A DNA stretch of 64,000 nt, taken from Bradymonadales bacterium (lineage in GTDB: Bacteria > Bdellovibrionota > UBA2394). The notes under the pieces are model-generated. The model ran no database searches. It saw only the letters and a program-made list of their open reading frames with translations, and was not told the DNA's origin. The number at the start of each line of letters is the position of its first letter. The stretch's first letter is position 1. The stretch spans positions 1 through 64,000 of the forward strand of contig REDG01000046.1 in assembly GCA_007693605.1 (NCBI GenBank). The letters run 5' to 3'. Of the stretch, positions 1 through 64,000 are shown piece after piece. A program made the translations under genes and the position numbers.

Positions 1-226
1 GCCTCCAGACCAGAAAGACTCCCCCGGTCGCAATCAAGCCCACAAACAACAGAGGCGTGTCTGCCGCAAACTGAGAGGCCGACATACTGATTCCAGCCCG
101 CCAGCCCTTTACTTCTTTGCCGGCAAGGAAATACTCGGTCAGATTTCTAGAGGCCTTCTTGCGCGAGGCCAACCCAACACTGAGGGCGTAAACAACAAAG
201 GCAAGTACAATGGCCAGATCCCACAT
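1..226 (-). CDS. Sodium:solute symporter family protein (partial, N-terminus)
   Basis: The minus strand from an ATG at 226 reads about 75 codons without a stop and runs off the left edge. The protein begins MWDLAIVLAFVVYALSVG, a membrane helix, followed by NLTEYFLAGKEVKGWRAGIS and SMSASQFAADTPL. This pattern (first helix, then Y-F-L-A-G-K/R and a small-residue second helix) is typical of the sodium:solute symporter (SSS) family at the inner membrane. The substrate cannot be told from so little sequence. A short-repeat element lies between this gene and the ROK gene upstream of it. Confidence 0.75.
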   Translation of the reverse strand, partial: MWDLAIVLAFVVYALSVGLASRKKASRNLTEYFLAGKEVKGWRAGISMSASQFAADTPLLFVGLIATGGVFLVWR

Positions 227-320
227 GCTTGGCTGCTACCCTAGCTTCGGAATTCTCTGAGGCCAAACACTAAACGAAGTCGAGCAAGGTTTTTAGAGAC
301 TGTCGCCCAACTCTCGATTC

Positions 321-444
321 GGGAGTGGCGATAAGGGTCCAGATGCGAGAAGGCAAGGAGCGAGCATCGCAGTGTGGTTTAAATGCCACTCGAGAAGCGC
401 AGCGACGCAGCCGCCAAAGCAGATGGGCCCTTAGCGACACTCCC
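321..444 (-). repeat. MITE-like element, complete copy (124 bp)
   Basis: This copy is bounded by imperfect 26-bp terminal inverted repeats: GGGAGTGGCGATAAGGGTCC on the left, and the reverse complement of GGGAGTGTCGCTAAGGGCCC on the right (21 of 26 positions match over the full arms). The interior contains GCAAGGAGCGAGCATCG and GCAGCGACGCAGCCGCC, shared with the copy at 18231. No clear target-site duplication is visible. The right end lies 2 bp from the stop codon of the ROK gene. The strand is set so that the GGGAGTGTCGCTAA end is 5'. Confidence 0.75.
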
Positions 445-446
445 TT

Positions 447-1469
447 TTAGGAACTTAAGGAGGGGCCCTGCAAGCCGCTATCCACCTGAAATCCCTGAGC
501 CCGTCTCAAGGATCCTAAGAAAGCGAGGCTCGCGGCCCCAATCACTCCGGCCTCAATGAAACTCTCATTTCGATTCAAGCTCGTACAAAAGAGCTTCACT
601 CGATTGAGTCGCGCCACGAAAGACCGCTCCCGCATCACCCTCAGAGCCGTCGGTCCGAAAGCTTCCCATGCGTGAGTCAAACCTCCTGCCACACAGATAG
701 CTTCAAGGTCTAACAGATTTACCGTGTTGGCAAAAACAATCCCCAAAGCCTCGCCCATCCGATCAAAGATCTTCTTAATGGACTGCTGACTTTGAAGACT
801 CTGATTTTTCTTATACTTTTGATAGAGGTCTCGAATGCTAAAGGCATTCAAGCTGGGATCTGTTGTGCGCAGCTCTGCAAGAGCCCGATTGAGCCCTGAA
901 GCACTCGCGTAGAGCTCGACGGAGCCAGAATTGCCCGTAACTTCACTCGGCCCGAGGGGGTCAACCGTGGTGTGCCCAATCTCTCCGGCTAAGCCAGAGC
1001 TTCCGCGATAGAGATCCCCATTCAAAAACAGAGCGCCTCCAATTCCAGTTCCTAATGTGCAATACAAAAAATTCTCAAAGGGATGACAAGATCCAAACAG
1101 CTTCTCCCCCAAAGCCGCAACATTGGCGTCATTGTCGACGAAGACAGGCTCTGAAAACTTTGCCTTCAAAATCTCGGTCAAATTCAGATTCTTCCAAGCT
1201 GGAAAGTGCGGAGACTCCCAAAGTCGGCCGCTTCCAAGATCAATCAAGCCCGGAATTCCAAAGCCGATACCGAGAGGCTTCATGCCCAGCTCGGGAGGCT
1301 GATCCAGAAGTTCTTGAACAAGGGAATGGATTCGACCAAAAGCCTCAGAGCTCTCGGCCTCTGCCTTCGTCTGGGTCTTTAGGGCCCCAAACATCTCTCC
1401 TTCTGAAGAGACCCAAGCTGCACGAATACTTTGGCCGCCCAAGTCCACTCCAATCACCCATGAATTCAT
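447..1469 (-). CDS. ROK family sugar kinase / regulator-like protein
   Basis: This 340-residue protein starts MNSWVIGVDLGGQSIRAAWV, the phosphate-1 loop of ROK-family kinases. It then shows GFGIPGLID, FVDNDANVAALGE (catalytic Asp region) and LGTGIGGALFLNG, followed by AGEIGHTTVDP. ROK proteins are mostly cytoplasmic glucokinases or N-acetylhexosamine kinases; no helix-turn-helix precedes the domain, so a kinase is more likely than a repressor. The usual zinc site CxCGxxGCxE is replaced by VTGNSGSVELYAS, so the three cysteines are missing although the nearby His remains. An upstream in-frame ATG at 1526 would add 19 residues. I prefer 1469 because the family normally begins there and AGAGGA lies upstream. 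Sugar specificity is unknown. Confidence 0.85.
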   Translation of the reverse strand: MNSWVIGVDLGGQSIRAAWVSSEGEMFGALKTQTKAEAESSEAFGRIHSLVQELLDQPPELGMKPLGIGFGIPGLIDLGSGRLWESPHFPAWKNLNLTEILKAKFSEPVFVDNDANVAALGEKLFGSCHPFENFLYCTLGTGIGGALFLNGDLYRGSSGLAGEIGHTTVDPLGPSEVTGNSGSVELYASASGLNRALAELRTTDPSLNAFSIRDLYQKYKKNQSLQSQQSIKKIFDRMGEALGIVFANTVNLLDLEAICVAGGLTHAWEAFGPTALRVMRERSFVARLNRVKLFCTSLNRNESFIEAGVIGAASLAFLGSLRRAQGFQVDSGLQGPSLSS

Positions 1470-1557
1470 TCGCTTGAGATCCTCTACCCACTCAGAGACC
1501 TTGCGTTTTTGACGACTCTCATCCATTCAGAATCGTTACACTTTGTATCTGCAGGGA

Positions 1558-1590
1558 GCAAGCTCTCCTCCGGGAGGATTCCAACTTGCT
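1558..1590. other. Imperfect stem-loop in the divergent ROK / flippase intergenic region
   Basis: AGCAAG (1558-1563) pairs with CTTGCT (1585-1590), enclosing TCCTCC (1566) and GGAGGA (1573). It lies in the leader of the downstream plus-strand gene. It could affect translation or be a protein site; there is no T-run, so it is not a classic terminator. Function unknown. Confidence 0.3.
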
Positions 1591-1629
1591 AATTCCTAAG
1601 AAATCTCTGAAATTGGGCCAGAATTCTAG

Positions 1630-2604
1630 ATGCAAACTTCAAATAAAATTTGGGTCGGCCTGGGCCTCAGTGCTGCGCTTCTATTGAGCGCCTTTTACTT
1701 TTTGGATGTTCAAAAAGTGATCGAAGAGCTTCGGTCTACGACAGCCCGATTACTTTGGATCTGTTTTGGCCTAGCCTTTCTTCAACAGATTGCTCTGGCA
1801 ATTCGGTGGCAACGGCTCTTGCAGCCTCTGGGCCTTCGGGGTTTCGGCTTGGCGTTTTGGTCCTTGCGACTGAACTATTTTTACAATCTTTGCCTTCCGG
1901 CTCGTCTGGGCGAACCCTACCGAATCTATTTTCTACATCGACGCGCCGGACTGAAGGCGGCCACCTTGGTCGGGACCATGGCTGCTGAAAGATTTTTGGA
2001 CCTCCTCGGTCTGATCTTTTTTGTCTATCTTTCATTCCTTGTTTTGGGTCTGAAAGATCAGTTTTCACTTTGGAAATGGTTTCTCTTGCTTGGAGCCGGC
2101 TTGAGTCTTGTGATGATTTTTATTCGCTGGACCCCTCGTCATAAGGGGGGTCGCTGGATCCGAAAGCTCATTTTCTGGCGAGACCAACTTCTAAAGGGCA
2201 TGAAAGTTTTAATGCGACCCAAGGTCTTTCTTGCGGGCATCTTAACGACTGCCGCAAGCTGGTTGATCTTTAGCCTGATGATCTTTTTGATTCTCAAGGA
2301 CTTTGATGTCTCCGCCAGCTTTTTCCACGCGATTCTCGTTCTTGCCGGAGTCTCAATCGCCGTCGCCCTTCCCTCAAGTCCGGGGCAAATTGGAACCTTT
2401 GAGGCTGGGGCGGCCCTGGCACTGGTGAGCTTTCTGTCAGTGAATCTTGAACGGGCGGTTTCGATTGGAATCATCTTTCACTTGAGTCAAATGATTCCAA
2501 CCCTCGTCGTTGGGCTCATTGGCTTCGTGCTGTATCAGGCCAAGGCCGAGCCTAAGGTCGAACGCTCGAAACCGAGCTCTCGTTTAGAAAAAGAAGCCGG
2601 CTAA
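1630..2604 (+). CDS. Flippase-like membrane protein (LPG synthase transmembrane / UPF0104 family)
   Basis: This 324-residue inner-membrane protein has about eight hydrophobic segments. Family marks are IRWQRLLQPLGL after the second helix, NLCLPARLGEPYRIYFL, GTMAAERFLDLLGL and the late PSSPGQIGTFEAG. They match the transmembrane domain shared by MprF-like lysyl-phosphatidylglycerol synthases and UPF0104 (YbhN) proteins. Only the membrane domain is present; there is no C-terminal aminoacyl-transferase domain, so it probably moves or handles a lipid and does not aminoacylate one. The C-terminal tail is basic. Its 3' end overlaps the end of a small minus-strand XapX gene by about 20 bp. The exact substrate is unknown. 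Confidence 0.8.
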   Translation: MQTSNKIWVGLGLSAALLLSAFYFLDVQKVIEELRSTTARLLWICFGLAFLQQIALAIRWQRLLQPLGLRGFGLAFWSLRLNYFYNLCLPARLGEPYRIYFLHRRAGLKAATLVGTMAAERFLDLLGLIFFVYLSFLVLGLKDQFSLWKWFLLLGAGLSLVMIFIRWTPRHKGGRWIRKLIFWRDQLLKGMKVLMRPKVFLAGILTTAASWLIFSLMIFLILKDFDVSASFFHAILVLAGVSIAVALPSSPGQIGTFEAGAALALVSFLSVNLERAVSIGIIFHLSQMIPTLVVGLIGFVLYQAKAEPKVERSKPSSRLEKEAG

Positions 2605-2736
2605 CAAATAGCCTAAAGTGATTGAGACCACGAGACTGGCTCCGTAAAGTGTTGGCGGGCTCGGCAAAGGAATGTCGAAGCGCTTACAACACAACCCAAT
2701 GAAAAAGGCCAAAAGAAAGCCGATCCATTCACCCAC
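2584..2736 (-). CDS. Small XapX-domain membrane protein (second of a tandem pair)
   Basis: This 50-codon frame starts GTG at 2736, directly after an in-frame TGA, so no longer start is possible. It reads V-GEWIGFLLAFFIGLCCKRF, then DIPLPSPPTLYGASLVVS and ITLGYLLAGFFF. The pattern of a hydrophobic helix, PLPxPxxLxGA, and a second helix with LGY is the XapX (DUF1427) pattern. The same pattern is in the gene immediately upstream, whose GGG TGA end overlaps this GTG, so the two are probably translationally coupled. The 3' end overlaps the end of the convergent flippase-like gene. Function unknown; likely a two-helix inner-membrane protein. Confidence 0.6.
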   Translation of the reverse strand: MGEWIGFLLAFFIGLCCKRFDIPLPSPPTLYGASLVVSITLGYLLAGFFF

Positions 2737-2911
2737 TTCTCAAACCCCCCTTTCTCGCCACCCACCAAGAAGCCGCAAGGTAGCCGAGCGTAATGGTCAT
2801 GACGAGCAGGGCTCCCTTAAGCGCCGTTGGGGCTGGAAGGGAAATTGAGAACAGATGACAAAGCAAACCAATTCCAAAGCCCAACACCAACCCAAGTACT
2901 CTTTTTAGCAC
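2729..2911 (-). CDS. Small XapX-domain membrane protein (first of a tandem pair)
   Basis: This 60-residue protein starts GTG at 2911. Helix one is LKRVLGLVLGFGIGLLCHLF, followed by SISLPAPTALKGALLVMT and the second helix ITLGYLAASWWVA. The PLPAPxxLxG and LGY elements identify the XapX domain, a short family of unknown function. It is followed without a gap by a second XapX gene at 2584-2736. Its start lies close to the divergent GDPD gene, so the two promoters must share the short region 2911-2984. Confidence 0.65.
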   Translation of the reverse strand: MLKRVLGLVLGFGIGLLCHLFSISLPAPTALKGALLVMTITLGYLAASWWVARKGGLRSG

Positions 2912-2983
2912 TCCCCAGACTTATTGGAAGTTCCCTCAAAAGAAAAGTGCGAAGAATGAGAGCTGTGATAGTCTTTAGTCGGA

Positions 2984-3685
2984 ATGAAAATCATTGGTCA
3001 TCGAGGATTCTCCGCGGCCTACCCAGAAAACTCCTTGATCGCATTTCAGCAGGCCCTAAAGGCGGGGGCCAATGGCATCGAATGCGATCTGAGACTAAGT
3101 GCCGACGGCGTCCTCTATCTTTTTCATGATGATGACCTACAACGACTCTGCGGTCAGAACGGAGCCATCGAGCAGCTCACCAACTCTGAGATCGAAACTC
3201 TCAGAGTTAAGGGAAAAGAGCCGATTTGCCGATTGGAAGAATTGTTTTCTGAACTGCCTGTTTGTGTGGTCAATTTAGAGATCAAGAAAAGTCCGCTCGC
3301 CAATCAAGTCGTAGAGAAGCTCATTCAGTTTTTCAACTCCAGTCCAATTCGACACGAAGTTTTTATCTCAAGCTTTTCCATGGCGATCTTAGAACAGCTT
3401 CGCCAGTCTGATCTGAAATTTCCTTTGAGTCTGGTTTTGGAACCGCCTGTGACAGACGAAGAGCTTGAGGAAGTTTTTTCCCTCTCTTGGATACAGACCT
3501 GGAATCTTTCGAAGGAGCTGTTTTTTAGTTCTAAGCTTCCAGATTCGGCTCGAAGAATCTGGCTGTGGACTTTAAACGACAAAGCAGACTGGGAGAGAAG
3601 CCTTTCTCAGGGCTCTCTACCCGAAGCCATTGTTACAGACGAGGTTGAGAAGGCCGTCAGCTACTTTCAGAGGGAGCGGCGATAA
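2984..3685 (+). CDS. Glycerophosphodiester phosphodiesterase
   Basis: This 233-residue protein lacks a signal peptide, so it is likely a cytoplasmic UgpQ-type enzyme that splits glycerophosphodiesters into glycerol-3-phosphate and an alcohol. Catalytic elements are IIGHRGFSAAYPENS at residues 3-17, GIECDLRLSADG (metal-binding Glu and Asp), FHDDDLQRLCG and later VNLEIKK. The C-terminal end is ERR followed by TAA; these last bases (CGG CGA TAA AGG) belong to a short-repeat element, so the repeat supplies the stop codon. Confidence 0.9.
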   Translation: MKIIGHRGFSAAYPENSLIAFQQALKAGANGIECDLRLSADGVLYLFHDDDLQRLCGQNGAIEQLTNSEIETLRVKGKEPICRLEELFSELPVCVVNLEIKKSPLANQVVEKLIQFFNSSPIRHEVFISSFSMAILEQLRQSDLKFPLSLVLEPPVTDEELEEVFSLSWIQTWNLSKELFFSSKLPDSARRIWLWTLNDKADWERSLSQGSLPEAIVTDEVEKAVSYFQRERR

Positions 3686-3729
3686 AGGCCCATCGGCATC
3701 GCTAGTCTGGCTCGTTCGTCTCCCGACCC
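3672..3729 (+). repeat. MITE-like element end plus 3' extension, direct repeat of 4553-4610
   Basis: The sequence GGGAGCGGCGATAAAGGCCC resembles the terminal repeat of the short-element family. It continues CATCGGCATCGCTAGTCTGG and CGTCTCCCGACCC, an extension seen only here and at 4553-4610. The two copies flank the PHP gene in the same orientation. The element overlaps the last codons of the GDPD gene. Confidence 0.65.
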
Positions 3730-3833
3730 TAGATCTAGATCTTAAAGAAAGCTTAACAAGCCGACCCAGGGCTTTAACAAGAGACAACCAAGGCTTAGCC
3801 CCAGAAAGATGCCCCTGCGACTAGAATGAAGGC

Positions 3834-4547
3834 ATGGGACTTTTATGCGATTTTCATACTCACACTCAATATAGCGATGGAAAGCTGAGCCTTCCCGAAC
3901 TTGTGGATTTTTACGGGCGAAGGGGCTTCGATGTTTTGGGGGTGACGGATCACCTCTGCGAGCAAAACAGTCTCTTGGGCAGGGCCGCGATCTATCTTGA
4001 CCGAACCCTAAAGCCTGAAAGCTTTCGTCAATATATGACCCATCTAGAGGCCGAAGCGGAGCGGGCCTGGCAACAGTACCGTATGATTCTTCTGCCAGGA
4101 TTTGAGATCACCAAGAACTCGCTGAAAAACCACCGATCCTGTCATTTCCTGGCTTTAGGACTCGACCGATATGTGTCTCCAGATCATTCCGTCATTGAGG
4201 CCGCAAAGGCCATTCGTGAAGCAGGTGGTCTATGCATTGCGGCACACCCGATCTCCAATCGAAAGACTCAGCTCGGTGGACTTTATCTGTGGGATAACCG
4301 AGAGGACCTTGCCGGGTATTTTGACGCATGGGAAATCACCGATAACCAAAGAATCTTGCCAGAAGTCGCGCAAAGCAAATTTCCGAAGCTTGCGAATACG
4401 GACTTTCACCGCCCGAGCCAAATCGAGTCTTGGAAAACAGTTCTTCACTGTGAGAAACATCCCGAGGCTGTACTCGATGCCATTCGAAAGCAAAGCTTGA
4501 GCTTTCATCTCTATCGAGAGAAGGCTTCAGAACTTAAGGTCGCCTGA
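3834..4547 (+). CDS. PHP-domain metal-dependent phosphoesterase
   Basis: This 237-residue protein opens DFHTHTQYSDGKLS (metal ligands His8 and His10), then VLGVTDH, LLPGFEI, CIAAHPIS and LANTDFHRP. These are the conserved motifs of the PHP superfamily that bind two or three metal ions and hydrolyse phosphoesters. It is a stand-alone PHP protein with no polymerase or HisK context, so its substrate (nucleotide, sugar phosphate or other) is undetermined. The gene lies between two direct copies of a 58-bp repeat. Confidence 0.8.
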   Translation: MGLLCDFHTHTQYSDGKLSLPELVDFYGRRGFDVLGVTDHLCEQNSLLGRAAIYLDRTLKPESFRQYMTHLEAEAERAWQQYRMILLPGFEITKNSLKNHRSCHFLALGLDRYVSPDHSVIEAAKAIREAGGLCIAAHPISNRKTQLGGLYLWDNREDLAGYFDAWEITDNQRILPEVAQSKFPKLANTDFHRPSQIESWKTVLHCEKHPEAVLDAIRKQSLSFHLYREKASELKVA

Positions 4548-4552
4548 AAATA

Positions 4553-4610
4553 GGAGTGTCGCTAAAGGCCCATCGGCATCGCTAGTCTGGCACTTCCGTC
4601 TCCCGACCCC
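4553..4610 (+). repeat. MITE-like element end plus 3' extension, direct repeat of 3672-3729
   Basis: GGAGTGTCGCTAAAGGCCCA is followed by TCGGCATCGCTAGTCTGGC and CCGTCTCCCGACCCC. It is nearly identical to 3672-3729 and lies just after the PHP stop codon. Confidence 0.65.
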
Positions 4611-4646
4611 AAAAGACTCATTGCTTCAACTCGATGCGCCTTGTAT

Positions 4647-4676
4647 TTGACTTGTTGCGTTTTCGATTTTTAATAA
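4647..4676 (+). promoter_or_regulatory. Possible sigma70 promoter of the subtilase gene
   Basis: TTGACT at 4647-4652 is followed after 17-18 bp by TTAATA/TAATAA at 4670-4676. It precedes the subtilase start by about 57 bp. The -10 match is poor. Confidence 0.35.
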
Positions 4677-4732
4677 GTTCCTTTGTTCTTTGACGCCTCG
4701 CCGATTAAACTTTGAGCTTGGGGAGGATAAAA

Positions 4733-6196
4733 ATGAAATCATTCGTCACTTTAACAATGACCTGCACAGTTTTTCTGTTGGGTCTTGGCTTCACGAGCAG
4801 CTACGCTCAGAAACTTGAAGAATCTCTAGAGGTCTGGCTTGAACAAGAACCCGTTCAAGATGGAGTTCACGAACTCAGGCAAAACAAAAAGCGGGTCATT
4901 GTCTACTTTCAGGCGGCTCCCTTTCAAGATCGCTCAGGCCCGAGTGTCACCGAGGCAATCGAAGCTGAAGAGCAATTCAATCGATCTCGACTCATCCGAA
5001 ATTGGGTTCAAGTTGTTCGAGAAAGCCCTGCGGTCGATCTGATTTGGTCGGCTAACGCCGTCGTCTCTGAAGTCACTCGATCCGATCTGAGAAGACTGAA
5101 TCGAGATGACCAGGTGGTAAAGGTGATTGAAGATCGCGTCTTTACCATGGAAAGACCGCGACCCGAGGCGAATCGAACGCGAACAGATGAATCAAAACTC
5201 ACCTACGGGCTTCAGGTTATGAATGTTCCGAGCGTTTGGGATCAAGGCTATACAGGGCGAGGCGTTCTTGTAGGAGTCTTGGATACCGGAATTGATCTTG
5301 AACACCCCAATCTAAAAGGTCGAGTCGTCGCCCATCGAGATTTTACAAATGAGAATGACATTAAGGACGGCAATGGGCACGGAACTCATGTAGCCGGCAC
5401 CATTGCGGGCAACGATCACGGAGGAACCGCGATTGGTGTCGCGCCCGATTCTGAACTGATTATTGCGAAGATCTTTGATAGTCGTGGAAGAACTCAACTG
5501 TCCTCGATTTTGAATGCGATGCAGTGGATGCTGTCAGCAAGAGACCCGGCTCGACCCGATCAGCCGGTGCATGTGGCCAGCAATTCTTGGGGAGCCGCCA
5601 TTCCGTTTATCTTGGGCTTTGCCGACTCGGTGAGATCTTGGAGGCGATTTGGAATCTTTCCAAATTTTGCAGCAGGAAACTCAGGTTCTCGTCCCCTAAG
5701 CGTGGGAGCACCCGCCAGCTACTCTTTCAGTTTCGCAGTCGGAGCGGTGGACGAAAACATGAACATCACTTCTTTTAGCAGCCGAGGCCCGTCTGTCTGG
5801 CTCCCGCGTTGGGATATGGAAGATCCGCGCTGGTTTCAGGGTTGGTGGCCCCAGCTTTTGAAGAAGCCAGAAGTTTCTGCTCCTGGCCTGAATGTCCTTT
5901 CAGCCATTCCTAACGGAGAACTGAGACGCTATTCAGGAACCAGCATGGCCACTCCTCATGTCGCCGGGGTTCTCGCCCTAATCCTTGAGGCCAACCCACA
6001 CTTAACGATTGAAGAGCTTGAAGAAATCCTGAACGAAACGGCTCAGAGTCGAGGAGCCGAAGGAAAAAACAATACCTACGGCCATGGAGTCGTCCAGGCC
6101 GATGTGGCCGTCGAGCGGGCTCTCGAGGTTTTGGGGGGCAAGTCGCCAGGCTTTGAAGATAGGAATCCGAACAATTGGCACTGGCACGAACCTTAA
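4733..6196 (+). CDS. Secreted subtilisin-like serine protease (S8 family)
   Basis: The start is ATG 4733, preceded by GGGGAGG at 4720-4726; an earlier in-frame TTG at 4712 lies before this ribosome site. The 487-residue protein has a signal peptide (residues 1 to about 26, ending SSYAQ). Next come a propeptide-like region to about residue 140 and an S8 catalytic domain: VLDTGID with Asp184, NGHGTHVAGT with His216, the oxyanion Asn316 in AAGNSG, and SGTSMATPHVAG with Ser404. It is expected to be exported by Sec and matured by cleavage of the prodomain. It is monocistronic and ends before a strong terminator at 6241. Confidence 0.93.
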   Translation: MKSFVTLTMTCTVFLLGLGFTSSYAQKLEESLEVWLEQEPVQDGVHELRQNKKRVIVYFQAAPFQDRSGPSVTEAIEAEEQFNRSRLIRNWVQVVRESPAVDLIWSANAVVSEVTRSDLRRLNRDDQVVKVIEDRVFTMERPRPEANRTRTDESKLTYGLQVMNVPSVWDQGYTGRGVLVGVLDTGIDLEHPNLKGRVVAHRDFTNENDIKDGNGHGTHVAGTIAGNDHGGTAIGVAPDSELIIAKIFDSRGRTQLSSILNAMQWMLSARDPARPDQPVHVASNSWGAAIPFILGFADSVRSWRRFGIFPNFAAGNSGSRPLSVGAPASYSFSFAVGAVDENMNITSFSSRGPSVWLPRWDMEDPRWFQGWWPQLLKKPEVSAPGLNVLSAIPNGELRRYSGTSMATPHVAGVLALILEANPHLTIEELEEILNETAQSRGAEGKNNTYGHGVVQADVAVERALEVLGGKSPGFEDRNPNNWHWHEP

Positions 6197-6240
6197 GTTG
6201 TCGCGCGATCTGACTAGATACTAGATCTAGAAACAAGACT

Positions 6241-6270
6241 AAAAGGGGGGCTTCATCGCCCCCTTTTTTT
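6241..6270. terminator. Bidirectional intrinsic terminator between convergent genes
   Basis: AAAAGGGGGG-CTTCATCG-CCCCCTTTTTTT forms a G/C-rich stem with an A-run on one side and a T-run on the other. It can stop transcription from the subtilase (plus) and from the antiporter (minus). The TGA stop of the antiporter gene (6253-6255) lies in the loop, so its last codons form one arm of the stem. Confidence 0.85.
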
Positions 6271-7731
6271 ATCGCCAGGCTCCCCACCAAAGAGCCCGTA
6301 GATATTCTTCAGGTTCACCTTGTCGGTGTAAATCAAAAGCCGATCGCCGGCTTCAAGTCGAGTGCTTCCGGTCGGAACAAAAAAGTCATCAAGCCGGCTC
6401 AGCAAAACGATGAGGGAGTTCTCAGGAAGCCCAAGCTGAAAGACCTGAGTTCCTACGACTGAGGATTCCGGTTTCACATCCAATTCAATCAACTCACTCT
6501 TGAGATTTTTGTGTGGCCTGAATTGAAAGGGGTATCTGATTCGAGGACGATAGGTCTCGGCCAACTTCAAGAGTCGTGCAACGGGCTTAATGCTCATCCC
6601 CTGAAGGATGATAGAGGTCAACACAATAAAGAAAACCAAATGGAACATTCGACTCGCCTCTGCAACACCCGCCAGCAAGGGATAAGTGGCTAAAACGATC
6701 GGCACTGCCCCCTTGAGGCCAACCCAAGAAACAAACAACTTTTCTCTCCACCCGTATCCAAAAAAATGCAGACAGATAAAAACCACGATGGGTCGGCCTA
6801 CAAAAATCAGAAAAGCAGAAATCAAAAGACCTTCGGCCATCACAGGCAGAAGCTGACTCGGAAAAACCAGCAATCCTAAACTAAGAAACATCAAGATCTG
6901 CATGATCGAGGCCAAACTATCGTGGAACTCCATCAGACTCGCCTTGTGCACAAAGTTGCGATTTCCAAGAATGAGTCCCATTAGATAAACCGCCAAAAAT
7001 CCATTACCCCCAACATAGCTGGTGCCGCCAAAACAGAGTCCCACCATGGCCACCATCAAAACGGGGTAAAATCCGTCATATTCAAGATCGAGTCGATTGA
7101 TAAACTCAACCGAGAGCCTTCCAATCAAGATTCCCGCAATGGCCCCAAGACTCATCTGTTTAAAGAAAACCCATACGAGCCCCCAGTTGGTGGCTTCAGG
7201 GGTCAAGAGAAGGCCCACCAGTCCGACCGTCAGAAAGACGGCCATGGGATCGTTACTACCGCTTTCAAATTCAAGTAGAGGCTTCAGTTTTGCTTTTAGG
7301 CTGAGACTGTTTTGCCTCAAAACTGAAAAGACGGCAGCCGCGTCTGTTGAAGATACGATGGCTCCGAGCAAAAAGGCTTCGAGCCAGCGAAAGTCCAAGA
7401 CGAAGTAGCCGAATCCCCCCACGAGTAGTGCGGTTCCGAGCACTCCAATACTGGAAAGCAAGAAGCCTTCCTTGATCACTGGCTTCACCTCTGCCAGCAA
7501 AGTATCCATGCCCCCTGAGAACAGGATAAAACAGAGGGCAATGATTCCAATCGTCTGAGCAAAGCCTGCGTAGTCGAGCTCAACCGCTAAAAACTCTTGC
7601 GAACCGGCAATCATCCCAATCACCAAAAAGAGGAGGAGTCCTGGGATGCCAAAGCGTCCAAAGGCCTTACTGATCACGACCGACACAATCAAAAGAACAG
7701 AAGCGATAGTGACTATGGATTCAAGGGCCAC
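6253..7731 (-). CDS. nhaP2: Potassium/proton antiporter, NhaP2/CvrA type
   Basis: This 492-residue protein has about 12 hydrophobic segments of the CPA1 cation:proton antiporter fold, with FGIPGLLLFLVIGMIAGS near the N-terminus and GAIVSSTDAAAVFSVLR and FESGSNDPMAVFLTVG in the core (acidic residues of the ion site). A C-terminal regulatory TrkA-C (RCK_C) domain follows at about 400-480, with VVGTQVFQLGLPENSLI and LEAGDRLLIYTD. This arrangement is typical of NhaP2 (CvrA), which exchanges K+ (or Na+) for H+ at the inner membrane. The gene ends inside a terminator hairpin shared with the convergent subtilase. Ion preference is inferred from family only. Confidence 0.85.
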   Translation of the reverse strand: MALESIVTIASVLLIVSVVISKAFGRFGIPGLLLFLVIGMIAGSQEFLAVELDYAGFAQTIGIIALCFILFSGGMDTLLAEVKPVIKEGFLLSSIGVLGTALLVGGFGYFVLDFRWLEAFLLGAIVSSTDAAAVFSVLRQNSLSLKAKLKPLLEFESGSNDPMAVFLTVGLVGLLLTPEATNWGLVWVFFKQMSLGAIAGILIGRLSVEFINRLDLEYDGFYPVLMVAMVGLCFGGTSYVGGNGFLAVYLMGLILGNRNFVHKASLMEFHDSLASIMQILMFLSLGLLVFPSQLLPVMAEGLLISAFLIFVGRPIVVFICLHFFGYGWREKLFVSWVGLKGAVPIVLATYPLLAGVAEASRMFHLVFFIVLTSIILQGMSIKPVARLLKLAETYRPRIRYPFQFRPHKNLKSELIELDVKPESSVVGTQVFQLGLPENSLIVLLSRLDDFFVPTGSTRLEAGDRLLIYTDKVNLKNIYGLFGGEPGDKKRGR

Positions 7732-7778
7732 GACTTGCTTAGGCTAGCCTGAGCTTCGCTTTAGGTCCAGTCGCAGAA

Positions 7779-7819
7779 GGGGAGTGTCGCTAAAGGCCCA
7801 TCCACCCCTTCGCGCATCT
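7779..7819 (+). repeat. MITE-like element, internally deleted copy
   Basis: GGGGAGTGTCGCTAAAGGCC followed by CATCCACCCCTTCGCGCATC joins the left end of the family to GCGCATCT from near its right end, with the middle missing. It abuts the dusB stop codon (7818-7820). Confidence 0.55.
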
Positions 7820-8831
7820 AACCGTGCCCCCCCATCAAAAAGCTTTCGGTAAGATAGAGGGACTCGCGACGCCCGAACTGGCAGGAAAAATATTCATGCG
7901 CACGACTCCAAACTTGATCGAAGTCTTGAAGCTCAAAGAGCTCTCTTCTCAATGCATGACTATGGGGATAGCCTGCCGCGTACCATGCAATGAACTTCTT
8001 AGACTGTAACAAAGCCAGGCGCTCGCTCCCCTGCTGCAACAAGCTCTTTTGGTTCTCAAAAAGCTCAAGATAATCTTCGAGACTGGGCTCTTGATATCGC
8101 CCAGAACGAAGCAAGTCCGAGGCCTGCCTAAAGATAAAAGGGTTTCTTAGGGCAGCTCGACCAATCATGACCGCGTCAACACCAGATTCCCTCAATCGTT
8201 TTGTGGCGTCTTCAGGAGTCTTAATGTCTCCGTTTCCAATGACGGGAATTTTGGCTTGGCTCTTTAGCTCTGCGATCAGCTCCCAGTCAGCACTTCCCTC
8301 ATAGCCTTGCGCTCGAGTGCGGCCATGAACGGCCACCCACGACACCCCAGCCCGAGTCGCCGCATCAATCACTTCCGCTGCATTAATCTCGTTGGCATCC
8401 CAGCCCGTGCGAATTTTAATCGTCAAAGGAATCTGAATACTCGACTTCATTTCTCTCAAAACCACAAACAATCGCTCAGGGTCGCGCGTCAGAGCGCATC
8501 CCGCGCCCTTCGAAACGACTTTTCGAACCGGACAACCGAGATTCAAGTCAACGAAGTCAACGCCAAGCCTCTCCACCCATTGACAGGCCTCTACCAAAGC
8601 TTCCTGCCGCTCTCCAAAAATCTGAATCCCCACAGGAGACTCTTCCTTGTGAAAACTTAAAAGCTCCTCTGTTCGAGGACTTCGATATTGCAATCCGTTG
8701 GCTGAGATCAACTCTGAAACGACCAAAGAAGATCCGAATCGCCTCATCAGCCGCCGATGTGGGGAATTGGTGATTCCTGCCATCGGAGCCAAAATGAATG
8801 GATGCTCAATTTCAAAAGGGCCTAATCTCAT
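7818..8831 (-). CDS. dusB: tRNA-dihydrouridine synthase
   Basis: This 337-residue FMN enzyme reduces uridine to dihydrouridine in tRNA. It has the TIM-barrel motifs FILAPMAGITNSPHRRLMRR, DLNLGCPVRKVVSKGAGCAL (catalytic Cys in LNLGCP), KIRTGWD, VHGRTRAQGY and IGNGDIKTPEDA, then MIGRAALRNPFIF. Overall it is closest to the DusB subgroup. The open frame continues upstream to an ATG at 8894, but that extension lies in a short-repeat element. ATG 8831 (MRLGPFEIEHPF) fits the family and has AGG 8-9 bases upstream. Confidence 0.9.
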   Translation of the reverse strand: MRLGPFEIEHPFILAPMAGITNSPHRRLMRRFGSSLVVSELISANGLQYRSPRTEELLSFHKEESPVGIQIFGERQEALVEACQWVERLGVDFVDLNLGCPVRKVVSKGAGCALTRDPERLFVVLREMKSSIQIPLTIKIRTGWDANEINAAEVIDAATRAGVSWVAVHGRTRAQGYEGSADWELIAELKSQAKIPVIGNGDIKTPEDATKRLRESGVDAVMIGRAALRNPFIFRQASDLLRSGRYQEPSLEDYLELFENQKSLLQQGSERLALLQSKKFIAWYAAGYPHSHALRRELFELQDFDQVWSRAHEYFSCQFGRRESLYLTESFLMGGHG

Positions 8832-8856
8832 GTCAAACCTGCCCTTAGCACACTTT

Positions 8857-8968
8857 GGGAGTGTCGCTAAAGGCCCATCTGCCCCTACACTCATGTCGAC
8901 CTTCGGTCGACATGGTTTGAGGATGGCTGCAACGCTCCTTGCCCGCGCTGCAGTGGCGGCCTCGTTTC
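8857..8968 (+). repeat. MITE-like element with perfect internal hairpin
   Basis: The left terminal repeat GGGAGTGTCGCTAAAGGCCC is intact at 8857. An internal perfect stem CATGTCGACC / GGTCGACATG (8892-8914, 3-nt loop) follows, then GGATGGCTGCAACGCTCCTT and GCAGTGGCGGCC, shared with the copies at 18231 and 43694. The right terminal repeat is missing. It lies in the divergent dusB/fabD region. Confidence 0.7.
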
Positions 8969-9350
8969 ATATGGGCAGCCTGATTCAAGATTCTCAGCAT
9001 GAGTTTTGGAAGCATCCGCTGGGGACCGCCTAGAGCTCCAAACAACTTCGATACCGTCCAGGGCCCGCTCCTTCTCGCGACAAAACTATCTACTCCACCT
9101 CCCGACCCAGGCGCTCGAAGAGCCCCATCGGCTGTCTTCAAAAACTCATGCCAAGTAGCTCAAGCAGTACTGCATCTATCAATGTTCTTTGGTGAACGAA
9201 CTGGCTTTAGAAGCCCAACCGCCCTAGTTGCAGTTCTTGTGGTCTTACCTTCATAAAGGTCCCTCGATCTCAGACCCCTGCCCAAGGGCTTCTGAAAATT
9301 CCGGTGAAAGAGGCTTGAGTGTGAGCCCCACTGCGGTAAAAACGAAGCTT
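8969..9350. other. Non-coding stretch upstream of fabD
   Basis: About 380 bp with no convincing gene: the small frames that cross it have no recognisable motifs or ribosome sites. It probably carries the fabD promoter, but I could not identify one with confidence. A fragment, CCTCCCGACCCAGG, resembles the extension of the 3672/4553 repeat. Confidence 0.4.
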
Positions 9351-10292
9351 ATGTCGAAAAAATTGGCCTTTGTTTTTCCGGGTCAGGGCTCTCAGGCCCC
9401 AGGAATGGGTTTTATGCTGGCCGATCGCTTTGAGGACTTTCGTGAGATCTACCTCGACCACCTTCAGCGAGCCGACCAAGCTCTGGGCTTCTCTTTGAGT
9501 AAAATCATGAAGGAGGGGCCAGAAAGCGAACTGAAGAAGACGGAAATCACACAGCCCGCCCTTCTTTGTCTGAGTTCTGCCGTCGGAAGCTGGCTTCGAA
9601 AAAATGAGATTGAAGCCCAAATCGCTTTGGGGCACTCCTTGGGTGAGTACTCTGCCCTGGTCTACGGCGGCTCTCTCAGTTTCGAAGACGCCATTCAATT
9701 GGTTTCTCGTCGAGGTCGATTCATGCGAGAGGCAGTTCCCCACGGAAAAGGGGGAATGGCCGCATTGATCGGAGCCAACGATGAAGAGGCCAAGAAACTC
9801 TGTGAAGAGGTTGGGGGAGAGGCCGGTGTTTTAGAGGTCTCTGTTTACAACTGTGCAGGACAGATCGTTATTTCTGGGGCCTCAGAAGCCCTGGACTTGG
9901 CTGAGAAAAGAGCCTCCAGTTTCGGGGTTCGAAAGTTCTCCCGTTTAGAAGTGGGCGGACCCTTTCACTCTTCGATGCTTCAAGGAGCGGGTGAAAAACT
10001 CTCAAAGGCCCTGGCATCGATCGAAATTCGAGAGCCTCTCGTGCCGATCATCTTTAATGTGGACGCCAAGGTTCATGGTGATCCAACGGAGATTCGAGAT
10101 CTCTTAAAGCAACAAGTCTATCGACCCGTTTTGTGGGCAGACTCAATACGGCTCGCAGGGGATGAAGGCTTCGATCACTTTGTTGAAGTGGGCTCTGGCA
10201 AGGTTTTGACCGGACTCATTCGAAAGATCCTGCCCGATGCGCAATGCCAGCCCGTCGATTTCCTACAAAAGCTTGAAATCTTAAGGGCTTGA
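9351..10292 (+). CDS. fabD: Malonyl-CoA:ACP transacylase
   Basis: This 313-residue cytoplasmic enzyme moves malonate from CoA to acyl carrier protein for fatty acid synthesis. Motifs are FPGQGSQAPGMG at residues 9-20, GHSLGEYSAL with nucleophile Ser96, RGRFMREA, and GGPFHSSML with the catalytic His. The frame is open further upstream, but ATG 9351 (MSKKLAFVFPGQ) is the family start. The usual fabH/fabG/acpP partners are not next to it; miaB follows after 91 bp. Confidence 0.93.
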   Translation: MSKKLAFVFPGQGSQAPGMGFMLADRFEDFREIYLDHLQRADQALGFSLSKIMKEGPESELKKTEITQPALLCLSSAVGSWLRKNEIEAQIALGHSLGEYSALVYGGSLSFEDAIQLVSRRGRFMREAVPHGKGGMAALIGANDEEAKKLCEEVGGEAGVLEVSVYNCAGQIVISGASEALDLAEKRASSFGVRKFSRLEVGGPFHSSMLQGAGEKLSKALASIEIREPLVPIIFNVDAKVHGDPTEIRDLLKQQVYRPVLWADSIRLAGDEGFDHFVEVGSGKVLTGLIRKILPDAQCQPVDFLQKLEILRA

Positions 10293-10383
10293 GAGGGCCT
10301 CTCTTTCAAAGCTGGAGCCCCCTGTTGAGTCCAGTGTTTCGAGGCTTTTAGGGCGATTCGGCTTCTGCTAGGCTCCAGGAGAA

Positions 10384-11754
10384 GTGAAAAAGGTTTTCAT
10401 TCAAACTTATGGCTGCCAGATGAATGAGTATGACTCTGAGCAAATGCGGCAGATCCTGTTTCGAGAGGGGTTTGAGTCTTGTGATCGTCCAGAAGATGCC
10501 CAACTTCTTTTGATTAATTCCTGTTCTGTTCGAGAAAAGTCTGAAGTAAAAGCCCTCAGCTTTCTGGGTCGAATGGCGCAGATCAAAGAGAAAGACCCCC
10601 ATAAGGTCATCGGCTTTGGCGGATGTGTCGGCCAAACAGAGGGTGAAAAGCTACTAAAGAGACACCGTTTTCTGGATTTTGCCTTTGGAACCAATAATTA
10701 CCGAGATCTGCCAAAGTTCTTAGAGGCTTTTCAAGATCGCTTCGAGTCAGAAGATGAAATGGAACCCCTCATTCCCCAGTCGCGGCCAGAGGCCAAAACT
10801 CAAGCCTTCATTACCATCACGAACGGATGCGACAAGTTTTGCTCTTATTGCATTGTGCCCTTCACTCGAGGTCGAGAGCTCAGTCGAGGTCCTGAAGAGA
10901 TTCTTCACGAGGCCAAGCTCCTCGTACAGCAAGGCGTCAGTGAGATTATGCTTTTGGGTCAAAATGTGAACAGCTATTGGGGGAAAGACAAGACTGGAAA
11001 ACACACGAGTCTTCATGAACTCTTGGTCTTGTTTCAAGAGGCTTCTACAGAAGGATTGGAAGGCCTAAGACGACTTCGATACACCACTTCGCACCCGAGA
11101 GATTTTGATGAAGAACTTGCCAGAGACTTTCGAGATCTTCCAATACTATGCGAATACCTTCATCTCCCCTTTCAGTCCGGGAGCGACCAAATTCTTAGAA
11201 AGATGCGGCGCTTTTACTCCATTGAAAGCTACTTAAGAAAGATGGAGATGGTAAAATCCTACTGCCCCGATATTGCTCTTTCGGCGGATGTGATTGTGGG
11301 CTTTCCGGGAGAAACGAGACAGGACTTTGAAGCGACGCTTAGAGTTTTAGAAGAAGTGGAGTTCGACAATGTCTATTCGTTTAAATACAGCGTCAGGCCC
11401 TACACTCGATCTGAAAAATGGGAAGACGATGTGCCCGCAGAGGAAAAGTCTGCCCGTATTCAAGAACTTCAACGGCTTCAGCGAAAGATTAGTGAGAAGA
11501 AATACTCTGAAGATGTGGGTCGCGTGGTTGAACTACTCTTAGAAGGAGCTTCTCGTGGGAACCCAGAGTTCTGGACAGGAAGGACACGAAAAAATCGAGT
11601 GGTTCACATTCCTACCGAAAGCTGGTTTAAAAAAGGACTTTTTGTGAATGCAAAGGTTCACTATGCAGCACACTCTTGGATGAAGGGAGACTTGATTTCA
11701 TGGGAAGATTCACAAGCCTCGAAAGCTCAGAGCTTTGCAAAGATTGGCGCTTAG
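10384..11754 (+). CDS. miaB: tRNA-2-methylthio-N6-isopentenyladenosine synthase
   Basis: This 456-residue radical-SAM methylthiotransferase acts on i6A37 of tRNA. The N-terminal UPF0004 domain holds three cluster cysteines (YGCQMNEYDSE, NSCSVREKSE, GGCVGQ). The radical-SAM domain has CDKFCSYCIVPFTRGRE and GQNVNSYWG, and a TRAM domain lies at the C-terminus (about 385-445). The start is GTG 10384 with AGGAG close upstream. The 3' end overlaps the cNMP-binding gene by 55 bp. Confidence 0.95.
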   Translation: MKKVFIQTYGCQMNEYDSEQMRQILFREGFESCDRPEDAQLLLINSCSVREKSEVKALSFLGRMAQIKEKDPHKVIGFGGCVGQTEGEKLLKRHRFLDFAFGTNNYRDLPKFLEAFQDRFESEDEMEPLIPQSRPEAKTQAFITITNGCDKFCSYCIVPFTRGRELSRGPEEILHEAKLLVQQGVSEIMLLGQNVNSYWGKDKTGKHTSLHELLVLFQEASTEGLEGLRRLRYTTSHPRDFDEELARDFRDLPILCEYLHLPFQSGSDQILRKMRRFYSIESYLRKMEMVKSYCPDIALSADVIVGFPGETRQDFEATLRVLEEVEFDNVYSFKYSVRPYTRSEKWEDDVPAEEKSARIQELQRLQRKISEKKYSEDVGRVVELLLEGASRGNPEFWTGRTRKNRVVHIPTESWFKKGLFVNAKVHYAAHSWMKGDLISWEDSQASKAQSFAKIGA

Positions 11755-12155
11755 AGGATCGGGCCGCCTTAGCTCAGTTTTTAGAGAAACAAGAGTTGAA
11801 AGCCGGGGAACATCTCTTCTTTGAAAAATCGGTTGAACAAAAACTCTACTTCATTGATTCCGGCCGCCTGAAGATTCAGTTCGGAAGTTACCACACAGAA
11901 CTTGGGCCAGGAGAATCTCTTGGTGAACTCTCTCTCGTGGCGAAACAAGAGAAACAGATTACCGCCACCGCTCTCGATCTCTGCCTCTTTTGGGTCATTA
12001 CCGAAGGGGCTTGGAGCCGAATGAAACACGAAGCGCCAGAAGTGGCGACAAGGCTATTGGAATCTATTCAGATGAAGTACGCCAGACTGCTCTCAAGCAA
12101 TGTGGCTCCGCCGCAACTCAGCAGTGCCGGGACGGAGCCGACTAAAACTGTCTAA
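11700..12155 (+). CDS. Small cyclic-nucleotide-binding-domain protein
   Basis: This protein of about 151 residues consists mainly of a cNMP-binding fold: LKAGEHLFFEKSVEQKLYFI, DSGRLKIQF, the phosphate-binding-cassette region LGPGESLGELSLVAKQEKQI and TATALDLCLFWV. The PBC lacks the usual Arg after the Glu-Leu pair (GELSLVA), so high-affinity cAMP binding is doubtful. No DNA-binding domain follows. ATG 11700 is preferred to 11676 because GGGAGA lies upstream. It starts inside miaB and its end overlaps the convergent lipB by 63 bp. Role unknown; it may sense a ligand or interact with partners. Confidence 0.7.
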   Translation: MGRFTSLESSELCKDWRLEDRAALAQFLEKQELKAGEHLFFEKSVEQKLYFIDSGRLKIQFGSYHTELGPGESLGELSLVAKQEKQITATALDLCLFWVITEGAWSRMKHEAPEVATRLLESIQMKYARLLSSNVAPPQLSSAGTEPTKTV

Positions 12156-12755
12156 GAAGCTCTCGATCAAATCTTCTAGACTGCAGTGGATGCCTTCTTT
12201 CTCAAGAGAAGTCATGACGCTTGCATCAAAGTTACAAGGTCGAATCTTCTCGAAGGCCAAAAGATCATTCGATACATTCAGAGCAATCCCGTGATAGGTC
12301 ACCCAGCGGCGCACTGCCACGCCAATACTGGCGATCTTTCTAGGGGGAGCTTCTGGCTCTGAACGAAGCCAAACCCCTGTGGGGCCGAAACGACCAGCCT
12401 CTAGCGAATAGCCGCTCAAAACATCGATCACCCAATCCTCACAAAACCGAAGATACTCAGAAAGTCCGTGCTGAAAAATCGAGCCATTCAACTTCAAGAG
12501 TGGATAGATTACAAGCTGCCCTGGCCCATGCCAAGTAAGGTCTCCGCCCCGTTCGATAAAGAAGATTTTCGCATCCTTTTGTAAAAGATTCTCTTCGCGA
12601 TATCTTCGGCCGGCCGTAATGACCTCTTCGTGCTCACAAAAAATCAGAGCTTCCTCTGCCTGGCCTTTGGCAATGGCCTCCACTCTCTCCTTCTGAAAGC
12701 GCCAAATCTCTTCGTAAGAACGAGAGTTTTCTCCAAGAAATCGAAACTGCTGCAT
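12093..12755 (-). CDS. lipB: Octanoyl-[ACP]:protein octanoyltransferase
   Basis: This 220-residue enzyme attaches octanoate from ACP to lipoyl domains, the first step of lipoate synthesis. Motifs: ITAGRRYREENLL, RGGDLTWHGPGQLVIYPLL, KIASIGVAVRRWVTYHG (catalytic Lys) and RPCNFDASVMTSL (catalytic Cys). It is the last gene of the minus-strand run ddl-lipA-E2-lpd-lipB. Its target is probably the E2 encoded two genes upstream. Confidence 0.93.
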   Translation of the reverse strand: MQQFRFLGENSRSYEEIWRFQKERVEAIAKGQAEEALIFCEHEEVITAGRRYREENLLQKDAKIFFIERGGDLTWHGPGQLVIYPLLKLNGSIFQHGLSEYLRFCEDWVIDVLSGYSLEAGRFGPTGVWLRSEPEAPPRKIASIGVAVRRWVTYHGIALNVSNDLLAFEKIRPCNFDASVMTSLEKEGIHCSLEDLIESFLDSFSRLRPGTAELRRSHIA

Positions 12756-12790
12756 ATATCGAGCGCCTCTTTATTCGAAGGCTCGCCCTC

Positions 12791-14245
12791 CTAGCCCCTC
12801 GCCTGTTTAGCCTGAGACTCGGCGCTGGATTTCCCGGGCTGAAAGACATGAATCGCATGCCCATAGTAAGACTCTGCAGCCTCCATGATGGCCTCTGGAT
12901 AAGTCGGGTGTGTATGAATGGTCAGAGCCAAATCCTCAACACTCGCCCCCATCTCGATCGCCAAAGCCGCCTCAGCAATGAGGTTGCCGGCATCTTGGCC
13001 TACAATATGAACCCCCAACAGGTCGTTGTTCTTGGCATCTCCGATAATTTTAACAAAACCCTCCGAACGATGATTCGCCAATGCCCGGCCCAGGGCTGCA
13101 AAAGGAAACTTTGCCACCTTAACATTGAGGCCCTTCTCTTTCGCCTCCTTTTCGGAGATTCCCACAGAGGCCACCTCTGGTTCGGTAAAAATCGCGGCAG
13201 GAATTACTTTGTAGTCCAGCTGAGCCTTGGAGTCTCCGGCCAGATGAGCGGCTGCCACCAATGCTTCATGAGACGCGCGATGCGCCAGCGCCGGCCCTTC
13301 GGTCACATCTCCAATCGCATAAATTCTTGTCTGATTAGTCTGCAACGAGGAGTTTACGGAAATGAAACCCCGATCGTTCGTCTTCACGCCAGCTTTCTCT
13401 AAATTCAAAGCCTCTAGATAAGGCTTTCTGCCTACACTCACGAGAACCAAATCGGTCTCAAAGGTCTTCTCCTCTCCCGATTTACTGCTTCCGCGCACTA
13501 AGACCTTCTTCGCTTTCTTATCGACCCCTTCAACCTTAAAGCCCGTGTGAATGCTGGCTCCCCTCTTCTTCATCGCCTTTTCTACCACTGCGGCAATGTC
13601 AGCATCGGTGCCCCCTAGAATCTGATCGGCATACTCCAGTACGGTGACCTCAGTGCCCATCATCGAATAAAAGCAGCCAAGCTCCATCCCGATATATCCG
13701 CCGCCAATCAAGACCATCTTCTTTGGAATGCTCGAAAGATTTAAAGCCTCTTTGCTCGTGATCACTGTCTTTTTGTCAATCTCAATGCCGGGCAAACTCG
13801 TCGAGCTAGAGCCCGTGGCAATCACCGCCTTCTCGAACTGAAACTTCTCTTTCTTCTTCGAGTCGTTAAGCTCGACTTGAATCTCCTTGTCTGACAGAAA
13901 ACTCGCGGTTCCCATAAAGACATCAATTCCGTGTCGCTTGCAAAGCCCCCCAATCCCTTGAGTCAACTTAGAGACCACCGAATCCTTCCAAGCTTGGGTC
14001 TTCTTAAAGTCTACCTTCAGATTCGTGAACTCAATGCCCATCTCTGAGGCCTGATGCTCTAGGGTTTCATACAGATGCCCGACATGAATCAAGGCCTTAG
14101 AAGGAATACAGCCCCAATTCAAACAAGTGCCCCCCAGCTCATCGCGGTCAATCAGGGCCACCGAACTTCCGAGTTGAGCGAGACGAATCGCACAAACATA
14201 GCCTCCAGGTCCTGCCCCAATCACCACTGCGTCATATTTCTTCAT
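12791..14245 (-). CDS. lpdA: Dihydrolipoamide dehydrogenase (E3)
   Basis: This 484-residue FAD flavoprotein reoxidises dihydrolipoyl groups with NAD+. It has the FAD fold VVIGAGPGGYVCAIRLAQLG, the redox disulfide GGTCLNWGCIPSKA (Cys41/Cys46), an NAD-binding segment VLIGGGYIGMELGCFYSMMG and the C-terminal HTHPTYPEAIMEA with the catalytic His-Glu pair. It follows the E2 gene by 42 bp, so it likely serves that pyruvate (or 2-oxoacid) dehydrogenase complex. Confidence 0.95.
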   Translation of the reverse strand: MKKYDAVVIGAGPGGYVCAIRLAQLGSSVALIDRDELGGTCLNWGCIPSKALIHVGHLYETLEHQASEMGIEFTNLKVDFKKTQAWKDSVVSKLTQGIGGLCKRHGIDVFMGTASFLSDKEIQVELNDSKKKEKFQFEKAVIATGSSSTSLPGIEIDKKTVITSKEALNLSSIPKKMVLIGGGYIGMELGCFYSMMGTEVTVLEYADQILGGTDADIAAVVEKAMKKRGASIHTGFKVEGVDKKAKKVLVRGSSKSGEEKTFETDLVLVSVGRKPYLEALNLEKAGVKTNDRGFISVNSSLQTNQTRIYAIGDVTEGPALAHRASHEALVAAAHLAGDSKAQLDYKVIPAAIFTEPEVASVGISEKEAKEKGLNVKVAKFPFAALGRALANHRSEGFVKIIGDAKNNDLLGVHIVGQDAGNLIAEAALAIEMGASVEDLALTIHTHPTYPEAIMEAAESYYGHAIHVFQPGKSSAESQAKQARG

Positions 14246-14287
14246 ACAATCAACCTTTCTTTTCTACACTCACCCAACGACTGGCTT

Positions 14288-15538
14288 TCAGTAAAAGGCC
14301 ATTTTCCCTGGGTTTTCTAAATAATCACAAAGTCGTCTCAAAAATTCTGCGGCCGTCGCCCCGTCCACAAGTCGATGATCGCAAGTAATATTCGTATACA
14401 TCATGGGTCGTGCGACAATCACTTCTTCTCCGTCAACCTCTCGCACAACGGGCCGCTTCTTGATCTGATACATTCCCAAAATACAGGCCTCTGGAAAATT
14501 GATCACCGGTGTCGCGTGAAGACCGCCGATGCTTCCCACATTCGTCACGGTGATGGTCGATCCGGTCAAGTCCTGAACGCTCGCTTTGTTCGTTCGAGCC
14601 CGATCCACAACGGCTTTTAGATCTGCCGCAATCTCAAAGATCGTTTTTCGATCACAATCTCTCAAAACCGCAACCAAAAGACCGTTGTCGGTTTGAACGG
14701 AAACCCCAAAATGATAGTAATGCTTCACGACAATTTCATTGGCCTTCTCGTCCAAACTGGCATTCAAGGTCGGATGCTTCTTGAGCGCAGCAATCGCCGC
14801 CTTGATATAAAAAGGTAAAAAACTAAGTCGAGTTAAATTGTTTTTCTCTGCGTAAGCATTGGCCTCATCTCGCAACTTGATAATTTCGGTGAAATCAGCC
14901 TCATCATGATGAGTGAAATGCACGGCCGTAAAGGCCGATCGAGAAAGAGACTCCGCAATCTTTCGCCTGACGCCCACGAAAGGAATACGCTCTTCGCCGC
15001 CAGCCAAAGCTTGCAAAGAGGCCCCTCCTGAAGAGGACCGAGCTCCAGACGCTGCCCCCGACTCAAGATCCGTTCGCAAAACTCTACCCCGATCTCCACT
15101 CCCCTCAATCACACTCAAATCGACCCCCTTTTCCCTTGCCATGCGACGGACCGCGGGGGAGGCCAGAACGCGCTCCGTAGAACTAGATGAAGATCCAGAC
15201 AAGACTCTGCCCGTGGTGGCCTCTCGTTTTTCTTCCTGATGAGACTCTTCGGTCGCCTGTTTCTCTTCGGGCTTCGCCGACTCTTTTTCCTTTGTGGCTT
15301 CTCCTGCGACCGCAATATCGATGAGATCTGAACCCACGGCCGCAACATCTCCGACCTTATAAAATAACTTCGAGACTTTTCCGGAGGCCGGAGCGGGCAC
15401 TTCAACCGTGGCCTTATCTGTCATCACTTCGACCATCGTCGCATCGGCCTTGATCGCGTCACCTTCTTTGACTTTCCAAGATACAATCTCCCCTTCTTCA
15501 AGACCTTCACCCAACTCCGGTAGTTTAAAAATACTCAT
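14288..15538 (-). CDS. 2-oxoacid dehydrogenase E2 (dihydrolipoyl acyltransferase)
   Basis: This 416-residue protein has one N-terminal lipoyl domain (lipoyl Lys in MTDKATVEVPAP, near residue 43) and an acidic linker. An E3/E1-binding domain follows (ASPAVRRMAREKGVDLS, GDRGRVLRTDL), then an acyltransferase core ending in DHRLVDGATAAEFLRRL with the catalytic His. It forms the core of a pyruvate or branched-chain 2-oxoacid dehydrogenase. No E1 gene is in this window. Downstream lpd and upstream lipA make the cluster a cofactor-plus-enzyme unit. Substrate not settled. Confidence 0.9.
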   Translation of the reverse strand: MSIFKLPELGEGLEEGEIVSWKVKEGDAIKADATMVEVMTDKATVEVPAPASGKVSKLFYKVGDVAAVGSDLIDIAVAGEATKEKESAKPEEKQATEESHQEEKREATTGRVLSGSSSSSTERVLASPAVRRMAREKGVDLSVIEGSGDRGRVLRTDLESGAASGARSSSGGASLQALAGGEERIPFVGVRRKIAESLSRSAFTAVHFTHHDEADFTEIIKLRDEANAYAEKNNLTRLSFLPFYIKAAIAALKKHPTLNASLDEKANEIVVKHYYHFGVSVQTDNGLLVAVLRDCDRKTIFEIAADLKAVVDRARTNKASVQDLTGSTITVTNVGSIGGLHATPVINFPEACILGMYQIKKRPVVREVDGEEVIVARPMMYTNITCDHRLVDGATAAEFLRRLCDYLENPGKMAFY

Positions 15539-15554
15539 AAGTCTCTCCTTCTTA

Positions 15555-16496
15555 TCACTGTGCTAACTGCCTCTTTCGAACCTCTGATTGCAGAAAAACT
15601 TCGGCGGCTCGGTAACTGCTTCGCACCATCGGCCCCGACGCTACAAAACGAAAGCCCAGCTCATAAGCTTTCTGCTCCAATGCCTTGAACTCTGATGGCG
15701 GCACATAGCGAACAACCGGGTGGTGAAACTTGGTCGGCTGTAGATACTGCCCGAGCGTTACCACCTCCACTTGAGCCTCACGAAGCTCCTGCAAACAATC
15801 TTCTACTTCTTGAAAACTCTCCCCCAAACCCAACATGATGGAAGACTTCGTGACTTTATGTGGCGCTTGGCGCTTCACCTCTCGGTGGTACTCCAATGAA
15901 ATATCGTGGCGGCAGCGAGCGTCTCGAACACTCGGCACCAATCGTCTTACGGTCTCCACATTATGAGCCATCACATCGACCCCGGCCTTGAGCATGCGAG
16001 CGATGGCCGCGCTTTGAGTCCTACGGAAATCTGGAGTTAAAGTTTCTACCAAAACTCCCGGCCGCTCTTCTTTGATCTTCTCGACACAGCGGGCGAAGTG
16101 CTCTGCGCCCTCATCTTCCAGATCATCTCGGTTCACGCTGGTCAGAACGACATAATCAAGACTCAAAGTCTTTACACTTTCAGCGAGTTTTTCTGGTTCC
16201 TGAGAATCCAAAGCTCTGGGCTTCCCGCCATTGACATGACAGAACTTGCAGGCACGAGTGCAAGTGTCGCCCATCAACATAAAAGTGGCCGTTCCTGAGT
16301 TCCAGCACTCATAAATATTGGGACACCGCGCCTCGGAGCAAACGGTTGCCAAAGCATGCTTCTGCACCAAGCCAGAAATTTTCTGATAGCGCTCCCCCTG
16401 TTCAAATCGGATTTTAAACCAGTCCGGCTTCTTCTTCGGAAGTTCCACAGGCAGGGGATTTCCCTGTATTTTCATAGGCTTTTGGGGTCGAGGCAC
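15555..16496 (-). CDS. lipA: Lipoyl synthase
   Basis: This 313-residue radical-SAM enzyme inserts two sulfurs into protein-bound octanoyl groups. The auxiliary-cluster cysteines are CSEARCPNIYECW. The radical-SAM motif is CTRACKFCHVNGG, and LTSVNRDDLEDEGAEHF and MLGLGE follow. The C-terminal R-S-S-Y-R motif (VRSSYRAAEVF) is also present. GTG 16496 is the longest start; an in-frame ATG at 16475 is also possible. It is 16 bp upstream of its presumed substrate, E2. Confidence 0.95.
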   Translation of the reverse strand: MPRPQKPMKIQGNPLPVELPKKKPDWFKIRFEQGERYQKISGLVQKHALATVCSEARCPNIYECWNSGTATFMLMGDTCTRACKFCHVNGGKPRALDSQEPEKLAESVKTLSLDYVVLTSVNRDDLEDEGAEHFARCVEKIKEERPGVLVETLTPDFRRTQSAAIARMLKAGVDVMAHNVETVRRLVPSVRDARCRHDISLEYHREVKRQAPHKVTKSSIMLGLGESFQEVEDCLQELREAQVEVVTLGQYLQPTKFHHPVVRYVPPSEFKALEQKAYELGFRFVASGPMVRSSYRAAEVFLQSEVRKRQLAQ

Positions 16497-16552
16497 GACC
16501 TAACTAAACACCCTTTTTGAGGCGATTACAAGCTTGATCCATACGACAAAAG

Positions 16553-17578
16553 CTAAGCACTTTTAGGTATTTGTATCGAATTCAGCAGGCGCTCAATCAA
16601 TTCAGAATAAGGGACTCCTGCAAGCTGCATCAGCCTTGGATACATGCTGATGGGCGTGAATCCTGGCATGGTATTGATCTCGTTCAACAGAAGCTCTCCA
16701 CTCTCTGTCAGAAAAAAATCTACCCGAGCCAAAGCCTGACAACCGATCGAATCAAAGACCGACCAAGCCGCTGACTCCAAACTCCTAGCCTGCTCGTCCG
16801 TCAAGTCTGCGGGCGCAATCAGGTCGACCCCCTTGCTAGACACATACTTTGCGTCGTAAGAATAAAACTCAAAGTCTGTGCATCGGATTTCTCCGCCAGG
16901 ACTGGCGATTCTGTTTTGACCATCATCCAACAGGGCGATTTCAATCTCTCGGCCCACGACCTTTGGCTCGACCATTGCCACTGGACCCTGCTTCCAAGCT
17001 TCTTTCAAAGCCTCTTCCCAATCTTTCTCGCTCTTCACAAGGCTCACCCCTAAGCTACTGCCGGAACCGCTAGGCTTCACAAAACAAGGAAGATTTTTTG
17101 GGGCTGCCAGCCTCGCCCCTTGTCGAACCAACTCAAAAGGAATCACATTGACCCCTCGCCTTTGGGCCATCAATTTCGTAAGGGCTTTATCCATACCCAG
17201 CACCGAAGCGCGAAGACCCGCGCCCACAAATGGAATTCCCAAAGTCTCAAGAAAGCCCTGAATTCTACCGTCTTCGCCCCCCGTTCCGTGAAGCAATGGA
17301 AAGGCAAGGTCGATGGGGATGCTTGATTCTTTCAAACGAATTCCGGCCTTTTCAAATCGAAGGGGCTGACCTCCCAGGTCTAAGCTTTGGTCTGGCTGAT
17401 CTGAAATCGCAGCCAGTCGGTCTTCAGAAACCAAACGAAAAACTCCGTCTCGATCCCACCAGATAATTCTTAAATCATAAAGCTCCCGCTTCATGGCGCG
17501 AACAAAGTGCTTCGCAGAAATGAGAGAGATTTCATGCTCTCCTGAAGGCCCCCCACATAAGAGAGCTAAAGACTTCAT
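16553..17578 (-). CDS. ddl: D-alanine--D-alanine ligase
   Basis: This 341-residue ATP-grasp enzyme makes the D-Ala-D-Ala peptidoglycan precursor. Motifs: LLCGGPSGEHEISLISA at the N-terminus, PLLHGTGGEDGRIQGFLE, PCFVKPSGSGSSLGVSLVK (ATP-binding) and LLNEINTMPGFTPISMYP (metal-binding). It lies apart from other mur genes, between a redoxin gene and lipA. Only 4 bp separate it from the upstream redoxin gene. Confidence 0.95.
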   Translation of the reverse strand: MKSLALLCGGPSGEHEISLISAKHFVRAMKRELYDLRIIWWDRDGVFRLVSEDRLAAISDQPDQSLDLGGQPLRFEKAGIRLKESSIPIDLAFPLLHGTGGEDGRIQGFLETLGIPFVGAGLRASVLGMDKALTKLMAQRRGVNVIPFELVRQGARLAAPKNLPCFVKPSGSGSSLGVSLVKSEKDWEEALKEAWKQGPVAMVEPKVVGREIEIALLDDGQNRIASPGGEIRCTDFEFYSYDAKYVSSKGVDLIAPADLTDEQARSLESAAWSVFDSIGCQALARVDFFLTESGELLLNEINTMPGFTPISMYPRLMQLAGVPYSELIERLLNSIQIPKSA

Positions 17579-17582
17579 TCTC

Positions 17583-18128
17583 TTAGTTCTTCCACTTGAT
17601 GCTGCAGCCGATGGCCGAAGTTTGACTAAACGGAGGGTCTTGACCCTCTAAGAGAGAAGAAATCACTTCATCGAGATAGTGGCGCTTTACCAGTTTGGGG
17701 TCTTGCTGATCATCCAGTCGACCATGATATCGAAGCTTTCTAGTCGAATCGTAGACGAAAAACTCTGGAGTGCAGGCCGCCCCGATGGATTTCGCAAAAG
17801 ATTGAGTCTCGTCTCGTAGATACAAGAAAGAGAAAGCCTTTTCTTTTGCTCTCTCTTTCATTCGATCGAAAGCGTCGTCTGGATAAGCCACAGCATCATT
17901 GGAATTCACGCACAGAACACTCACCGGAGCCTCTTTGTACTTGCTTGCCAAAGCGCTTATTCGCTCCTCGTAAGCCTGGACATAGGGGCAGTGATTGCAA
18001 GTGATTCCGACCACCAAAACCTTGGAACTGTCAAAGTCTTCGAGACGATAGGTTTTTCCATCGACCCCCTGCAATTCGAAGTTTGGAAGATCTGTCATCA
18101 ACTGAATTTCTTGAGATTGAGTTGCCAT
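17583..18128 (-). CDS. Thioredoxin-like redoxin (AhpC/TSA family)
   Basis: This 181-residue protein has a thioredoxin fold: LPNFELQGVDGKTYRLEDF, then VVGITCNHCPYVQAYEERIS with a CxxC pair (CNHC), VNSNDAVAYPDD and CTPEFFVYD before the cis-Pro region. It has no signal peptide. Family members with CNHCPYV are cytoplasmic thiol oxidoreductases or peroxiredoxin-like proteins of unknown partner. It is 4 bp upstream of ddl, so the two are co-transcribed. The C-terminal motif SAIGCSIKW is also conserved in this group. Confidence 0.85.
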   Translation of the reverse strand: MATQSQEIQLMTDLPNFELQGVDGKTYRLEDFDSSKVLVVGITCNHCPYVQAYEERISALASKYKEAPVSVLCVNSNDAVAYPDDAFDRMKERAKEKAFSFLYLRDETQSFAKSIGAACTPEFFVYDSTRKLRYHGRLDDQQDPKLVKRHYLDEVISSLLEGQDPPFSQTSAIGCSIKWKN

Positions 18129-18187
18129 CTGTTGACTAGAGCATCAGTTCAAAAAATAATCAATTGAAAGGCCCTCAGCAGGAGAAG

Positions 18188-18224
18188 CCGACACTGCAAC
18201 GAGGGGCAGATGGGCCTTTAGCGG
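18188..18224 (-). repeat. MITE-like element, partial copy
   Basis: The reverse complement reads CCGCTAAAGGCCCATCTGCC, then CCTCGTTGCAGTGTCGG, matching the left end joined to the central GCAGTGTCGG. It sits 6 bp from the complete copy at 18231. Confidence 0.6.
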
Positions 18225-18230
18225 TTCATG

Positions 18231-18424
18231 GAGAGTGGCGATAAAGGTCCAGATGCGCGAAGGCAAGGAGCGAGCAGCGGAATGTAGTTTTGATACTACT
18301 TGAGCAGCGCAGCGACGCAGCCGCCACTGCAAGGCGGGAAAGGAGCCTTGCAGCTATCCGCAAAATGGAGTCGACCGGAGGTCGACCTGAATGAGGGGGC
18401 AGATGGGCCTTTAGCGCCACTCTC
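18231..18424 (-). repeat. MITE-like element, longest complete copy (194 bp)
   Basis: The terminal inverted repeats are GAGAGTGGCGATAAAGGTCC and the reverse complement of GAGAGTGGCGCTAAAGGCCC; 22 of 26 arm positions match. The interior holds the GTCGACC / GGTCGAC hairpin (18371-18387) and GCAGCGACGCAGCCGCCACT. All blocks found in the shorter copies occur here, so it is the best model of the full element. Its last two bases overlap the TGA of the TPR gene. Confidence 0.8.
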
Positions 18425-20942
18425 AAGCAAGCTTGGATAGCCGTTCCTGTACCTCCCGAAAACTAGGATCAAGATTCTGAACTTCTTCAAAATGCTTTCG
18501 GGCTTCCGCTTTGTTCTCGAGGGCTAAAAAGGTTTCTCCGAGTTCATAGCTAAGGCTTAGTTTTTGTTGAGAAGCCAACTTCGGAATCGAAAGAGCTTCA
18601 GTGAAAAGCTTTAAGGCTTGTTCAAAGTCTTGCTTCTCTTTCAGAATCAATCCCATATGATAGATGGCCTCCACCCGACGAGATTCTGATTCACTGCAAA
18701 GCTTGAAGGCCTCGAAGGCATCTTCCAGAAGGCCCATTTCACGATAAGCAATGGCCAGATCAAAGTGAGTGTCGACATCATCAGCACCCAGGCTCTGAGC
18801 AACGCCCTCTTTAAAGGCGTTGAAGACATCTTTGACTTCGACGGGCACGGCTGATTTCTGCTCCGAATCTTCAAATTCATTTTGAAGTTCAGAGGCGAAA
18901 TCGAAGAAATCTTCGTCTTGCTCTCGATCATCTTCTTGCACCCGCAGCTTCATCTTGGTTCCCAAGGCTTGAAGCTCTACTTCTTTAGCACTCCCCACCG
19001 AGCTGGGCGCTGCCCCCAGCTTGGGCTCTGGGCTCGACTCTCCCTTCACATCGATTTGAGGAATCGTCCAATCTTGATGGTCTGGGTACTTTTGCTGAAG
19101 ACTCTTCAGAAGCTCTTCCGCCTCGTCCGCCAAACCCTGAGACTGAAAGAAGGCCACCTCTTCTAAGCCTTGCCGAATTTCAAAATCTCGATCTCCCAAC
19201 ACCTCTGAAGTGGACTCTTGATTCAACTCCAAGGGAGAGGCCCCTTCTTGAGACTCTAAGCTGAGGGGCTCAGAGGCATCGAGGGCCGCTTCTGAGACTT
19301 CCTCTCGAGTCGACGGAGGGGTCTCGGTCCCCAACTGCTGACCCAATTGTGCCAACTCACTCTCGTCGAAGTCTTTCTCTGACAGTAAAAACTCTCCATC
19401 CACTTGATCATCGTCAGGGTCTTTCGACTGAGCGGAAACTTCAGCTTGGGAAACATTCTCGGCTTCTAGGACCAATTCGTCGTCTGCGAGATCGATCACA
19501 TCCTCTTCATCCGAGACTTCGGCCCGAAGATCATCCGCCGCGAGCTTCTCATCCACGGGGCCCTCAGATTCCTCGTCATCAACCACGATAGAAATTTCAG
19601 AATCCACTACAAATGAATCTAGAGAGCTGACGCGCTCCCCACCCGAATCAGAACTCAGCTCAATGACATCTTCCTCAGACTCAGCGGGGCCGCCTGACTG
19701 CAGGCCAGAACTCCTCACCACTTGACTCAGTTCTTCTTCAGCCAAACTAGCCCACTCCGTTTTGTCTCTCTCTTTGGCAAGTACAGAAATCTCCTTCAGA
19801 AGTTTCTGGGCAGAGTCAAAGTCTTTCAACTCTGCAAAAACTGTTTTCAACTTCCAGCGAAGAGCCAGTGACTTCGGAAAGTTTTGCAATTGAACCGTAA
19901 GGACCTCTCTAGCTTTCTCAGCAAGTCCATATTTCAAATAAACATCACATTCCGACAGAATTTTGGTCTCGTCCGGACTTAAATTTCCGGACTTGAGCAG
20001 CGGCTCTCCCGGATCAATGGCATCAGCGGCCGCGCGGCTCAAGCGATTTGTTTGCGCTGGCTCGGGCTTCGGCCGACGGTCTTCTCCCGTCACTCTTGAC
20101 TCCACCTGCTTGAGCTTTTCTGCCTCACCCGACTTCCGATAAATCTTTACGAGTTCGACATCGACAGCCCGACTCTTGTCGTCTTGCTTCAACTGCCTGA
20201 AGGTTGAAGACAGCATTTCGAGAATTTCAGGATTGTAGGGGTCCGATCGAAAGGCTCTCTGCAGAGAAGAAAGGGCTCTCTTCGGCTCTCCTCCGGTCAA
20301 ATAGGTCTCCACCAGCTTTTGAAGGGACTCGATTCTCTGCGGAAACAGCTCACACCACTTTTCGTAGAACTTCGCCACATCGGCCAGACTTCGCTCTGTC
20401 ACGATGACTTCTTCTAAGCGCAAAAGAGCGTCTTCGGCCTCGTCAGGCTTCTCTTGCGACACAAAAAGCTCCGCCAACTTGAGCTGACTCTCCATATTGG
20501 TGGGGTCGAGTTCGGATATGTTCTTTAGAACCCGAAGCAGAGACTCCCGATTTTCTGTTTGGTCGTAATAATCGACCACAATTTTGAAGTGAGGCATCGC
20601 CTCAGAGGCCAAGTCGAGTTGCTGGTAAAGTTCTGCCAGACGATGGTGTACTTCAACAAGATCCTCCTTAGGAGCCTGATCCTGAATTTTGAGGATTCGT
20701 TTATAAATCGCTGCCGCCTTACTGTAAAAGCCGTCACGATGATAGATCTCGCCCACCCTCATCAGGACTTCGACCGCCTTTGGGTTCTGAGACTCTTTCA
20801 GATAAAGATCGGCTAGCTTGTTTAAAGCCTTCGCATCCTTAGGATCTTTCCTAATGATTTGATTCAGATAATCAATCGCCTTGGCCGTTTGACCCTTAAG
20901 TACAGCTTTTTCGGCGAGTGAGAATATCTTTGTTTTATCCAC
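18423..20942 (-). CDS. Large TPR-repeat protein with acidic central region
   Basis: This 839-residue protein starts GTG 20942, with GGAG upstream. Tetratricopeptide repeats fill residues 1 to about 390 (AIDYLNQIIRKDPKDAKALN is an example) and return in the last 130 residues (DDVDTHFDLAIAYREMGLLE). A very acidic, low-complexity Asp/Glu/Ser region lies between, at about 430-640. There is no signal peptide or membrane helix. TPR arrays are protein-binding scaffolds. The gene follows accC by 69 bp at the end of the pilus cluster, so a role in pilus assembly or motility is possible but only inferred. Confidence 0.8.
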   Translation of the reverse strand: MDKTKIFSLAEKAVLKGQTAKAIDYLNQIIRKDPKDAKALNKLADLYLKESQNPKAVEVLMRVGEIYHRDGFYSKAAAIYKRILKIQDQAPKEDLVEVHHRLAELYQQLDLASEAMPHFKIVVDYYDQTENRESLLRVLKNISELDPTNMESQLKLAELFVSQEKPDEAEDALLRLEEVIVTERSLADVAKFYEKWCELFPQRIESLQKLVETYLTGGEPKRALSSLQRAFRSDPYNPEILEMLSSTFRQLKQDDKSRAVDVELVKIYRKSGEAEKLKQVESRVTGEDRRPKPEPAQTNRLSRAAADAIDPGEPLLKSGNLSPDETKILSECDVYLKYGLAEKAREVLTVQLQNFPKSLALRWKLKTVFAELKDFDSAQKLLKEISVLAKERDKTEWASLAEEELSQVVRSSGLQSGGPAESEEDVIELSSDSGGERVSSLDSFVVDSEISIVVDDEESEGPVDEKLAADDLRAEVSDEEDVIDLADDELVLEAENVSQAEVSAQSKDPDDDQVDGEFLLSEKDFDESELAQLGQQLGTETPPSTREEVSEAALDASEPLSLESQEGASPLELNQESTSEVLGDRDFEIRQGLEEVAFFQSQGLADEAEELLKSLQQKYPDHQDWTIPQIDVKGESSPEPKLGAAPSSVGSAKEVELQALGTKMKLRVQEDDREQDEDFFDFASELQNEFEDSEQKSAVPVEVKDVFNAFKEGVAQSLGADDVDTHFDLAIAYREMGLLEDAFEAFKLCSESESRRVEAIYHMGLILKEKQDFEQALKLFTEALSIPKLASQQKLSLSYELGETFLALENKAEARKHFEEVQNLDPSFREVQERLSKLA

Positions 20943-21011
20943 AGCGACTCCAGGACATCCCCTTTATTTTACTAGGAAAAGAGGATTATCGCACGGCATC
21001 AATCGGCGGCT

Positions 21012-22346
21012 TTAGGCCCGAGATTCCAAAAACTTGGTATCATAATTTCCCTCCCTAAAAACGGGATGATCCATGATCTCTAGGTGCAGGGGAATGGTCG
21101 TTTTGATCCCCTGTATCACAAATTCTCGAAGGGCTTGCTTCATCTTTTCAATTGCCGCAACGCGGCTGTCTGCATGAACAATCAGCTTGGCAATCATTGA
21201 GTCATAGTAAGGCGGCACAAAATAATCAGAACAAGCCGTCGACTCTAGTCGAACGCCAAATCCCATAGGAGGATGAAAGAGACTAATCAAGCCCGGGCAG
21301 GGCTGAAAGTTCTTGGGGTCCTCTGCCAAAATTCGGCACTCAATCGAATGACCCCGAAACTGAAGATCAGACTGCTTGAGTTTCAAATTCTGCCCCTGTG
21401 CGACTTCAATTTGAGCTTTTACAAGGTCAAAGCCCGTCACCATCTCTGTCACCGGATGCTCGACTTGAATTCTTGTGTTCATCTCTAAGAAATAAAAATT
21501 TTTGTCTGCGTCTAACACAAACTCAACAGTGCCGGCGGAATAGTAGCCGACCTGCTCGGCCAACTGCACGGCCACCTTTCCCATTTGTTGCCGAGTCGAC
21601 TCTTCCAAAATCGGACAAAGGGCCTCTTCTACGAGCTTCTGATGCCTCCGTTGAATAGAGCAATCTCTCTCTCCAAAGTGGAGGACCTTACCACTCTGAT
21701 CGCCTAGAACTTGAACCTCAACATGTTTGGGCGAGACGCAATACTTCTCGACATAGACTTCATCACTTCCAAAGGCCTTCAGACTTTCTGAGCGAGCCAA
21801 AGAATACAGGGAAGTCCACTCCTCGGGCGACTTTACGAGCTTCATCCCTCGGCCCCCACCCCCCATGGCGGCTTTGATCAGAACCGGATAGCCAATCTCC
21901 TTGAGAGCATGCATCACTTCAGGGGTCGACATCTCAGGCTTCACCACCAATGACGGTAGGGTGGGTACCCCCGCTTTGTGTGCCAACTCTTTCGCTCGAA
22001 TCTTATGACCCATCTGATCGATCACATCGGGACTCGGCCCAATAAAACACAAATTCTCTGCCTGACAGGCCCGCGCAAAGGTCGCGTTCTCCGCGAGAAA
22101 GCCATAGCCCGGATGAACCGCGTCTGCACCCGTAACCTCTGCAGCCGCGAGCAAACTGGACATATTCAAATAACTCTCTGATGCCTGTGGGGGCCCAATG
22201 CAAACAGACTCATCCGCAAACTTCACATGAAGCGCATCCGCATCTGCGGTCGAATAGACCGCCACCGTCGACAAGCCCAACTCATGACAAGCCCGATTGA
22301 TACGAAGAGCGATCTCCCCTCGATTGGCAATGAGTACTTTTTTCAT
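21012..22346 (-). CDS. accC: Acetyl-CoA carboxylase, biotin carboxylase subunit
   Basis: This 444-residue ATP-grasp enzyme carboxylates the biotin on AccB, the first step of fatty acid synthesis. It shows KVLIANRGEIALRI, HPGYGFLAENA, GGGGRGMKLV (ATP loop) and EMNTRIQVEHPVTEM. The start is GTG 22349 or ATG 22346 (sequence GGGTGATG), overlapping the accB stop; I chose the ATG. Confidence 0.95.
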   Translation of the reverse strand: MKKVLIANRGEIALRINRACHELGLSTVAVYSTADADALHVKFADESVCIGPPQASESYLNMSSLLAAAEVTGADAVHPGYGFLAENATFARACQAENLCFIGPSPDVIDQMGHKIRAKELAHKAGVPTLPSLVVKPEMSTPEVMHALKEIGYPVLIKAAMGGGGRGMKLVKSPEEWTSLYSLARSESLKAFGSDEVYVEKYCVSPKHVEVQVLGDQSGKVLHFGERDCSIQRRHQKLVEEALCPILEESTRQQMGKVAVQLAEQVGYYSAGTVEFVLDADKNFYFLEMNTRIQVEHPVTEMVTGFDLVKAQIEVAQGQNLKLKQSDLQFRGHSIECRILAEDPKNFQPCPGLISLFHPPMGFGVRLESTACSDYFVPPYYDSMIAKLIVHADSRVAAIEKMKQALREFVIQGIKTTIPLHLEIMDHPVFREGNYDTKFLESRA

Positions 22347-22840
22347 CACCCAGAGCTACTACGAATTCCAAAAAGTGGGGCGTTAAAGTCAACAGGCATC
22401 CCGTTGTCGGCAAAAACCTTCTCTACAATTCCACTCACATCACTTTCAATTTCGTTCATGACTTTCATGGCCTCCACAATACAAAGAGTCTGACCCTTTG
22501 AGACGCTTTGGCCCACTTGAACAAAAGCCTCTGCATCGGGTGAAGAGGCTTTGTAGAAAGTCCCGACAAAAGGGGATCGTACCAGCTGAAGATCTCCGTC
22601 AGTGGCTTCCGGCTTAGAGGCAGAACTTGGGGCAGCGCTTCCCAAGACCGGGCTTGGTCGAGAGGGCAGAACAATGGACTCTGTCGACTCGACTTTGCCT
22701 CTCACTCTGATCTTGAAGTCAGCCTGAGAAATCTCAATCTCAGAAAGCTCGGTGGCCTTCAGAAGCTCAGAAAGCTTGCGAATCAGTTTCTCAGGAAGTT
22801 CGATGCCGTCTAAGGGATTGGGGGGGCTGTTTTTTGCCAT
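22346..22840 (-). CDS. accB: Biotin carboxyl carrier protein of acetyl-CoA carboxylase
   Basis: This 164-residue protein has a helical N-terminus, a linker rich in Pro, Ser and Ala, and a C-terminal biotinyl domain with VEAMKVMNEIES (biotinylated Lys) and GTFYKASSPDAEAFVQVG. It hands carboxyl groups from AccC to the carboxyltransferase (not in this window). Its stop overlaps the accC start, and pilQ lies 45 bp upstream, so accBC may be read from the pil operon. Confidence 0.95.
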   Translation of the reverse strand: MAKNSPPNPLDGIELPEKLIRKLSELLKATELSEIEISQADFKIRVRGKVESTESIVLPSRPSPVLGSAAPSSASKPEATDGDLQLVRSPFVGTFYKASSPDAEAFVQVGQSVSKGQTLCIVEAMKVMNEIESDVSGIVEKVFADNGMPVDFNAPLFGIRSSSG

Positions 22841-22885
22841 CCCCCAAACAAAACGCGCTTCCTTCCAAAAGTCGACGGATTTTTT

Positions 22886-25156
22886 TTAATTCGAGCTTCG
22901 CTCCGAGTTCTCTGCCGGACCCATGACCGCTTCACGGCCATCACTCAAAATGGTCGGCGTGATGAAAATCAGGGTCTCCTCGCGCTGAACCGTCTTAGAC
23001 TCTCCCTTGAAAAGCCAACCCAGAATCGGCAATCTCATTAGGCCCGGCACCCCTCCGCGTCCGAAGTTGTCTGTCGTCTTAAAGACCCCTCCCAAAACGG
23101 CGGTTCTTCCACTTTTCACAAGAAGCTGGGTCTCAGCCTCACGAATATTGATGATTTGGTTGCCGCCCACGCCGGCCCCACCGGGCTCGTTGCTTCGGGT
23201 AGAGACTTGTAAAATGATGGCCCCATCATTGGTGATCTGCGGAGTCACCGAGACTTCGATTCCCGCATCCTGAAAGGAAACATTCGAGCCTTCAGAACCC
23301 GTTGAAAGAAAAGGAATTCTCGAGCCTTGAATGATTCGGGCGGTCCGGTTGTCTAGAACGGTGATGCTGGGTCGAGAGACTACTCTCGCAATCTGCTCCG
23401 TTTCCGCATAGCGAAGCTGCAGGTCAAGATTGAAGACCTCAGAAACCGAACCCAATCGAAAACCGAGAGCCCCGCCAGACTCTTCCGCTCCGGGCAAGGC
23501 GTCTACAGCGAATGTTCCCAAATCTCCCGGGGAAGGCGCTCTAAATCCGGCAGCAGGATCTCCAATCGGAGCCCCCACGCCAATTCGCCTTGGAAACTGC
23601 CAACTGGTTTGATTGTTGTTCGACTCATCCAAGCGAAGGGTCGGGCCCCACTGAATACCAATCGATCGACCAAAGGTATCAGAAGCTTGAACAATTCGAC
23701 TTTCAATTCGAACTTGCGGAGTTTGAGTGTCAAGAACCCGAATGAGATTCTCCACTCTTGAGAGATTCTCTCCGATGTCTTCCACAATCAGTGTATTGGT
23801 TCGCTGATCGACATCCACTTTTCCTCTCTCTGAAAGAAGGTTTTGAATTCGACCGGCCATTTCGCCAGCTTGGGCATAGTTGACATTAAAGAGCTTCAGG
23901 CGAAGGGGCTCCAGCTGCTTCGCCGCTTGATCATTTGCCAAGGCCACTTCTCTTTCGCGCTTTAAAGCCTCGACCGGAGCGACCCTCAAAATGTTTCCGT
24001 GTTGTACCTTGTCGAGCCCTCTCGAAGTGAGAATGATATCCAAAGCTTGATCCCAGGGAACATCCACCAGCTTCAAGGTGATTCTGCCTGTGACATTATC
24101 TCCAATGATCACATTCAGTTTTGAAACCTCGGCAATCAATCGAATAACATCTTGAATCTCGGCATCTTGGAACTCCAGAGAAACGCGAGTTCCAGTATAA
24201 ACTCGATCTCCCATACCACTGAGAAGTGAAGTACCTTCTGTAAAGACCGAGGCCGAAATATCTTGGGTCTGAATTGGAGCCGGGAGAATCTCTTCCTCTT
24301 CAGGCTCGACAATCACCCGAGCCTTTGCCGGAGGGCTTACAGGCTCTAAGTCCTCAAAGCTTGGAAGCGGCATGGGATCAATCGCTGGTGCTGGGGTTTG
24401 AGCGACTTGAGGCTGCTCCGGCATTTGCACTACGGGCGCGGGTTTCGGAAGCTCTGGAGCCGGTACAGACTCGGCCATTTTTGGCGCCTCAACCGCTGGC
24501 TCCTCAGCCATTTCGAAACTCGGAAAGTCAAAAGCCTCCTCTTCGGCAAAAAAATCAAAGCTCTCATCTTCGAATGACGGGCTCTCGACGGGAGCTTCTT
24601 GCGCCATTTCGGAAGGAGTAGGAATCTCTTCTAGATCATCAAAGGCAGGTAGGTCGATGTCCCCGAAGGCGCCCCAATCATCTTCAAAAAAGTCATCAAT
24701 CGAATCCTCTTCGGCTCTGAGTTGCCAGTCTCCCCCGATCGGAAAGACCCGAACGGCGAGCCCGTCGGCTTCAGCGCCCACCAAATAGTTGGCGTCAGCC
24801 GCCAGTCGCACTTCTAATCTGACCAAACTCGACAGAGCGTCTTCAATGGCCTGAACCTGTACTCTCTGAATAATGCCTTTGCCCTCAATCTCTGTTGAGA
24901 GATTGGCGCTGGGTCGAGCGTCAATCAGATCCACCATAATTCGATGGGGGTCTGTCAATTTGAAAACATTGTAACGAAGATCGGGATCGGCATGAATCAG
25001 CATTTGCACCTGTCCGTTGTCTTCGACCAACTCGATCTTTTGTACCCGGTAAGTTCCCTCTTGAAAGGCGGTTTCTTGAACCTGCGCCGTTTGCGCCGCA
25101 CAACCTGCTAAAAAGAGGAATCCAACGATATATTTACTGATTGACTGGCCCAACAT
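22886..25156 (-). CDS. pilQ: Type IV pilus secretin
   Basis: This 756-residue outer-membrane channel for the pilus begins MLGQSISKYIVGFLFLAGCA, with a lipobox-like LAGC. An AMIN domain follows (about 35-135), then a long Pro/Glu-rich linker (about 150-310), and STN and secretin N domains (ISLEFQDAEIQDVIRLIAEVS-like; LNVIIGDNVTGRITLKLVDV). The secretin domain includes VSRPSITVLDNRTARI and VPGLMRLPILGWLFKG. GGGGAG precedes the ATG. It is the fifth gene of pilMNOPQ. Confidence 0.93.
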   Translation of the reverse strand: MLGQSISKYIVGFLFLAGCAAQTAQVQETAFQEGTYRVQKIELVEDNGQVQMLIHADPDLRYNVFKLTDPHRIMVDLIDARPSANLSTEIEGKGIIQRVQVQAIEDALSSLVRLEVRLAADANYLVGAEADGLAVRVFPIGGDWQLRAEEDSIDDFFEDDWGAFGDIDLPAFDDLEEIPTPSEMAQEAPVESPSFEDESFDFFAEEEAFDFPSFEMAEEPAVEAPKMAESVPAPELPKPAPVVQMPEQPQVAQTPAPAIDPMPLPSFEDLEPVSPPAKARVIVEPEEEEILPAPIQTQDISASVFTEGTSLLSGMGDRVYTGTRVSLEFQDAEIQDVIRLIAEVSKLNVIIGDNVTGRITLKLVDVPWDQALDIILTSRGLDKVQHGNILRVAPVEALKREREVALANDQAAKQLEPLRLKLFNVNYAQAGEMAGRIQNLLSERGKVDVDQRTNTLIVEDIGENLSRVENLIRVLDTQTPQVRIESRIVQASDTFGRSIGIQWGPTLRLDESNNNQTSWQFPRRIGVGAPIGDPAAGFRAPSPGDLGTFAVDALPGAEESGGALGFRLGSVSEVFNLDLQLRYAETEQIARVVSRPSITVLDNRTARIIQGSRIPFLSTGSEGSNVSFQDAGIEVSVTPQITNDGAIILQVSTRSNEPGGAGVGGNQIINIREAETQLLVKSGRTAVLGGVFKTTDNFGRGGVPGLMRLPILGWLFKGESKTVQREETLIFITPTILSDGREAVMGPAENSERSSN

Positions 25157-25175
25157 AGTTCTCCCCTACTTTCCG

Positions 25176-25619
25176 TTACTTGCGATCTGACTCTAAAAGC
25201 ATCGAATGTTCACTCACGACCAACTTACCCAGTGGATCCCGAAACTCTTCGGCTACCACGACTCGGTCTCTCAAAATTCTCACAACGCGACCTCGATTGC
25301 GTCCAATTCTCGTTCCTCTTCCGATGATATGCCCTCGATTCGAACCGTCTCGAACGATAGCTCTCGGATTCGCCATCCCCCAAACCACTCCGGTCAGCCG
25401 AAACTTATTGAGGTCATAGTTTAAGAGGGGATTGTCAGACGAAGGCCTCTCTGCATCTCCCCGGCGAATGAAGCTTTCAAAGGGATCTCTCTTTCCGAAA
25501 GGATTATATGTATAAGACATCGGATCAAAGGCGGGTCGCACCGCCTCTTCGCCTGCTTCGCCACCAACATTTTGGACCAAAAGCAAGGCGCTTAGACCGA
25601 TCGAAAGAACCGATATCAT
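25176..25619 (-). CDS. pilP: Type IV pilus assembly lipoprotein-like protein PilP
   Basis: This 147-residue periplasmic protein has an N-terminal hydrophobic segment and then YNPFGKRDPFESFIRR. The beta-sandwich LTGVVWGMANPRAIVRDGSN and GTRIGRNRGRVVRILRDRV is the PilP HR domain that links the PilNO inner-membrane platform to PilQ. Unlike many PilPs it lacks an obvious lipobox Cys. Its ATG overlaps the pilO stop (TAATG). Confidence 0.9.
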   Translation of the reverse strand: MISVLSIGLSALLLVQNVGGEAGEEAVRPAFDPMSYTYNPFGKRDPFESFIRRGDAERPSSDNPLLNYDLNKFRLTGVVWGMANPRAIVRDGSNRGHIIGRGTRIGRNRGRVVRILRDRVVVAEEFRDPLGKLVVSEHSMLLESDRK

Positions 25620-26200
25620 TACTGACCTCCCGTGAACATAAAGGTCGTGGCCGTTGCGTTCACATTTAAGACTTCTCGATCTCCACGAGCCGCAGGAGTG
25701 CTCGCCCCTCCCAACTCAATATTCGAAATGTTTACAATTCGATTCATCTTGCCCACCCGATCAAAAAATACGGCCACTTCGTGATACCCACCGGTAATCT
25801 GAAGTCGCAACGGAAGCTCTGAATAGAGGTTTCTGGTCTGGGGATTTCCCGGTTCAAAGGATCGAAATGTAATTCCAGATTGATTTCCCAATGTGTAGAT
25901 ATCTCTCAAAAGTTGTGGGATTTCCCTTTCTCTAGGAAGCTGCCGAAGAGCGACTCTTAAGTCCTCTTCGAGTCGTCTTGTATTTTCTTGAAAGGTCGAA
26001 AGGTCGTCAGCCACCCGTTGCCGATCTTCAAACTGCCTTTCAAGTCGAGACCGCTCCTCTTGGAGAGAAGCGACCTTTGCTGAAATCTCACTCCATTTGC
26101 CAAACTGGTAGTAGGCAAGAATACCTAAGATCACGACAACCAGGCCGATCACCTTAAACAGAACTGGTACTTTATTAAGCTTGTCGAGAATCTTCTGCAT
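25619..26200 (-). CDS. pilO: Type IV pilus inner-membrane platform protein PilO
   Basis: This 193-residue protein has a short cytoplasmic tail, one membrane helix (FKVIGLVVVILGILAYYQFG), a coiled coil (about 40-95) and a ferredoxin-like periplasmic domain with LPLRLQITGGYHEVAVFFDR. It pairs with PilN. It is tightly packed with pilN (1 bp gap) and pilP (1 bp overlap). Confidence 0.92.
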   Translation of the reverse strand: MQKILDKLNKVPVLFKVIGLVVVILGILAYYQFGKWSEISAKVASLQEERSRLERQFEDRQRVADDLSTFQENTRRLEEDLRVALRQLPREREIPQLLRDIYTLGNQSGITFRSFEPGNPQTRNLYSELPLRLQITGGYHEVAVFFDRVGKMNRIVNISNIELGGASTPAARGDREVLNVNATATTFMFTGGQ

Positions 26201-26201
26201 A

Positions 26202-26747
26202 TTACCCGCCGTAGTTTACCCTCACATTGATTGTAAATCGTTGAACCGTTACCCCGCCTTGATCTGCCGACTGCACCGTTTGAAGCTCAGGATTGATAAA
26301 GTACTTCGATTGCTTCATGGCATCCAAGAAGTCTGCAATCACGGGGCCGTCTGAAGCAAAGCCCTGCAAAGTGACCGATTGATTCTGTTCCCGAAAACTG
26401 TTGATCCAAAGCTGTCGGGGGATAATCTCTGTGAGCTCGTCCATGACTCGAACAGGACCTGTTCGACCCGCTTCGAGGCTGCGAATCACATTCAGTTGAG
26501 ACTGCAAAGTCTGTTGCTGCTGTCGAAATCTCTCGACTTGACCGACCCGAGCCTCTAGCTGCTGAATTTGCTGTCGTATGCTGCTGTTTTGTCGCTCGAT
26601 GGCCCCAATCGCTTTTTCTCTTTCGCCCGTCAGAAGATGACAAATTCCAAAGACCACCACAATCGCCACCACTCCCACGATCGCCTCAATGATCAGCCGC
26701 TCTTGCTTTCTTACCTTCGGAACAGGAATCAGGTTGATGCGAATCAT
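26202..26747 (-). CDS. pilN: Type IV pilus inner-membrane platform protein PilN
   Basis: This 181-residue protein opens MIRINLIPVPKVRK, the conserved segment that binds PilM. A membrane helix (residues about 22-42), a coiled coil and a small periplasmic domain follow (VTLQGFASDGPVIADFLDAM). Its start overlaps the pilM stop by 4 bp. Confidence 0.92.
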   Translation of the reverse strand: MIRINLIPVPKVRKQERLIIEAIVGVVAIVVVFGICHLLTGEREKAIGAIERQNSSIRQQIQQLEARVGQVERFRQQQQTLQSQLNVIRSLEAGRTGPVRVMDELTEIIPRQLWINSFREQNQSVTLQGFASDGPVIADFLDAMKQSKYFINPELQTVQSADQGGVTVQRFTINVRVNYGG

Positions 26748-27817
26748 TGCGGCTTATCTCCTAGTCGTCGAGTCGCTAGCCCGGCAACCACACAGCTCAT
26801 CGGGCCGATCTCTGAGAGATAATCCGGATCAAACTCTTTCGGGTTGAAGGAAATGCTTCGGAAGGGATCTGAAATCTGTATCGGGCAATTCAAGGTGCTC
26901 TCGAGCGCTTCTTTCAGACCCGCCACTTTGGCCGTTCCGCCGCTCAAGACAACGCGCGACAGGCTAGCTCCCGAAGCGGTGGCCAAGAAGAAATCAATAC
27001 TTCGCTGAATCTCTACGGCCATGGCCTCAGAAGTGCTTCGAAGAATGGCTCCCACTTCTTGCGGGACAATGGCCTCGGTGGTGCTCTGAGCACTGCTGAT
27101 ATTGCCGCCCAGCTTCAGGGCTTCGGCCTCTTCGTAGTTCACATTCAATTGCTTCTGAATCTCTTCGGTGAACTGATTTCCACCCATATTTATGTCGCGG
27201 GTGAAGGCGGTGATCCCGTTGGTCAGAATATTGATATTGATCAGGCCAGCTCCGATATTAACCAGGGCGACGATTTCTCCGGCCTCTAAATCTTGCGAGA
27301 GGTCATAGGCATTCTCAATGGCGAAGGAATCTACATCTAGAATCAAAGGCTTGAGACCCGCCTCAGAGACTACGGCCGTGTACTCTTGAATCATATCTCT
27401 CTTGGCGGCCACCAGCAGAACTTCCATCTGCCCTGTTTCTTCATTGATATTAAGAATCTGGGTGTCGAGATTAACATCGTTAATGGAGAAAGGAATGTAC
27501 TGCTCGGCCTCCCACTGTATACTTTCTTCGAGTTCTTCTTCGCTCATCACCGGCAGACTGATTTTTTTGATAATGACGGAGTGGCCGGATACGCTGGTCG
27601 ACACATCTCTGGTCTTGATCTTGTGTCGTGCAACCAGATCTCGGATTCCCTCAACAATCGCCGCGCTGTTCATGATGGCGCCGTCGACAATGGCTTCTGC
27701 CGGCAGCTTGTGAAGCCCAAACTTCAGAAGCTTCCAGGCCCCACCACGGGCCTCTTTCAGCTCCATCACCTTGATGGAGTGACTTCCTATATCTAATCCT
27801 AAAACCCCTCGACCCAT
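26744..27817 (-). CDS. pilM: Type IV pilus actin-like protein PilM
   Basis: This 357-residue cytoplasmic protein with an actin/FtsA fold shows GVLGLDIGSHSIKVMEL (phosphate loop), VNIGAGLININILTNG and VVLSGGTAKVAGLKEALES. It binds nucleotide and the N-terminus of PilN. It is the first gene of pilMNOPQ, with CGGAGA before the ATG and a candidate promoter at 27866-27895. Confidence 0.94.
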   Translation of the reverse strand: MGRGVLGLDIGSHSIKVMELKEARGGAWKLLKFGLHKLPAEAIVDGAIMNSAAIVEGIRDLVARHKIKTRDVSTSVSGHSVIIKKISLPVMSEEELEESIQWEAEQYIPFSINDVNLDTQILNINEETGQMEVLLVAAKRDMIQEYTAVVSEAGLKPLILDVDSFAIENAYDLSQDLEAGEIVALVNIGAGLININILTNGITAFTRDINMGGNQFTEEIQKQLNVNYEEAEALKLGGNISSAQSTTEAIVPQEVGAILRSTSEAMAVEIQRSIDFFLATASGASLSRVVLSGGTAKVAGLKEALESTLNCPIQISDPFRSISFNPKEFDPDYLSEIGPMSCVVAGLATRRLGDKPQ

Positions 27818-27865
27818 AGTCTCCGTCTCACTTTAAAGCGCCAAATTTAGACTGCGCGCTCCTTT

Positions 27866-27895
27866 ATCTTATCGAGCAGAACAGAAGTCGGTCAA
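27866..27895 (-). promoter_or_regulatory. Candidate sigma70 promoter of the pilMNOPQ operon
   Basis: On the minus strand TTGACC (27895-27890) is followed after 18 bp by TAAGAT (27871-27866), about 50 bp upstream of the pilM ATG. Confidence 0.45.
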
Positions 27896-27959
27896 GTTTT
27901 CTAAATGATTTCAATTACTTAGGGGCATCGCATCAAGCGCAAAGTGCGGGCTTGCTGCG

Positions 27960-28547
27960 TCAGCGATCAAAGCGCAAAGTGTCAAGCGTCTGCACTCGCC
28001 AGCGCTGAAAGCGATCTCGAAAGAGCACCCCGACCACAACACGACTGCTGGTGGCCGTTACCTCGATGACTCGATAGAAACGGAGGTATTGCTCGGAGTC
28101 GAAGGCGGCATTTTGAATGATGCCACAGAAATCTCCGCCGTCGGCCGCTCCCGGGCTCAGGTCGGCCCGTACGACATCAAAACTTCGGTCGTTCTGCGAG
28201 AGAATTCCATTTGTCACGCAGCCTCCGTCATTTGTAGGCCAGCCGGCATTCAAATCAAACAGGCCCGACTGCCGAAAGGCGTCGGCACATGGACCTGTAG
28301 CTGAATCTGCAATTACCGCATCACAAGTGCCTCCGGAGTTCAAATTCGAAAAATCGACCCGTCTCAGTCGCTGCATCAAGTCATTGGCGATGCTGGTGGC
28401 GTCAGTGGTTTGTTGCGAAAGCACATTGCTTCGAAGCACCACCACGGTCATGCCCGCCAAACCCAAAAGCCCAATGGCCAGAATCAACATCGCCACCAAG
28501 ACTTCAATCAAGGTGAAGGCTCGAAATTTAAAGTTTTTCATCATCAC
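27960..28547 (-). CDS. Type IV minor pilin, PilV-like
   Basis: This 195-residue pseudopilin has a short basic leader MMMKNFKFRA followed by FTLIEVLVAMLILAIGLLGL. This is a class III (prepilin) signal cleaved by PilD before the Phe and gives the assembly helix. The residue before the cleavage site is Ala, where Gly is usual. LGLAGM and the downstream QTTDATSIANDLMQR fit PilV family minor pilins, which prime pilus assembly. Two paired cysteines occur in the globular part. It lies 24 bp after the FimT-like gene. Confidence 0.85.
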   Translation of the reverse strand: MMMKNFKFRAFTLIEVLVAMLILAIGLLGLAGMTVVVLRSNVLSQQTTDATSIANDLMQRLRRVDFSNLNSGGTCDAVIADSATGPCADAFRQSGLFDLNAGWPTNDGGCVTNGILSQNDRSFDVVRADLSPGAADGGDFCGIIQNAAFDSEQYLRFYRVIEVTATSSRVVVGVLFRDRFQRWRVQTLDTLRFDR

Positions 28548-28571
28548 TCTGCTTTTTCTCCTAGGCCAATT

Positions 28572-29327
28572 CTAAAAACAAATATCTGATCCACCGCCTG
28601 GGCGAGTGCCAGACCTGACACAACGCCGAACCAGGGTTTCGCCCGTATTCATCAGAACAACAAAATAGCCCGGACAGTCGTTGCCCGTACAGTCCGTCAA
28701 TGACAGCTGAAAAATAACGGACCCATTATCTCCGTCAACCAAGGGGTTAGCAATGGGAACGGCCACCAAGCGACTTCGATTGCTTCCCTCCCCCCCCGGC
28801 AGATTCGAAGAAGGCGAAGTCGGAAACCAAATCGACTGAGCAGCGGCGGCGGCGGTCACAGGAAGCCAGTCTGCTTGGGAGGGTACGGCCGTATAAATCG
28901 CATCAAAGCTAACCCCTCGCGGCAGGGGCTTTGGGGTGATCTCGAAATCCCAAGAGGCAAAGCCGTCGTCAGCAGCCGGAATGGCTTGAGGGTTAAAGCA
29001 ACTCTCCGTGGAGCCCACTGCACCGTGAGAACGCCTTAAGAGCGCATAGAACCGGGCATTTAACTGGCCTGAACTAGCCGTCACATTTGGGGCCACATTC
29101 GGGGCACAGTTGTCCCGTCCTACACACAGAACGAATCGAGTTTGGCATTGCTTTAGACCGGCGGTGGTTCTGGCGTAGGCGACATCAGCCGCTAGCACTT
29201 GAGCCGCACTCTCCAGACGAGAGAGGGCCGAGCGAGAGCTGATTCCCATATAGCTCACGGCACTAATCACCCCAATGATCACGACCACAATCAGGAGCTC
29301 AATGATGGTAAAGGCCCGAACTTTCAC
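28572..29327 (-). CDS. Type IV minor pilin, FimT/GspH-like
   Basis: This 251-residue pseudopilin starts GTG 29327. The leader is only MKVRA, followed by FTIIELLIVVVIIGVISAVS, again with Ala at the position before the cleavage site. The globular part has QVLAADVAYARTTA, typical of FimT/GspH, and several cysteines likely to form disulfides (ending RPGGGSDICF). It probably works with the PilV-like protein in the tip or priming complex. Confidence 0.83.
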   Translation of the reverse strand: MKVRAFTIIELLIVVVIIGVISAVSYMGISSRSALSRLESAAQVLAADVAYARTTAGLKQCQTRFVLCVGRDNCAPNVAPNVTASSGQLNARFYALLRRSHGAVGSTESCFNPQAIPAADDGFASWDFEITPKPLPRGVSFDAIYTAVPSQADWLPVTAAAAAQSIWFPTSPSSNLPGGEGSNRSRLVAVPIANPLVDGDNGSVIFQLSLTDCTGNDCPGYFVVLMNTGETLVRRCVRSGTRPGGGSDICF

Positions 29328-29352
29328 CTGCTTTCATTATCTCCAGATTAGC

Positions 29353-29385
29353 CCAAAGAAGCCACCGAGACTCTCGCCTCTTTGG
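29353..29385. other. Nested stem-loop in the fimT-like leader
   Basis: CCAAAGA (29353) pairs with TCTTTGG (29379) around an inner CGAGA / TCTCG stem. It lies just upstream of the minus-strand minor pilin gene. No T-run; function unknown. Confidence 0.3.
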
Positions 29386-29490
29386 CCTAGGGCGAACTAG
29401 CCCCGCATAAGTTACAGACTACGCAGGCCCTGAAGGCCCATTTCCCGGCTTCAGCCCTCAATACTCCGATCAGGTGGCCCAGATGAAACG

Positions 29491-29526
29491 AAAGCCGAAG
29501 CAGATGGGCCCTTAGCGCCAGTCCCC
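29491..29526 (-). repeat. MITE-like element, terminal fragment
   Basis: The sequence ends GCAGATGGGCCCTTAGCGCC followed by AGTCCCC, the reverse complement of the family's left end. It abuts the stop codon of the sigma54 regulator (29527-29529). Confidence 0.6.
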
Positions 29527-30954
29527 CTACTTGTAGGTGATGCCGACATCCTTATCCAACATATACCGCTCTAAGCCGTATCGTTTGATCTTGTAAAGAA
29601 GGGCTCGATGTGAAATCTCCAGAAGCTTGGCGGCCCAGGTTCGATTGCCGTTGGTTTTTTCAAGAGCCTTTTTGATCAACTCTTGCTCCATGATCGACAT
29701 CATTTTTTTGATGGAAAGTTCACTGGCCGCAGCTTTGATGGCTGGGTTGATTTCTTGATTACGAACGACATCGGGCAAGTGTTCGAGACTTAAGCGATGC
29801 CCCACCTCCATGACCATGGCGCGTTCAATGGTATTCTCTAACTCCCGCACATTTCCCGGCCAAGAGTAGTCTGTCAAAGCCTCCAAGCAGTTGGGGTCAA
29901 TGCCCTCGATCTCTTTGTCCATCTCTTTTCGAAACTTGTCCAAAAAGTGCTCCACCAAGAGGGGAATATCTTCTTTGCGCTCTCTTAGAGGCGGAATATG
30001 AATCGGAAGAACATTCAAGCGATAGTAAAGATCCTCTCGAAAAGTTCCCTTCTTAATCTCTTCAGACAAATCCTTTAAGGTCGCTGTAATCAAGCGAACA
30101 TCGATTTTGATATTCTGACTGGCACCCACTCGTCGAACTTCTTCTTCTTGAATGGCCCGCAAGAGCTTCACTTGTAGTGGGACGGGCAAATCTCCCACCT
30201 CATCCAGAAACAAAGTCCCGCCATGAGCTTCTTCAAAGAGACCCTTTTTATCTTTGTTGGCCCCAGTGAAGGAACCCTTCACATAACCGAAGAGCTCACT
30301 TTCAAGAAGAGTTTCCGGAATGGCGCTGCAGTTGATAGCAACAAAGGGCTTATTCGCTCTCGGAGAATTAAAGTGAATCGCACGGGCGATCAACTCCTTA
30401 CCCGAACCACTTTCCCCTGTAACTAAGACGGTGGTCTTGTAGTCGGCGATTTTTCGAATCGTATCGAATATCTCAATCATTCGAGGAGAGCGCGCAATGA
30501 TGTTATTGAAGGAGGTTTCTCGACTCAAAACCTTTTTGAGGCTCTGGTTTTCATGCATCAAGCTCTCTTGAGCCGTCAATCTTTGGAGCCGAAGTAGAAT
30601 CTCGTCGGCCTTGAAGGGTTTGCTCACATAGTCGTACGCCCCCATCTTCATCGCTTCGATGGCCGTATCCACATTTCCAAAGGCAGACATCATAATGACC
30701 GGCAGATTGGAGCGAACAGACTTTGCCTTCTCTAAAAAGGCTAGGCCGTCCATCTGGGGCATTCGGATATCACACAAGACAAGGTCGTATTCGTTGCCTT
30801 GAATCTTTTCTAAGCCCTGTTTTCCGTCCTCTGCCGAGTCAATTTCATAGCCCTCCCTCTCTAGAAGGACCTGTAGCATATGTCGCATTCCGCCTTCGTC
30901 ATCGACAATCAAAACTCTCCGTTTGCTCGGCCCGGTGCTTGTAACTAAAGACAT
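29527..30954 (-). CDS. Sigma54-dependent response regulator, PilR/NtrC type
   Basis: This 475-residue protein has a receiver domain with VLIVDDEGGMR and phospho-acceptor Asp62 in LVLCDIRMP. A sigma54 AAA+ domain follows (GESGSGKELIARAIH Walker A; FLDEVGDLP Walker B), then a Fis-type helix-turn-helix (NRTWAAKLLEISHRALLYKI). The sigma54-contact loop reads GSFTGA, where GAFTGA is usual. Its position beside a histidine kinase, pilD and minor pilins suggests control of pilin transcription with RpoN. GGGGGAGG precedes the ATG. Confidence 0.9.
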   Translation of the reverse strand: MSLVTSTGPSKRRVLIVDDEGGMRHMLQVLLEREGYEIDSAEDGKQGLEKIQGNEYDLVLCDIRMPQMDGLAFLEKAKSVRSNLPVIMMSAFGNVDTAIEAMKMGAYDYVSKPFKADEILLRLQRLTAQESLMHENQSLKKVLSRETSFNNIIARSPRMIEIFDTIRKIADYKTTVLVTGESGSGKELIARAIHFNSPRANKPFVAINCSAIPETLLESELFGYVKGSFTGANKDKKGLFEEAHGGTLFLDEVGDLPVPLQVKLLRAIQEEEVRRVGASQNIKIDVRLITATLKDLSEEIKKGTFREDLYYRLNVLPIHIPPLRERKEDIPLLVEHFLDKFRKEMDKEIEGIDPNCLEALTDYSWPGNVRELENTIERAMVMEVGHRLSLEHLPDVVRNQEINPAIKAAASELSIKKMMSIMEQELIKKALEKTNGNRTWAAKLLEISHRALLYKIKRYGLERYMLDKDVGITYK

Positions 30955-31020
30955 TCTTCCTCCCCCACTATGCAGAAATGAACCTGCATTTTTTCTATAG
31001 GAAAAAATTCCCCTGTATTA

Positions 31021-31049
31021 ATTTTATATTAACGCTTTGCGCAAGACAA
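31021..31049 (-). promoter_or_regulatory. Candidate sigma70 promoter of the sigma54 regulator gene
   Basis: On the minus strand TTGTCT (31049-31044) and TAAAAT (31026-31021) are 17 bp apart. The leader downstream contains a small inverted repeat, ATGCAG / CTGCAT, and a strong GGGGGAGG ribosome site. Confidence 0.5.
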
Positions 31050-31135
31050 TACGGTCAAAATGCCAAGAGAATTAGAAGCTTAGAAGGACTGCCCTGCAGC
31101 AATGGCCCGGCAAAGCCCAACAAAGAGCCCTGAAT

Positions 31136-32647
31136 TTAAGTCAGACCCTTAGGCAGAAAAACAGAAAATGCAGAGCCACTCCCCTTTGCGCTCTGCACAG
31201 AAATCGTTCCTCTAAAACTCTCGATAATACTTTTTGCAACATAGAGACCCAAACCCGTCCCTTGTCCTGTCTGCTTGGTCGAAAAGAAAGGCTCAAACAG
31301 CTTTTTGCGGTCTTCGTCGTTTATTCCGCTTCCGTTATCAATGACACTAATCACCCAGTATCGCTGAGGCTTCAGAATTCGAATCAGAGAAGTGTTGAAG
31401 TCCTCGGGCTCAGGAGAGGAAGTTAACTGCTGATGAGTCTGATCGGTCAACCTTCGCAGGCGGCATCGAATCTCAATCTTCCCCCCAGTTTTAGAGCCAA
31501 ACTTTTCTTCAATCGCATGTTTTGCGTTGATGATCAAATTCAGTAAAACCTGAATCAGCTGATCTTGTTCACATAAGGCTTCTGCAGAGTCCTCTTCAAA
31601 ATCGAGCTTCACACCAATCGAATCTGGAACTTGAGCCAAGTCCAAACTTCGCTCAATCACAGTCCTCAAATGCACGGGCCGTATTCGATCTTGTGGAGGC
31701 TTGGCCTGCTCCAAAAGGGCTCGAATGATTCGACTAATGCGAGCGGTCTCGGCCTCAATTCGGTCGCAGAGCTCGATGTCTTCTGCCGATGCATCCGGCA
31801 AAGAACGAAGGGCCCGCTTCAAAATGTCAACATAGCCAGAAATGGCCCCTAAAGGATTGCCCACTTCGTGAGCGACCCCCGCTGCCAGTCGGCCTACCGA
31901 AGCCAGCTTCTCGACCTGCAACTGTTCATTCTTTGTGGCTTCGATTTCTTCACTTGCCTGCTGTAAGGACTGAATCGTCAACACCAACTTCTTTTCTTTC
32001 TCTTGAATCTTCTTTGCCATCTCATTCAATGTCTCAGAGATCTGGCCAAGCTCGTCTTTTCGCTCCACGAAGCATCGAGCGCCCCAATTCTCAGCGATGA
32101 AAGCGTTTGTAGTCATCCAGATGTTTCGAATCGGGTTAAAGAAGTTTCTCTTAAACAAAAAGTGATAACTCAAAACAACCAGAATCAAGGCAACCAACAC
32201 GCTCGACAGAAACAAGCCCCACTTCAATCTTCCGAAGGCTCGATCAAAGTCGGCGGGTCGCCACTCATAAACCAGCACTCTCGAAGCCTCAACGGGGGTG
32301 CTCCACTGAAAGGCCCTTGGTCGACTTAAAAACAGTAGATAGGGCTCGTATAGGACCTGAAACTCGGGGCTCTCCAACTGCGTATAGAGACTTGAAAGCT
32401 GAATCTCTCTGTCTTCTAAACGAAGATTGATCTCTTCTAGTGTCTCTGAAGAAAGTAGGCCTGACGCCCAAAGCTCTTGATGAACAGACTGCAGAACAAC
32501 TGGTGCCTGCTTTCCAAGAGAATCTGTCAATTGCAGTCGACCCAGAACCACAAAGATACTGGCTCCAAACAGAAGGGCACAGACCGTCAAAACGCTCAAG
32601 TCCAACAAAAGCTTCCACTTCAATGACGATCTCAGGTCTCGGCTCAC
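31136..32647 (-). CDS. Membrane sensor histidine kinase, PilS-like by context
   Basis: This 503-residue protein starts GTG 32647. Two membrane helices (about 12-34 and 145-165) bracket a periplasmic sensor, followed by a HAMP-like segment and coiled coil. The H box is GRLAAGVAHEVGNPLGAISG, with NLIINAKHAIEE (N box), VIDNGSGIND and GTGLGLYVAKSI (G boxes). The start overlaps the pilD stop (GTGA). The neighbouring sigma54 regulator is the likely partner. Unlike classical PilS it has two helices, so the name is by context only. Confidence 0.88.
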   Translation of the reverse strand: MSRDLRSSLKWKLLLDLSVLTVCALLFGASIFVVLGRLQLTDSLGKQAPVVLQSVHQELWASGLLSSETLEEINLRLEDREIQLSSLYTQLESPEFQVLYEPYLLFLSRPRAFQWSTPVEASRVLVYEWRPADFDRAFGRLKWGLFLSSVLVALILVVLSYHFLFKRNFFNPIRNIWMTTNAFIAENWGARCFVERKDELGQISETLNEMAKKIQEKEKKLVLTIQSLQQASEEIEATKNEQLQVEKLASVGRLAAGVAHEVGNPLGAISGYVDILKRALRSLPDASAEDIELCDRIEAETARISRIIRALLEQAKPPQDRIRPVHLRTVIERSLDLAQVPDSIGVKLDFEEDSAEALCEQDQLIQVLLNLIINAKHAIEEKFGSKTGGKIEIRCRLRRLTDQTHQQLTSSPEPEDFNTSLIRILKPQRYWVISVIDNGSGINDEDRKKLFEPFFSTKQTGQGTGLGLYVAKSIIESFRGTISVQSAKGSGSAFSVFLPKGLT

Positions 32648-33492
32648 TGCCAGGGCCTCACAAGATCAAGCAGATTCCAAAGAAGATAATCCAGTTGAAA
32701 GATTCCAACAAAAGCCCCGAAACAAAGAAAGGGACCGAAGGGAATTGGAAACCTTCGCCGCTTTCCCTTCGGCAAAGAAGCCAAAATGCCAAGACCAATC
32801 AGGGCTCCACTGGCGGCACCAATGACCACGCTCAATACCACTCCTTGCACTCCCAAAACCGAGCCCACCAAAGCCATGAGCTTCGCATCCCCAAGGCCCA
32901 ATCCTTCATCTCCGGTAATCCAATAAAACGAACGGCTTACAACCCACAAAAAAGAATATCCAAACACCGCTCCAAACAGACTCACCCAAAAGGGGTTTGC
33001 GACGGCCACGCCCAACCAAGGGGAATCAATCCAACTTCCCCCCGCCTGCAGCCCGAAACCCTCCGACACAAAAAGCGCCAAAAAAACAAAGAGAAAGCTT
33101 CCGCCCAAGTTGATCTCGTCGGGAATCATCTTCAGATCTAAGTCGATGAATGAGGCACAAATTAACAGACAAGACAAAATGCTGAACACCACAAAGACCT
33201 GGGACCATCCGTAATTGATCCACACGGCGAGAAAGATTGTGGCCGTGAGAAGCTCAATCGCAGCATAGCGCATACTAAAAGAATGACCGCACTTTAAGCA
33301 CCGACCCCTCGCCAAGAAGTAGCCAAAGATGGGCAAGTTCAAAAAAGCCGGAATCGGAGACCGACAAAACGAGCAGCGAGAGCTTGGCCGCACGATCGAT
33401 TTTCCCCTCGGCAATCGATAGATGACGACATTGAGAAAGCTCCCAATCACCGCCCCAAACACAAAAACGGCTCCCGCCGAAAAAACATCCAT
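32644..33492 (-). CDS. pilD: Prepilin leader peptidase / N-methyltransferase
   Basis: This 282-residue inner-membrane aspartyl protease cleaves and N-methylates prepilins. It has the cytoplasmic zinc-type Cys pairs CSFCRSPI and CLKCGHSF. The catalytic Asp motifs are FIDLDLKMIPDE and GLGLGDAKLMALVG, and there are about eight membrane helices. GAVIGSFLNVVIYRLPRG is typical of the N-terminus. It processes the two minor pilins encoded nearby and presumably the unseen major pilin. Confidence 0.95.
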   Translation of the reverse strand: MDVFSAGAVFVFGAVIGSFLNVVIYRLPRGKSIVRPSSRCSFCRSPIPAFLNLPIFGYFLARGRCLKCGHSFSMRYAAIELLTATIFLAVWINYGWSQVFVVFSILSCLLICASFIDLDLKMIPDEINLGGSFLFVFLALFVSEGFGLQAGGSWIDSPWLGVAVANPFWVSLFGAVFGYSFLWVVSRSFYWITGDEGLGLGDAKLMALVGSVLGVQGVVLSVVIGAASGALIGLGILASLPKGKRRRFPIPFGPFLCFGAFVGIFQLDYLLWNLLDLVRPWQ

Positions 33493-34265
33493 TACTTGAA
33501 GTCTCTCTTTTTAAAGAGCTGAAAAGAAGAGAATAAGACGATGAGAATCAGAAAAGCCGCATAAGCAACAGGAAGCCAAAAGTCTTGGGTGTAAACAGGA
33601 ATGTCGTGAACCACCTCTGATCTCAAATTGAAAGCCTGCAAATCAAAGACCTTCTGAACCCCTGTGGCCAAAAGTCGAAAAAAGAAGTCATCGCTTCTCT
33701 CTCCAAAAGCCCCAAGCTCAGAGGAAACTCTTCCGACTAGAAACAATCCTGCTGTAAAGAAGCCGCTCAGAAAGGGGGTTGAAAAGCTCGAGAAAAAAAT
33801 GCCGATGGAGGCCACAATCCACAGCTCTACAAGAATGAGTCCAATCGCAGGAAGGAGCGCCCAATCCACTCGGTGTTCGATGAAAAAGGTCACCAAGTAA
33901 AGGTAGCAAGTCATCAAGAACACCACGACGGACAAGATCATCAGCATTCCAGCAAATTTTCCCATCAGGATCTCTGATCGACTGATCGGCTTTGAAACAA
34001 TGGAGTAGATGGTTCGATACTGAAGCTCTCGATACAGGGAATTCACTCCAAGAAAGATCGCGACAAATACCCCGAACAGAGAGATCGTGGCCATGCCAAT
34101 ATCCTTCACCACCTTTACATTTTGATGAAGACTGACCTGTCCCAAAAAAAGACTGAAGATGATCAGAATGGCTGCGAACCCCCCCGCAATATGAAGAACT
34201 TTATTGTGACGAGCCTCTAGAAAGCTGTTCTTTGCTATCATCCAAATTCGAAACAAGCTCTTCAT
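33492..34265 (-). CDS. ABC transporter permease, PilI-like by context
   Basis: This 257-residue ABC-2 type permease has six hydrophobic segments; it starts MKSLFRIWMIAKNSFLEARHNK and contains YRELQYRTIYSIVSKPISRSEILMGK, typical of NosY-like permeases. It overlaps the ATPase gene by 4 bp and pilD by 1 bp. In Myxococcus xanthus an ABC transporter (PilGHI) sits beside pilD and is needed for pili, so this pair may do the same; the match here is by position. Confidence 0.82.
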   Translation of the reverse strand: MKSLFRIWMIAKNSFLEARHNKVLHIAGGFAAILIIFSLFLGQVSLHQNVKVVKDIGMATISLFGVFVAIFLGVNSLYRELQYRTIYSIVSKPISRSEILMGKFAGMLMILSVVVFLMTCYLYLVTFFIEHRVDWALLPAIGLILVELWIVASIGIFFSSFSTPFLSGFFTAGLFLVGRVSSELGAFGERSDDFFFRLLATGVQKVFDLQAFNLRSEVVHDIPVYTQDFWLPVAYAAFLILIVLFSSFQLFKKRDFK

Positions 34266-35221
34266 ACTCTTGACTCCAACTGACCCACTTGTTTCATGAA
34301 GACATCCTCTAAGTTGTCTTTCTTGTGATTTAGCGAATGAACTCTGGCCCCCGCACTCAGTGCGGCCCTTAAGGCGGAATTGATTCGAGCCTCAAACTGA
34401 CCAGAGTTCTCCTGTCGATTCCAGAGTCTATAGCAGCAATACTCATCTTTATGGATCAGTTCTGCTTGATGCGACTCTGCCCACTTTGTCAAATCCCCTT
34501 CGGTTCCGGCCAGAACCAAATCAACATACTTTGAGTCCACTGAGACTAGTTCATTGAGATTGCCACAACTCAAAAGCTTCCCAAGATTAAGGATCGCCAC
34601 ACGATCACAAATGCTCTCGACATCACTCAAAATATGCGTCGAAAAGAAGACGGTCTTTCCACGAGACTTCAACTCAATCATTAAGTCTCGGACCTCTTTT
34701 CGACCCACCGGATCCAAACCGGTCATCGGCTCATCCAGAATGACCAAATCTGGATCATGAATAATGGCTTGAGCGAGCCCGATTCTTTGAAGCATTCCTT
34801 TAGAAAAGAATCGCAGTCTAATATTCTCCGTTCCTTTCATCCCAACCAGCTCCAGAACTTCTGGAATTCTGCTTCGAAGAAAGCTCTGACTCAAGCCATA
34901 CAGGCCCCCATGAAACTCCAAAAAACCTTGTGCCGTCAGAAAATCGTAAAAGTAGGGGTTCTCGGCAAGAAATCCGATTCGCTGTTTCGTTTCTGCGGCA
35001 TGAATCGGTTGACCGAAAAGCCGAGCCTCCCCAGAACTCGGAAAGATGATCTCGAGTAAAATTTTAATTGTCGTACTTTTTCCTGCCCCGTTTGGACCCA
35101 AGAAACCAAAAATTTCTCCCTGGTGAACAGAGAAGCTCACCGCATCCAGAACTTTTCGCGCCTTTGTCCAAAAGTGCTGTCGATAAATTTTCGAAAGAGC
35201 CTGAACTTCTAAAACCTTCAC
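34262..35221 (-). CDS. ABC transporter ATP-binding protein, PilH-like by context
   Basis: This 319-residue ATPase has Walker A GPNGAGKSTTIKILLE, signature RFFSKGMLQRIGLAQA (SKGM form common in ABC-2 exporters), Walker B LVILDEPMTGLDP and the switch His in FFSTHIL. It energises the permease encoded directly downstream. It is the first gene of the minus-strand run ATPase-permease-pilD-kinase. Cargo is unknown. Confidence 0.88.
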   Translation of the reverse strand: MKVLEVQALSKIYRQHFWTKARKVLDAVSFSVHQGEIFGFLGPNGAGKSTTIKILLEIIFPSSGEARLFGQPIHAAETKQRIGFLAENPYFYDFLTAQGFLEFHGGLYGLSQSFLRSRIPEVLELVGMKGTENIRLRFFSKGMLQRIGLAQAIIHDPDLVILDEPMTGLDPVGRKEVRDLMIELKSRGKTVFFSTHILSDVESICDRVAILNLGKLLSCGNLNELVSVDSKYVDLVLAGTEGDLTKWAESHQAELIHKDEYCCYRLWNRQENSGQFEARINSALRAALSAGARVHSLNHKKDNLEDVFMKQVGQLESRV

Positions 35222-35281
35222 TCCTTTAGCCTAAAGAAAGCATCACTAGCTTTCAACTAACAAGAGCCTTAAGCTGAAGAG

Positions 35282-36748
35282 GTGAGCGCAGAAAGTTTAA
35301 AGTCGAAGCCCTCAGGCAAGCTCGACTTTGTCGATCGGGCGGAGGCCTGGATCCACTCCAGCCTAGGGATCTTTGCCGGGCTCATCATTTTCCCGCTCTT
35401 TCTGATGAACCTTCACATCTGGACCTTCCAGCACGGGAGCTTCATCTTGCCCCTCAATCTGGAGTTTTTCTCTTGGCTGTTTGAGGCGGGTCACAATCAG
35501 CGAATGGTGTTTCCGTCTTGGGCTCAACACCCGATCTTTCTCTTTCTCTGCCTAGCAGGCCCTATTCTGGGGGCTCTGACATTAAGCCTCGTTCATAAAA
35601 CTCTTGCCTGGCCTAAGGACCTCTCTTTCTTCATGGCCCTCATTCTGATTGCGTCCCTCTACCCTCAGTTTGCCCCGGGGCAATCTCCCGTCCATTTGCT
35701 CTATTGGCTTAGTGCGTTGAGTCTTCTTTACCTGGCCAGCAAGTCCCGTCCGCCGGCTCTGGCCTTTGCTGGCCTGGGCGTGTTGATTCTTTGGCTTGCG
35801 TTGAGCCACCCCTTCTTTTGGTTCAATGCCTTTTGGGGCCTGTTTTCGTTTGGCCTGAGTGCGGCTGTCGCCTTTCTCTTGGCAGACCGAGCTCATATTC
35901 CCTATCGAGATCGGCTTAACCGAAGCTCTAGTCTATTGTTCGCGCTTGCTTGTTTCTTTCTGGCCTTACTAGGTTTGGGCCTTTTCGGAATGGGCTCCTG
36001 GCCGAAGCAGGGCTTTGGACCGGCCTCGTTTTGGTGGATCGCTTATCTCAACCTGGCTCTTGCGGGAGTTTATAGCTGGAAGTCTCCTTGGGAAACTCAG
36101 CGCAGTCTTCGTTTGGCCACACTAGGACTGGGCCCTCTGATCTCTCCCTACCTCGAGATTTTAGGCTTTCTTGTATGCGCTTACTGGGTCCTTGAAATTC
36201 TGCGCTTGAGTCTGCCCTGGGCGAAGCTCTCGCTCACAAGTTTTGTATCGATAAAACTTCTAGCGCTAAGCCTCTCCCTTTCTATTGTGTGCTTCCACTT
36301 TTTTGCACATGCGGAAAAGAGAGAATTCAAACCGGAATGGGTGAGCGTTCTTAAGCAACTGCAGCCCTTCGAACCAGAAGGGATTGTTCTCTTCGGAAAT
36401 GCGCTCCCCTATTTCGCCCACTTCTACAGGGGGCCAATCTTTCAAAACCCAGATGTTTTCTTATTGCGAGAAGAGAGAGAATTTGAGAGCTGGATGAATG
36501 AGAAAGGGGCTCGTCATCTCGTGATCGATCAGAACTTTTTGAGTGAGGTTTGGAAGGAACTCATTCAAGAAAAGGCTTCTCCAGAAGATCTGAACCACAG
36601 TCTGCTCTCTCGTTTGAGTATCTATCGGGGGGAGGCCCTTCAGACGGCCACTCTCTCTTTCTCTGCGGTTGAGAGATTTCGAATTCAATCTTCAGAGCCA
36701 AAGAACTTTCTGATCGTCGAGCTTCAGTCTGGGGATGTCACCGAATGA
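35282..36748 (+). CDS. Unrecognised polytopic membrane protein upstream of murF
   Basis: This 488-residue protein starts GTG 35282. About ten membrane helices lie between residues 25 and 340, followed by a soluble C-terminal part (about 345-488). The latter contains EGIVLFGNALPYFAHFYRGP and ARHLVIDQNFLSEVW. I do not recognise the family. The layout of many helices followed by a C-terminal soluble domain recalls GT-C glycosyltransferases, but no catalytic motif is evident, so this is only a suggestion. Its stop overlaps the murF start by 4 bp, so it is translationally coupled to peptidoglycan precursor synthesis. Confidence 0.6.
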   Translation: MSAESLKSKPSGKLDFVDRAEAWIHSSLGIFAGLIIFPLFLMNLHIWTFQHGSFILPLNLEFFSWLFEAGHNQRMVFPSWAQHPIFLFLCLAGPILGALTLSLVHKTLAWPKDLSFFMALILIASLYPQFAPGQSPVHLLYWLSALSLLYLASKSRPPALAFAGLGVLILWLALSHPFFWFNAFWGLFSFGLSAAVAFLLADRAHIPYRDRLNRSSSLLFALACFFLALLGLGLFGMGSWPKQGFGPASFWWIAYLNLALAGVYSWKSPWETQRSLRLATLGLGPLISPYLEILGFLVCAYWVLEILRLSLPWAKLSLTSFVSIKLLALSLSLSIVCFHFFAHAEKREFKPEWVSVLKQLQPFEPEGIVLFGNALPYFAHFYRGPIFQNPDVFLLREEREFESWMNEKGARHLVIDQNFLSEVWKELIQEKASPEDLNHSLLSRLSIYRGEALQTATLSFSAVERFRIQSSEPKNFLIVELQSGDVTE

Positions 36749-38118
36749 GCAAACTTAGTCTGGAACTCGTCAAACAAGTCTTTCCGCAGCTGCCCCCCTC
36801 TGTCTCGACGCCGATTCAAGGGGTTTCGACCGACTCAAGAAGCTTGCAACCGGGAGAAATCTTTTTCGCCATCTCTGGAGATCGATTTGACGGTCATGAT
36901 TTTATTCAACAAGCGATCGATCGAGGAGCCGCCTTTTGTGTCAGCTCAAAAGCCAAGCAGAGGAAGGCCGATCCGAAGCATTGTCTGACAGTGAACGAGC
37001 CCATCGACTCTCTCAGAGAACTCGCTCGAGCCTATCGAAACACTCTCGAGATTGAGATCATCGGAGTTGGGGGAAGCAACGGAAAGACGACGACAAAAGA
37101 ACTCTGCGCCTTTCTTTTAAGTCAGCTTCTAGGAAATGAGTCCGTCTTCAAGACTGCCAAGTCAGAGAATTCGATTTTGGGCGTCGCGCTCAGCCTTCTT
37201 CGAATTAAGTCAGAAAGAGTCGCAGTTATTGAAATTGGAATAGACGAGCCTGGCTGGATGGATCGGCATCTTGACTTGATACAACCCGACTACGGAATCA
37301 TCACCTCGATCTCAGAGGAACACCTCGAGAAGCTTAACAATATTGAGCGAGTCGCTCAGGAGGAGCTAAAGCTTCTCCAGTATATCGAGCAAAGGGGTCG
37401 GGGCTTTGCTTGCAATAGGGATTGTTCGTGGGTCTCGAAACAAGTCGTCCGCGTTCAGCACTTGGGCTATTCTCTGAAAGCCAAAGCAGAAATCGAAGGG
37501 AAGTATCTGCCACCGAATCGTCTTTCGGCCTTTGGAATGGAATGGCTCAATCCCCTGCCAGGCGCTCACAATGCTCTCAATCTGCTTGCCTCCCTTTGTT
37601 TATTGCGTCTGCTTCGGCCCGATCTACAAAAGAGCGAACTGAAGGGCCTGGTAAAATCTCTCACCTCCTTTTCCGGAGAAGCTCATCGATCAAGGCTTCT
37701 TCGATTTGAGCCGAATCTTTTGGTGTTTGACGATTCTTACAATGCTAACCCCGCCTCGATGGCAGCAGCCCTTGAGAGTTTTTCTGAAGTCTCTGAAGGA
37801 TACGAGAAGATCGCTGTTTTGGGAGATATGAGAGAGCTTGGGGACAGAAGTCAGGAGGCTCACCGAGCGCTGATCAACCGTCTGAGTGTCGGCGATCTAC
37901 ATAAGATCTTTCTCATTGGTCCAGAGATGACAAAGGCTCGTTCAGGACTTCCGAAAGACTCCAGAATTAAAGTCTTTGATGATATTGAAACTTTGACAAA
38001 CAGCCTTCGCCAGTCGATCACAAAGAATCAAAGCTTTCTCTTTAAGGCCTCGAGGGGGCTCCAACTCGAAGTCTGCCTAAAAGTGTTTGAGAACTTCAAA
38101 CCGAAAAGCTCCGTCTGA
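36745..38118 (+). CDS. murF: UDP-MurNAc-tripeptide--D-alanyl-D-alanine ligase
   Basis: This 457-residue Mur ligase adds D-Ala-D-Ala to the peptidoglycan precursor, consuming the product of ddl. Motifs: GVSTDSRSLQPGEIFFAI, GVGGSNGKTTTKELC (ATP loop), SEEHLEKL, GAHNALNLLAS and LVFDDSYNANPASMAAAL. It overlaps the preceding membrane protein gene. Confidence 0.95.
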   Translation: MSKLSLELVKQVFPQLPPSVSTPIQGVSTDSRSLQPGEIFFAISGDRFDGHDFIQQAIDRGAAFCVSSKAKQRKADPKHCLTVNEPIDSLRELARAYRNTLEIEIIGVGGSNGKTTTKELCAFLLSQLLGNESVFKTAKSENSILGVALSLLRIKSERVAVIEIGIDEPGWMDRHLDLIQPDYGIITSISEEHLEKLNNIERVAQEELKLLQYIEQRGRGFACNRDCSWVSKQVVRVQHLGYSLKAKAEIEGKYLPPNRLSAFGMEWLNPLPGAHNALNLLASLCLLRLLRPDLQKSELKGLVKSLTSFSGEAHRSRLLRFEPNLLVFDDSYNANPASMAAALESFSEVSEGYEKIAVLGDMRELGDRSQEAHRALINRLSVGDLHKIFLIGPEMTKARSGLPKDSRIKVFDDIETLTNSLRQSITKNQSFLFKASRGLQLEVCLKVFENFKPKSSV

Positions 38119-38218
38119 GGGACGATCCCCGATCAGGAGTTTGGCCACCATCTCAGAAAGTATTGAAAACTCAGTTTAATGAATCGATTTTTCACTTCCG
38201 ACTGCTTATCGTTTGGTT

Positions 38219-38965
38219 GTGGAATTGATTCCCATTTTTGCGCTCGGGTTTCTTGCGAGTTATTTTGGCAGCTTGCTGGGCCTAGGCGGCGGTTTTATTC
38301 TTGTTCCCGCTCTTCATCTCCTTATTGGGCTCTCCATGAGAGATGCAATTTTCTTTTCTCTCGTGAGCATTCTTTGCATCAGCCTCATTCACAACACTCG
38401 AAATCGATCTCTCATTCGATCTAATCGACAACTCTTGATTCCAATGGCAATTTTTGCGGTGCTCGGCTCTTTGGGCGGAGCTTACTCTCAGGTTTTTTTG
38501 AAGACTCAAGTTTTAGAACTCAGCTTTGGTCTGTTGCTGGTCTTGGTCGCGGTCTATCTGCTCTCGAAGCCGGAGCCAAAAATCTCTCCGAAAGAGAAGC
38601 CCCTGCTCCTCGCGAACTTTGTTCAGGTTGTGGCCGGATTTCTTTCAGGACTTTTTGGAATTGGAGGCGGAATCCTAACCGTCCCAGCGCTCAATCGACT
38701 GATTGGATATCCTCTTCAAGAAAGCGCTCGCATCAGTTTTTTCTTTATCTTTGTTTCGTCGAGTGTGGCTTTGGCTGTTCTTGTGCGAGCGAGACGAGAA
38801 GAGCTGGAACTCATTCCGCCTCTACTCTTGGCGGCCCTGGTGATTGGCTCCCTCACAGGGGCAGGCTTCGCCATGAGAAGCAAAATCTCCAGTGAATTTC
38901 TCCGAAAGCTGTTTTCAATCACCCTTCTTGGAGTGGGGCTGTTACAAATCTGGAAAACACTTTAG
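38219..38965 (+). CDS. TauE/SafE family anion exporter
   Basis: This membrane protein of about 248 residues has eight helices in two repeats, each with a Gly-rich signature: GSLLGLGGGFILVPAL near the N-terminus and GLFGIGGGILTVPALNRLIG in the second half. These are marks of the TauE/SafE (DUF81) family, inner-membrane exporters of sulfite, sulfonate or related organic anions. No ATG is available at the start; GTG 38219 or TTG 38213 must be used. No sulfur-metabolism neighbours are present, so the substrate is unknown. Confidence 0.82.
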   Translation: MELIPIFALGFLASYFGSLLGLGGGFILVPALHLLIGLSMRDAIFFSLVSILCISLIHNTRNRSLIRSNRQLLIPMAIFAVLGSLGGAYSQVFLKTQVLELSFGLLLVLVAVYLLSKPEPKISPKEKPLLLANFVQVVAGFLSGLFGIGGGILTVPALNRLIGYPLQESARISFFFIFVSSSVALAVLVRARREELELIPPLLLAALVIGSLTGAGFAMRSKISSEFLRKLFSITLLGVGLLQIWKTL

Positions 38966-38971
38966 AAGGCC

Positions 38972-39056
38972 GGCTCTAAAGACCCATCTGCCCCTTCGGT
39001 CGACCATATACGAGGATGGCTGCTTCGTTCTTTCCCGCCTTGCAGTGTCGGTCTTG
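38972..39056 (+). repeat. MITE-like element, partial copy
   Basis: GGCTCTAAAGACCCATCTGC, CCCTTCGGTCGACCAT, then GAGGATGGCTGC and CGCCTTGCAGTGTCGG follow the same order as in the copies at 8857 and 43694. It lies between convergent genes. Confidence 0.65.
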
Positions 39057-39072
39057 TTGCCGTGTTGCTCTC

Positions 39073-40671
39073 TCAGGCCTCTTCAGCGGCAAAGCCCCGA
39101 CGAACCGTGTTCTCCGTATGCAATCGAGGCTCCAAAAACTGAAGAAGATAGTCTGGCCCGCCGGCCTTACTGCCGACTCCTGAAAACTTAAATCCCCCAA
39201 AGGCTTGGCGGCCAACAATCGCTCCGGTGATGGATCGATTGATATACAGATTCCCAACTTCCATTTCTTTGCGCGCCCGAGAGATATGAGAAGGACTTCG
39301 AGAATAGATTCCCCCAGTCAACGCGAAGCGAACCGAGTTCACGGCCTCAAAAGCTTCGTCCAAGGACTTCACCCGATGAACCGCCACCACCGGCCCAAAA
39401 ACTTCGTTCTGAAAGAGCGTGTCAGAGCGATCTGGCACTTCGAAAATCGCGGGAGGAATGAAATATCCCTGATCTTGATCGGTCTCTCCAATATAGAGGA
39501 CCTCTAAGCGACTGCTGGCATCTTGAATGCAGCGACGAATTCTTCGAAAGGACGAGTCATCCACCACCGGCCCCACCTGAAATTCAGGATTCCAAGCTGG
39601 CCCGGTGCGAAGGCTTTTCGATGCCGCAACAAATCTGGAGACAAAGCTCTCATAAACTCGATCGTGGACAATGAGTCGACTCAAGGCAGAGCACTTCTGA
39701 CCCTGAAAGCCGAAGGCGCTATGAATCGAACCCGCAACGGCTTCGTCTAAGTCGGCATCTTCATCAACGATCAGCGCATTCTTTCCTCCCATCTCAGCAA
39801 TGACTTTCTTCACACCCCGCTGACCCTCTTTTGGTTTCGCGGCAGCCCCTTCAATGATCGAAAGCCCCACCTCCACCGAACCCGTAAAGCAAATGCCATC
39901 CACTCGCGGGTCTGACACCAGCAAAGGCCCTAACTTCTCCCCTTCTCCTGGCAGAAAGTAAAATGAGTCTTTAGGGAAGCCAACCTCCTTCAAGCCTTGA
40001 GCCAGGAATGCTCCAATGACGGAACTCTGTTCGGCAGGCTTAATAATCACAGAGTTGCCTGCGACCAAGCTGGCCACGGTCATTCCGGTAAGAATCGCCA
40101 GGGGAAAGTTCCAGGGCGCTATCACAGCGAACACCCCTCGTGGAAAATACAACAAGTCGTTGGTCTCTCCTGCAAGCTCTTGCATGCGAATGGGTTTCGA
40201 AAGACTTGCCATTTCTCTGGCATAATAACGACAAAAATCAATGGCCTCACAAGTGTCTGCGTCCGCCTCTCTCCAATTCTTGCCCACCTCAAAGACCATC
40301 CATGCGGAAAGAATATCTCGCCGCTCTTGCATCCAATCTGCCAGGGCCTCGACTAACTGAATTCTCTCCCAAGCCTCAGTCTTTCCCCAAGACCGTCGCC
40401 CCTGATCACACTGAGAGATGGCTGTCTCAAGGTCTTTTTCATCGCCAAATTCTACAAAGCCCACCACTTCTTTCTTGTTCGAAGGGTTCAGGCTAGCTTG
40501 ATATTTTATGGAATTCTCTCTCTCTGGCTTGGACTGGCCATCTCCAAGCCGGTAACTCATTCCAAGCTGTCGATGAATGTGTTCCACTGCCGACTTCATC
40601 GCGAGTCGATCTTGATCTAGGGCAAAATTTCTTGGTGAACAGTTTTTAAAGGGACTTAAGATCTTTTCCAT
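39073..40671 (-). CDS. L-glutamate gamma-semialdehyde (P5C) dehydrogenase
   Basis: This 532-residue NAD-dependent aldehyde dehydrogenase completes proline oxidation to glutamate. It shows VIAPWNFPLAILTGMTVASL, CFTGSVEVGLSI, IAEMGGKNALIVD (catalytic Glu) and GFQGQKCSALSRL (catalytic Cys). Overall it resembles the C-terminal half of PutA. The start is taken at ATG 40671 (MEKILSPFKN); an upstream ATG at 40710 would add a Lys/Arg-rich stretch. It overlaps the PRODH gene, so the two PutA activities are encoded by separate, coupled genes. Confidence 0.92.
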   Translation of the reverse strand: MEKILSPFKNCSPRNFALDQDRLAMKSAVEHIHRQLGMSYRLGDGQSKPERENSIKYQASLNPSNKKEVVGFVEFGDEKDLETAISQCDQGRRSWGKTEAWERIQLVEALADWMQERRDILSAWMVFEVGKNWREADADTCEAIDFCRYYAREMASLSKPIRMQELAGETNDLLYFPRGVFAVIAPWNFPLAILTGMTVASLVAGNSVIIKPAEQSSVIGAFLAQGLKEVGFPKDSFYFLPGEGEKLGPLLVSDPRVDGICFTGSVEVGLSIIEGAAAKPKEGQRGVKKVIAEMGGKNALIVDEDADLDEAVAGSIHSAFGFQGQKCSALSRLIVHDRVYESFVSRFVAASKSLRTGPAWNPEFQVGPVVDDSSFRRIRRCIQDASSRLEVLYIGETDQDQGYFIPPAIFEVPDRSDTLFQNEVFGPVVAVHRVKSLDEAFEAVNSVRFALTGGIYSRSPSHISRARKEMEVGNLYINRSITGAIVGRQAFGGFKFSGVGSKAGGPDYLLQFLEPRLHTENTVRRGFAAEEA

Positions 40672-42082
40672 TCTTTCTCTCTTTCTTTTTCTCTTCTTTC
40701 TGTCGCTCAAGATGCCACCCTGGCCGCCGAAGAAGAAGCTCCATCGCCTTTCGGTCCATGAAACTCTGGCGCAAAAATGAGTCGTTAGCGGTATTCTCTA
40801 ACAACCTTCGCACCAAGTAAGACAGGCCCGGAAGCATTTCCCCCAGCGGACAATACTCTCGAAGCCTCAGCTTGCGCCTTAAAATGGCGTCCTTAAATGA
40901 ACCTGACATTCCATAGAGCATCTGAATCTCAAAAGAGTTTCGAGGAAGCTTCAACTCCTCAGCAAGCGCCAGGCAATAGGAAAGACTTCGAACATTGTGA
41001 GAGCCCGCTGCCATTTCGATCTTCGGATAGCTTCCCAACAGCAGCCTCGCACAAGACTCAAAGGCCTGATCTGACTCCCACTTCTCCGAAAACACAGGCG
41101 ACTCCCAATCATTTTGTTCTGCAATGATCGTCTCGTAATCCCAATAAGCCCCCTTCACAAGCCTGATCGTGAAGGGCGTTCCTCTTTCGGTCGCAAGTTG
41201 AATCCACTCTCGAACTTCTTCTTCGGCGCTCCGAAGATAGGCCTGGCAAACAATTCCGAAGTGCCGATAAGACTTAAACTCTGGCATCAAAATGAGCTGC
41301 CGAAAAACTTTTCTAGTCAGGGAGTTTAATGAAAACTGCTCCATATCGAAGTTGATGAAGACGCCTCGCTGCATCGCCAACCGCAAAACCGGAATCAAAC
41401 GAGCCTTTAACCTCTCGACGCTCGAATCAGTCGCCATGGGGTCGAGTAGGGCGTCAAAAGCAGAGAGCTTCAGTGAGACATTCACTTTCGGCACAGGCCC
41501 CAAGTCTGAAAAGTCAACCGGCTGAACCTCCGTCCAATTTAGAGACTCGTTTCCCAGTTGATCGATCAAATCTTCATATTGGGACTGGTAGTGATGACTC
41601 TCTTCATCAGAAACGACGGCCTCCCCCAGAATATCCAAAGTGAACCCGACTCCTGACGATCGGAGGTCCAAGACTTTGGGTAGAGCTTCTGTTGCGTTTC
41701 GCCCAACAATAAACAGATTCCCCATTTGCCGAACCTGTCGATCACTCAGCCTCATCAGCAGCTGCCGAAATAGAGGGAGCCGCAAGAGGCCCGAAACCAG
41801 GCTGAGCAAGCCCGGCCAAGACTCAACCGAAGGGGGTCGAGAAAGGTACTCTAGAAGATGCTGAAGTTTTTGACGGTCTGTGACCAAAACGGGCAAGACA
41901 TCCACAAATCGAAAGAGCTGGGTCTTGACCAGCGGATCTTTCATGGACAATTCCATGAATTTGTTCTGCCAAAAATTCCTGTTAAAGACTTTGAAAGCCC
42001 CGCCTCGGCTATCTCGAAAAATCTGTTGGCCGATCTCAATTGTCCGTGCTTCAATTCTATCTGAATCAAGAGGAGCTACCAT
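40646..42082 (-). CDS. Proline dehydrogenase
   Basis: This FAD-dependent enzyme of about 478 residues oxidises proline to pyrroline-5-carboxylate. PutA-type motifs: MKDPLVKTQLFRFVDVLPVL, NVSLKLSAFDALLDP, RLVKGAYWDYETI, AAGSHNVRSL, QMLYGMSGSFKDA and CPLGEMLPGLSYLVRRLLEN. No DNA-binding domain precedes it, so it is not a PutA repressor. The frame extends to 42124, but ATG 42082 is favoured. This start faces the divergent GGDEF gene start at the same base, so each leader must lie in the other gene's coding region. Confidence 0.9.
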   Translation of the reverse strand: MVAPLDSDRIEARTIEIGQQIFRDSRGGAFKVFNRNFWQNKFMELSMKDPLVKTQLFRFVDVLPVLVTDRQKLQHLLEYLSRPPSVESWPGLLSLVSGLLRLPLFRQLLMRLSDRQVRQMGNLFIVGRNATEALPKVLDLRSSGVGFTLDILGEAVVSDEESHHYQSQYEDLIDQLGNESLNWTEVQPVDFSDLGPVPKVNVSLKLSAFDALLDPMATDSSVERLKARLIPVLRLAMQRGVFINFDMEQFSLNSLTRKVFRQLILMPEFKSYRHFGIVCQAYLRSAEEEVREWIQLATERGTPFTIRLVKGAYWDYETIIAEQNDWESPVFSEKWESDQAFESCARLLLGSYPKIEMAAGSHNVRSLSYCLALAEELKLPRNSFEIQMLYGMSGSFKDAILRRKLRLREYCPLGEMLPGLSYLVRRLLENTANDSFLRQSFMDRKAMELLLRRPGWHLERQKEEKKKERKNGKDLKSL

Positions 42083-43623
42083 TGTTTTATGTCCCGTCTC
42101 AACGAGTTCTGTTTGTTCTAACATTCTGCGCCAGCCTCTTTCTGTTGGGGGGGGCCTACTTCCTAAACAAGGACCTCTCTCGCTTATATCAGCGACCTTC
42201 AGAGCAGCTCAAGGAAATCGCTGCACTCGCCACGAACCTAATCCCTCAACAGGAAATTGAAAACAGCTTAGAGACTAAAAATGAGCATAGTCCTTCTAGT
42301 CGACAGCTTCAGTCCACTCTCAACCAGCTAAAGGCAAATCTGCGACCTCAAATCGAAATCAGCGTTCTACATGACGATAGTGGCCAGTGGAGGGTTCTTC
42401 AATCCAGCTCTCCTAATTGGCGGATGGGAGATTTGCAGCCTCATTTGTCTGAGGCGGGCGACCTCGCCCTTCGCAATCGGCAACCCGTAGCGAGCGCTCT
42501 TGAAAGAGATGGTTCGAGATATTGGAGTCGGGTCTGGCAACCTCTCGATCTCAACGGGCTTGCCTTGGTTGTCGAGTCTGATGAGTCTGCCACCCAGTTT
42601 CAGGCTAGAAGCCTCTTGCTGAATTATTTGGCCATGGGAATTGTTTTGCTGCTTCTGAGTGGGCTGGTTTTCTTCTGGCTGTCGAGAAAACGGCTCGAAG
42701 AAGTGGGACTTCTTTCATCACTTTCAGAAAGACTCCTTTTGGATTCAGCTAAATCAATCTGCGTGATCAACCACCAGGGGGAGTGTGTTGCAACAAACCC
42801 AAACTTTGCGCAGCGACTTTGGACCGATCAAGAAAGCCTGCACAAACAGAATCTCTTCTCACCTGACTACTTTGGGCAAGTGACTGCGGGCTCGAAAACC
42901 AAAGCCCTCTCGCTGGAGTCTCTGTTGGCCATGCCTTCTAAGAGTCAGATTCTGAACCTCCAATCTGAGACGGGCGAGCAGTGCTTCGTAAAACTGTCCA
43001 TCGAAGAGCTGGAAGTGAGCGGACTGGAGTCAAAGCCATACTACTTGATAGAACTTGAGGCCGTAAGCCGCACCTCTTTGACCCAGTCGAAGAGTTCCGC
43101 CTGGGCCTACCCATCTGAAGAGGACTTTGATTTTGTGGATCAGCGGACCAAGCTTCCGAATCGAAGCTATTTGTTTCACGCCCTCAGTGCTCGCATGAAC
43201 TTTCTACAGAATATCGATTGTTCGATGATGTTGATCGAACTCGACCAGTTCACTCACTTTATCGAACTCTTCGGCAAGGAAACCGGTGAGGCCGCCCTAA
43301 AAGCTTGGGCTGAGTTTCTGCGGGGATATTTTCGCCAGTCGGACTTGGTCGTCCACTTTGAAGAGACTCGATTCTTGGTCGTACTCGAACAGACAGAAAG
43401 CAACCAGGCCCTACGAATTGCTCACAACCTAAAAAATTCCATGAAAGAGAGCCGGCATCAACTCATCCAGGGCATGAGCTTCAGTATCTCAGTGACCTCT
43501 TATCAAAAGCCTGAGTCGTTTCAAAGCTGGCTGGCCCGAAGTGAAATCGCTCTTCAAAGAGCTTCAAATCGAGGCTTTGGTCAGATTGAAGTTGACACTC
43601 CTTTGGCAGCTGGACCAGTCTAG
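42082..43623 (+). CDS. Membrane-bound PAS-GGDEF protein with degenerate active site
   Basis: This protein of about 513 residues starts TTG 42082, with AAGAGGAG (42068-42075) 6 bp upstream. Membrane helix one is at about 8-28, a periplasmic sensor region at 30-178, helix two at 179-200, a PAS-like domain at 214-326 and a GGDEF-fold domain at 351-513 (QRTKLPNRSYLFHAL, MMLIELDQF). The signature position reads HFEET (about 425-429), where GGDEF is expected. Diguanylate cyclase activity is therefore unlikely, and it may act as a c-di-GMP or protein-interaction sensor. Its last 89 bp are duplicated at 45791. Upstream in-frame TTG/GTG starts exist but lack a ribosome site. Confidence 0.78.
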   Translation: MFYVPSQRVLFVLTFCASLFLLGGAYFLNKDLSRLYQRPSEQLKEIAALATNLIPQQEIENSLETKNEHSPSSRQLQSTLNQLKANLRPQIEISVLHDDSGQWRVLQSSSPNWRMGDLQPHLSEAGDLALRNRQPVASALERDGSRYWSRVWQPLDLNGLALVVESDESATQFQARSLLLNYLAMGIVLLLLSGLVFFWLSRKRLEEVGLLSSLSERLLLDSAKSICVINHQGECVATNPNFAQRLWTDQESLHKQNLFSPDYFGQVTAGSKTKALSLESLLAMPSKSQILNLQSETGEQCFVKLSIEELEVSGLESKPYYLIELEAVSRTSLTQSKSSAWAYPSEEDFDFVDQRTKLPNRSYLFHALSARMNFLQNIDCSMMLIELDQFTHFIELFGKETGEAALKAWAEFLRGYFRQSDLVVHFEETRFLVVLEQTESNQALRIAHNLKNSMKESRHQLIQGMSFSISVTSYQKPESFQSWLARSEIALQRASNRGFGQIEVDTPLAAGPV

Positions 43624-43624
43624 G
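43536..43624 (+). repeat. 89-bp direct repeat, left copy (3' end of the GGDEF gene)
   Basis: This segment encodes the last 28 residues and stop of the GGDEF protein plus one base. It is repeated at 45791-45879 with 2 mismatches in 89 bp. The two copies bracket the AbiE cassette. Confidence 0.9.
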
Positions 43625-43693
43625 AAATTCCCATCCGAGAAGCAGTGCAGGGAGTGCTTCAGCTTCATTTGCCTGAAAGGTGAAGCCTCTTTG

Positions 43694-43804
43694 GGGAGTG
43701 TCGCTAAAGGCCCATCTGCCCCACTCTCAGGTCGACCTGGTTTGAGGATGGCTACAATGCTCCTTGCCCGCGTTGCAGTGTCGGCCGAGTCGCTGCGCTT
43801 GGCC
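43694..43804 (+). repeat. MITE-like element, partial copy inside the AbiE island
   Basis: GGGAGTGTCGCTAAAGGCCC, then ATCTGCCCC, the short palindrome CAGGTCGACCTG, GAGGATGGCTACAATGCTCC and GCAGTGTCGGCCGAGTCGC. It lacks the right terminal repeat. Confidence 0.7.
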
Positions 43805-43824
43805 TAGCAGACGAATAACTTGGC

Positions 43825-43854
43825 TAGTATATATGTATATATACATATATACTA
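43825..43854. promoter_or_regulatory. Distal AbiEi operator-like palindrome (30 bp, perfect)
   Basis: A perfect 30-bp inverted repeat, TAGTATATATGTATA and its complement. Its centre contains TATATGTATATATACATATA, which is also the centre of the palindrome at 43965-43992. Centres are 139 bp apart. Known AbiEi antitoxins repress their promoter by binding inverted repeats. Confidence 0.65.
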
Positions 43855-43942
43855 ATAAGTAAAATTCGTCAACCGCTACAAACTATTGAAATCAATGCCT
43901 TAATTTAGAATTGGCTGGGAAGTCTGGGCGGCCTAGAAGGCC

Positions 43943-43971
43943 TTTACATTTTCTTTATAACATGCTATTAT
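43943..43971 (+). promoter_or_regulatory. Candidate abiE promoter
   Basis: TTTACA (43943-43948) and TATTAT (43966-43971) are 17 bp apart. The -10 box lies in the left arm of the proximal palindrome, so a protein bound there would block RNA polymerase. Confidence 0.6.
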
Positions 43972-43992
43972 ATGTATATATACATATAATAG
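43965..43992. promoter_or_regulatory. Proximal AbiEi operator-like palindrome (28 bp, perfect)
   Basis: CTATTATATGTATA followed by its exact complement, ending 9 bp before the abiEi ATG. It shares the 20-bp core with the distal palindrome and covers the -10 box and probable transcription start. Confidence 0.7.
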
Positions 43993-44001
43993 AAGCTAGT
44001 A

Positions 44002-44880
44002 ATGAAAAAGATAGATAAAGCGCGAAACGAACTTCTCTCCCGAATCCCTCCAGTTGTTGCCGAACATGTTCTAGGACATGAGCTCTCAAAAGTGGGCCAA
44101 CAATATAAGCTTGGAGAAAGCACTCGCCTTCGACTTAAGCGAGAGCCACGAAAAGTCTCTTTGAAGTGGGGCGCAAGCCCTATTCTCAACATAAAGTCAT
44201 ACAAATCAACTTTCGATAAGTTGGAGCTTATCCAAGCCTTCTGTAATCCTCTCTCTCGATACTATGTCTCCCACTATTCAGCACTCTATTGGAACGAGTT
44301 GGTCCAACAGCAGCCAAAAGATTATTACCTCACAAGAGAAGCTCAAGCCAGGCGCCCTGTGCACACAAACGACTACGACCCAGACCGCATTAAGCAGGCC
44401 TTTCTGAAAAGCCCAAGGCATACCTCACAATTTGCATCTTACAGAGACTCCAAAATTTACCTTATTGAGAAGCAAGGTCTCAGTGAGATGGGTGTTACAA
44501 CAAAAACTATCGAGATTCAAAAGACACCAATAAGCTTACGCCTAACAAACATTGAACGAACCCTGATTGATTCAGTTATATCCCCCTTCTATTCGGGAGG
44601 AATCCTCACTGTTATAGCGGCATTCGATAAAGCAAAAATAAACATTAGGGATCTCTACAACATTTATGAGAAATATTCTCTGTTCTATCCCTACTGGCAA
44701 GCAATTGGATTTATACTCGAGAATGTTAAAGGTAGAGAGTTGGCGGAAGACTGGAAGTCATTTTTTGACATGAATAAATCTTCCGCCTTTTATCTTGATA
44801 GACAGTTTAGAAGCGATTGGCTCTACTCGGAACCCTGGAAACTATACTACCCCCGAGGAGTCTTTCATGATTCACATTGA
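44002..44880 (+). CDS. AbiEi-family antitoxin / autorepressor (type IV toxin-antitoxin)
   Basis: This 292-residue protein has family marks SRYYVSHYSALYWNELV and NIERTLIDSVISPFYSGGI, the conserved central and C-terminal segments of AbiEi. Known AbiEi antitoxins oppose the AbiEii nucleotidyltransferase without binding it and repress their own operon through an N-terminal winged helix. Here the first 80 residues do not show a clear winged-helix pattern, so the DNA-binding end is diverged. Two perfect palindromes lie just upstream. The end overlaps abiEii by 14 bp. Codon use is AT-richer than in neighbouring genes, consistent with transfer. Confidence 0.85.
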   Translation: MKKIDKARNELLSRIPPVVAEHVLGHELSKVGQQYKLGESTRLRLKREPRKVSLKWGASPILNIKSYKSTFDKLELIQAFCNPLSRYYVSHYSALYWNELVQQQPKDYYLTREAQARRPVHTNDYDPDRIKQAFLKSPRHTSQFASYRDSKIYLIEKQGLSEMGVTTKTIEIQKTPISLRLTNIERTLIDSVISPFYSGGILTVIAAFDKAKINIRDLYNIYEKYSLFYPYWQAIGFILENVKGRELAEDWKSFFDMNKSSAFYLDRQFRSDWLYSEPWKLYYPRGVFHDSH

Positions 44881-45736
44881 TCAAGTTATAGAGACATGCC
44901 TCACAGCCATCTATTCAAAGGATATTCTCAGCGAAAAACTCTTCCTTAAAGGTGGACAGGCGCTTCGATTAGCCCACAATTTGAAATCCAGGCTTTCGCG
45001 TGATGTCGACTTTTCAACTCCTTCAAAGATTGAGGAAGAAGACTTATATTTTACTCATTTCGAGGAGTCTTTAAAAACAGAATTCTCAGCCAATGGGTTT
45101 CATTTGTTTGACTTCAGATATGTTAGAAGACCGGAGAAAAGAGACGGGGATGCGCCAGATTTCTGGGCAGGTTGGGCTGTTGATTTCAAATTAATAGAAA
45201 AGGAAAAAGCGGATTTGTCTCTATCCCAACTGCGAAGAGAGGCTATCATTCCTGAAGAATCTGAGTCCTCAGGAATTTTGATCGACATAAGTGAATACGA
45301 GTATTGTGATTCAGTTGACCGAATCACACTCGGATCTGTTGAAATCAAGTCCTATTCGAGGGTGCTTTTGGTCCTTGAGAAAATTCGAGCAATTTGCCAG
45401 CAACACCCAGACTACCCCCACAAGAGGACCGCGAAAAATCGTGCAAGAGACTACTATGATATCGAAAGGCTTTATCAGAAGGTGCTTAGAGATGCGAACA
45501 AGGAGCAGCTTCTAAAGGAGGCCGCGAAACATTTAGAAAAAGTTTTCAAGGCGAAAAATGCCGACCTTCAACTATTGGACAAAATCTTTGAGTCCTCCTT
45601 TTATTCGCTCCAAGAAAAGGGGTGGGAGGCCACAAAAGGAACGATCTCTGAGAGGGTTGACAACTTTTCTTACTACAATGAAACCCTTAAGGGTATCGTC
45701 GAAGAGCTGAAGCAGGCAATGAGAGCCTATGAGTGA
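44867..45736 (+). CDS. AbiEii-family nucleotidyltransferase toxin
   Basis: The start is ATG 44867, with GAGGAG at 44855-44860; the frame is open a little further upstream inside abiEi. The 289-residue protein has KLFLKGGQALRLAHNLKSRL followed by SRDVDFS, with metal-binding Asp46 and Asp48 of the polymerase-beta nucleotidyltransferase fold. The Gly-Gly pair is followed by Gln where Ser is common. The later motifs LEKIRAICQQ and NRARDYYDIERL match the AbiEii/AbiGii family. Such toxins use nucleotides to block growth, in some systems aborting phage infection. The target here is not known. Confidence 0.87.
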   Translation: MIHIDQVIETCLTAIYSKDILSEKLFLKGGQALRLAHNLKSRLSRDVDFSTPSKIEEEDLYFTHFEESLKTEFSANGFHLFDFRYVRRPEKRDGDAPDFWAGWAVDFKLIEKEKADLSLSQLRREAIIPEESESSGILIDISEYEYCDSVDRITLGSVEIKSYSRVLLVLEKIRAICQQHPDYPHKRTAKNRARDYYDIERLYQKVLRDANKEQLLKEAAKHLEKVFKAKNADLQLLDKIFESSFYSLQEKGWEATKGTISERVDNFSYYNETLKGIVEELKQAMRAYE

Positions 45737-45790
45737 AGCTCGCGATCGGCTTGAAAAAATGTTTCGGGGTTGGGCATATCGGCCTTGACC

Positions 45791-45879
45791 CCGAACTGAA
45801 ATCGCCCTTCAAAGAGCTTCAAATCGAGGCTTTGGTCAGATTGAAGTTGACACTCCTTTGGCAGCTGGACCAGTCTAGG
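45791..45879 (+). repeat. 89-bp direct repeat, right copy
   Basis: This copy matches 43536-43624 at 87 of 89 positions. In the GGDEF reading frame the two changes are one Ser-to-Thr codon and one silent change, and the stop codon is kept. It ends 3 bp before the AGCS start. Confidence 0.9.
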
Positions 45880-45882
45880 TAG

Positions 45883-47550
45883 GTGCTTGAGCAGTTCAAT
45901 AATATTTTAGGAATTGCCAACAGCTTTCTTTGGCATGATGTGGTGCTTTACACCCTACTTGCCACCGGCCTTCTATTTACCTTTTGGAGCGGCTTCTGCC
46001 AGTTTCGGGCTCTTACTCACGGCAGTCGAGTGATCACCGGAAAATATGACCGAGCTTCAGAACCTGGGGCCATCAGCCATTTTCAAGCTTTGTCCGCGGC
46101 GCTATCGGCGACCGTAGGCCTGGGAAACATCGGAGGAGTTGCCATTGCCATTGCTCTCGGCGGACCCGGTGCTGTCTTTTGGATGTGGGTCGTCGGGATT
46201 GTAGGGATGGCCCTGAAAACAACCGAAGTCACCTTGGCGATGCTCTATCGAAATACAGATGAAAGGGACAACCCTCACGGCGGTCCGATGTGGGTTGCAA
46301 AGGAAGGCTTTGCAAAACTCAGCCCCCGTTTAGCCGGCTTTGGGAGCGCCCTGGGCGCCGTCTTCTGCATCACCTTGCTGATCTCTGCGGTCACTGGTGG
46401 AAATATGTTTCAGGCCTGGAATGTAGGACTTCTGACTCAAAGCTATTTCGGAGTTCCCAGTATCGTCAGCGGCGTTGTCTTAGCCATTGTCGTGGGCCTC
46501 GTCATCATTGGTGGAATCAAGAGAATCGGCAAGGTGGCCGGAACGCTCGTTCCCTTTATGTGCGGCCTGTATGTGGTGGCCGCTCTTTTTGTTTTGGCCA
46601 ATAACTTTTCAGATCTGCCTGAAATCTTTGCCCTCATCTTTCGGTCGGCCTTCAACCCCATTGAAGCTCAAGGGGCCTTTATTGGGGGCACCGCAGCCTC
46701 TGCATTTTTGTTTGGAATGAAGAGGGCCTTGTTTTCAAACGAAGCCGGTCAAGGTTCTGCCCCCATCGCCCATTCAGCGGCCAGAACCAGCGAGCCCGTA
46801 CGAGAAGGGGTCGTTGCCGGACTGGAGCCCTTCATCGACACTTTAGTGGTTTGCTCCATCACAGCCTTGGTGATTTTATCGAGTGGCGTTTGGAATCGAG
46901 GGCCCGATCTTGAACTGACTGAGCTTCCTCAATGGACGCAGCTAGAAAACGGCCGTTGGAGCTTGGAAGATGTGCCGGTCACCACTGCTCATGCGGGTTC
47001 CGTTGATTTACGCCCTGGCGATCAGGTTTTCATGCTGGTCGAGTTAGAAGAAGAGTCTTTGAGCTTTCGACAGAAGGTCTCTGGGAGTTTGGTGATGAGA
47101 GAGTCTGGACTTTGGACCAATTGGTCTGATTTCTCGTCTGAAGTGGAGCCTCAATTGGTTGACGGGGGAGTTTTTGCAGACTACCCGGGAGCCACTCTGA
47201 CTGGGCAGGCTTTTGATCGAGTCTTTCCGGGACTTGGCTTTTTCTTGGTCCCTCTTGCCGCTTGGCTGTTTGCGATCTCTACGATGATCTCTTGGAGCTA
47301 CTATGGCGAACAGGGAATCGTTTATCTGTTTGGACAACGCTGGGTGTTCAGTTACCGACTGATTTATTGTCTCCTCATTATCGCCGGCTGCGCTGGCTTC
47401 ATTCAGACCGAAGCAGAGCTCGACAATCTCACGGGCTTGGGAACTGGCGTGATGCTGTTTGCCAACATCCCGATCATGCTCATCTTTGGACATCAAGCGA
47501 TGAAGGCCTATCATAGTTATATCCGTCGCCTAAAGGCCAAAGAGTTTTAA
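45883..47550 (+). CDS. Alanine/glycine:cation symporter (AGCS family)
   Basis: This 555-residue inner-membrane transporter starts GTG 45883. Signatures: FRALTHGSRVITGKYD, GAISHFQALSAALSATVGLG, NIGGVAIAIALGGPGAVFWMWVVG (quoted here only as a region near residues 79-103), and LFSNEAGQGSAPIAHSAART. It couples Na+ or H+ to uptake of alanine or glycine. An extra-long hydrophilic loop of about 95 residues follows VILSSGVWNRG (about 330-430) before the last helices. It probably once followed the GGDEF gene directly; the AbiE island now separates them. Confidence 0.9.
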   Translation: MLEQFNNILGIANSFLWHDVVLYTLLATGLLFTFWSGFCQFRALTHGSRVITGKYDRASEPGAISHFQALSAALSATVGLGNIGGVAIAIALGGPGAVFWMWVVGIVGMALKTTEVTLAMLYRNTDERDNPHGGPMWVAKEGFAKLSPRLAGFGSALGAVFCITLLISAVTGGNMFQAWNVGLLTQSYFGVPSIVSGVVLAIVVGLVIIGGIKRIGKVAGTLVPFMCGLYVVAALFVLANNFSDLPEIFALIFRSAFNPIEAQGAFIGGTAASAFLFGMKRALFSNEAGQGSAPIAHSAARTSEPVREGVVAGLEPFIDTLVVCSITALVILSSGVWNRGPDLELTELPQWTQLENGRWSLEDVPVTTAHAGSVDLRPGDQVFMLVELEEESLSFRQKVSGSLVMRESGLWTNWSDFSSEVEPQLVDGGVFADYPGATLTGQAFDRVFPGLGFFLVPLAAWLFAISTMISWSYYGEQGIVYLFGQRWVFSYRLIYCLLIIAGCAGFIQTEAELDNLTGLGTGVMLFANIPIMLIFGHQAMKAYHSYIRRLKAKEF

Positions 47551-47574
47551 TCAACTGAAGCCCAAAGCCAGAAA

Positions 47575-47610
47575 CGCAGCCGCCGGCAGATGGGCCCTTA
47601 GCGCCAGTCC
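47575..47610 (-). repeat. MITE-like element, terminal fragment
   Basis: CGCAGCCGCCGGCAGATGGG followed by CCCTTAGCGCCAGTCC, the same central-block-to-end junction as at 51056 and 321-444. It lies between convergent genes and touches the stop codon of the PpiC gene. Confidence 0.6.
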
Positions 47611-48083
47611 TAGTCGGGTAATCTCATCAATATATGATACCCATACGGCGATCGTCTTGGGTGATATTCTAGAAAGCCGATCTCTCCGACTCGTAGTCTG
47701 AAGGCCAGGCTGGCGAACCCGCTGACCATTTGTCCTCTGGGAAATTCATTGCCCTGAAGGCTCACTCCAAAGTTTGCCAGCTCATAGACTCCTGGGACTT
47801 GATCGTCGGAATACTGTTGCACGAGATTCGAGAATTCGGAGGGTTTTGCTTTAGCTCTTTCATACAAAGAGCGAGCGAGCTCCTCGGCCTCTGCCTGAGT
47901 TCTTGAGACTCTCTCGTTGGGAAGGCTCCCTGAAACCCCAATCAACAGATGCTGCACCCGTACTCGTCGGGGCTCTTCTTGTGTCGCACGGGGAAGCTCC
48001 GAAGGGTCTTGGCGCTTCTCTTGACAAGAAAGCATCGCAAATGAACCCACCAACAAAAACAAAATCCCTACAGACTTCAACAT
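47610..48083 (-). CDS. PpiC-type peptidyl-prolyl isomerase lipoprotein
   Basis: This 157-residue protein has a lipoprotein signal (LLVGSFAMLSCQ, lipidated Cys at about 20). A single parvulin domain follows: RVQHLLIGVSG, FSNLVQQYSDD, GQMVSGFASLAFRLRVGEIG and SPYGYHILMRLPD. It probably assists folding of exported proteins in the periplasm, anchored by lipid. Maturation would need Lgt and LspA, both encoded later in this window. Confidence 0.85.
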   Translation of the reverse strand: MLKSVGILFLLVGSFAMLSCQEKRQDPSELPRATQEEPRRVRVQHLLIGVSGSLPNERVSRTQAEAEELARSLYERAKAKPSEFSNLVQQYSDDQVPGVYELANFGVSLQGNEFPRGQMVSGFASLAFRLRVGEIGFLEYHPRRSPYGYHILMRLPD

Positions 48084-48140
48084 CTTTCAAATTGCTCCCA
48101 AAGATTGCGAGACATGAAACTCCCTGCTACTTCTTTTGGT

Positions 48141-48863
48141 ATGGCAGGCCATAACAAATGGAGTAAAGTAAAAAGACTTAAAGCCGTCACGGATGCCAAA
48201 AAGTCCGCTCTTTACGGAAAATACATCAAAGAGATCACTGTGGCCGCAAAGCTTGGCGGAGCCGATCCGGACGGCAATGCTCGCCTCAGAAAAGCGATTT
48301 CGGACGCCAAGGCTCAGAGCGTACCAAAAGATAATATTGAAAGAGCCTTGAAGAAGGCGGCAGGCGAAAGCTCAGAGGCCCAACTTGAAGAACTCACTTA
48401 CGAAGGATATGGCCCCCAGGGCGTGGCTGTTCTTGTCGAGTGCGTCACAGACAAAAGAACGCGCACCCAACCTGAGCTAAGGAAAATCTTTGAGAAAAAT
48501 GGTGGCAGCATTGCCGAAGCAGGGGCAGTGGCATGGGGATTTGAGCGGAAAGGCTTGATTTTGGTTCAGACGGATGAGGTCACAGAGGAGAAGCTCACGG
48601 AGTTTGCCGTAGAGTCTGGAGCTGAAGACATTCAGGTCGCGAGCGAGGGTTACGAGATCATCACCGCCCCCACAGAGTTTCTGAGAGTTTATGCGGCCTT
48701 CGAAAAGGAAGGAGTTAAAATGGAATTGGCTGAACTCAGCTTCATTCCCTTGAACAAGGTTCCTGTGGCGGCTGATCAGCTAGAGGGCCTTCAGAAGTTG
48801 ATTGAAAGCCTTGAAGACCACGAGGCCGTTCAGCGCGTGACCACCAACGCAGACTTCGGTTAA
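48141..48863 (+). CDS. yebC: YebC/PmpR family regulatory protein
   Basis: This 240-residue protein begins MAGHNKWSKVKRLKAVTDAK, the invariant family start, so ATG 48141 is chosen although the frame opens at 48105. It continues NARLRKAISDAKAQSVPKDN, then YEGYGPQGVAVLVECVTDKR and GAVAWGFERKG. YebC proteins bind DNA or ribosomes; recent work on the family links them to relief of ribosome stalling. It directly precedes the ruv genes, a common arrangement. Confidence 0.93.
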   Translation: MAGHNKWSKVKRLKAVTDAKKSALYGKYIKEITVAAKLGGADPDGNARLRKAISDAKAQSVPKDNIERALKKAAGESSEAQLEELTYEGYGPQGVAVLVECVTDKRTRTQPELRKIFEKNGGSIAEAGAVAWGFERKGLILVQTDEVTEEKLTEFAVESGAEDIQVASEGYEIITAPTEFLRVYAAFEKEGVKMELAELSFIPLNKVPVAADQLEGLQKLIESLEDHEAVQRVTTNADFG

Positions 48864-48903
48864 ACTCAGAGCGAGTGAATTTGGTGGAGGTTAAATCAAA
48901 AGC

Positions 48904-49455
48904 ATGATTCTTTTGGCGATCGATCCCGGAAGCTTAAAGACGGGCTTTGCCATCATGAAGCAAGAGGCCGGTCGGCTCGTTCGCCTCAGCTCAGGCGCAC
49001 TTTTCTTGGACGCTCAACAGGCTCTTCCTCAGAGGCTCGTTTGCCTCGCCCAAGACATAGAAGAGCTCATTCAAAAGTACAAGCCAACAGAACTCGCCAT
49101 TGAGAAAACCTTTTTTGCCAAGAACGCTCAATCTGCCCTCACTCTGGGTCAAGCTCGCGGAGTGCTGATTTTAAAGGCCGCGGAGCACAGACTTGAGATC
49201 TTTGAGTATAGCGCCACACAAGTGAAGTCCTCGCTCTGCGGCTCCGGAAGAGCCTCTAAGGACCAGATCGCCTTCATGGTCCGCCAGCTACTAAAACTGC
49301 CTAAGACTTTCGAATTTTCCGGCAACGACGAGGCAGATGCACTTGCCATCGGCCTCACACACGGACAGACTAGGGGAAAATTGGGGGTTTCAAGCCATGA
49401 TCGCGCAACTTCGAGGAAAACTTCTTCTAAAGACTCCAACCCAATCCGTCATTGA
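48904..49455 (+). CDS. ruvC: Holliday junction endonuclease RuvC
   Basis: This 183-residue resolvase shows ILLAIDPGSLKTGFAIM (catalytic Asp), ELAIEKTFFAKNAQSALTLG (catalytic Glu) and NDEADALAIGLTHG (final acidic pair). A basic tail of about 20 residues extends past the usual end. It overlaps ruvA by 59 bp. Confidence 0.93.
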   Translation: MILLAIDPGSLKTGFAIMKQEAGRLVRLSSGALFLDAQQALPQRLVCLAQDIEELIQKYKPTELAIEKTFFAKNAQSALTLGQARGVLILKAAEHRLEIFEYSATQVKSSLCGSGRASKDQIAFMVRQLLKLPKTFEFSGNDEADALAIGLTHGQTRGKLGVSSHDRATSRKTSSKDSNPIRH

Positions 49456-49990
49456 TTGCTCCGGCGTCGGATACGAAGTCAACCACACTCCCTTCACCGC
49501 AGAAAAAATGCCCCAAGGAGAAGTCAGTTTATATATCTACACCTATGTCAAAGAAGACATCCTCCAGCTCTACGGCTTCTACGATCCGGCAGAAAAGGAG
49601 AGCTTTAAACAGCTGATTCGAGTGAGCAGTGTGGGGCCAAAACTCGCCCTGAGTATTCTTTCCAGTTTGGCCTACCAAGAGCTTTGGTCCGCTGTTCAGG
49701 CCAGAGACTTCAGTCGGCTTCAGGGCATCCCAGGCATAGGCAAAAAAACTGCAGAGAGGCTCAGCTTAGAGCTTAAAGATCGAATTCCGAATATCAGCTT
49801 TCAACCAGGCCCCGCAGGAGCAACTTCTGGAAGTCAAGAGTTAGAGAGCATCCTCTTGAACCTGGGCTATCAACGAAATGAGGTTCAGCGCAGTTTGAAG
49901 AAGATCTCTGACTCAGACGAAAACTTTTATCAGGAACCTTTGGAGACGGCCGTCAGACGAGCATTGTCTGAATTGACCGGCTCAGCCTAG
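49397..49990 (+). CDS. ruvA: Holliday junction branch-migration protein RuvA
   Basis: This protein of about 197 residues starts MIAQLRGKLLLKTPTQSVID at ATG 49397, inside the ruvC 3' end; the frame opens at 49337. It has the OB fold at the N-terminus, helix-hairpin-helix motifs VSSVGPKLALSILS and LQGIPGIGKKTAERLSLEL, and a C-terminal domain that regulates RuvB. Confidence 0.94.
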   Translation: MIAQLRGKLLLKTPTQSVIDCSGVGYEVNHTPFTAEKMPQGEVSLYIYTYVKEDILQLYGFYDPAEKESFKQLIRVSSVGPKLALSILSSLAYQELWSAVQARDFSRLQGIPGIGKKTAERLSLELKDRIPNISFQPGPAGATSGSQELESILLNLGYQRNEVQRSLKKISDSDENFYQEPLETAVRRALSELTGSA

Positions 49991-50002
49991 AGAGGGAGTC
50001 TT

Positions 50003-51028
50003 ATGATTGTAGAGAGCACAGAAGCTTCAGAAAGCAGATTACTTAGCCAAGTCGCTCACGAGACAGAAGATTTCAACCAACTGCGACCCAAGCGCTTGGA
50101 GGACTTCATCGGGCAACGAAAGCTAAAAGAAAATTTGAGGGTGTTCATCGAAGCCGCGAAGATTCGGAAAGAGGCCCTGGATCATGTCTTGCTCTCTGGC
50201 CCGCCGGGTCTTGGAAAGACAAGCCTGTCTCATATCATTGCGAGAGAAATGGGCACGAACATTCGAGTCACCAGCGGCCCTGCCATTGAAAAGGCCGGCG
50301 ATCTTGCTGCAATTCTCACGCATTTAGAGGCTTACGATCTTGTCTTTATTGATGAGATTCACCGATTGCCTCGAACGGTGGAAGAGATTCTCTATCCGGC
50401 GATGGAAGACTTCAAACTGGATCTGACTGTTGGGGAAGGTCCGGCTGCGAGATCGCTTCGCTTGGACATTCCCCCCTTCACTTTAGTCGGGGCGACCACT
50501 CGAAGCGGAATGTTGACCTCTCCGCTTCGTTCGCGATTTGGCATTCCATTGCAGCTCGAGTTTTACACTCCAGACGAATTGACAGAGATTGTAAAACGCT
50601 CGGCTCAGATTCTTGGCATTGCGATTGAAGAAGAGGCGGCCTTCGAGATCGCCACAAGATCACGAAGCACCCCTCGCATTGCGAATCGCCTTCTGAAACG
50701 AGTACGAGATTTTGCTCAGACTCAGGGCCTAGACAAGATCACTCGCGGCTGCGCTGATCAGAGCCTTCTGAAGTTAGAGATTGATTCTCAGGGATGTGAC
50801 CCCATGGACAAGAAGTATCTTGGTTTACTGGTTGAGAGATTTCAGGGCGGCCCCGTTGGAATCGAAACCCTCAGCGCCTCTCTTCAAGAAGACCGAGAAA
50901 CTCTTGAAGACATTTACGAACCTTATCTGATGCAGGCGGGTTTTGTTTCGAGAACCTCTAGAGGTCGAGTCGCGACCGAGAAGGCTTATTCTCTTCTAGG
51001 AAGGAAGATGCCCAATAAACTCTTCTAG
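50003..51028 (+). CDS. ruvB: Holliday junction branch-migration ATPase RuvB
   Basis: This 341-residue AAA+ motor shows [18 protein letters not shown], Walker [18 protein letters not shown], Walker [36 protein letters not shown] and a C-terminal winged helix ([20 protein letters not shown]). GAGGGAG precedes the ATG. It is the last gene of yebC-ruvC-ruvA-ruvB. Confidence 0.96.
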
Positions 51029-51055
51029 TGGTCCAACCGGTAAATTGTTTCCGTA

Positions 51056-51098
51056 GCGACGCAGCCGCCGAAGCAGGTGGGCCCTTAGCGACACTCCC
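51056..51098 (-). repeat. MITE-like element, terminal fragment
   Basis: GCGACGCAGCCGCCGAAGCA, then GGTGGGCCCTTAGCGACACTCCC. It lies between the convergent ruvB and PilZ genes and ends 1 bp from the PilZ gene stop codon. Confidence 0.65.
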
Positions 51099-51099
51099 A

Positions 51100-52053
51100 T
51101 TAGACTGCAAGATGAAGGTTGATTAGATCTTCTTCCCTAGGAGAGAGGTGCTCAAACTTCACGCCCCAATGTTTTTGATCTTTCTGGTAGATCAGTCGAG
51201 CGTAACCCCGAACCGGTTGCTTGTTTTGAAGCATCAGTGAAAAGTTGAATTCTTTCGGGGGAGAGTCTGCTTGAATCAAACAACCTCCTGCTGAAAGAGA
51301 CCTCACTCGCACATCCTGGGCGAAAAGACTGTCGAAAGAATTGCACATCATCGAATGGTTCACAGGCTTTCGTCTCCACCGACGGCGAGCCCTCGAGCTA
51401 CTTCTCTTTACAACCGAAGGCTTAGAGCTTGAAAAATCACGCCTCATTTTCTGAAGATAATCCCGAGCGATTTGATTCTGAGGTTGCTTCTCAAGAAGTT
51501 TTCTAAAACATTGAGCTGACTTCTCAAAGCTCTCTTGCTGAAAATACAAGGCCCCCATCAAAATCAGAGCGCGAGAATGGCTGGGATTTCGATAGATCAA
51601 TTCTCGACAGTATTTCATGACTTGATTCGCATTCTTGCTGGCATAGGCAGCATCTGAAGCCATCTCCAACTCTTCAATATTCAGGCTAGAAATGTCCTTC
51701 AGCTCCACCAGTTCAAGAAGCCTCTCGTAGTTCTTTGCTTTGTATGCCCCACTCAGGCTTTCAAATGGAGTGCTCGGCTGAAGCCTCTTTAACTGATCGA
51801 TCACCTTTGAGAGACCAGAGAATTCTCGATGAACAATCTCTTTCTGAGAACTCGGTCGATCCACAGAGAGAAACCAAGACTTCAAACTCTCAAGTGCCTT
51901 AAGACACTCCGCGTCTGAGGATTGAATGAGATCAATGAAAGCTGTTACAATTCCCTGAGCTTTCAGGTCTTTACGAAATTTCTGCACCGCATTTCCTTCC
52001 TGCTCCAGAATATCAAAATATTGCAAGAGATGGGGGGCTGGTGCCAGGAACAA
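51100..52053 (-). CDS. TPR-PilZ domain protein, last gene of the Tad-like operon
   Basis: This 317-residue protein has helical TPR-like repeats in the middle (about 110-205; HSRALILMGALYFQQESFEK is one) and a Lys/Arg/Ser-rich linker. A C-terminal PilZ domain follows, with RRRWRRKP (basic c-di-GMP motif) and VRSLSAGGCLIQ (the S-x-x-G-G element), ending YARLIYQKDQKHWGVKFEHL. No membrane helix. It could couple c-di-GMP levels to the secretion ATPase encoded upstream in the same operon (10 bp gap to the previous gene). Function is inferred from domains and context. Confidence 0.72.
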   Translation of the reverse strand: MFLAPAPHLLQYFDILEQEGNAVQKFRKDLKAQGIVTAFIDLIQSSDAECLKALESLKSWFLSVDRPSSQKEIVHREFSGLSKVIDQLKRLQPSTPFESLSGAYKAKNYERLLELVELKDISSLNIEELEMASDAAYASKNANQVMKYCRELIYRNPSHSRALILMGALYFQQESFEKSAQCFRKLLEKQPQNQIARDYLQKMRRDFSSSKPSVVKRSSSRARRRWRRKPVNHSMMCNSFDSLFAQDVRVRSLSAGGCLIQADSPPKEFNFSLMLQNKQPVRGYARLIYQKDQKHWGVKFEHLSPREEDLINLHLAV

Positions 52054-52063
52054 AAGTTACCAG

Positions 52064-52891
52064 TCATTTTGAAGCTCCAAAGCAGACCTGTTGAGGCCGC
52101 AATAGATCGCAGATCTCAGAAACTTCTCTTCGAAGCTCCAAGGCTCGACGAGAGTCTCTTTGGTCTATCCTCCATGCCTCCCAATATTTCTCTTCGGCGC
52201 GACGAAGAATCTCTGATCTAAAGACTCCAAAATCTTGAGGATAGTCAGAGAAAAGAAGCTTCCGAGCCGCTCCTAAGATATCTTCGCTCAAAATAAGCTG
52301 CGTGATCTCTTCTTCAATCAAGGCCTTTTCACGCGCTCGAAGAACTTTCTCTGGATGACAAAACTGCGCCGCTCTTAGACTGTGCTCAAGCTGGCCGAGC
52401 TCCGCAAGGGCGAGCCTAAAGTTTTTCTGCCGAAGAGCCTCTGAAAAAATCCTATCTGAACTTTGCCAAGCCTCTTGCCACTCGACGGACTGGCCACTGA
52501 GCCAGAGGTCGAATGAAGGGCAAGCAAACTCTTCTTTCGAACGAAGTGACGAACAAGAGAAAATCAAAACAAGTAAAAGTCCAATCAATGAGAAGCCAAG
52601 CATTCCGAAAGACCTGTGAGAGCTTGAAAAACTGAAAGGTCGCCAGTCCACCGCCAGACTTCCTAGTTTGAAGATATGGCCTGGGGGCCATCGCTCCCGA
52701 CTACCCGTCTGAAAGTTCTCGAACTCTTCCCTCTTAAAGTCCAGCCGGCCCAAAAGAGCTTCGGCTTCAGGAACTTGAAAATCACAACTCTTGTCCGATC
52801 CGATCAGTATGTCTCTTGATTGAAATATCTTTCGACGAAGTTTCTCGCTTCTCGAATCCCAATATCGAAGATAGATGAGTTTAGGAATCAC
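52064..52891 (-). CDS. FHA-like domain membrane protein of the Tad-like operon
   Basis: This 275-residue protein has an N-terminal FHA-like beta-sandwich (about 1-80; ILIGSDKSCDFQVPEAEALL), one membrane helix at about 95-113 (MLGFSLIGLLLVLIF), and a helical C-terminal region of about 160 residues outside. The FHA phosphothreonine-binding residues are not clearly conserved. It overlaps the upstream T2SF gene by 11 bp. In type III and Tad-like machines, FHA-plus-helix proteins form part of the inner-membrane ring, so a structural role is plausible. Confidence 0.6.
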   Translation of the reverse strand: MIPKLIYLRYWDSRSEKLRRKIFQSRDILIGSDKSCDFQVPEAEALLGRLDFKREEFENFQTGSRERWPPGHIFKLGSLAVDWRPFSFSSSHRSFGMLGFSLIGLLLVLIFSCSSLRSKEEFACPSFDLWLSGQSVEWQEAWQSSDRIFSEALRQKNFRLALAELGQLEHSLRAAQFCHPEKVLRAREKALIEEEITQLILSEDILGAARKLLFSDYPQDFGVFRSEILRRAEEKYWEAWRIDQRDSRRALELRREVSEICDLLRPQQVCFGASK

Positions 52892-53858
52892 CTGAAAACT
52901 CCCAGTTGAGCTGTAGTTCGTAGAAAGCGGGGCCCATCACAAGATACAGACATCCCGGAAAGCAAAGAAAAACGAGCGGCAATAGACTTAAAAGTGAGTC
53001 TTTTCTCAGTCGATACTCCGCCAATGCGAAGAGCCTCTGGCTCTCTTCCTGACTCATGCGATCTAAAAACTGAGCCACTCCCACTCCCGTCTTCATCGTC
53101 CATGAGATCCCTAAGAGAATTCGATCCCAGGGGCTGACCATCTTTGGCAAGCTTTCCTCCAGACGAGATTGAAAGCTTTGGGTCTGATTTTTTCGCTGAA
53201 TGCTTGCCAAACAAGAGGGTAAACGAAGCCCTTTGGCCATTTCGCCCCAGGCTGATTGAATATCCTCCCCGGCTTGAATCCGAATGGAAAGAAAGTGAAG
53301 GGCCGGCAGACCGCAAACCTCTTGCTGCAATCGTTTCTCACTTCGAATTGAAATCCGATGAAGCAGAAAGGCGCCAAGCCCCAAAGGAAAGAGCCCGTAC
53401 AGAAACAAGTCCCATCGCCCAAAGTGAAGAAAACTTCTGAAGAGATCTGGCAGTAAAATGGGCAAAACCACCGCCAGAACAAAGCAAAACAGAAGACAGA
53501 AGCCCCCTTGGGCGATGGGAATGAGAAAGAGATTCCGCTGAATCTCGCGTACTCGACTCAATTGAAAGATGAGATCCTGAAATTGAGAAAGGGCCTGAAT
53601 GAGAGAGCCCTGTCCCTTCTGCTGGATCAATAAGATTTCAAAGAAGATCGACTCTTCTTCTCTTAAAGCTTCAGCTCTTTTTTTCAAAAGAAAAGGCTGA
53701 GCCCCCATCGTCTCAATTTCGGCGACCCAACGACGAGCCAAAGGAGCTTGCTTTGAGTTGGACTGAGCCAGCCATTGCAGGGCAGCCACCCAGTCTCTCC
53801 CCGCCTGAAGACTCATCAGAAAAAGCTCGTTGAGTTGTTGAATCTCCTTTAGTTTCAT
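52881..53858 (-). CDS. Type II secretion F (TadB/TadC-like) inner-membrane platform protein
   Basis: This 325-residue protein has three hydrophobic segments: GGFCLLFCFVLAVVLPILL, LFLYGLFPLGLGAFLL and a C-terminal LLSLLPLVFLCFPGCLYLVMG. Between them lies the cytoplasmic T2SF domain with SIRIQAGEDIQSAWGEMAKG. A second, partial T2SF-like segment occupies the N-terminus. This is the Tad platform layout, but only one such gene is present; classical Tad systems have two (TadB and TadC). It overlaps the ATPase gene by 4 bp. Confidence 0.75.
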   Translation of the reverse strand: MKLKEIQQLNELFLMSLQAGRDWVAALQWLAQSNSKQAPLARRWVAEIETMGAQPFLLKKRAEALREEESIFFEILLIQQKGQGSLIQALSQFQDLIFQLSRVREIQRNLFLIPIAQGGFCLLFCFVLAVVLPILLPDLFRSFLHFGRWDLFLYGLFPLGLGAFLLHRISIRSEKRLQQEVCGLPALHFLSIRIQAGEDIQSAWGEMAKGLRLPSCLASIQRKNQTQSFQSRLEESLPKMVSPWDRILLGISWTMKTGVGVAQFLDRMSQEESQRLFALAEYRLRKDSLLSLLPLVFLCFPGCLYLVMGPAFYELQLNWEFSGDS

Positions 53859-55228
53859 GCCGCCCTGTCTCGCTCGAAGCCTCCAAAAACTCTTGAGAGC
53901 AAGAATTGTCGACCCTCTCTGCCCTTCAGTTCGGAAACTTCTGCGATTCGCCTTTGGTTGGAAGCATCCTTTTCACAAAAAATGACCACATCAATATTTC
54001 TGGAAATGAGTTCCATCAACTCCTGCTCCCCCAGACCCGGGCTGGCGAGCTGAACAAGACAGTAAAATCTCCATAAAGCGTCTCTGGCTGAGTTGGCATG
54101 AAGGCTGGTCAGACTCCCCCGATGGCCTGTGTTCAATGCCAACAACATATCCCAGGCTTCTGAACCCCGAACCTCACCAATTAGAATTCGATCTGGTCGC
54201 ATCCTTAAACTGTCTTTCACGAGCGCTCGAAGACCCCGATCTGAACTTGTTTGTAGGTAGCAGGTATTCACCCGCCCCCTCTGAAGTTCTGGAACATCCT
54301 CCATCACGATCAGCCTTTCGATGGGATTTAGATTCCCCACGAGAGCGCCAAGAAGAGTGGTCTTACCGGAGCCAGTCGCTCCGCAGACAAGAATGCTCTT
54401 TCTTCGCTCGAGATAGGACTGCAAGCATTTGAGCATTTCTCGATCAAACATCCCCTTGGTCATTAGCTCCTCTAGTTTCAAGGGCGAAACAAAGTGCTTT
54501 CTGATCGACAGATAGAGCTCCCCTTGAGTCAATGGGGGACCCAGCACATGACAGCGCGCCCTGGGCTCCATGATCTCGAATTCCACCGACGGGTTCTTCT
54601 CGTCAAAGACTTGAGAATATCGATTAAGAAGATTTTCAATATAAAGCTGATAGCTCTCCCTCTTCGAAAACTGAAGCTTCGACCTTTCAAGCTGACCTGA
54701 CTTTTCGACCCAGATTTCTTGATCACTCAAACAAAGAATGTCAGAGACCTCAGTGTCGGAGAGAAGCTTTTCGACTGGCCCCTTTAGTTTTAGTTCACTC
54801 CACTCCCGCGTAAGAAAGTCCTTCAACTCGTTCGGAATGGGGCCAGAGAAAAAGTGAAGTTTAGAGAGGCTTTGAATCACTTCTTCCATCTCTGTCTCGC
54901 TTCGACAGCTCATTTCTCTTTTGAAGTGATCACTTAAGAAACTTTGATGCGCATTGAGCAAGGCGGGGCCGTCTAGAATGCGAAAGCGGCAGCCTCCCCA
55001 CTCTAGATCTTGATCTCCATCCCGCTCCAACTCCAACTCACAACGACCCCAAAGATCCTGCAAAATCCAAACTCCATCCCTTTGATGAATGAGACCATGG
55101 AGGGGTCGAAAGTTCTTAGAGTTCAATCGAATGTGATTGGTGATGGCACTTCCGAGGCTGAGCCCCTCTCTTAAAAGATGAAAGCGTATCGGCGCCTCAC
55201 TCGCTTCAATGAACCGAAGCCATCTCAA
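53855..55228 (-). CDS. FHA-like/CpaF (TadA) secretion ATPase
   Basis: This 457-residue protein has an N-terminal FHA-like domain (about 18-90; LSLGSAITNHIRLNS and GVWILQDLWG). A CpaF/TadA ATPase follows: ILVCGATGSGKTTLLGALVG (Walker A), IVMEDVPELQ (Asp box), RPDRILIGEVRGSEAWDMLL (Walker B) and TSLHANSARDALWRF (His box). It would power pilus or pseudopilus assembly at the inner membrane. An FHA-like domain fused directly to the ATPase is unusual; in many Tad loci FHA proteins are separate. It overlaps the secretin gene and the T2SF gene by 4 bp each. Confidence 0.88.
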   Translation of the reverse strand: MRWLRFIEASEAPIRFHLLREGLSLGSAITNHIRLNSKNFRPLHGLIHQRDGVWILQDLWGRCELELERDGDQDLEWGGCRFRILDGPALLNAHQSFLSDHFKREMSCRSETEMEEVIQSLSKLHFFSGPIPNELKDFLTREWSELKLKGPVEKLLSDTEVSDILCLSDQEIWVEKSGQLERSKLQFSKRESYQLYIENLLNRYSQVFDEKNPSVEFEIMEPRARCHVLGPPLTQGELYLSIRKHFVSPLKLEELMTKGMFDREMLKCLQSYLERRKSILVCGATGSGKTTLLGALVGNLNPIERLIVMEDVPELQRGRVNTCYLQTSSDRGLRALVKDSLRMRPDRILIGEVRGSEAWDMLLALNTGHRGSLTSLHANSARDALWRFYCLVQLASPGLGEQELMELISRNIDVVIFCEKDASNQRRIAEVSELKGREGRQFLLSRVFGGFERDRAA

Positions 55229-56334
55229 TTCAAATCCTCTCTTTCCTTTTCAATTCTCCATGGCCCCTCTGGTTCGGTGGCTGTCACAAAGATATAGGCT
55301 TCGCTCTCTTGACGGCGATAGGATCGACTTTGCAACAAGTTGCCGAGCAGTGGAACCCTGTCAATTCCTGGAACCGCCTGGCGAAAGCCGCTCTTTGATA
55401 GCTGATAGAGCCCAGCAATGGCAGAAGTCTCTCGAAGACGAATTCGACTGTTTGTTGTCAGTCGTTTGTGTTGAATCAATGGAAGACCATCAATTCCCCC
55501 CGCGAGATCGGGCTCTCGAATGCTGGCCTCCACTTTGAGGTCAATCTGATCTTCGCCAACGAATCGGACTTCAAAGCCCAGATTCAGCCCGTACCGAATC
55601 CGCTCAATCGAAGACCTCTGCCGGCCTGAGAGTCTAACGGCATACTCTCCTCCGGCTTCGAACTGCGCCGGCAGTCCTTCTCTCGAAACAAGAGATTGTT
55701 TGTGATGAATCGTGGCGTCTCCCTCTGCGAGGGCCAGGTCGAGAAAACTCCCTATCGGATTGATGCCTTCAATTTGAAGGGCTGATGCCGTTCGAAGATG
55801 CAGGCTTGTTAAGAAATCAATCGGGCTACCGAATCGCAAGCCCAGGTCCTGTAAACGACTCTTCCGTATCTCAATGAAGGCCAGCTCCAGACGCACTTGA
55901 CGAGAGGGGGCTTTAGGCTGAATAGAAGGGCGGAGTTCCGAACGGATGGGAAGACCCCAGCCTCTGACTTCTCGGATCAAGCTCGGATCCTCTGAACTCA
56001 AATGAAGAACCCCAGCTTTGATCTGGAGTTCAGCCCTAGGAGAAATCTGGCGAACTGCCTCTCTCAGATCCTCTAGGAGCTCATTCGAAACATCCAGATC
56101 AAGTTCAATTTGGGAATTTGATCGCATCACAAACTCATGGAGAGTCTCTAGGTCTTGTGCTCGATAAACCTTCCCCCGAAAGCTCGCTCTCTCTTCATCA
56201 TTAAAAAATTCGAGGCCCGGTAGTCGTTCTGCAAAATTTCGAGCATCTCTCCACAGACCAGGGTTCTGATCTGAAATCCTTTGATCCCAGGCTTGAAGGG
56301 AAAAACTGACGCAAAGTAGGGCGAGAGCAAGCAT
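55225..56334 (-). CDS. Short secretin (CpaC/RcpA-like)
   Basis: This 369-residue outer-membrane channel protein has a signal peptide (MLALALLCVSFSLQAWD) and short N-domains (about 60-125). A secretin core follows, with RQVRLELAFIEIRKSRLQDLG, LPAQFEAGGEY and VPGIDRVPLLGNLLQSRSYR. It lacks the long N-terminal domains of PilQ or GspD, as CpaC/RcpA do. It is the first gene of the five-gene Tad-like operon and faces the divergent HtrA-like protease. Confidence 0.82.
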   Translation of the reverse strand: MLALALLCVSFSLQAWDQRISDQNPGLWRDARNFAERLPGLEFFNDEERASFRGKVYRAQDLETLHEFVMRSNSQIELDLDVSNELLEDLREAVRQISPRAELQIKAGVLHLSSEDPSLIREVRGWGLPIRSELRPSIQPKAPSRQVRLELAFIEIRKSRLQDLGLRFGSPIDFLTSLHLRTASALQIEGINPIGSFLDLALAEGDATIHHKQSLVSREGLPAQFEAGGEYAVRLSGRQRSSIERIRYGLNLGFEVRFVGEDQIDLKVEASIREPDLAGGIDGLPLIQHKRLTTNSRIRLRETSAIAGLYQLSKSGFRQAVPGIDRVPLLGNLLQSRSYRRQESEAYIFVTATEPEGPWRIEKEREDLN

Positions 56335-56608
56335 ACGATGAGACGACCTGCAGCTTCTGGGCCACCACTCAGACTAAGAAAATCCAGAAGGTTCTGGGGC
56401 CTATGCCCCCGAAAACCGGAAAGACTTCCGAAAAGCTCTCAGGGCTAGTGGTCCAACCACTAGCATCGAAGGACGAGGGGCAGAACGGAATAGCTCGTAG
56501 TGAACGGCTCACTTGGATGAGAACTTAAAAAATTCAATCTTTTCAGTGACTTCCAACTCAATTCCAGCTGCCGATGCCCTTTAAATGAATTTTGATAAAC
56601 TATAGACA
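56335..56608. promoter_or_regulatory. Divergent intergenic region between Tad-like operon and HtrA-like protease
   Basis: 274 bp with no gene. It must hold both promoters. It contains a perfect 8-bp stem GCTAGTGG-tccaa-CCACTAGC (56444-56464); 14 bp of it, CTAGTGGTCCAACC, also occur at the ruvB stop (51025-51038). No sigma54 site is evident. Confidence 0.4.
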
Positions 56609-58189
56609 ATGAGCGCCCAGGCCTGCCCTCGTTGTGGTGAACGACTTCGTCGAGAGGCGCGACAATGTAGACATTGCTTAGAAAATGTCTCGCTTGAGGC
56701 CTGGCTCAAAAGACCACTCTCCGACCGAGAGGCCTACGCCTTCTTTCGAGGCTGGCAGAACCTGCATTACGAGAATGCTGAGAAGGTCAATTGGAGCGAC
56801 TACTCCAGCGCCAAAAGAGAGTTGAGCTCTCCACCAAAGAGGGCTCTCGTGTCTGAACTTTCGCTGGCTCAGTTTGAGGATTTTGAGAGCCGATTTTCAG
56901 ACTACCCCATTGAAAAACGAGCAAAGATCGTTTCCAGCCCCGAGTTGGAGCCAAAGACTTCTAAGCCGTCTCAAGTCTATCGAGTTTTGGTGGGTGTAGC
57001 CGCAGTATCTCTTATCATTGTGTCTGCTCTTGTCTGGAGTGAGCGACTGTCGGAAGAGGCTCCTCGAACGGAGCTGTCGCAGAGTTCGGGGCAGGACTTT
57101 GAGTTTCGTTTTGATCTTCAGCCCGAAGCCGAAACCAAGACCCGCGAGCCAGTTCATCACCAAGAGCCCAGTCTCATTCCCTCTCCGGTTGATCCCCAGG
57201 TTCAAATTGAGAGAGCTCTAAACTCCACCGTCTTCATTCGAGATGCCGGAGGTCTAGGCTCCGGATTTTTCATCTCCGCCGACGGTCATCTGCTCACCAA
57301 CTACCATGTGATCGAAAAAATGGAGTCTCCAAGAGTCATTCTGCGAGATGGGAGGGAGTTTCGAGGAGAAGTCTTGGCAAGGGATCAAAGTCGAGACTTA
57401 GCCCTCCTAAAAGTTCCCGCCCACGGGCTGAGCTACCTCCGCATGGGGGATGCTCATCGCCTCTACCCCGGAGAAAGCGTACTAACGATCGGAAATCCTG
57501 CTGGCCTGAGTTTTACACTCACCAAAGGGGTTGTCAGCTTTGTTGGTCGACCCATTGGCTCTGTTCTCTATATTCAAACCGACTCCGCGATCAACCCCGG
57601 AAACAGTGGCGGCCCGATGATCAATCAAAACTTCGAAGTGGTTGGAGTCAACACCCTAACGGCAAGAGTTGAGAAAGGAATCTCTTTCTCCGTACCCATC
57701 AACTACGCCTATCATGGAATCGCCTCTGGGCTCGGAGACTACCCCAAAGACGCTCCCCCTTTTCAGAATGCCCCAAACTCAGGGAGATCTATCGCTTCAA
57801 ACGATCCCAGGGCCCCAGGCTCTAGCAGTGATATCCCCTACGAGAGAGAACTGTTTCAATTGCAGAACCAAGCAGAACAGCGCATTCAAGAGCTTAAGAG
57901 ACGGGCACGAGGCCTCACATCGCAAGCGGTTCAATTGCACCAAGATCTTCAGAAGAGTCGAATTCTTCATGAGAGACAAAGACTGCAATCTCAGCTCAAA
58001 GAGACAGAGACTGAAATTGAAAGGATCAGCCGAGAGGTCACCCAAGAGCGCATTCGCTTCATTCGACGAGTAGTGGCCGTTTTACAACGGCAACTGGGAG
58101 ACTCCAATCTGATAGCCTATCGACAAGAAATTCAGTCGAGAATTCAGGAGCTTGAACAACAGCGACGCACTCTCGAAATGAATCTATAG
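56609..58189 (+). CDS. Membrane-anchored HtrA-like serine protease with zinc ribbon and coiled coil
   Basis: This 526-residue protein has an N-terminal zinc ribbon (CPRCGERLRREARQCRHC) in the cytoplasm and one membrane helix at about 128-150 (VLVGVAAVSLIIVSALVW). A trypsin-like S1C protease domain follows, with catalytic His in LLTNYHVIEKM, Asp in SRDLALLKVP and Ser in NPGNSGGPMI. A C-terminal coiled coil of about 115 residues replaces the usual PDZ domain. It is likely an inner-membrane protease facing the periplasm, perhaps in quality control or signalling across the membrane. The domain combination is uncommon. Confidence 0.82.
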   Translation: MSAQACPRCGERLRREARQCRHCLENVSLEAWLKRPLSDREAYAFFRGWQNLHYENAEKVNWSDYSSAKRELSSPPKRALVSELSLAQFEDFESRFSDYPIEKRAKIVSSPELEPKTSKPSQVYRVLVGVAAVSLIIVSALVWSERLSEEAPRTELSQSSGQDFEFRFDLQPEAETKTREPVHHQEPSLIPSPVDPQVQIERALNSTVFIRDAGGLGSGFFISADGHLLTNYHVIEKMESPRVILRDGREFRGEVLARDQSRDLALLKVPAHGLSYLRMGDAHRLYPGESVLTIGNPAGLSFTLTKGVVSFVGRPIGSVLYIQTDSAINPGNSGGPMINQNFEVVGVNTLTARVEKGISFSVPINYAYHGIASGLGDYPKDAPPFQNAPNSGRSIASNDPRAPGSSSDIPYERELFQLQNQAEQRIQELKRRARGLTSQAVQLHQDLQKSRILHERQRLQSQLKETETEIERISREVTQERIRFIRRVVAVLQRQLGDSNLIAYRQEIQSRIQELEQQRRTLEMNL

Positions 58190-58242
58190 TTTTTTGGGCA
58201 ATTCTTATTCTCAAGCATATACGCATTCGATAGGCTTCTGGA

Positions 58243-58878
58243 ATGAATCACCAGGGCCTGCTTGTGAGCTTTGAGGGCGGCGAAGCCGTCGGAAAATCCA
58301 CCCAGATCAAATTGCTTTTCAAAGCCCTCAAGAAAAAGGGCTACAAAGTCTATTTGACCAGAGAACCCGGAGGCACCCGACTTGGAGAAAAGATTCGAAA
58401 GCTCGTTAAGACCCAAAACATGAGCATCGAAGCCGAGCTTTTCTTGATTGAAGCCAGCCGCTCAGAACTGGTAGACAAGGAAATCCTCCCTCGACTGAAA
58501 AAATCAGAGGTCGTGCTCTGCGATCGATTTCAGGAATCCAGCTTGGTTTATCAATCCCTCTTGGGAGGAATTGCTTGGAAGTCGGTCAAGGATCTGAATC
58601 AACTCGCCACTCAAGGCCTCAAGTCCGACCTCGTTGTTTGGTTGGATCTTCCTGAGAAGGCCCTTAAAGGCCGCTTAAGGAAGAGATCGAAGAAACCCAA
58701 AAAGGACAAATTTGACTCCAGAGACTTTGAGTTTCACTCTAGGCTCTTGAGAGCCTATCGGAAGCTCGCTGCCAAGCAGAAGAGCCCCCCGATCAAGCGC
58801 TTTCGAGCAGATCAATCAGAAACTGCGCTTCACAAACAGATTCTAAAAGAGGTCGAAAAACGCCTCAAAAGTCGCTAG
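58243..58878 (+). CDS. tmk: Thymidylate kinase
   Basis: This 211-residue kinase phosphorylates dTMP to dTDP. P-loop VSFEGGEAVGKSTQIKLL, the TREPGGTRLGEKIRKLV motif, LCDRFQESSLVYQ (DR motif) and a Lys/Arg-rich LID region (RLRKRSKKPKKDKFD). It heads a plus-strand run with holB, tatD and galE. Confidence 0.94.
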   Translation: MNHQGLLVSFEGGEAVGKSTQIKLLFKALKKKGYKVYLTREPGGTRLGEKIRKLVKTQNMSIEAELFLIEASRSELVDKEILPRLKKSEVVLCDRFQESSLVYQSLLGGIAWKSVKDLNQLATQGLKSDLVVWLDLPEKALKGRLRKRSKKPKKDKFDSRDFEFHSRLLRAYRKLAAKQKSPPIKRFRADQSETALHKQILKEVEKRLKSR

Positions 58879-58905
58879 GCTCTCAGGAACCTAGAACCAA
58901 AATTA

Positions 58906-59664
58906 ATGCTGATCGAATGTCTAAAAAGAAAATCCTTTCCCTCCCCCCTTCTGATTGAAGGTCGTGAGCTTTCTGGCATTCTCTTGGATTATAAGAGGTT
59001 TGCTCTTTGTGAAACTCAGACGGCCTGCGGTGATTGCCGATCTTGCAAACAGGTCTTGAAGGCTTTTCATCCTGACCTGCTAGAGGCCAAAGGAGATCTG
59101 AAGATGGAAGAGCTCAGAAGCCTCTTGCATCGACTTCGACAAAAACCCCTGCAATCAAAGGCTCGACTTCTTTGCCTCACGGAATTCCAGATGGCCAGCA
59201 AACAAGTTCAGAACGCTTTGTTGAAAACTTTGGAGGAACCCCTTGAGTCTTGGCTGATCGTTCTTAGCACTCAGTCCGCAGGCAAGGCGCTTCCGACCCT
59301 AAGATCTCGTTGCCTCGTCTTTCGTATGGGTTCCGAAGAGTCTGAAGCAAAAGCCCCTCTCTCTGAATTAGAAGCGGAAATTTTTGAACTCATTCAAGAA
59401 GAACGGGATTGGGTTCTACAGCAAAAGATCGAGAGCTGCCTGAAAAAGAGGGAGCAGTCTCGATCCGTATTTAGTCGGCTCTTACAAAAGGCCTCAGAGA
59501 AAAACTATCCGGGGCATTGGCTTTATCTTTCAGAGCCCTTGCTAGAGGCGATTGAACAGCTAGACAGAAACTTGAATCCAAAAACCTGCTGGGAATTCGC
59601 TTGGACGAGGAGCTTGCAAGAGGCCAAGAAGCTTCGCTTCTCTGGAAGGCGCCTCTCTCTGTAG
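58906..59664 (+). CDS. holB: DNA polymerase III delta' subunit
   Basis: This 252-residue clamp-loader subunit has the zinc module CETQTACGDCRSCKQ, LMEELRSLLHRLRQKPLQSK-type sensor region, NALLKTLEEPLESWLIVLST and LPTLRSRCLVFRM (SRC motif). The P-loop is absent, as expected for delta'. It is shorter than the E. coli protein (334) at both ends. tmk-holB is a conserved gene pair. Confidence 0.9.
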   Translation: MLIECLKRKSFPSPLLIEGRELSGILLDYKRFALCETQTACGDCRSCKQVLKAFHPDLLEAKGDLKMEELRSLLHRLRQKPLQSKARLLCLTEFQMASKQVQNALLKTLEEPLESWLIVLSTQSAGKALPTLRSRCLVFRMGSEESEAKAPLSELEAEIFELIQEERDWVLQQKIESCLKKREQSRSVFSRLLQKASEKNYPGHWLYLSEPLLEAIEQLDRNLNPKTCWEFAWTRSLQEAKKLRFSGRRLSL

Positions 59665-59676
59665 TATGGAGTTGAA

Positions 59677-60489
59677 ATGCTGAAAACTTCCCGTTGGATC
59701 GACACTCACGCCCACTTAAGCTCAGATGATTTCGAGAAAGATCGACAAGAGGTCCTTCAGCGCGCCCTTGAAACCTGTGAGTATCTTGTAGAGATTGGGG
59801 CAGGCACTGCCGAAGACGCGCCCATTCGAGCTAAAGCCTTGGCGGAAGAAAACGATCGAATTTTTTTTACGGCCGGAGTGCATCCACACGACGCCAAAGA
59901 AGTTTCTTCCGAAGACAATCTGAGGCAAGTCATCACTCCCCATTTTTCTCACCCCAAATGCGTGGCCGTCGGAGAGTGTGGGCTCGACTATCACTACGAC
60001 AACTCTCCTCGAGACAAGCAACGAGAAGTTTTCAGTTGGCAGATTGGTTTTGCAAAGGAGTTTTCATTACCTCTGAGTATTCACAGCCGTGAGGCTGAAG
60101 AAGACACCAAAAAGGCTCTGACAGACTTCGACGGGCAGGCCGTCTTTCACTGCTTCACCGGCAGCTGGGACATGGCTCGCTTCGGAGTTGAAAAGGGCTT
60201 CTTCATTTCTTTTTCGGGCATCGTGACCTTCAAGGCGGCGAAGGACTTGCAAGAGACCGTGAAAAAGCTTCCCTTAGAGAATCTTCTCGTTGAAACAGAT
60301 GCACCCTTTCTTGCCCCCATCCCGATGCGAGGAAAGAGAAATGAGTCGAGCTTTATCGAACATACTGCGGACTTTATTGCCAAACTGCGGGGGATCGATC
60401 CTCAGGAGTTGTCGATGAAGCTGAAGCAGAACTCGCTTCGGCTCTTCTCAAAAATCTCAGAGTGGTCTGATCGGAAGATGGGCCCCTAG
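59677..60489 (+). CDS. tatD: TatD family metal-dependent deoxyribonuclease
   Basis: This 270-residue TIM-barrel hydrolase shows WIDTHAHLSSDDFEKD (metal His pair), FFTAGVHPHDA, VAVGECGLDYHYDNSPRDKQ, LSIHSREA, VFHCFTGS and LLVETDAPFLAP. It is placed after holB, a frequent arrangement. The last codons ATG GGC CCC TAG resemble the ATGGGCCCTTAG end of the repeat family, which may have supplied the stop codon. Confidence 0.93.
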   Translation: MLKTSRWIDTHAHLSSDDFEKDRQEVLQRALETCEYLVEIGAGTAEDAPIRAKALAEENDRIFFTAGVHPHDAKEVSSEDNLRQVITPHFSHPKCVAVGECGLDYHYDNSPRDKQREVFSWQIGFAKEFSLPLSIHSREAEEDTKKALTDFDGQAVFHCFTGSWDMARFGVEKGFFISFSGIVTFKAAKDLQETVKKLPLENLLVETDAPFLAPIPMRGKRNESSFIEHTADFIAKLRGIDPQELSMKLKQNSLRLFSKISEWSDRKMGP

Positions 60490-60507
60490 AGGCTTGGGGA
60501 AGTTGAT

Positions 60508-61539
60508 ATGAAACTGAATCCTTCTAAAGATTTTTTGTTGGTTACCGGAGGTTGCGGCTATATTGGATCTCATACGACCGTCGTTCTCCAAAAGGCTGGG
60601 TTTCAGGTTCTGATTCTGGACAATTTGAAGAACAGCAAGCCGAAGGTTCTTTCTCGTATTCAAGAGATTACAGGTCAGAGACCGGAGTTTGTCGAAGGAG
60701 ACATTCGAGACGCCAAAGGCTTAGAGGCTTTGTTTCAGAAGTATCGAGTTTCGGCTTGCCTTCATTTTGCCGGACTCAAAGCTGTGGGAGAATCCGTTGA
60801 ACAGCCCTTGAACTACTACGAAAATAATGTGCAAGGCAGCCTTCAGCTTTTTAAGGCGATGAAGGAAGCGGGAGTAAAGCGACTTGTGTTTTCTTCGTCT
60901 GCGACTGTTTACGGACAGCCCAAAAGCTTGCCTCTCTCTGAGTCTGCCAGTCGTCAGGCGGAAAATCCCTATGGCCAAACCAAGCTCATGATCGAACATA
61001 TTTTGGAAGATCTATGCCGATCAGACTTGGATTGGAGCGTGATGAGTCTCCGCTACTTTAATCCGGTCGGCGCTCACCCGAGTGGAATGATCGGGGAAGA
61101 CCCCTTAGGAATTCCCAACAACCTAATGCCCTATATTTCACAGGTGGCCGTCGGCCGAAGAAAGAAGCTTCAAGTTTTTGGCAATGACTATCCCACTTCA
61201 GATGGAACGGGGATCAGAGACTATATTCATGTGATGGATTTAGCAGAAGGACATTTGGCCGCTCTACGAGCCGCTTTCGAATCGACCGGCTTTCAGGCCC
61301 TGAATCTTGGCACCGGAAAGGCTGCGTCTGTTCTTGAACTTGTGCAAGCTTTTGAACAGGCCTCTGGAGTCAAGATTGACTACGAAATCGTTCAGCGAAG
61401 ACCCGGTGATATCGCAGAGTGCTGGGCCGACCCTCGTCTTGCCCGAGAGAAGCTAAACTGGAGTTGTCAGAGAGGCCTTATTGAAATGTGCGCTGATTCA
61501 TGGAACTGGCAGCAAAAGAATCCACAGGGCTACGATTAA
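60508..61539 (+). CDS. galE: UDP-glucose 4-epimerase
   Basis: This 343-residue short-chain dehydrogenase has NAD site VTGGCGYIGSHTTVVLQK, the catalytic pair SSSATVYG and NPYGQTKLMIEHIL, RYFNPVGAHPSG and GTGIRDYIHVMDLAEGH. It interconverts UDP-Glc and UDP-Gal for surface polysaccharide. GGGGAAG precedes the ATG. Confidence 0.93.
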   Translation: MKLNPSKDFLLVTGGCGYIGSHTTVVLQKAGFQVLILDNLKNSKPKVLSRIQEITGQRPEFVEGDIRDAKGLEALFQKYRVSACLHFAGLKAVGESVEQPLNYYENNVQGSLQLFKAMKEAGVKRLVFSSSATVYGQPKSLPLSESASRQAENPYGQTKLMIEHILEDLCRSDLDWSVMSLRYFNPVGAHPSGMIGEDPLGIPNNLMPYISQVAVGRRKKLQVFGNDYPTSDGTGIRDYIHVMDLAEGHLAALRAAFESTGFQALNLGTGKAASVLELVQAFEQASGVKIDYEIVQRRPGDIAECWADPRLAREKLNWSCQRGLIEMCADSWNWQQKNPQGYD

Positions 61540-61540
61540 G

Positions 61541-61565
61541 AGATGAGCCTTTAGCGCCACCCTCC
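61541..61565 (-). repeat. MITE-like element, terminal remnant
   Basis: The reverse complement GGAGGGTGGCGCTAAAGGCT matches the family end. The TAA in it is the stop codon of lgt. Confidence 0.6.
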
Positions 61566-62330
61566 TCTTTTATAAAGCCGAGCCCAGAATAGATATACGA
61601 TCGTCGCCAAAGCGAGAATCGAAATGATCTGAGAGGTCGAGATCGAATCTTGAAGATAGAGACCTCGATCTTTGTCCCCCCTCAAAAACTCTAGAAAAAA
61701 TCGAAACACGGCATAGGAGCCCCCTCCGACAAGGGCCAAGAAGCCTGGCTTCAGGTTCGTTCTGCGCCCCCAGATGATCAGAGTCAAACACAGACCAAAG
61801 GCAAAAAGAGATTCCAAAATTTGAGTGGGATGCAAAACTAGATGACTTGGAGCTGCAGCTTCAGGCTTCCTAAAAATAATCCCCCACCACCAATCGGTGA
61901 CCGATCCGTAGCAACACCCGGCTGAGAGACAGCCTAAACGACCAATCCCCAAGCCAAGAAAGAAACTTGTCACTAAAAGATCAGCCCAAGTCCAAAGATC
62001 TTGGCCCCTTCGCTTTAAGACAAAAATGGCGACCGGCACAGAGGCCAAGACTCCCCCATACAAGACAAAACCACCCTGCCAAAAGTAGAGGACGGCCAGA
62101 GGATTCTCTAGATAATAGTCGAAGGCCTCAAAGAAAATGTGGAAGAGCCTCGCCCCCAAAAACCCAGAAATGAACAACAATATTCCTAAATCGATTGCCA
62201 GAACAGGCGACAAAGACTTTGACCGAGCCAATCGACTGAGCAGTAAAATGCCAAAAAAGAAGGCCGACAGATAAAGTAAAAAGTAAGTGGGAGTCTCAAT
62301 GATCGTTTCACTAAATAGAACCGGAAGCAT
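61551..62330 (-). CDS. lgt: Prolipoprotein diacylglyceryl transferase
   Basis: This 259-residue enzyme with seven membrane helices attaches diacylglycerol to the lipobox Cys of exported lipoproteins. The signature is GIGRLGCLSAGCCYGSVTDWW, with GGFVLYGGVLA and HPTQILESL. The last codons, TGG CGC TAA, come from a repeat element. The lspA stop lies 4 bp upstream of its ATG, so the two maturation enzymes are co-expressed. Confidence 0.93.
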   Translation of the reverse strand: MLPVLFSETIIETPTYFLLYLSAFFFGILLLSRLARSKSLSPVLAIDLGILLFISGFLGARLFHIFFEAFDYYLENPLAVLYFWQGGFVLYGGVLASVPVAIFVLKRRGQDLWTWADLLVTSFFLGLGIGRLGCLSAGCCYGSVTDWWWGIIFRKPEAAAPSHLVLHPTQILESLFAFGLCLTLIIWGRRTNLKPGFLALVGGGSYAVFRFFLEFLRGDKDRGLYLQDSISTSQIISILALATIVYLFWARLYKRGGWR

Positions 62331-62333
62331 GCA

Positions 62334-62858
62334 TCAACTCGCTCTCAGTCGCCTCTTTTGAAGCCATTGCCAAAAGACAGTTCCTAAAATCAGAACGACC
62401 CCCACGCTGATTGCAGAGTCAGCCACATTGAAAGCCGGCCAGCTGAAGTTTCGGTAAAACACATGCACAAAATCAGTGACCTCGCCAAAGAAAACTCGAT
62501 CAATCACATTTCCAAGGGCTCCACCCAGAATCAAAGACAGGCCGATTCTCTGAAGCCTCTCACGCACAGGCGTGGAACCAAGCCAGTTCAACAACAACCA
62601 AACACAAACCAAGGTGACGATACCGAAGAAGATCGCTCGAAAGGCCGGACTCGCATCATGAAAAATACCAAAAGCCGCCCCTCGGTTCTTGATGTGAACG
62701 AGTTCGAAAAAACTCAAAAGCTCAATCTTCGACCCCAAAGGCATCGTCCAAATCACAATCCACTTAGTGAGTTGATCTAAAACCAAGACGCCAAAGCAAA
62801 TCCAAATATGCAGAGGGGATCTCAAAAGCTTCCAATCAAATTTCTGTGCCGCGTTCAA
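62334..62858 (-). CDS. lspA: Lipoprotein signal peptidase
   Basis: This 174-residue aspartyl protease with four helices removes lipoprotein signal peptides after Lgt. Motifs: VLDQLTKWIVI, IKNRGAAFGIF, GGALGNVIDRVFFGEVTDFV and FNVADSAISVG (catalytic Asp pair). The frame is open much further upstream but there it is antisense-free overlap with the aminotransferase gene. The best start is TTG 62858, which overlaps that gene's TGA (ATTTGA) and has GGTGA close upstream. Confidence 0.88.
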   Translation of the reverse strand: MNAAQKFDWKLLRSPLHIWICFGVLVLDQLTKWIVIWTMPLGSKIELLSFFELVHIKNRGAAFGIFHDASPAFRAIFFGIVTLVCVWLLLNWLGSTPVRERLQRIGLSLILGGALGNVIDRVFFGEVTDFVHVFYRNFSWPAFNVADSAISVGVVLILGTVFWQWLQKRRLRAS

Positions 62859-63721
62859 ATCTTCACCAATTCTTTCTCTGATCTTAAGCTGTTTTTCAGT
62901 TGGTCGCGAAAGGATGCCTGTAGCTCCATTGTGCCATGAAATTCTTTCCAATAGTAGCTTCGGCCAATCAAGTCTCTCAGCTCTTGAATGGGCAAAAGCT
63001 CCTTCAGAGTAGACAGGGCAAAAATCTCGTCGATCTCTCCTAATCTTTCCCAGCTCCAAGCTTCTTCTTTTACATTCTCGACGCGAAGAAAGTGCTCTCG
63101 TGTCACTCCCTTCAGAATGCCCATCTCCAGAGGCGGTGTGTACAAAGTCGACTTTGAAATCCATGCAATATTGCTTGTCGTGAGTTCACAAAGCGAATCA
63201 TCTAAACTCAAAAACAAGGCATCTTCATAGCCTGCATCAAGCGCCTCATGATAAGCCATCACGCTGTTCAAATAGTTTCCGCTCTTGATGGCTGGGTCGA
63301 GTGTTCTCGGATGATTGCGACGCACACTCGGAATCATGACTCGAAAGGGCTTGAGTGTCTCCTGTGCAGGAAGCTCCCATATCGCCATAAAAACTTGGGG
63401 GCTCTTACAGGTGGTAGGGTTGATGTGCAAAATCCCTTCCCCCCGAGTGATGATAATTCTCAGGGCCGCTTCAGGCTTAGCAAAAGCCTTGACCAGTTTT
63501 TCCGCCTGGGGCCTTAGGTTGGTCCGAAGGCCTTCAAATGAAAACTTCAAGCGACCGGCACTTCGCTCCAATCGATCAAAGTGCTCTTGCCAAGCAAAGA
63601 ATCTGCCTTGATAGATGCGCACCACCTCGTAAATGGAATCTCCAAACAAAAAACCATGATCTAAAATCGAAAGATTTGGGGGATCGGCCACAATCTCGCC
63701 CTTTTGATTCAAGAACAACAT
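62855..63721 (-). CDS. Class IV PLP-dependent aminotransferase
   Basis: This 288-residue fold type IV enzyme shows LDHGFLFGDSIYEVVRIYQG, RIIITRGEG, the PLP Lys in DPAIKSGNYLNSVMAYHEA, CELTTSNIAWI and GILKGVTREHFL. The family includes branched-chain and D-amino-acid aminotransferases and aminodeoxychorismate lyase; the sequence alone does not decide. ATG 63721 is favoured over 63757 by the family start (MLFLNQKGEIV). Confidence 0.85.
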   Translation of the reverse strand: MLFLNQKGEIVADPPNLSILDHGFLFGDSIYEVVRIYQGRFFAWQEHFDRLERSAGRLKFSFEGLRTNLRPQAEKLVKAFAKPEAALRIIITRGEGILHINPTTCKSPQVFMAIWELPAQETLKPFRVMIPSVRRNHPRTLDPAIKSGNYLNSVMAYHEALDAGYEDALFLSLDDSLCELTTSNIAWISKSTLYTPPLEMGILKGVTREHFLRVENVKEEAWSWERLGEIDEIFALSTLKELLPIQELRDLIGRSYYWKEFHGTMELQASFRDQLKNSLRSEKELVKI

Positions 63722-63807
63722 GCGTCTAAGCCTAGTCTTGGTGTCTGAAAAATCCAAGAAAAAGCAGGGCCTTTGCGACGCGGCAAGACCGAATTCAATA
63801 GCCTGCC

Positions 63808-63813
63808 TATAAT
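63808..63813 (+). promoter_or_regulatory. Perfect -10 box of a probable leaderless transcript
   Basis: TATAAT lies 6 bp before the only possible start codon (GTG 63820) of the right-edge gene. The first nucleotide of the mRNA would then be the start codon itself. No good -35 is seen. Confidence 0.5.
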
Positions 63814-63819
63814 GAAGGG

Positions 63820-64000
63820 GTGAAGTGCTTTAAGGCCTCTTCTGAGGAACCAGAAATTCTCCTTTTTGACTCGGTGGATGAGATCCGAAAGGAGCTGGGC
63901 TTCGTTGGAACTCATGGGGTCTTTGACCCCAATGAGTTTAAGATCTATGCCACTCTGCAAAGTCTTCCTCACGAAATTGGACATTATAAAGACTTCCGTT
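63820..64000 (+). CDS. Unrecognised protein with a HEIGH motif (partial, N-terminus)
   Basis: From GTG 63820 (an in-frame TAG lies 21 bp upstream) 60 codons read VKCFKASSEEPEILLFDSVD, then EIRKELGFVGTHGVF and LQSLPHEIGHYKDFR before the window ends. The HEIGH pentamer fits a zinc-peptidase HExxH site, but no other peptidase feature can be checked. The gene is divergent from the aminotransferase. Family unknown. Confidence 0.5.
   Translation, partial: MKCFKASSEEPEILLFDSVDEIRKELGFVGTHGVFDPNEFKIYATLQSLPHEIGHYKDFR

Follow-up and report, generated by a model that had tools for sequence, protein, structure and literature searches.

A compact operon comes from a bacterium that gene content and the relatives found assign to the Bdellovibrionota, to which predators such as Bdellovibrio belong. 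Its genes encode a secretin, a CpaF-type ATPase, a platform protein that appears to join a TadB-like and a TadC-like half, and an FHA-fold membrane protein. The operon is a second core of the Tad lineage, an extra machine in a genome that holds a complete Tad locus elsewhere. The reading we favour, and regard as moderately probable, is that of a streamlined Tad-type (type IVc filament) motor with an outer-membrane pore, which borrows its pilins.

Layout and conservation of the operon

The analysis covered a window of 64,000 nucleotides, which is part of contig C32 in an assembly of 2.19 Mb (79 contigs, 90% complete). The operon consists of five ORFs in a single run on the minus strand, from 56334 to 51100, in the order secretin, FHA-ATPase, platform, FHA membrane protein and TPR-PilZ protein (Table 1). 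The first four genes overlap, by 4 bp (secretin/ATPase), 4 bp (ATPase/platform) and 11 bp (platform/FHA membrane protein), and the fifth starts 10 bp downstream of the fourth. Pfam families above cut-off were obtained for the secretin, the ATPase and the TPR-PilZ protein, and the same search gave no significant family for the platform or the FHA membrane protein.

Table 1. Operon genes and other features of the window
Feature	Position	Strand	Description
Secretin	55225..56334	-	369 aa; Pfam Secretin 1.5e-20; PDB profile; 5/5 family genomes
CpaF/TadA-type ATPase, degenerate N-terminal FHA-like domain	53855..55228	-	457 aa; Pfam T2SSE 2.6e-37
Platform protein	52881..53858	-	325 aa; 3 TM, two six-helix T2SSF bundles; AF2, Foldseek, hhalign
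FHA-fold inner-membrane protein	52064..52891	-	275 aa; AF2, Foldseek, TM scan
TPR + PilZ protein	51100..52053	-	317 aa; Pfam PilZ 9.8e-07
Zinc-ribbon, TM, trypsin-2 protease (divergent neighbour)	56609..58189	+	Pfam Trypsin_2 7.9e-33
Prepilin peptidase (Peptidase_A24)	32791..33180	-	Sole match in assembly; far from operon

The core made of the first four genes was found in the same order and place, beside ruvCAB, in all five family genomes, a synteny that is not due to chance. Conservation of a five-gene unit had been expected; it held for these four genes, and the TPR-PilZ gene belongs to the operon in two of the five genomes (the source genome and G004). Despite an identity of 24–40% between the core proteins of the relatives and those of the window, the core ORFs are intact in the family genomes, and their catalytic motifs and overlaps are kept. 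Identity of the core to G001 is 29–40%, versus 64% for TadC and 68% for RuvB. This fast evolution may reflect relaxed constraint.

Among 369 genomes of the phylum, the profile of the FHA membrane protein had matches in five, all from this family. The platform profile scored above 450 bits within the family and at most 62 bits elsewhere, the weak outside matches being to the C-terminal part of apparent TadC proteins. A reduced three-gene unit, consisting of a secretin, an ATPase without FHA domain and a platform, is present in another family (f7), in L028, L161 and L162, plus L160 in poor shape; of these four copies, one appears to be broken. In L028 and L161 the unit is preceded by a response-regulator gene, situated upstream.

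Platform, ATPase and secretin

The platform had been described as a single one. It is indeed encoded by one gene, but its AlphaFold2 model (pLDDT 84.5, five sequences) contains two successive six-helix T2SSF bundles and three long membrane helices, and the protein is probably TadB and TadC fused. In Foldseek, its sole match under E 0.001 was PilC over the whole length (3jc8_Ca, probability 1.00), with a TM-score of 0.40 and a differing overall arrangement; cytoplasmic domains of EpsF and OutF came further down, with weaker E-values. Searching PDB sequences with the profiles of the platform and of the FHA membrane protein gave no meaningful match.

Two T2SSF bundles, three transmembrane helices and the whole-length fold match are thus shared with the tandem GspF/PilC platforms of T2SS and T4a pili, but in sequence the halves are closer to TadB and TadC. 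With hhalign, the N-terminal half matched TadB at 83% (8.6e-6), TadC at 50% (1.6e-4) and GspF/PilC at 32% (4.8e-4); TadB was compared as 5 against 6 sequences and its margin over TadC is modest. The C-terminal half matched TadC at 97% (3.4e-11) and TadB at 2.5% (0.019). These values argue with moderate strength for a TadB-like N-terminal half, and strongly for a TadC-like C-terminal half. The TadB and TadC labels derive from gene position and from published Bdellovibrio annotation, and they agree with the canonical order in one Nocardioides tadA-tadB-tadC locus. For the f7 platform (3 sequences), the N-terminal half was not assignable by profile comparison.

An oddity of the Tad pilus is that its platform consists of two proteins of half size, which is explained as a gene split. 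Unsplit archaeal platforms have the TadC-like half first and the TadB-like half second (Denise et al., PMC6668835). In the operon the order is TadB-TadC, as in a tadA-tadB-tadC operon and opposite to the unsplit archaeal platforms. Because of this opposite order, the simplest reading would be a re-fusion of tadB and tadC after the ancient split. In the literature searched, no TadB-TadC fusion had been described before, and this speaks weakly for novelty. According to one proposal, CpaG and CpaH work together as a single PilC (PMC12019362). If true, a natural, maintained TadB-TadC fusion beside a CpaF motor would give independent support for CpaG-CpaH as one PilC-like unit, and the fused platform would be a simpler object for structure work.

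For the ATPase, the best PDB profile matches were CpaF structures (1.8e-78), followed by VirB11 (1e-38); GspE/PilB matches were far weaker than CpaF, and the match to TIGR03819 (1.4e-61) was below the cut-off of that model. By these sequence comparisons the ATPase is of the CpaF type, not of the GspE/PilB type. Its catalytic motifs are intact in the alignment (Walker A GATGSGKTT, IGEVRG and GHRGSLTSLHAN). Seven residues are gone from the ATPase of the window, just before LRALV. As mapped by alignment, this gap probably falls at the extended CpaF pore loop, for which contact with the platform has been predicted (PMC12019362).

In the ATPase tree, the operon-type ATPases of both families were grouped with those of the secretin-ATPase pairs of G328 and bin.161 on one side of a split (support 97/99.9). 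On the other side were the phylum's ATPases of the Tad, orphan and FHA-pair kinds, including the TadZ-TadA fusion of the source genome. An exclusive clade of the ATPases of the source family and f7 was not recovered, yet it was not rejected either (p-AU 0.10).

The short secretin has a signal-peptide-like N-terminus and is rcpA/cpaC/kilC-like. Pfam detected the Secretin domain alone, and no pil_N/N0 domain. In the PDB its profile came closest to 8jvb and to RcpA 8odn, a Tad secretin (1.7e-27 for RcpA), and on the basis of this profile match it can be assigned to the RcpA type.

Compared with the Tad/type IVc core (RcpA-TadA-TadB-TadC, or CpaC, CpaF, CpaG and CpaH in Caulobacter), the operon thus shares the secretin, the CpaF-type ATPase and the two platform halves, in the canonical order secretin-tadA-tadB/C. 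It differs by the apparent TadB-TadC fusion in place of two single-T2SSF platform genes, and by an FHA-fold membrane protein instead of TadZ, CpaB, pilins, TadE/F/G and peptidase. Under the generic type IV filament model (Denise et al. 2019), ATPase and platform were found in the cluster and the major pilin was not. We class the operon as a variant of the Tad lineage.

FHA-fold domains and the TPR-PilZ protein

Two FHA-like domains had been predicted, and the one in the membrane protein is supported by AlphaFold2 and Foldseek, with modest E-values. This protein has an N-terminal FHA-fold beta-sandwich, a single transmembrane segment around residues 95–117 and a helical C-terminal domain (AlphaFold2 pLDDT 81; TM scan), which carries conserved cysteines and is placed in the periplasm by topology. 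Its top Foldseek matches were FHA domains, with MxiG/PrgH of T3SS lower in the list (probabilities up to 1.00, E-values of at least 0.004). The cytoplasmic FHA fold, single transmembrane segment and periplasmic domain are shared with the T3SS protein SctD (MxiG/PrgH), but the periplasmic part is helical in the operon protein and the likeness is one of fold only. For the ATPase, the FHA-like domain was recognised by a weak profile match (E 2e-4, probability 46%) and was sub-threshold in Pfam (12.7 bits). Profile comparison between the two domains gave 0.9%.

FHA-CpaF fusions are already known, as class III CpaF (PMC12019362) and KilF (PMC8460266). Class III CpaF shares the N-terminal FHA-like domain, but the operon ATPase has lost the phosphothreonine-contact residues. 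When aligned with a canonical FHA set, both FHA-like domains were found to lack the GR and SxxH contacts in all five genomes. Because these contacts are lost, a structural, phospho-independent role is the more likely one for the FHA-fold domains. Phospho-control through FHA finds no support as a core feature, as judged from the aligned residues.

The c-di-GMP control that had been suggested fares no better. Homologues of the TPR-PilZ gene lie away from the operon in G004 and G002. Since the gene is in the operon of two genomes out of five and has homologues elsewhere, it is accessory. Its PilZ domain keeps RxxxR and has SxSxxG in place of D/NxSxxG, with a serine for the D/N. Motifs and gene distribution thus lend no support to c-di-GMP control as a core feature of the machine.

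Tad locus, pilins and possible function

A full Tad locus was found on contig C13 of the source genome. It encodes TadB, TadC, three FHA proteins, Flp, TadE, TadG, CpaB, a fusion of TadZ with TadA, and a secretin that carries BON and pil_N domains. Its gene content corresponds to the Bdellovibrio Tad loci Bd0109-0119 and Bd0470-0474, the latter containing the Bd0470 tadC operon (PMC5430801, PMC6561027). The operon is of the same machine lineage as these loci, but their counterpart by gene content is C13, with its TadZ-TadA fusion, Flp, CpaB, two platforms and FHA proteins.

This correspondence bears on the idea that the operon is the Bdellovibrionota version of the Kil system of Myxococcus xanthus, a Tad system for contact-dependent killing. 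Published work describes KilF as an FHA-ATPase fusion and KilC as a short secretin that lacks N0, and notes an over-representation of FHA proteins (PMC8460266). The operon resembles Kil in its short secretin and its FHA-fold membrane protein, and may do so in its ATPase, whose FHA-like domain gave a weak profile match. Kil, however, has two platforms (KilG, KilH), CpaB (KilB) and pilins, whereas in the operon the platform is fused and both CpaB and pilins are missing. Moreover, the Kil/Tad equivalent of the phylum (Bd0109-0119 and the Bd0470 tadC operon) corresponds by gene content to C13, and the ATPase tree, built without Myxococcus sequences, sets the operon apart from the TadZ-TadA clade. 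A Kil counterpart is therefore quite unlikely.

The possibility that the operon and C13 are two halves of a split Tad locus was rejected, C13 having its own complete set. Missing tad genes do exist elsewhere as a standard locus, but since this locus comes complete with a secretin, an ATPase and two platforms, the operon is an extra machine rather than one half. C13 may supply pilins to it.

In agreement with the original prediction of a divergent Tad-like operon, gene map, Pfam search and pilin scan showed no pilin, prepilin peptidase or TadZ in it. More precisely, no pilin, pseudopilin or peptidase was found inside the operon or its flanks in the five genomes. A motif scan, which misses pilins without an E5-type motif, gave no pilin-like ORF near the operon in any of them. 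TadZ and CpaB/RcpC were absent from the operon locus, and both are present in C13. In the source genome, profile searches gave no match to Flp, TadE or TadG outside C13. The single prepilin peptidase match of the assembly lies inside the window (Table 1). In the related G328 locus, TadG-like and RcpC-like ORFs, all sub-threshold, are located upstream of the secretin and ATPase genes. A missing pilin gene could also lie in a gap of the incomplete assembly.

Such a distribution of pilins could point to a Tad-derived secretion or export machine that needs none, ATPase and platform acting on a periplasmic or membrane substrate with the secretin as exit. Platform, ATPase and secretin are maintained despite the missing pilins, and the Flp, TadE and TadG matches are confined to C13. 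Against it, pilin-based action is the only one known for GspE/CpaF-platform pairs, and pilin, peptidase, ATPase and platform form a universal core (PMC10191384); peptidase and pilins exist in trans, and the G328 ORFs are of Tad-like minor-pilin type. We consider such an export machine unlikely. Its evolutionary form appears improbable; here a pilin-free trans-envelope machine, which combines an FHA-fold scaffold with a platform re-fused from TadB and TadC, would have split off from type IVc pili within a phylum of predators. A filament is favoured over a pilin-free device because of the TadG-like and RcpC-like ORFs of G328, and we infer filament assembly by an operon that has no linked filament subunit.

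In the favoured streamlined motor with borrowed pilins, the fused TadBC platform would form a trimer driven by a CpaF hexamer. As inner-membrane scaffold, the FHA-fold membrane protein would join ATPase to secretin, in a role akin to that of CpaB/TadZ or GspL/PilMNO and through contacts that need no phosphothreonine. Subunits whose genes lie elsewhere, with Flp, TadE and TadG of C13 as first candidates, would be matured by the single prepilin peptidase and polymerised by the machine into a short filament or pseudopilus. The filament would pass through the small secretin, and TPR-PilZ would be an optional add-on. That the machine serves cell contact or predation can only be guessed, by analogy with the phylum and with Kil (PMC8460266, PMC12075869). 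Motor, platform and pore are conserved as a set that has no pilins of its own, in a genome with a complete Tad locus, which raises the question of whether pilins are shared or another substrate is handled.

Two further readings were weighed. The operon could be what decay has left of a second Tad locus, and would then have little function. Fast divergence, absent pilins, degenerate FHA contacts and the residues lost from the window's ATPase at its probable pore loop are consistent with decay. The ORFs are nevertheless intact, with order and place kept in five of five genera along with catalytic motifs and overlaps, and the related f7 unit is kept in another family, albeit with its one broken copy; decay has accordingly a low probability. 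Alternatively, the operon could be an alternative-motor module swapping into the genome's own Tad, T4a or T2SS machines instead of forming a separate one. Besides the Tad locus, the genome appears, from position and sequence, to hold a T2SS-like operon (C61) and a T4a-like operon (C35 and the window). Beyond an ATPase, however, the operon supplies an outer-membrane pore and a platform of its own, and we hold this module to be very improbable.

Inspection of the surroundings also covered flanking 14-bp repeats. A mobile unit bounded by them was rejected, the operon core being syntenic across the whole family; the repeat is a dispersed element, present in the source genome alone among the five. 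Past the secretin gene, G004 has a GGDEF gene and then the contig end. A homologue of the divergent protease is found on this far flank in G001, G002 and G003, where the flank is present and shows a protease. The protease is thus a conserved neighbour and, from its position, a candidate member only. PADLOC had no relevant match for the five-gene operon, and the protease matched a reverse-transcriptase-protease model of that collection, over the protease region only.

Neighbours of the secretin gene

The protease gene beside the unit has diverged rapidly, as has the unit itself, its product sharing 34% identity with the counterpart in G001, another genome of the family. The carboxypeptidase gene lies divergent to the secretin gene in three family genomes and is missing at that site from the window and from G004.

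Coordinates of the features (L-handles, genomic stretches compared)
Feature	Location	Remark
Zinc-ribbon, TM and trypsin-2 protease	window 56609-58189	conserved beside the unit
Zinc carboxypeptidases (M14)	L024:5961-7382, L025:14162-15616, L026:13420-14907	divergent from secretin
GGDEF protein	L027:15333-16829 (G004)	adjoins secretin
Homologue of G004 GGDEF protein	window 42040-43623	~12 kb from window's secretin
14-bp sequence GGTTGGACCACTAG	window 51025-51038, 56445-56458	one copy each side of operon
Secretin, FHA-CpaF ATPase, FHA sigma-54 activator	L220:8697-12538, L222	operon of family f4
Response regulator-kinase, secretin, CpaF ATPase	L219:2228-10893	genome G328
Orphan CpaF-type ATPase	L020:9373-10650 (window's genome, contig C13)	degenerate FHA-like N-terminus
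CpaF-type ATPase	L159:9399-10559, L194-L218	in no pilus operon

A repeat around the operon

The 14-bp sequence has 23 exact copies in the window's genome and none in the four family genomes searched. Some copies are paired, inverted and close together, resembling a MITE-like element with end AATTTACCGGTTGGACCACTAG.

Related ATPases elsewhere

The FHA domain of the f4 ATPase is canonical, and TadE/TadG-like and RcpC-like ORFs lie upstream in the G328 locus. Near the orphan ATPase gene are ATP synthase genes, and a matrixin-like protease gene adjoins it. The ATPase found in no pilus operon is kept in several families of the phylum, often close to a gene for a 92-aa protein and, in several genomes, to enolase.
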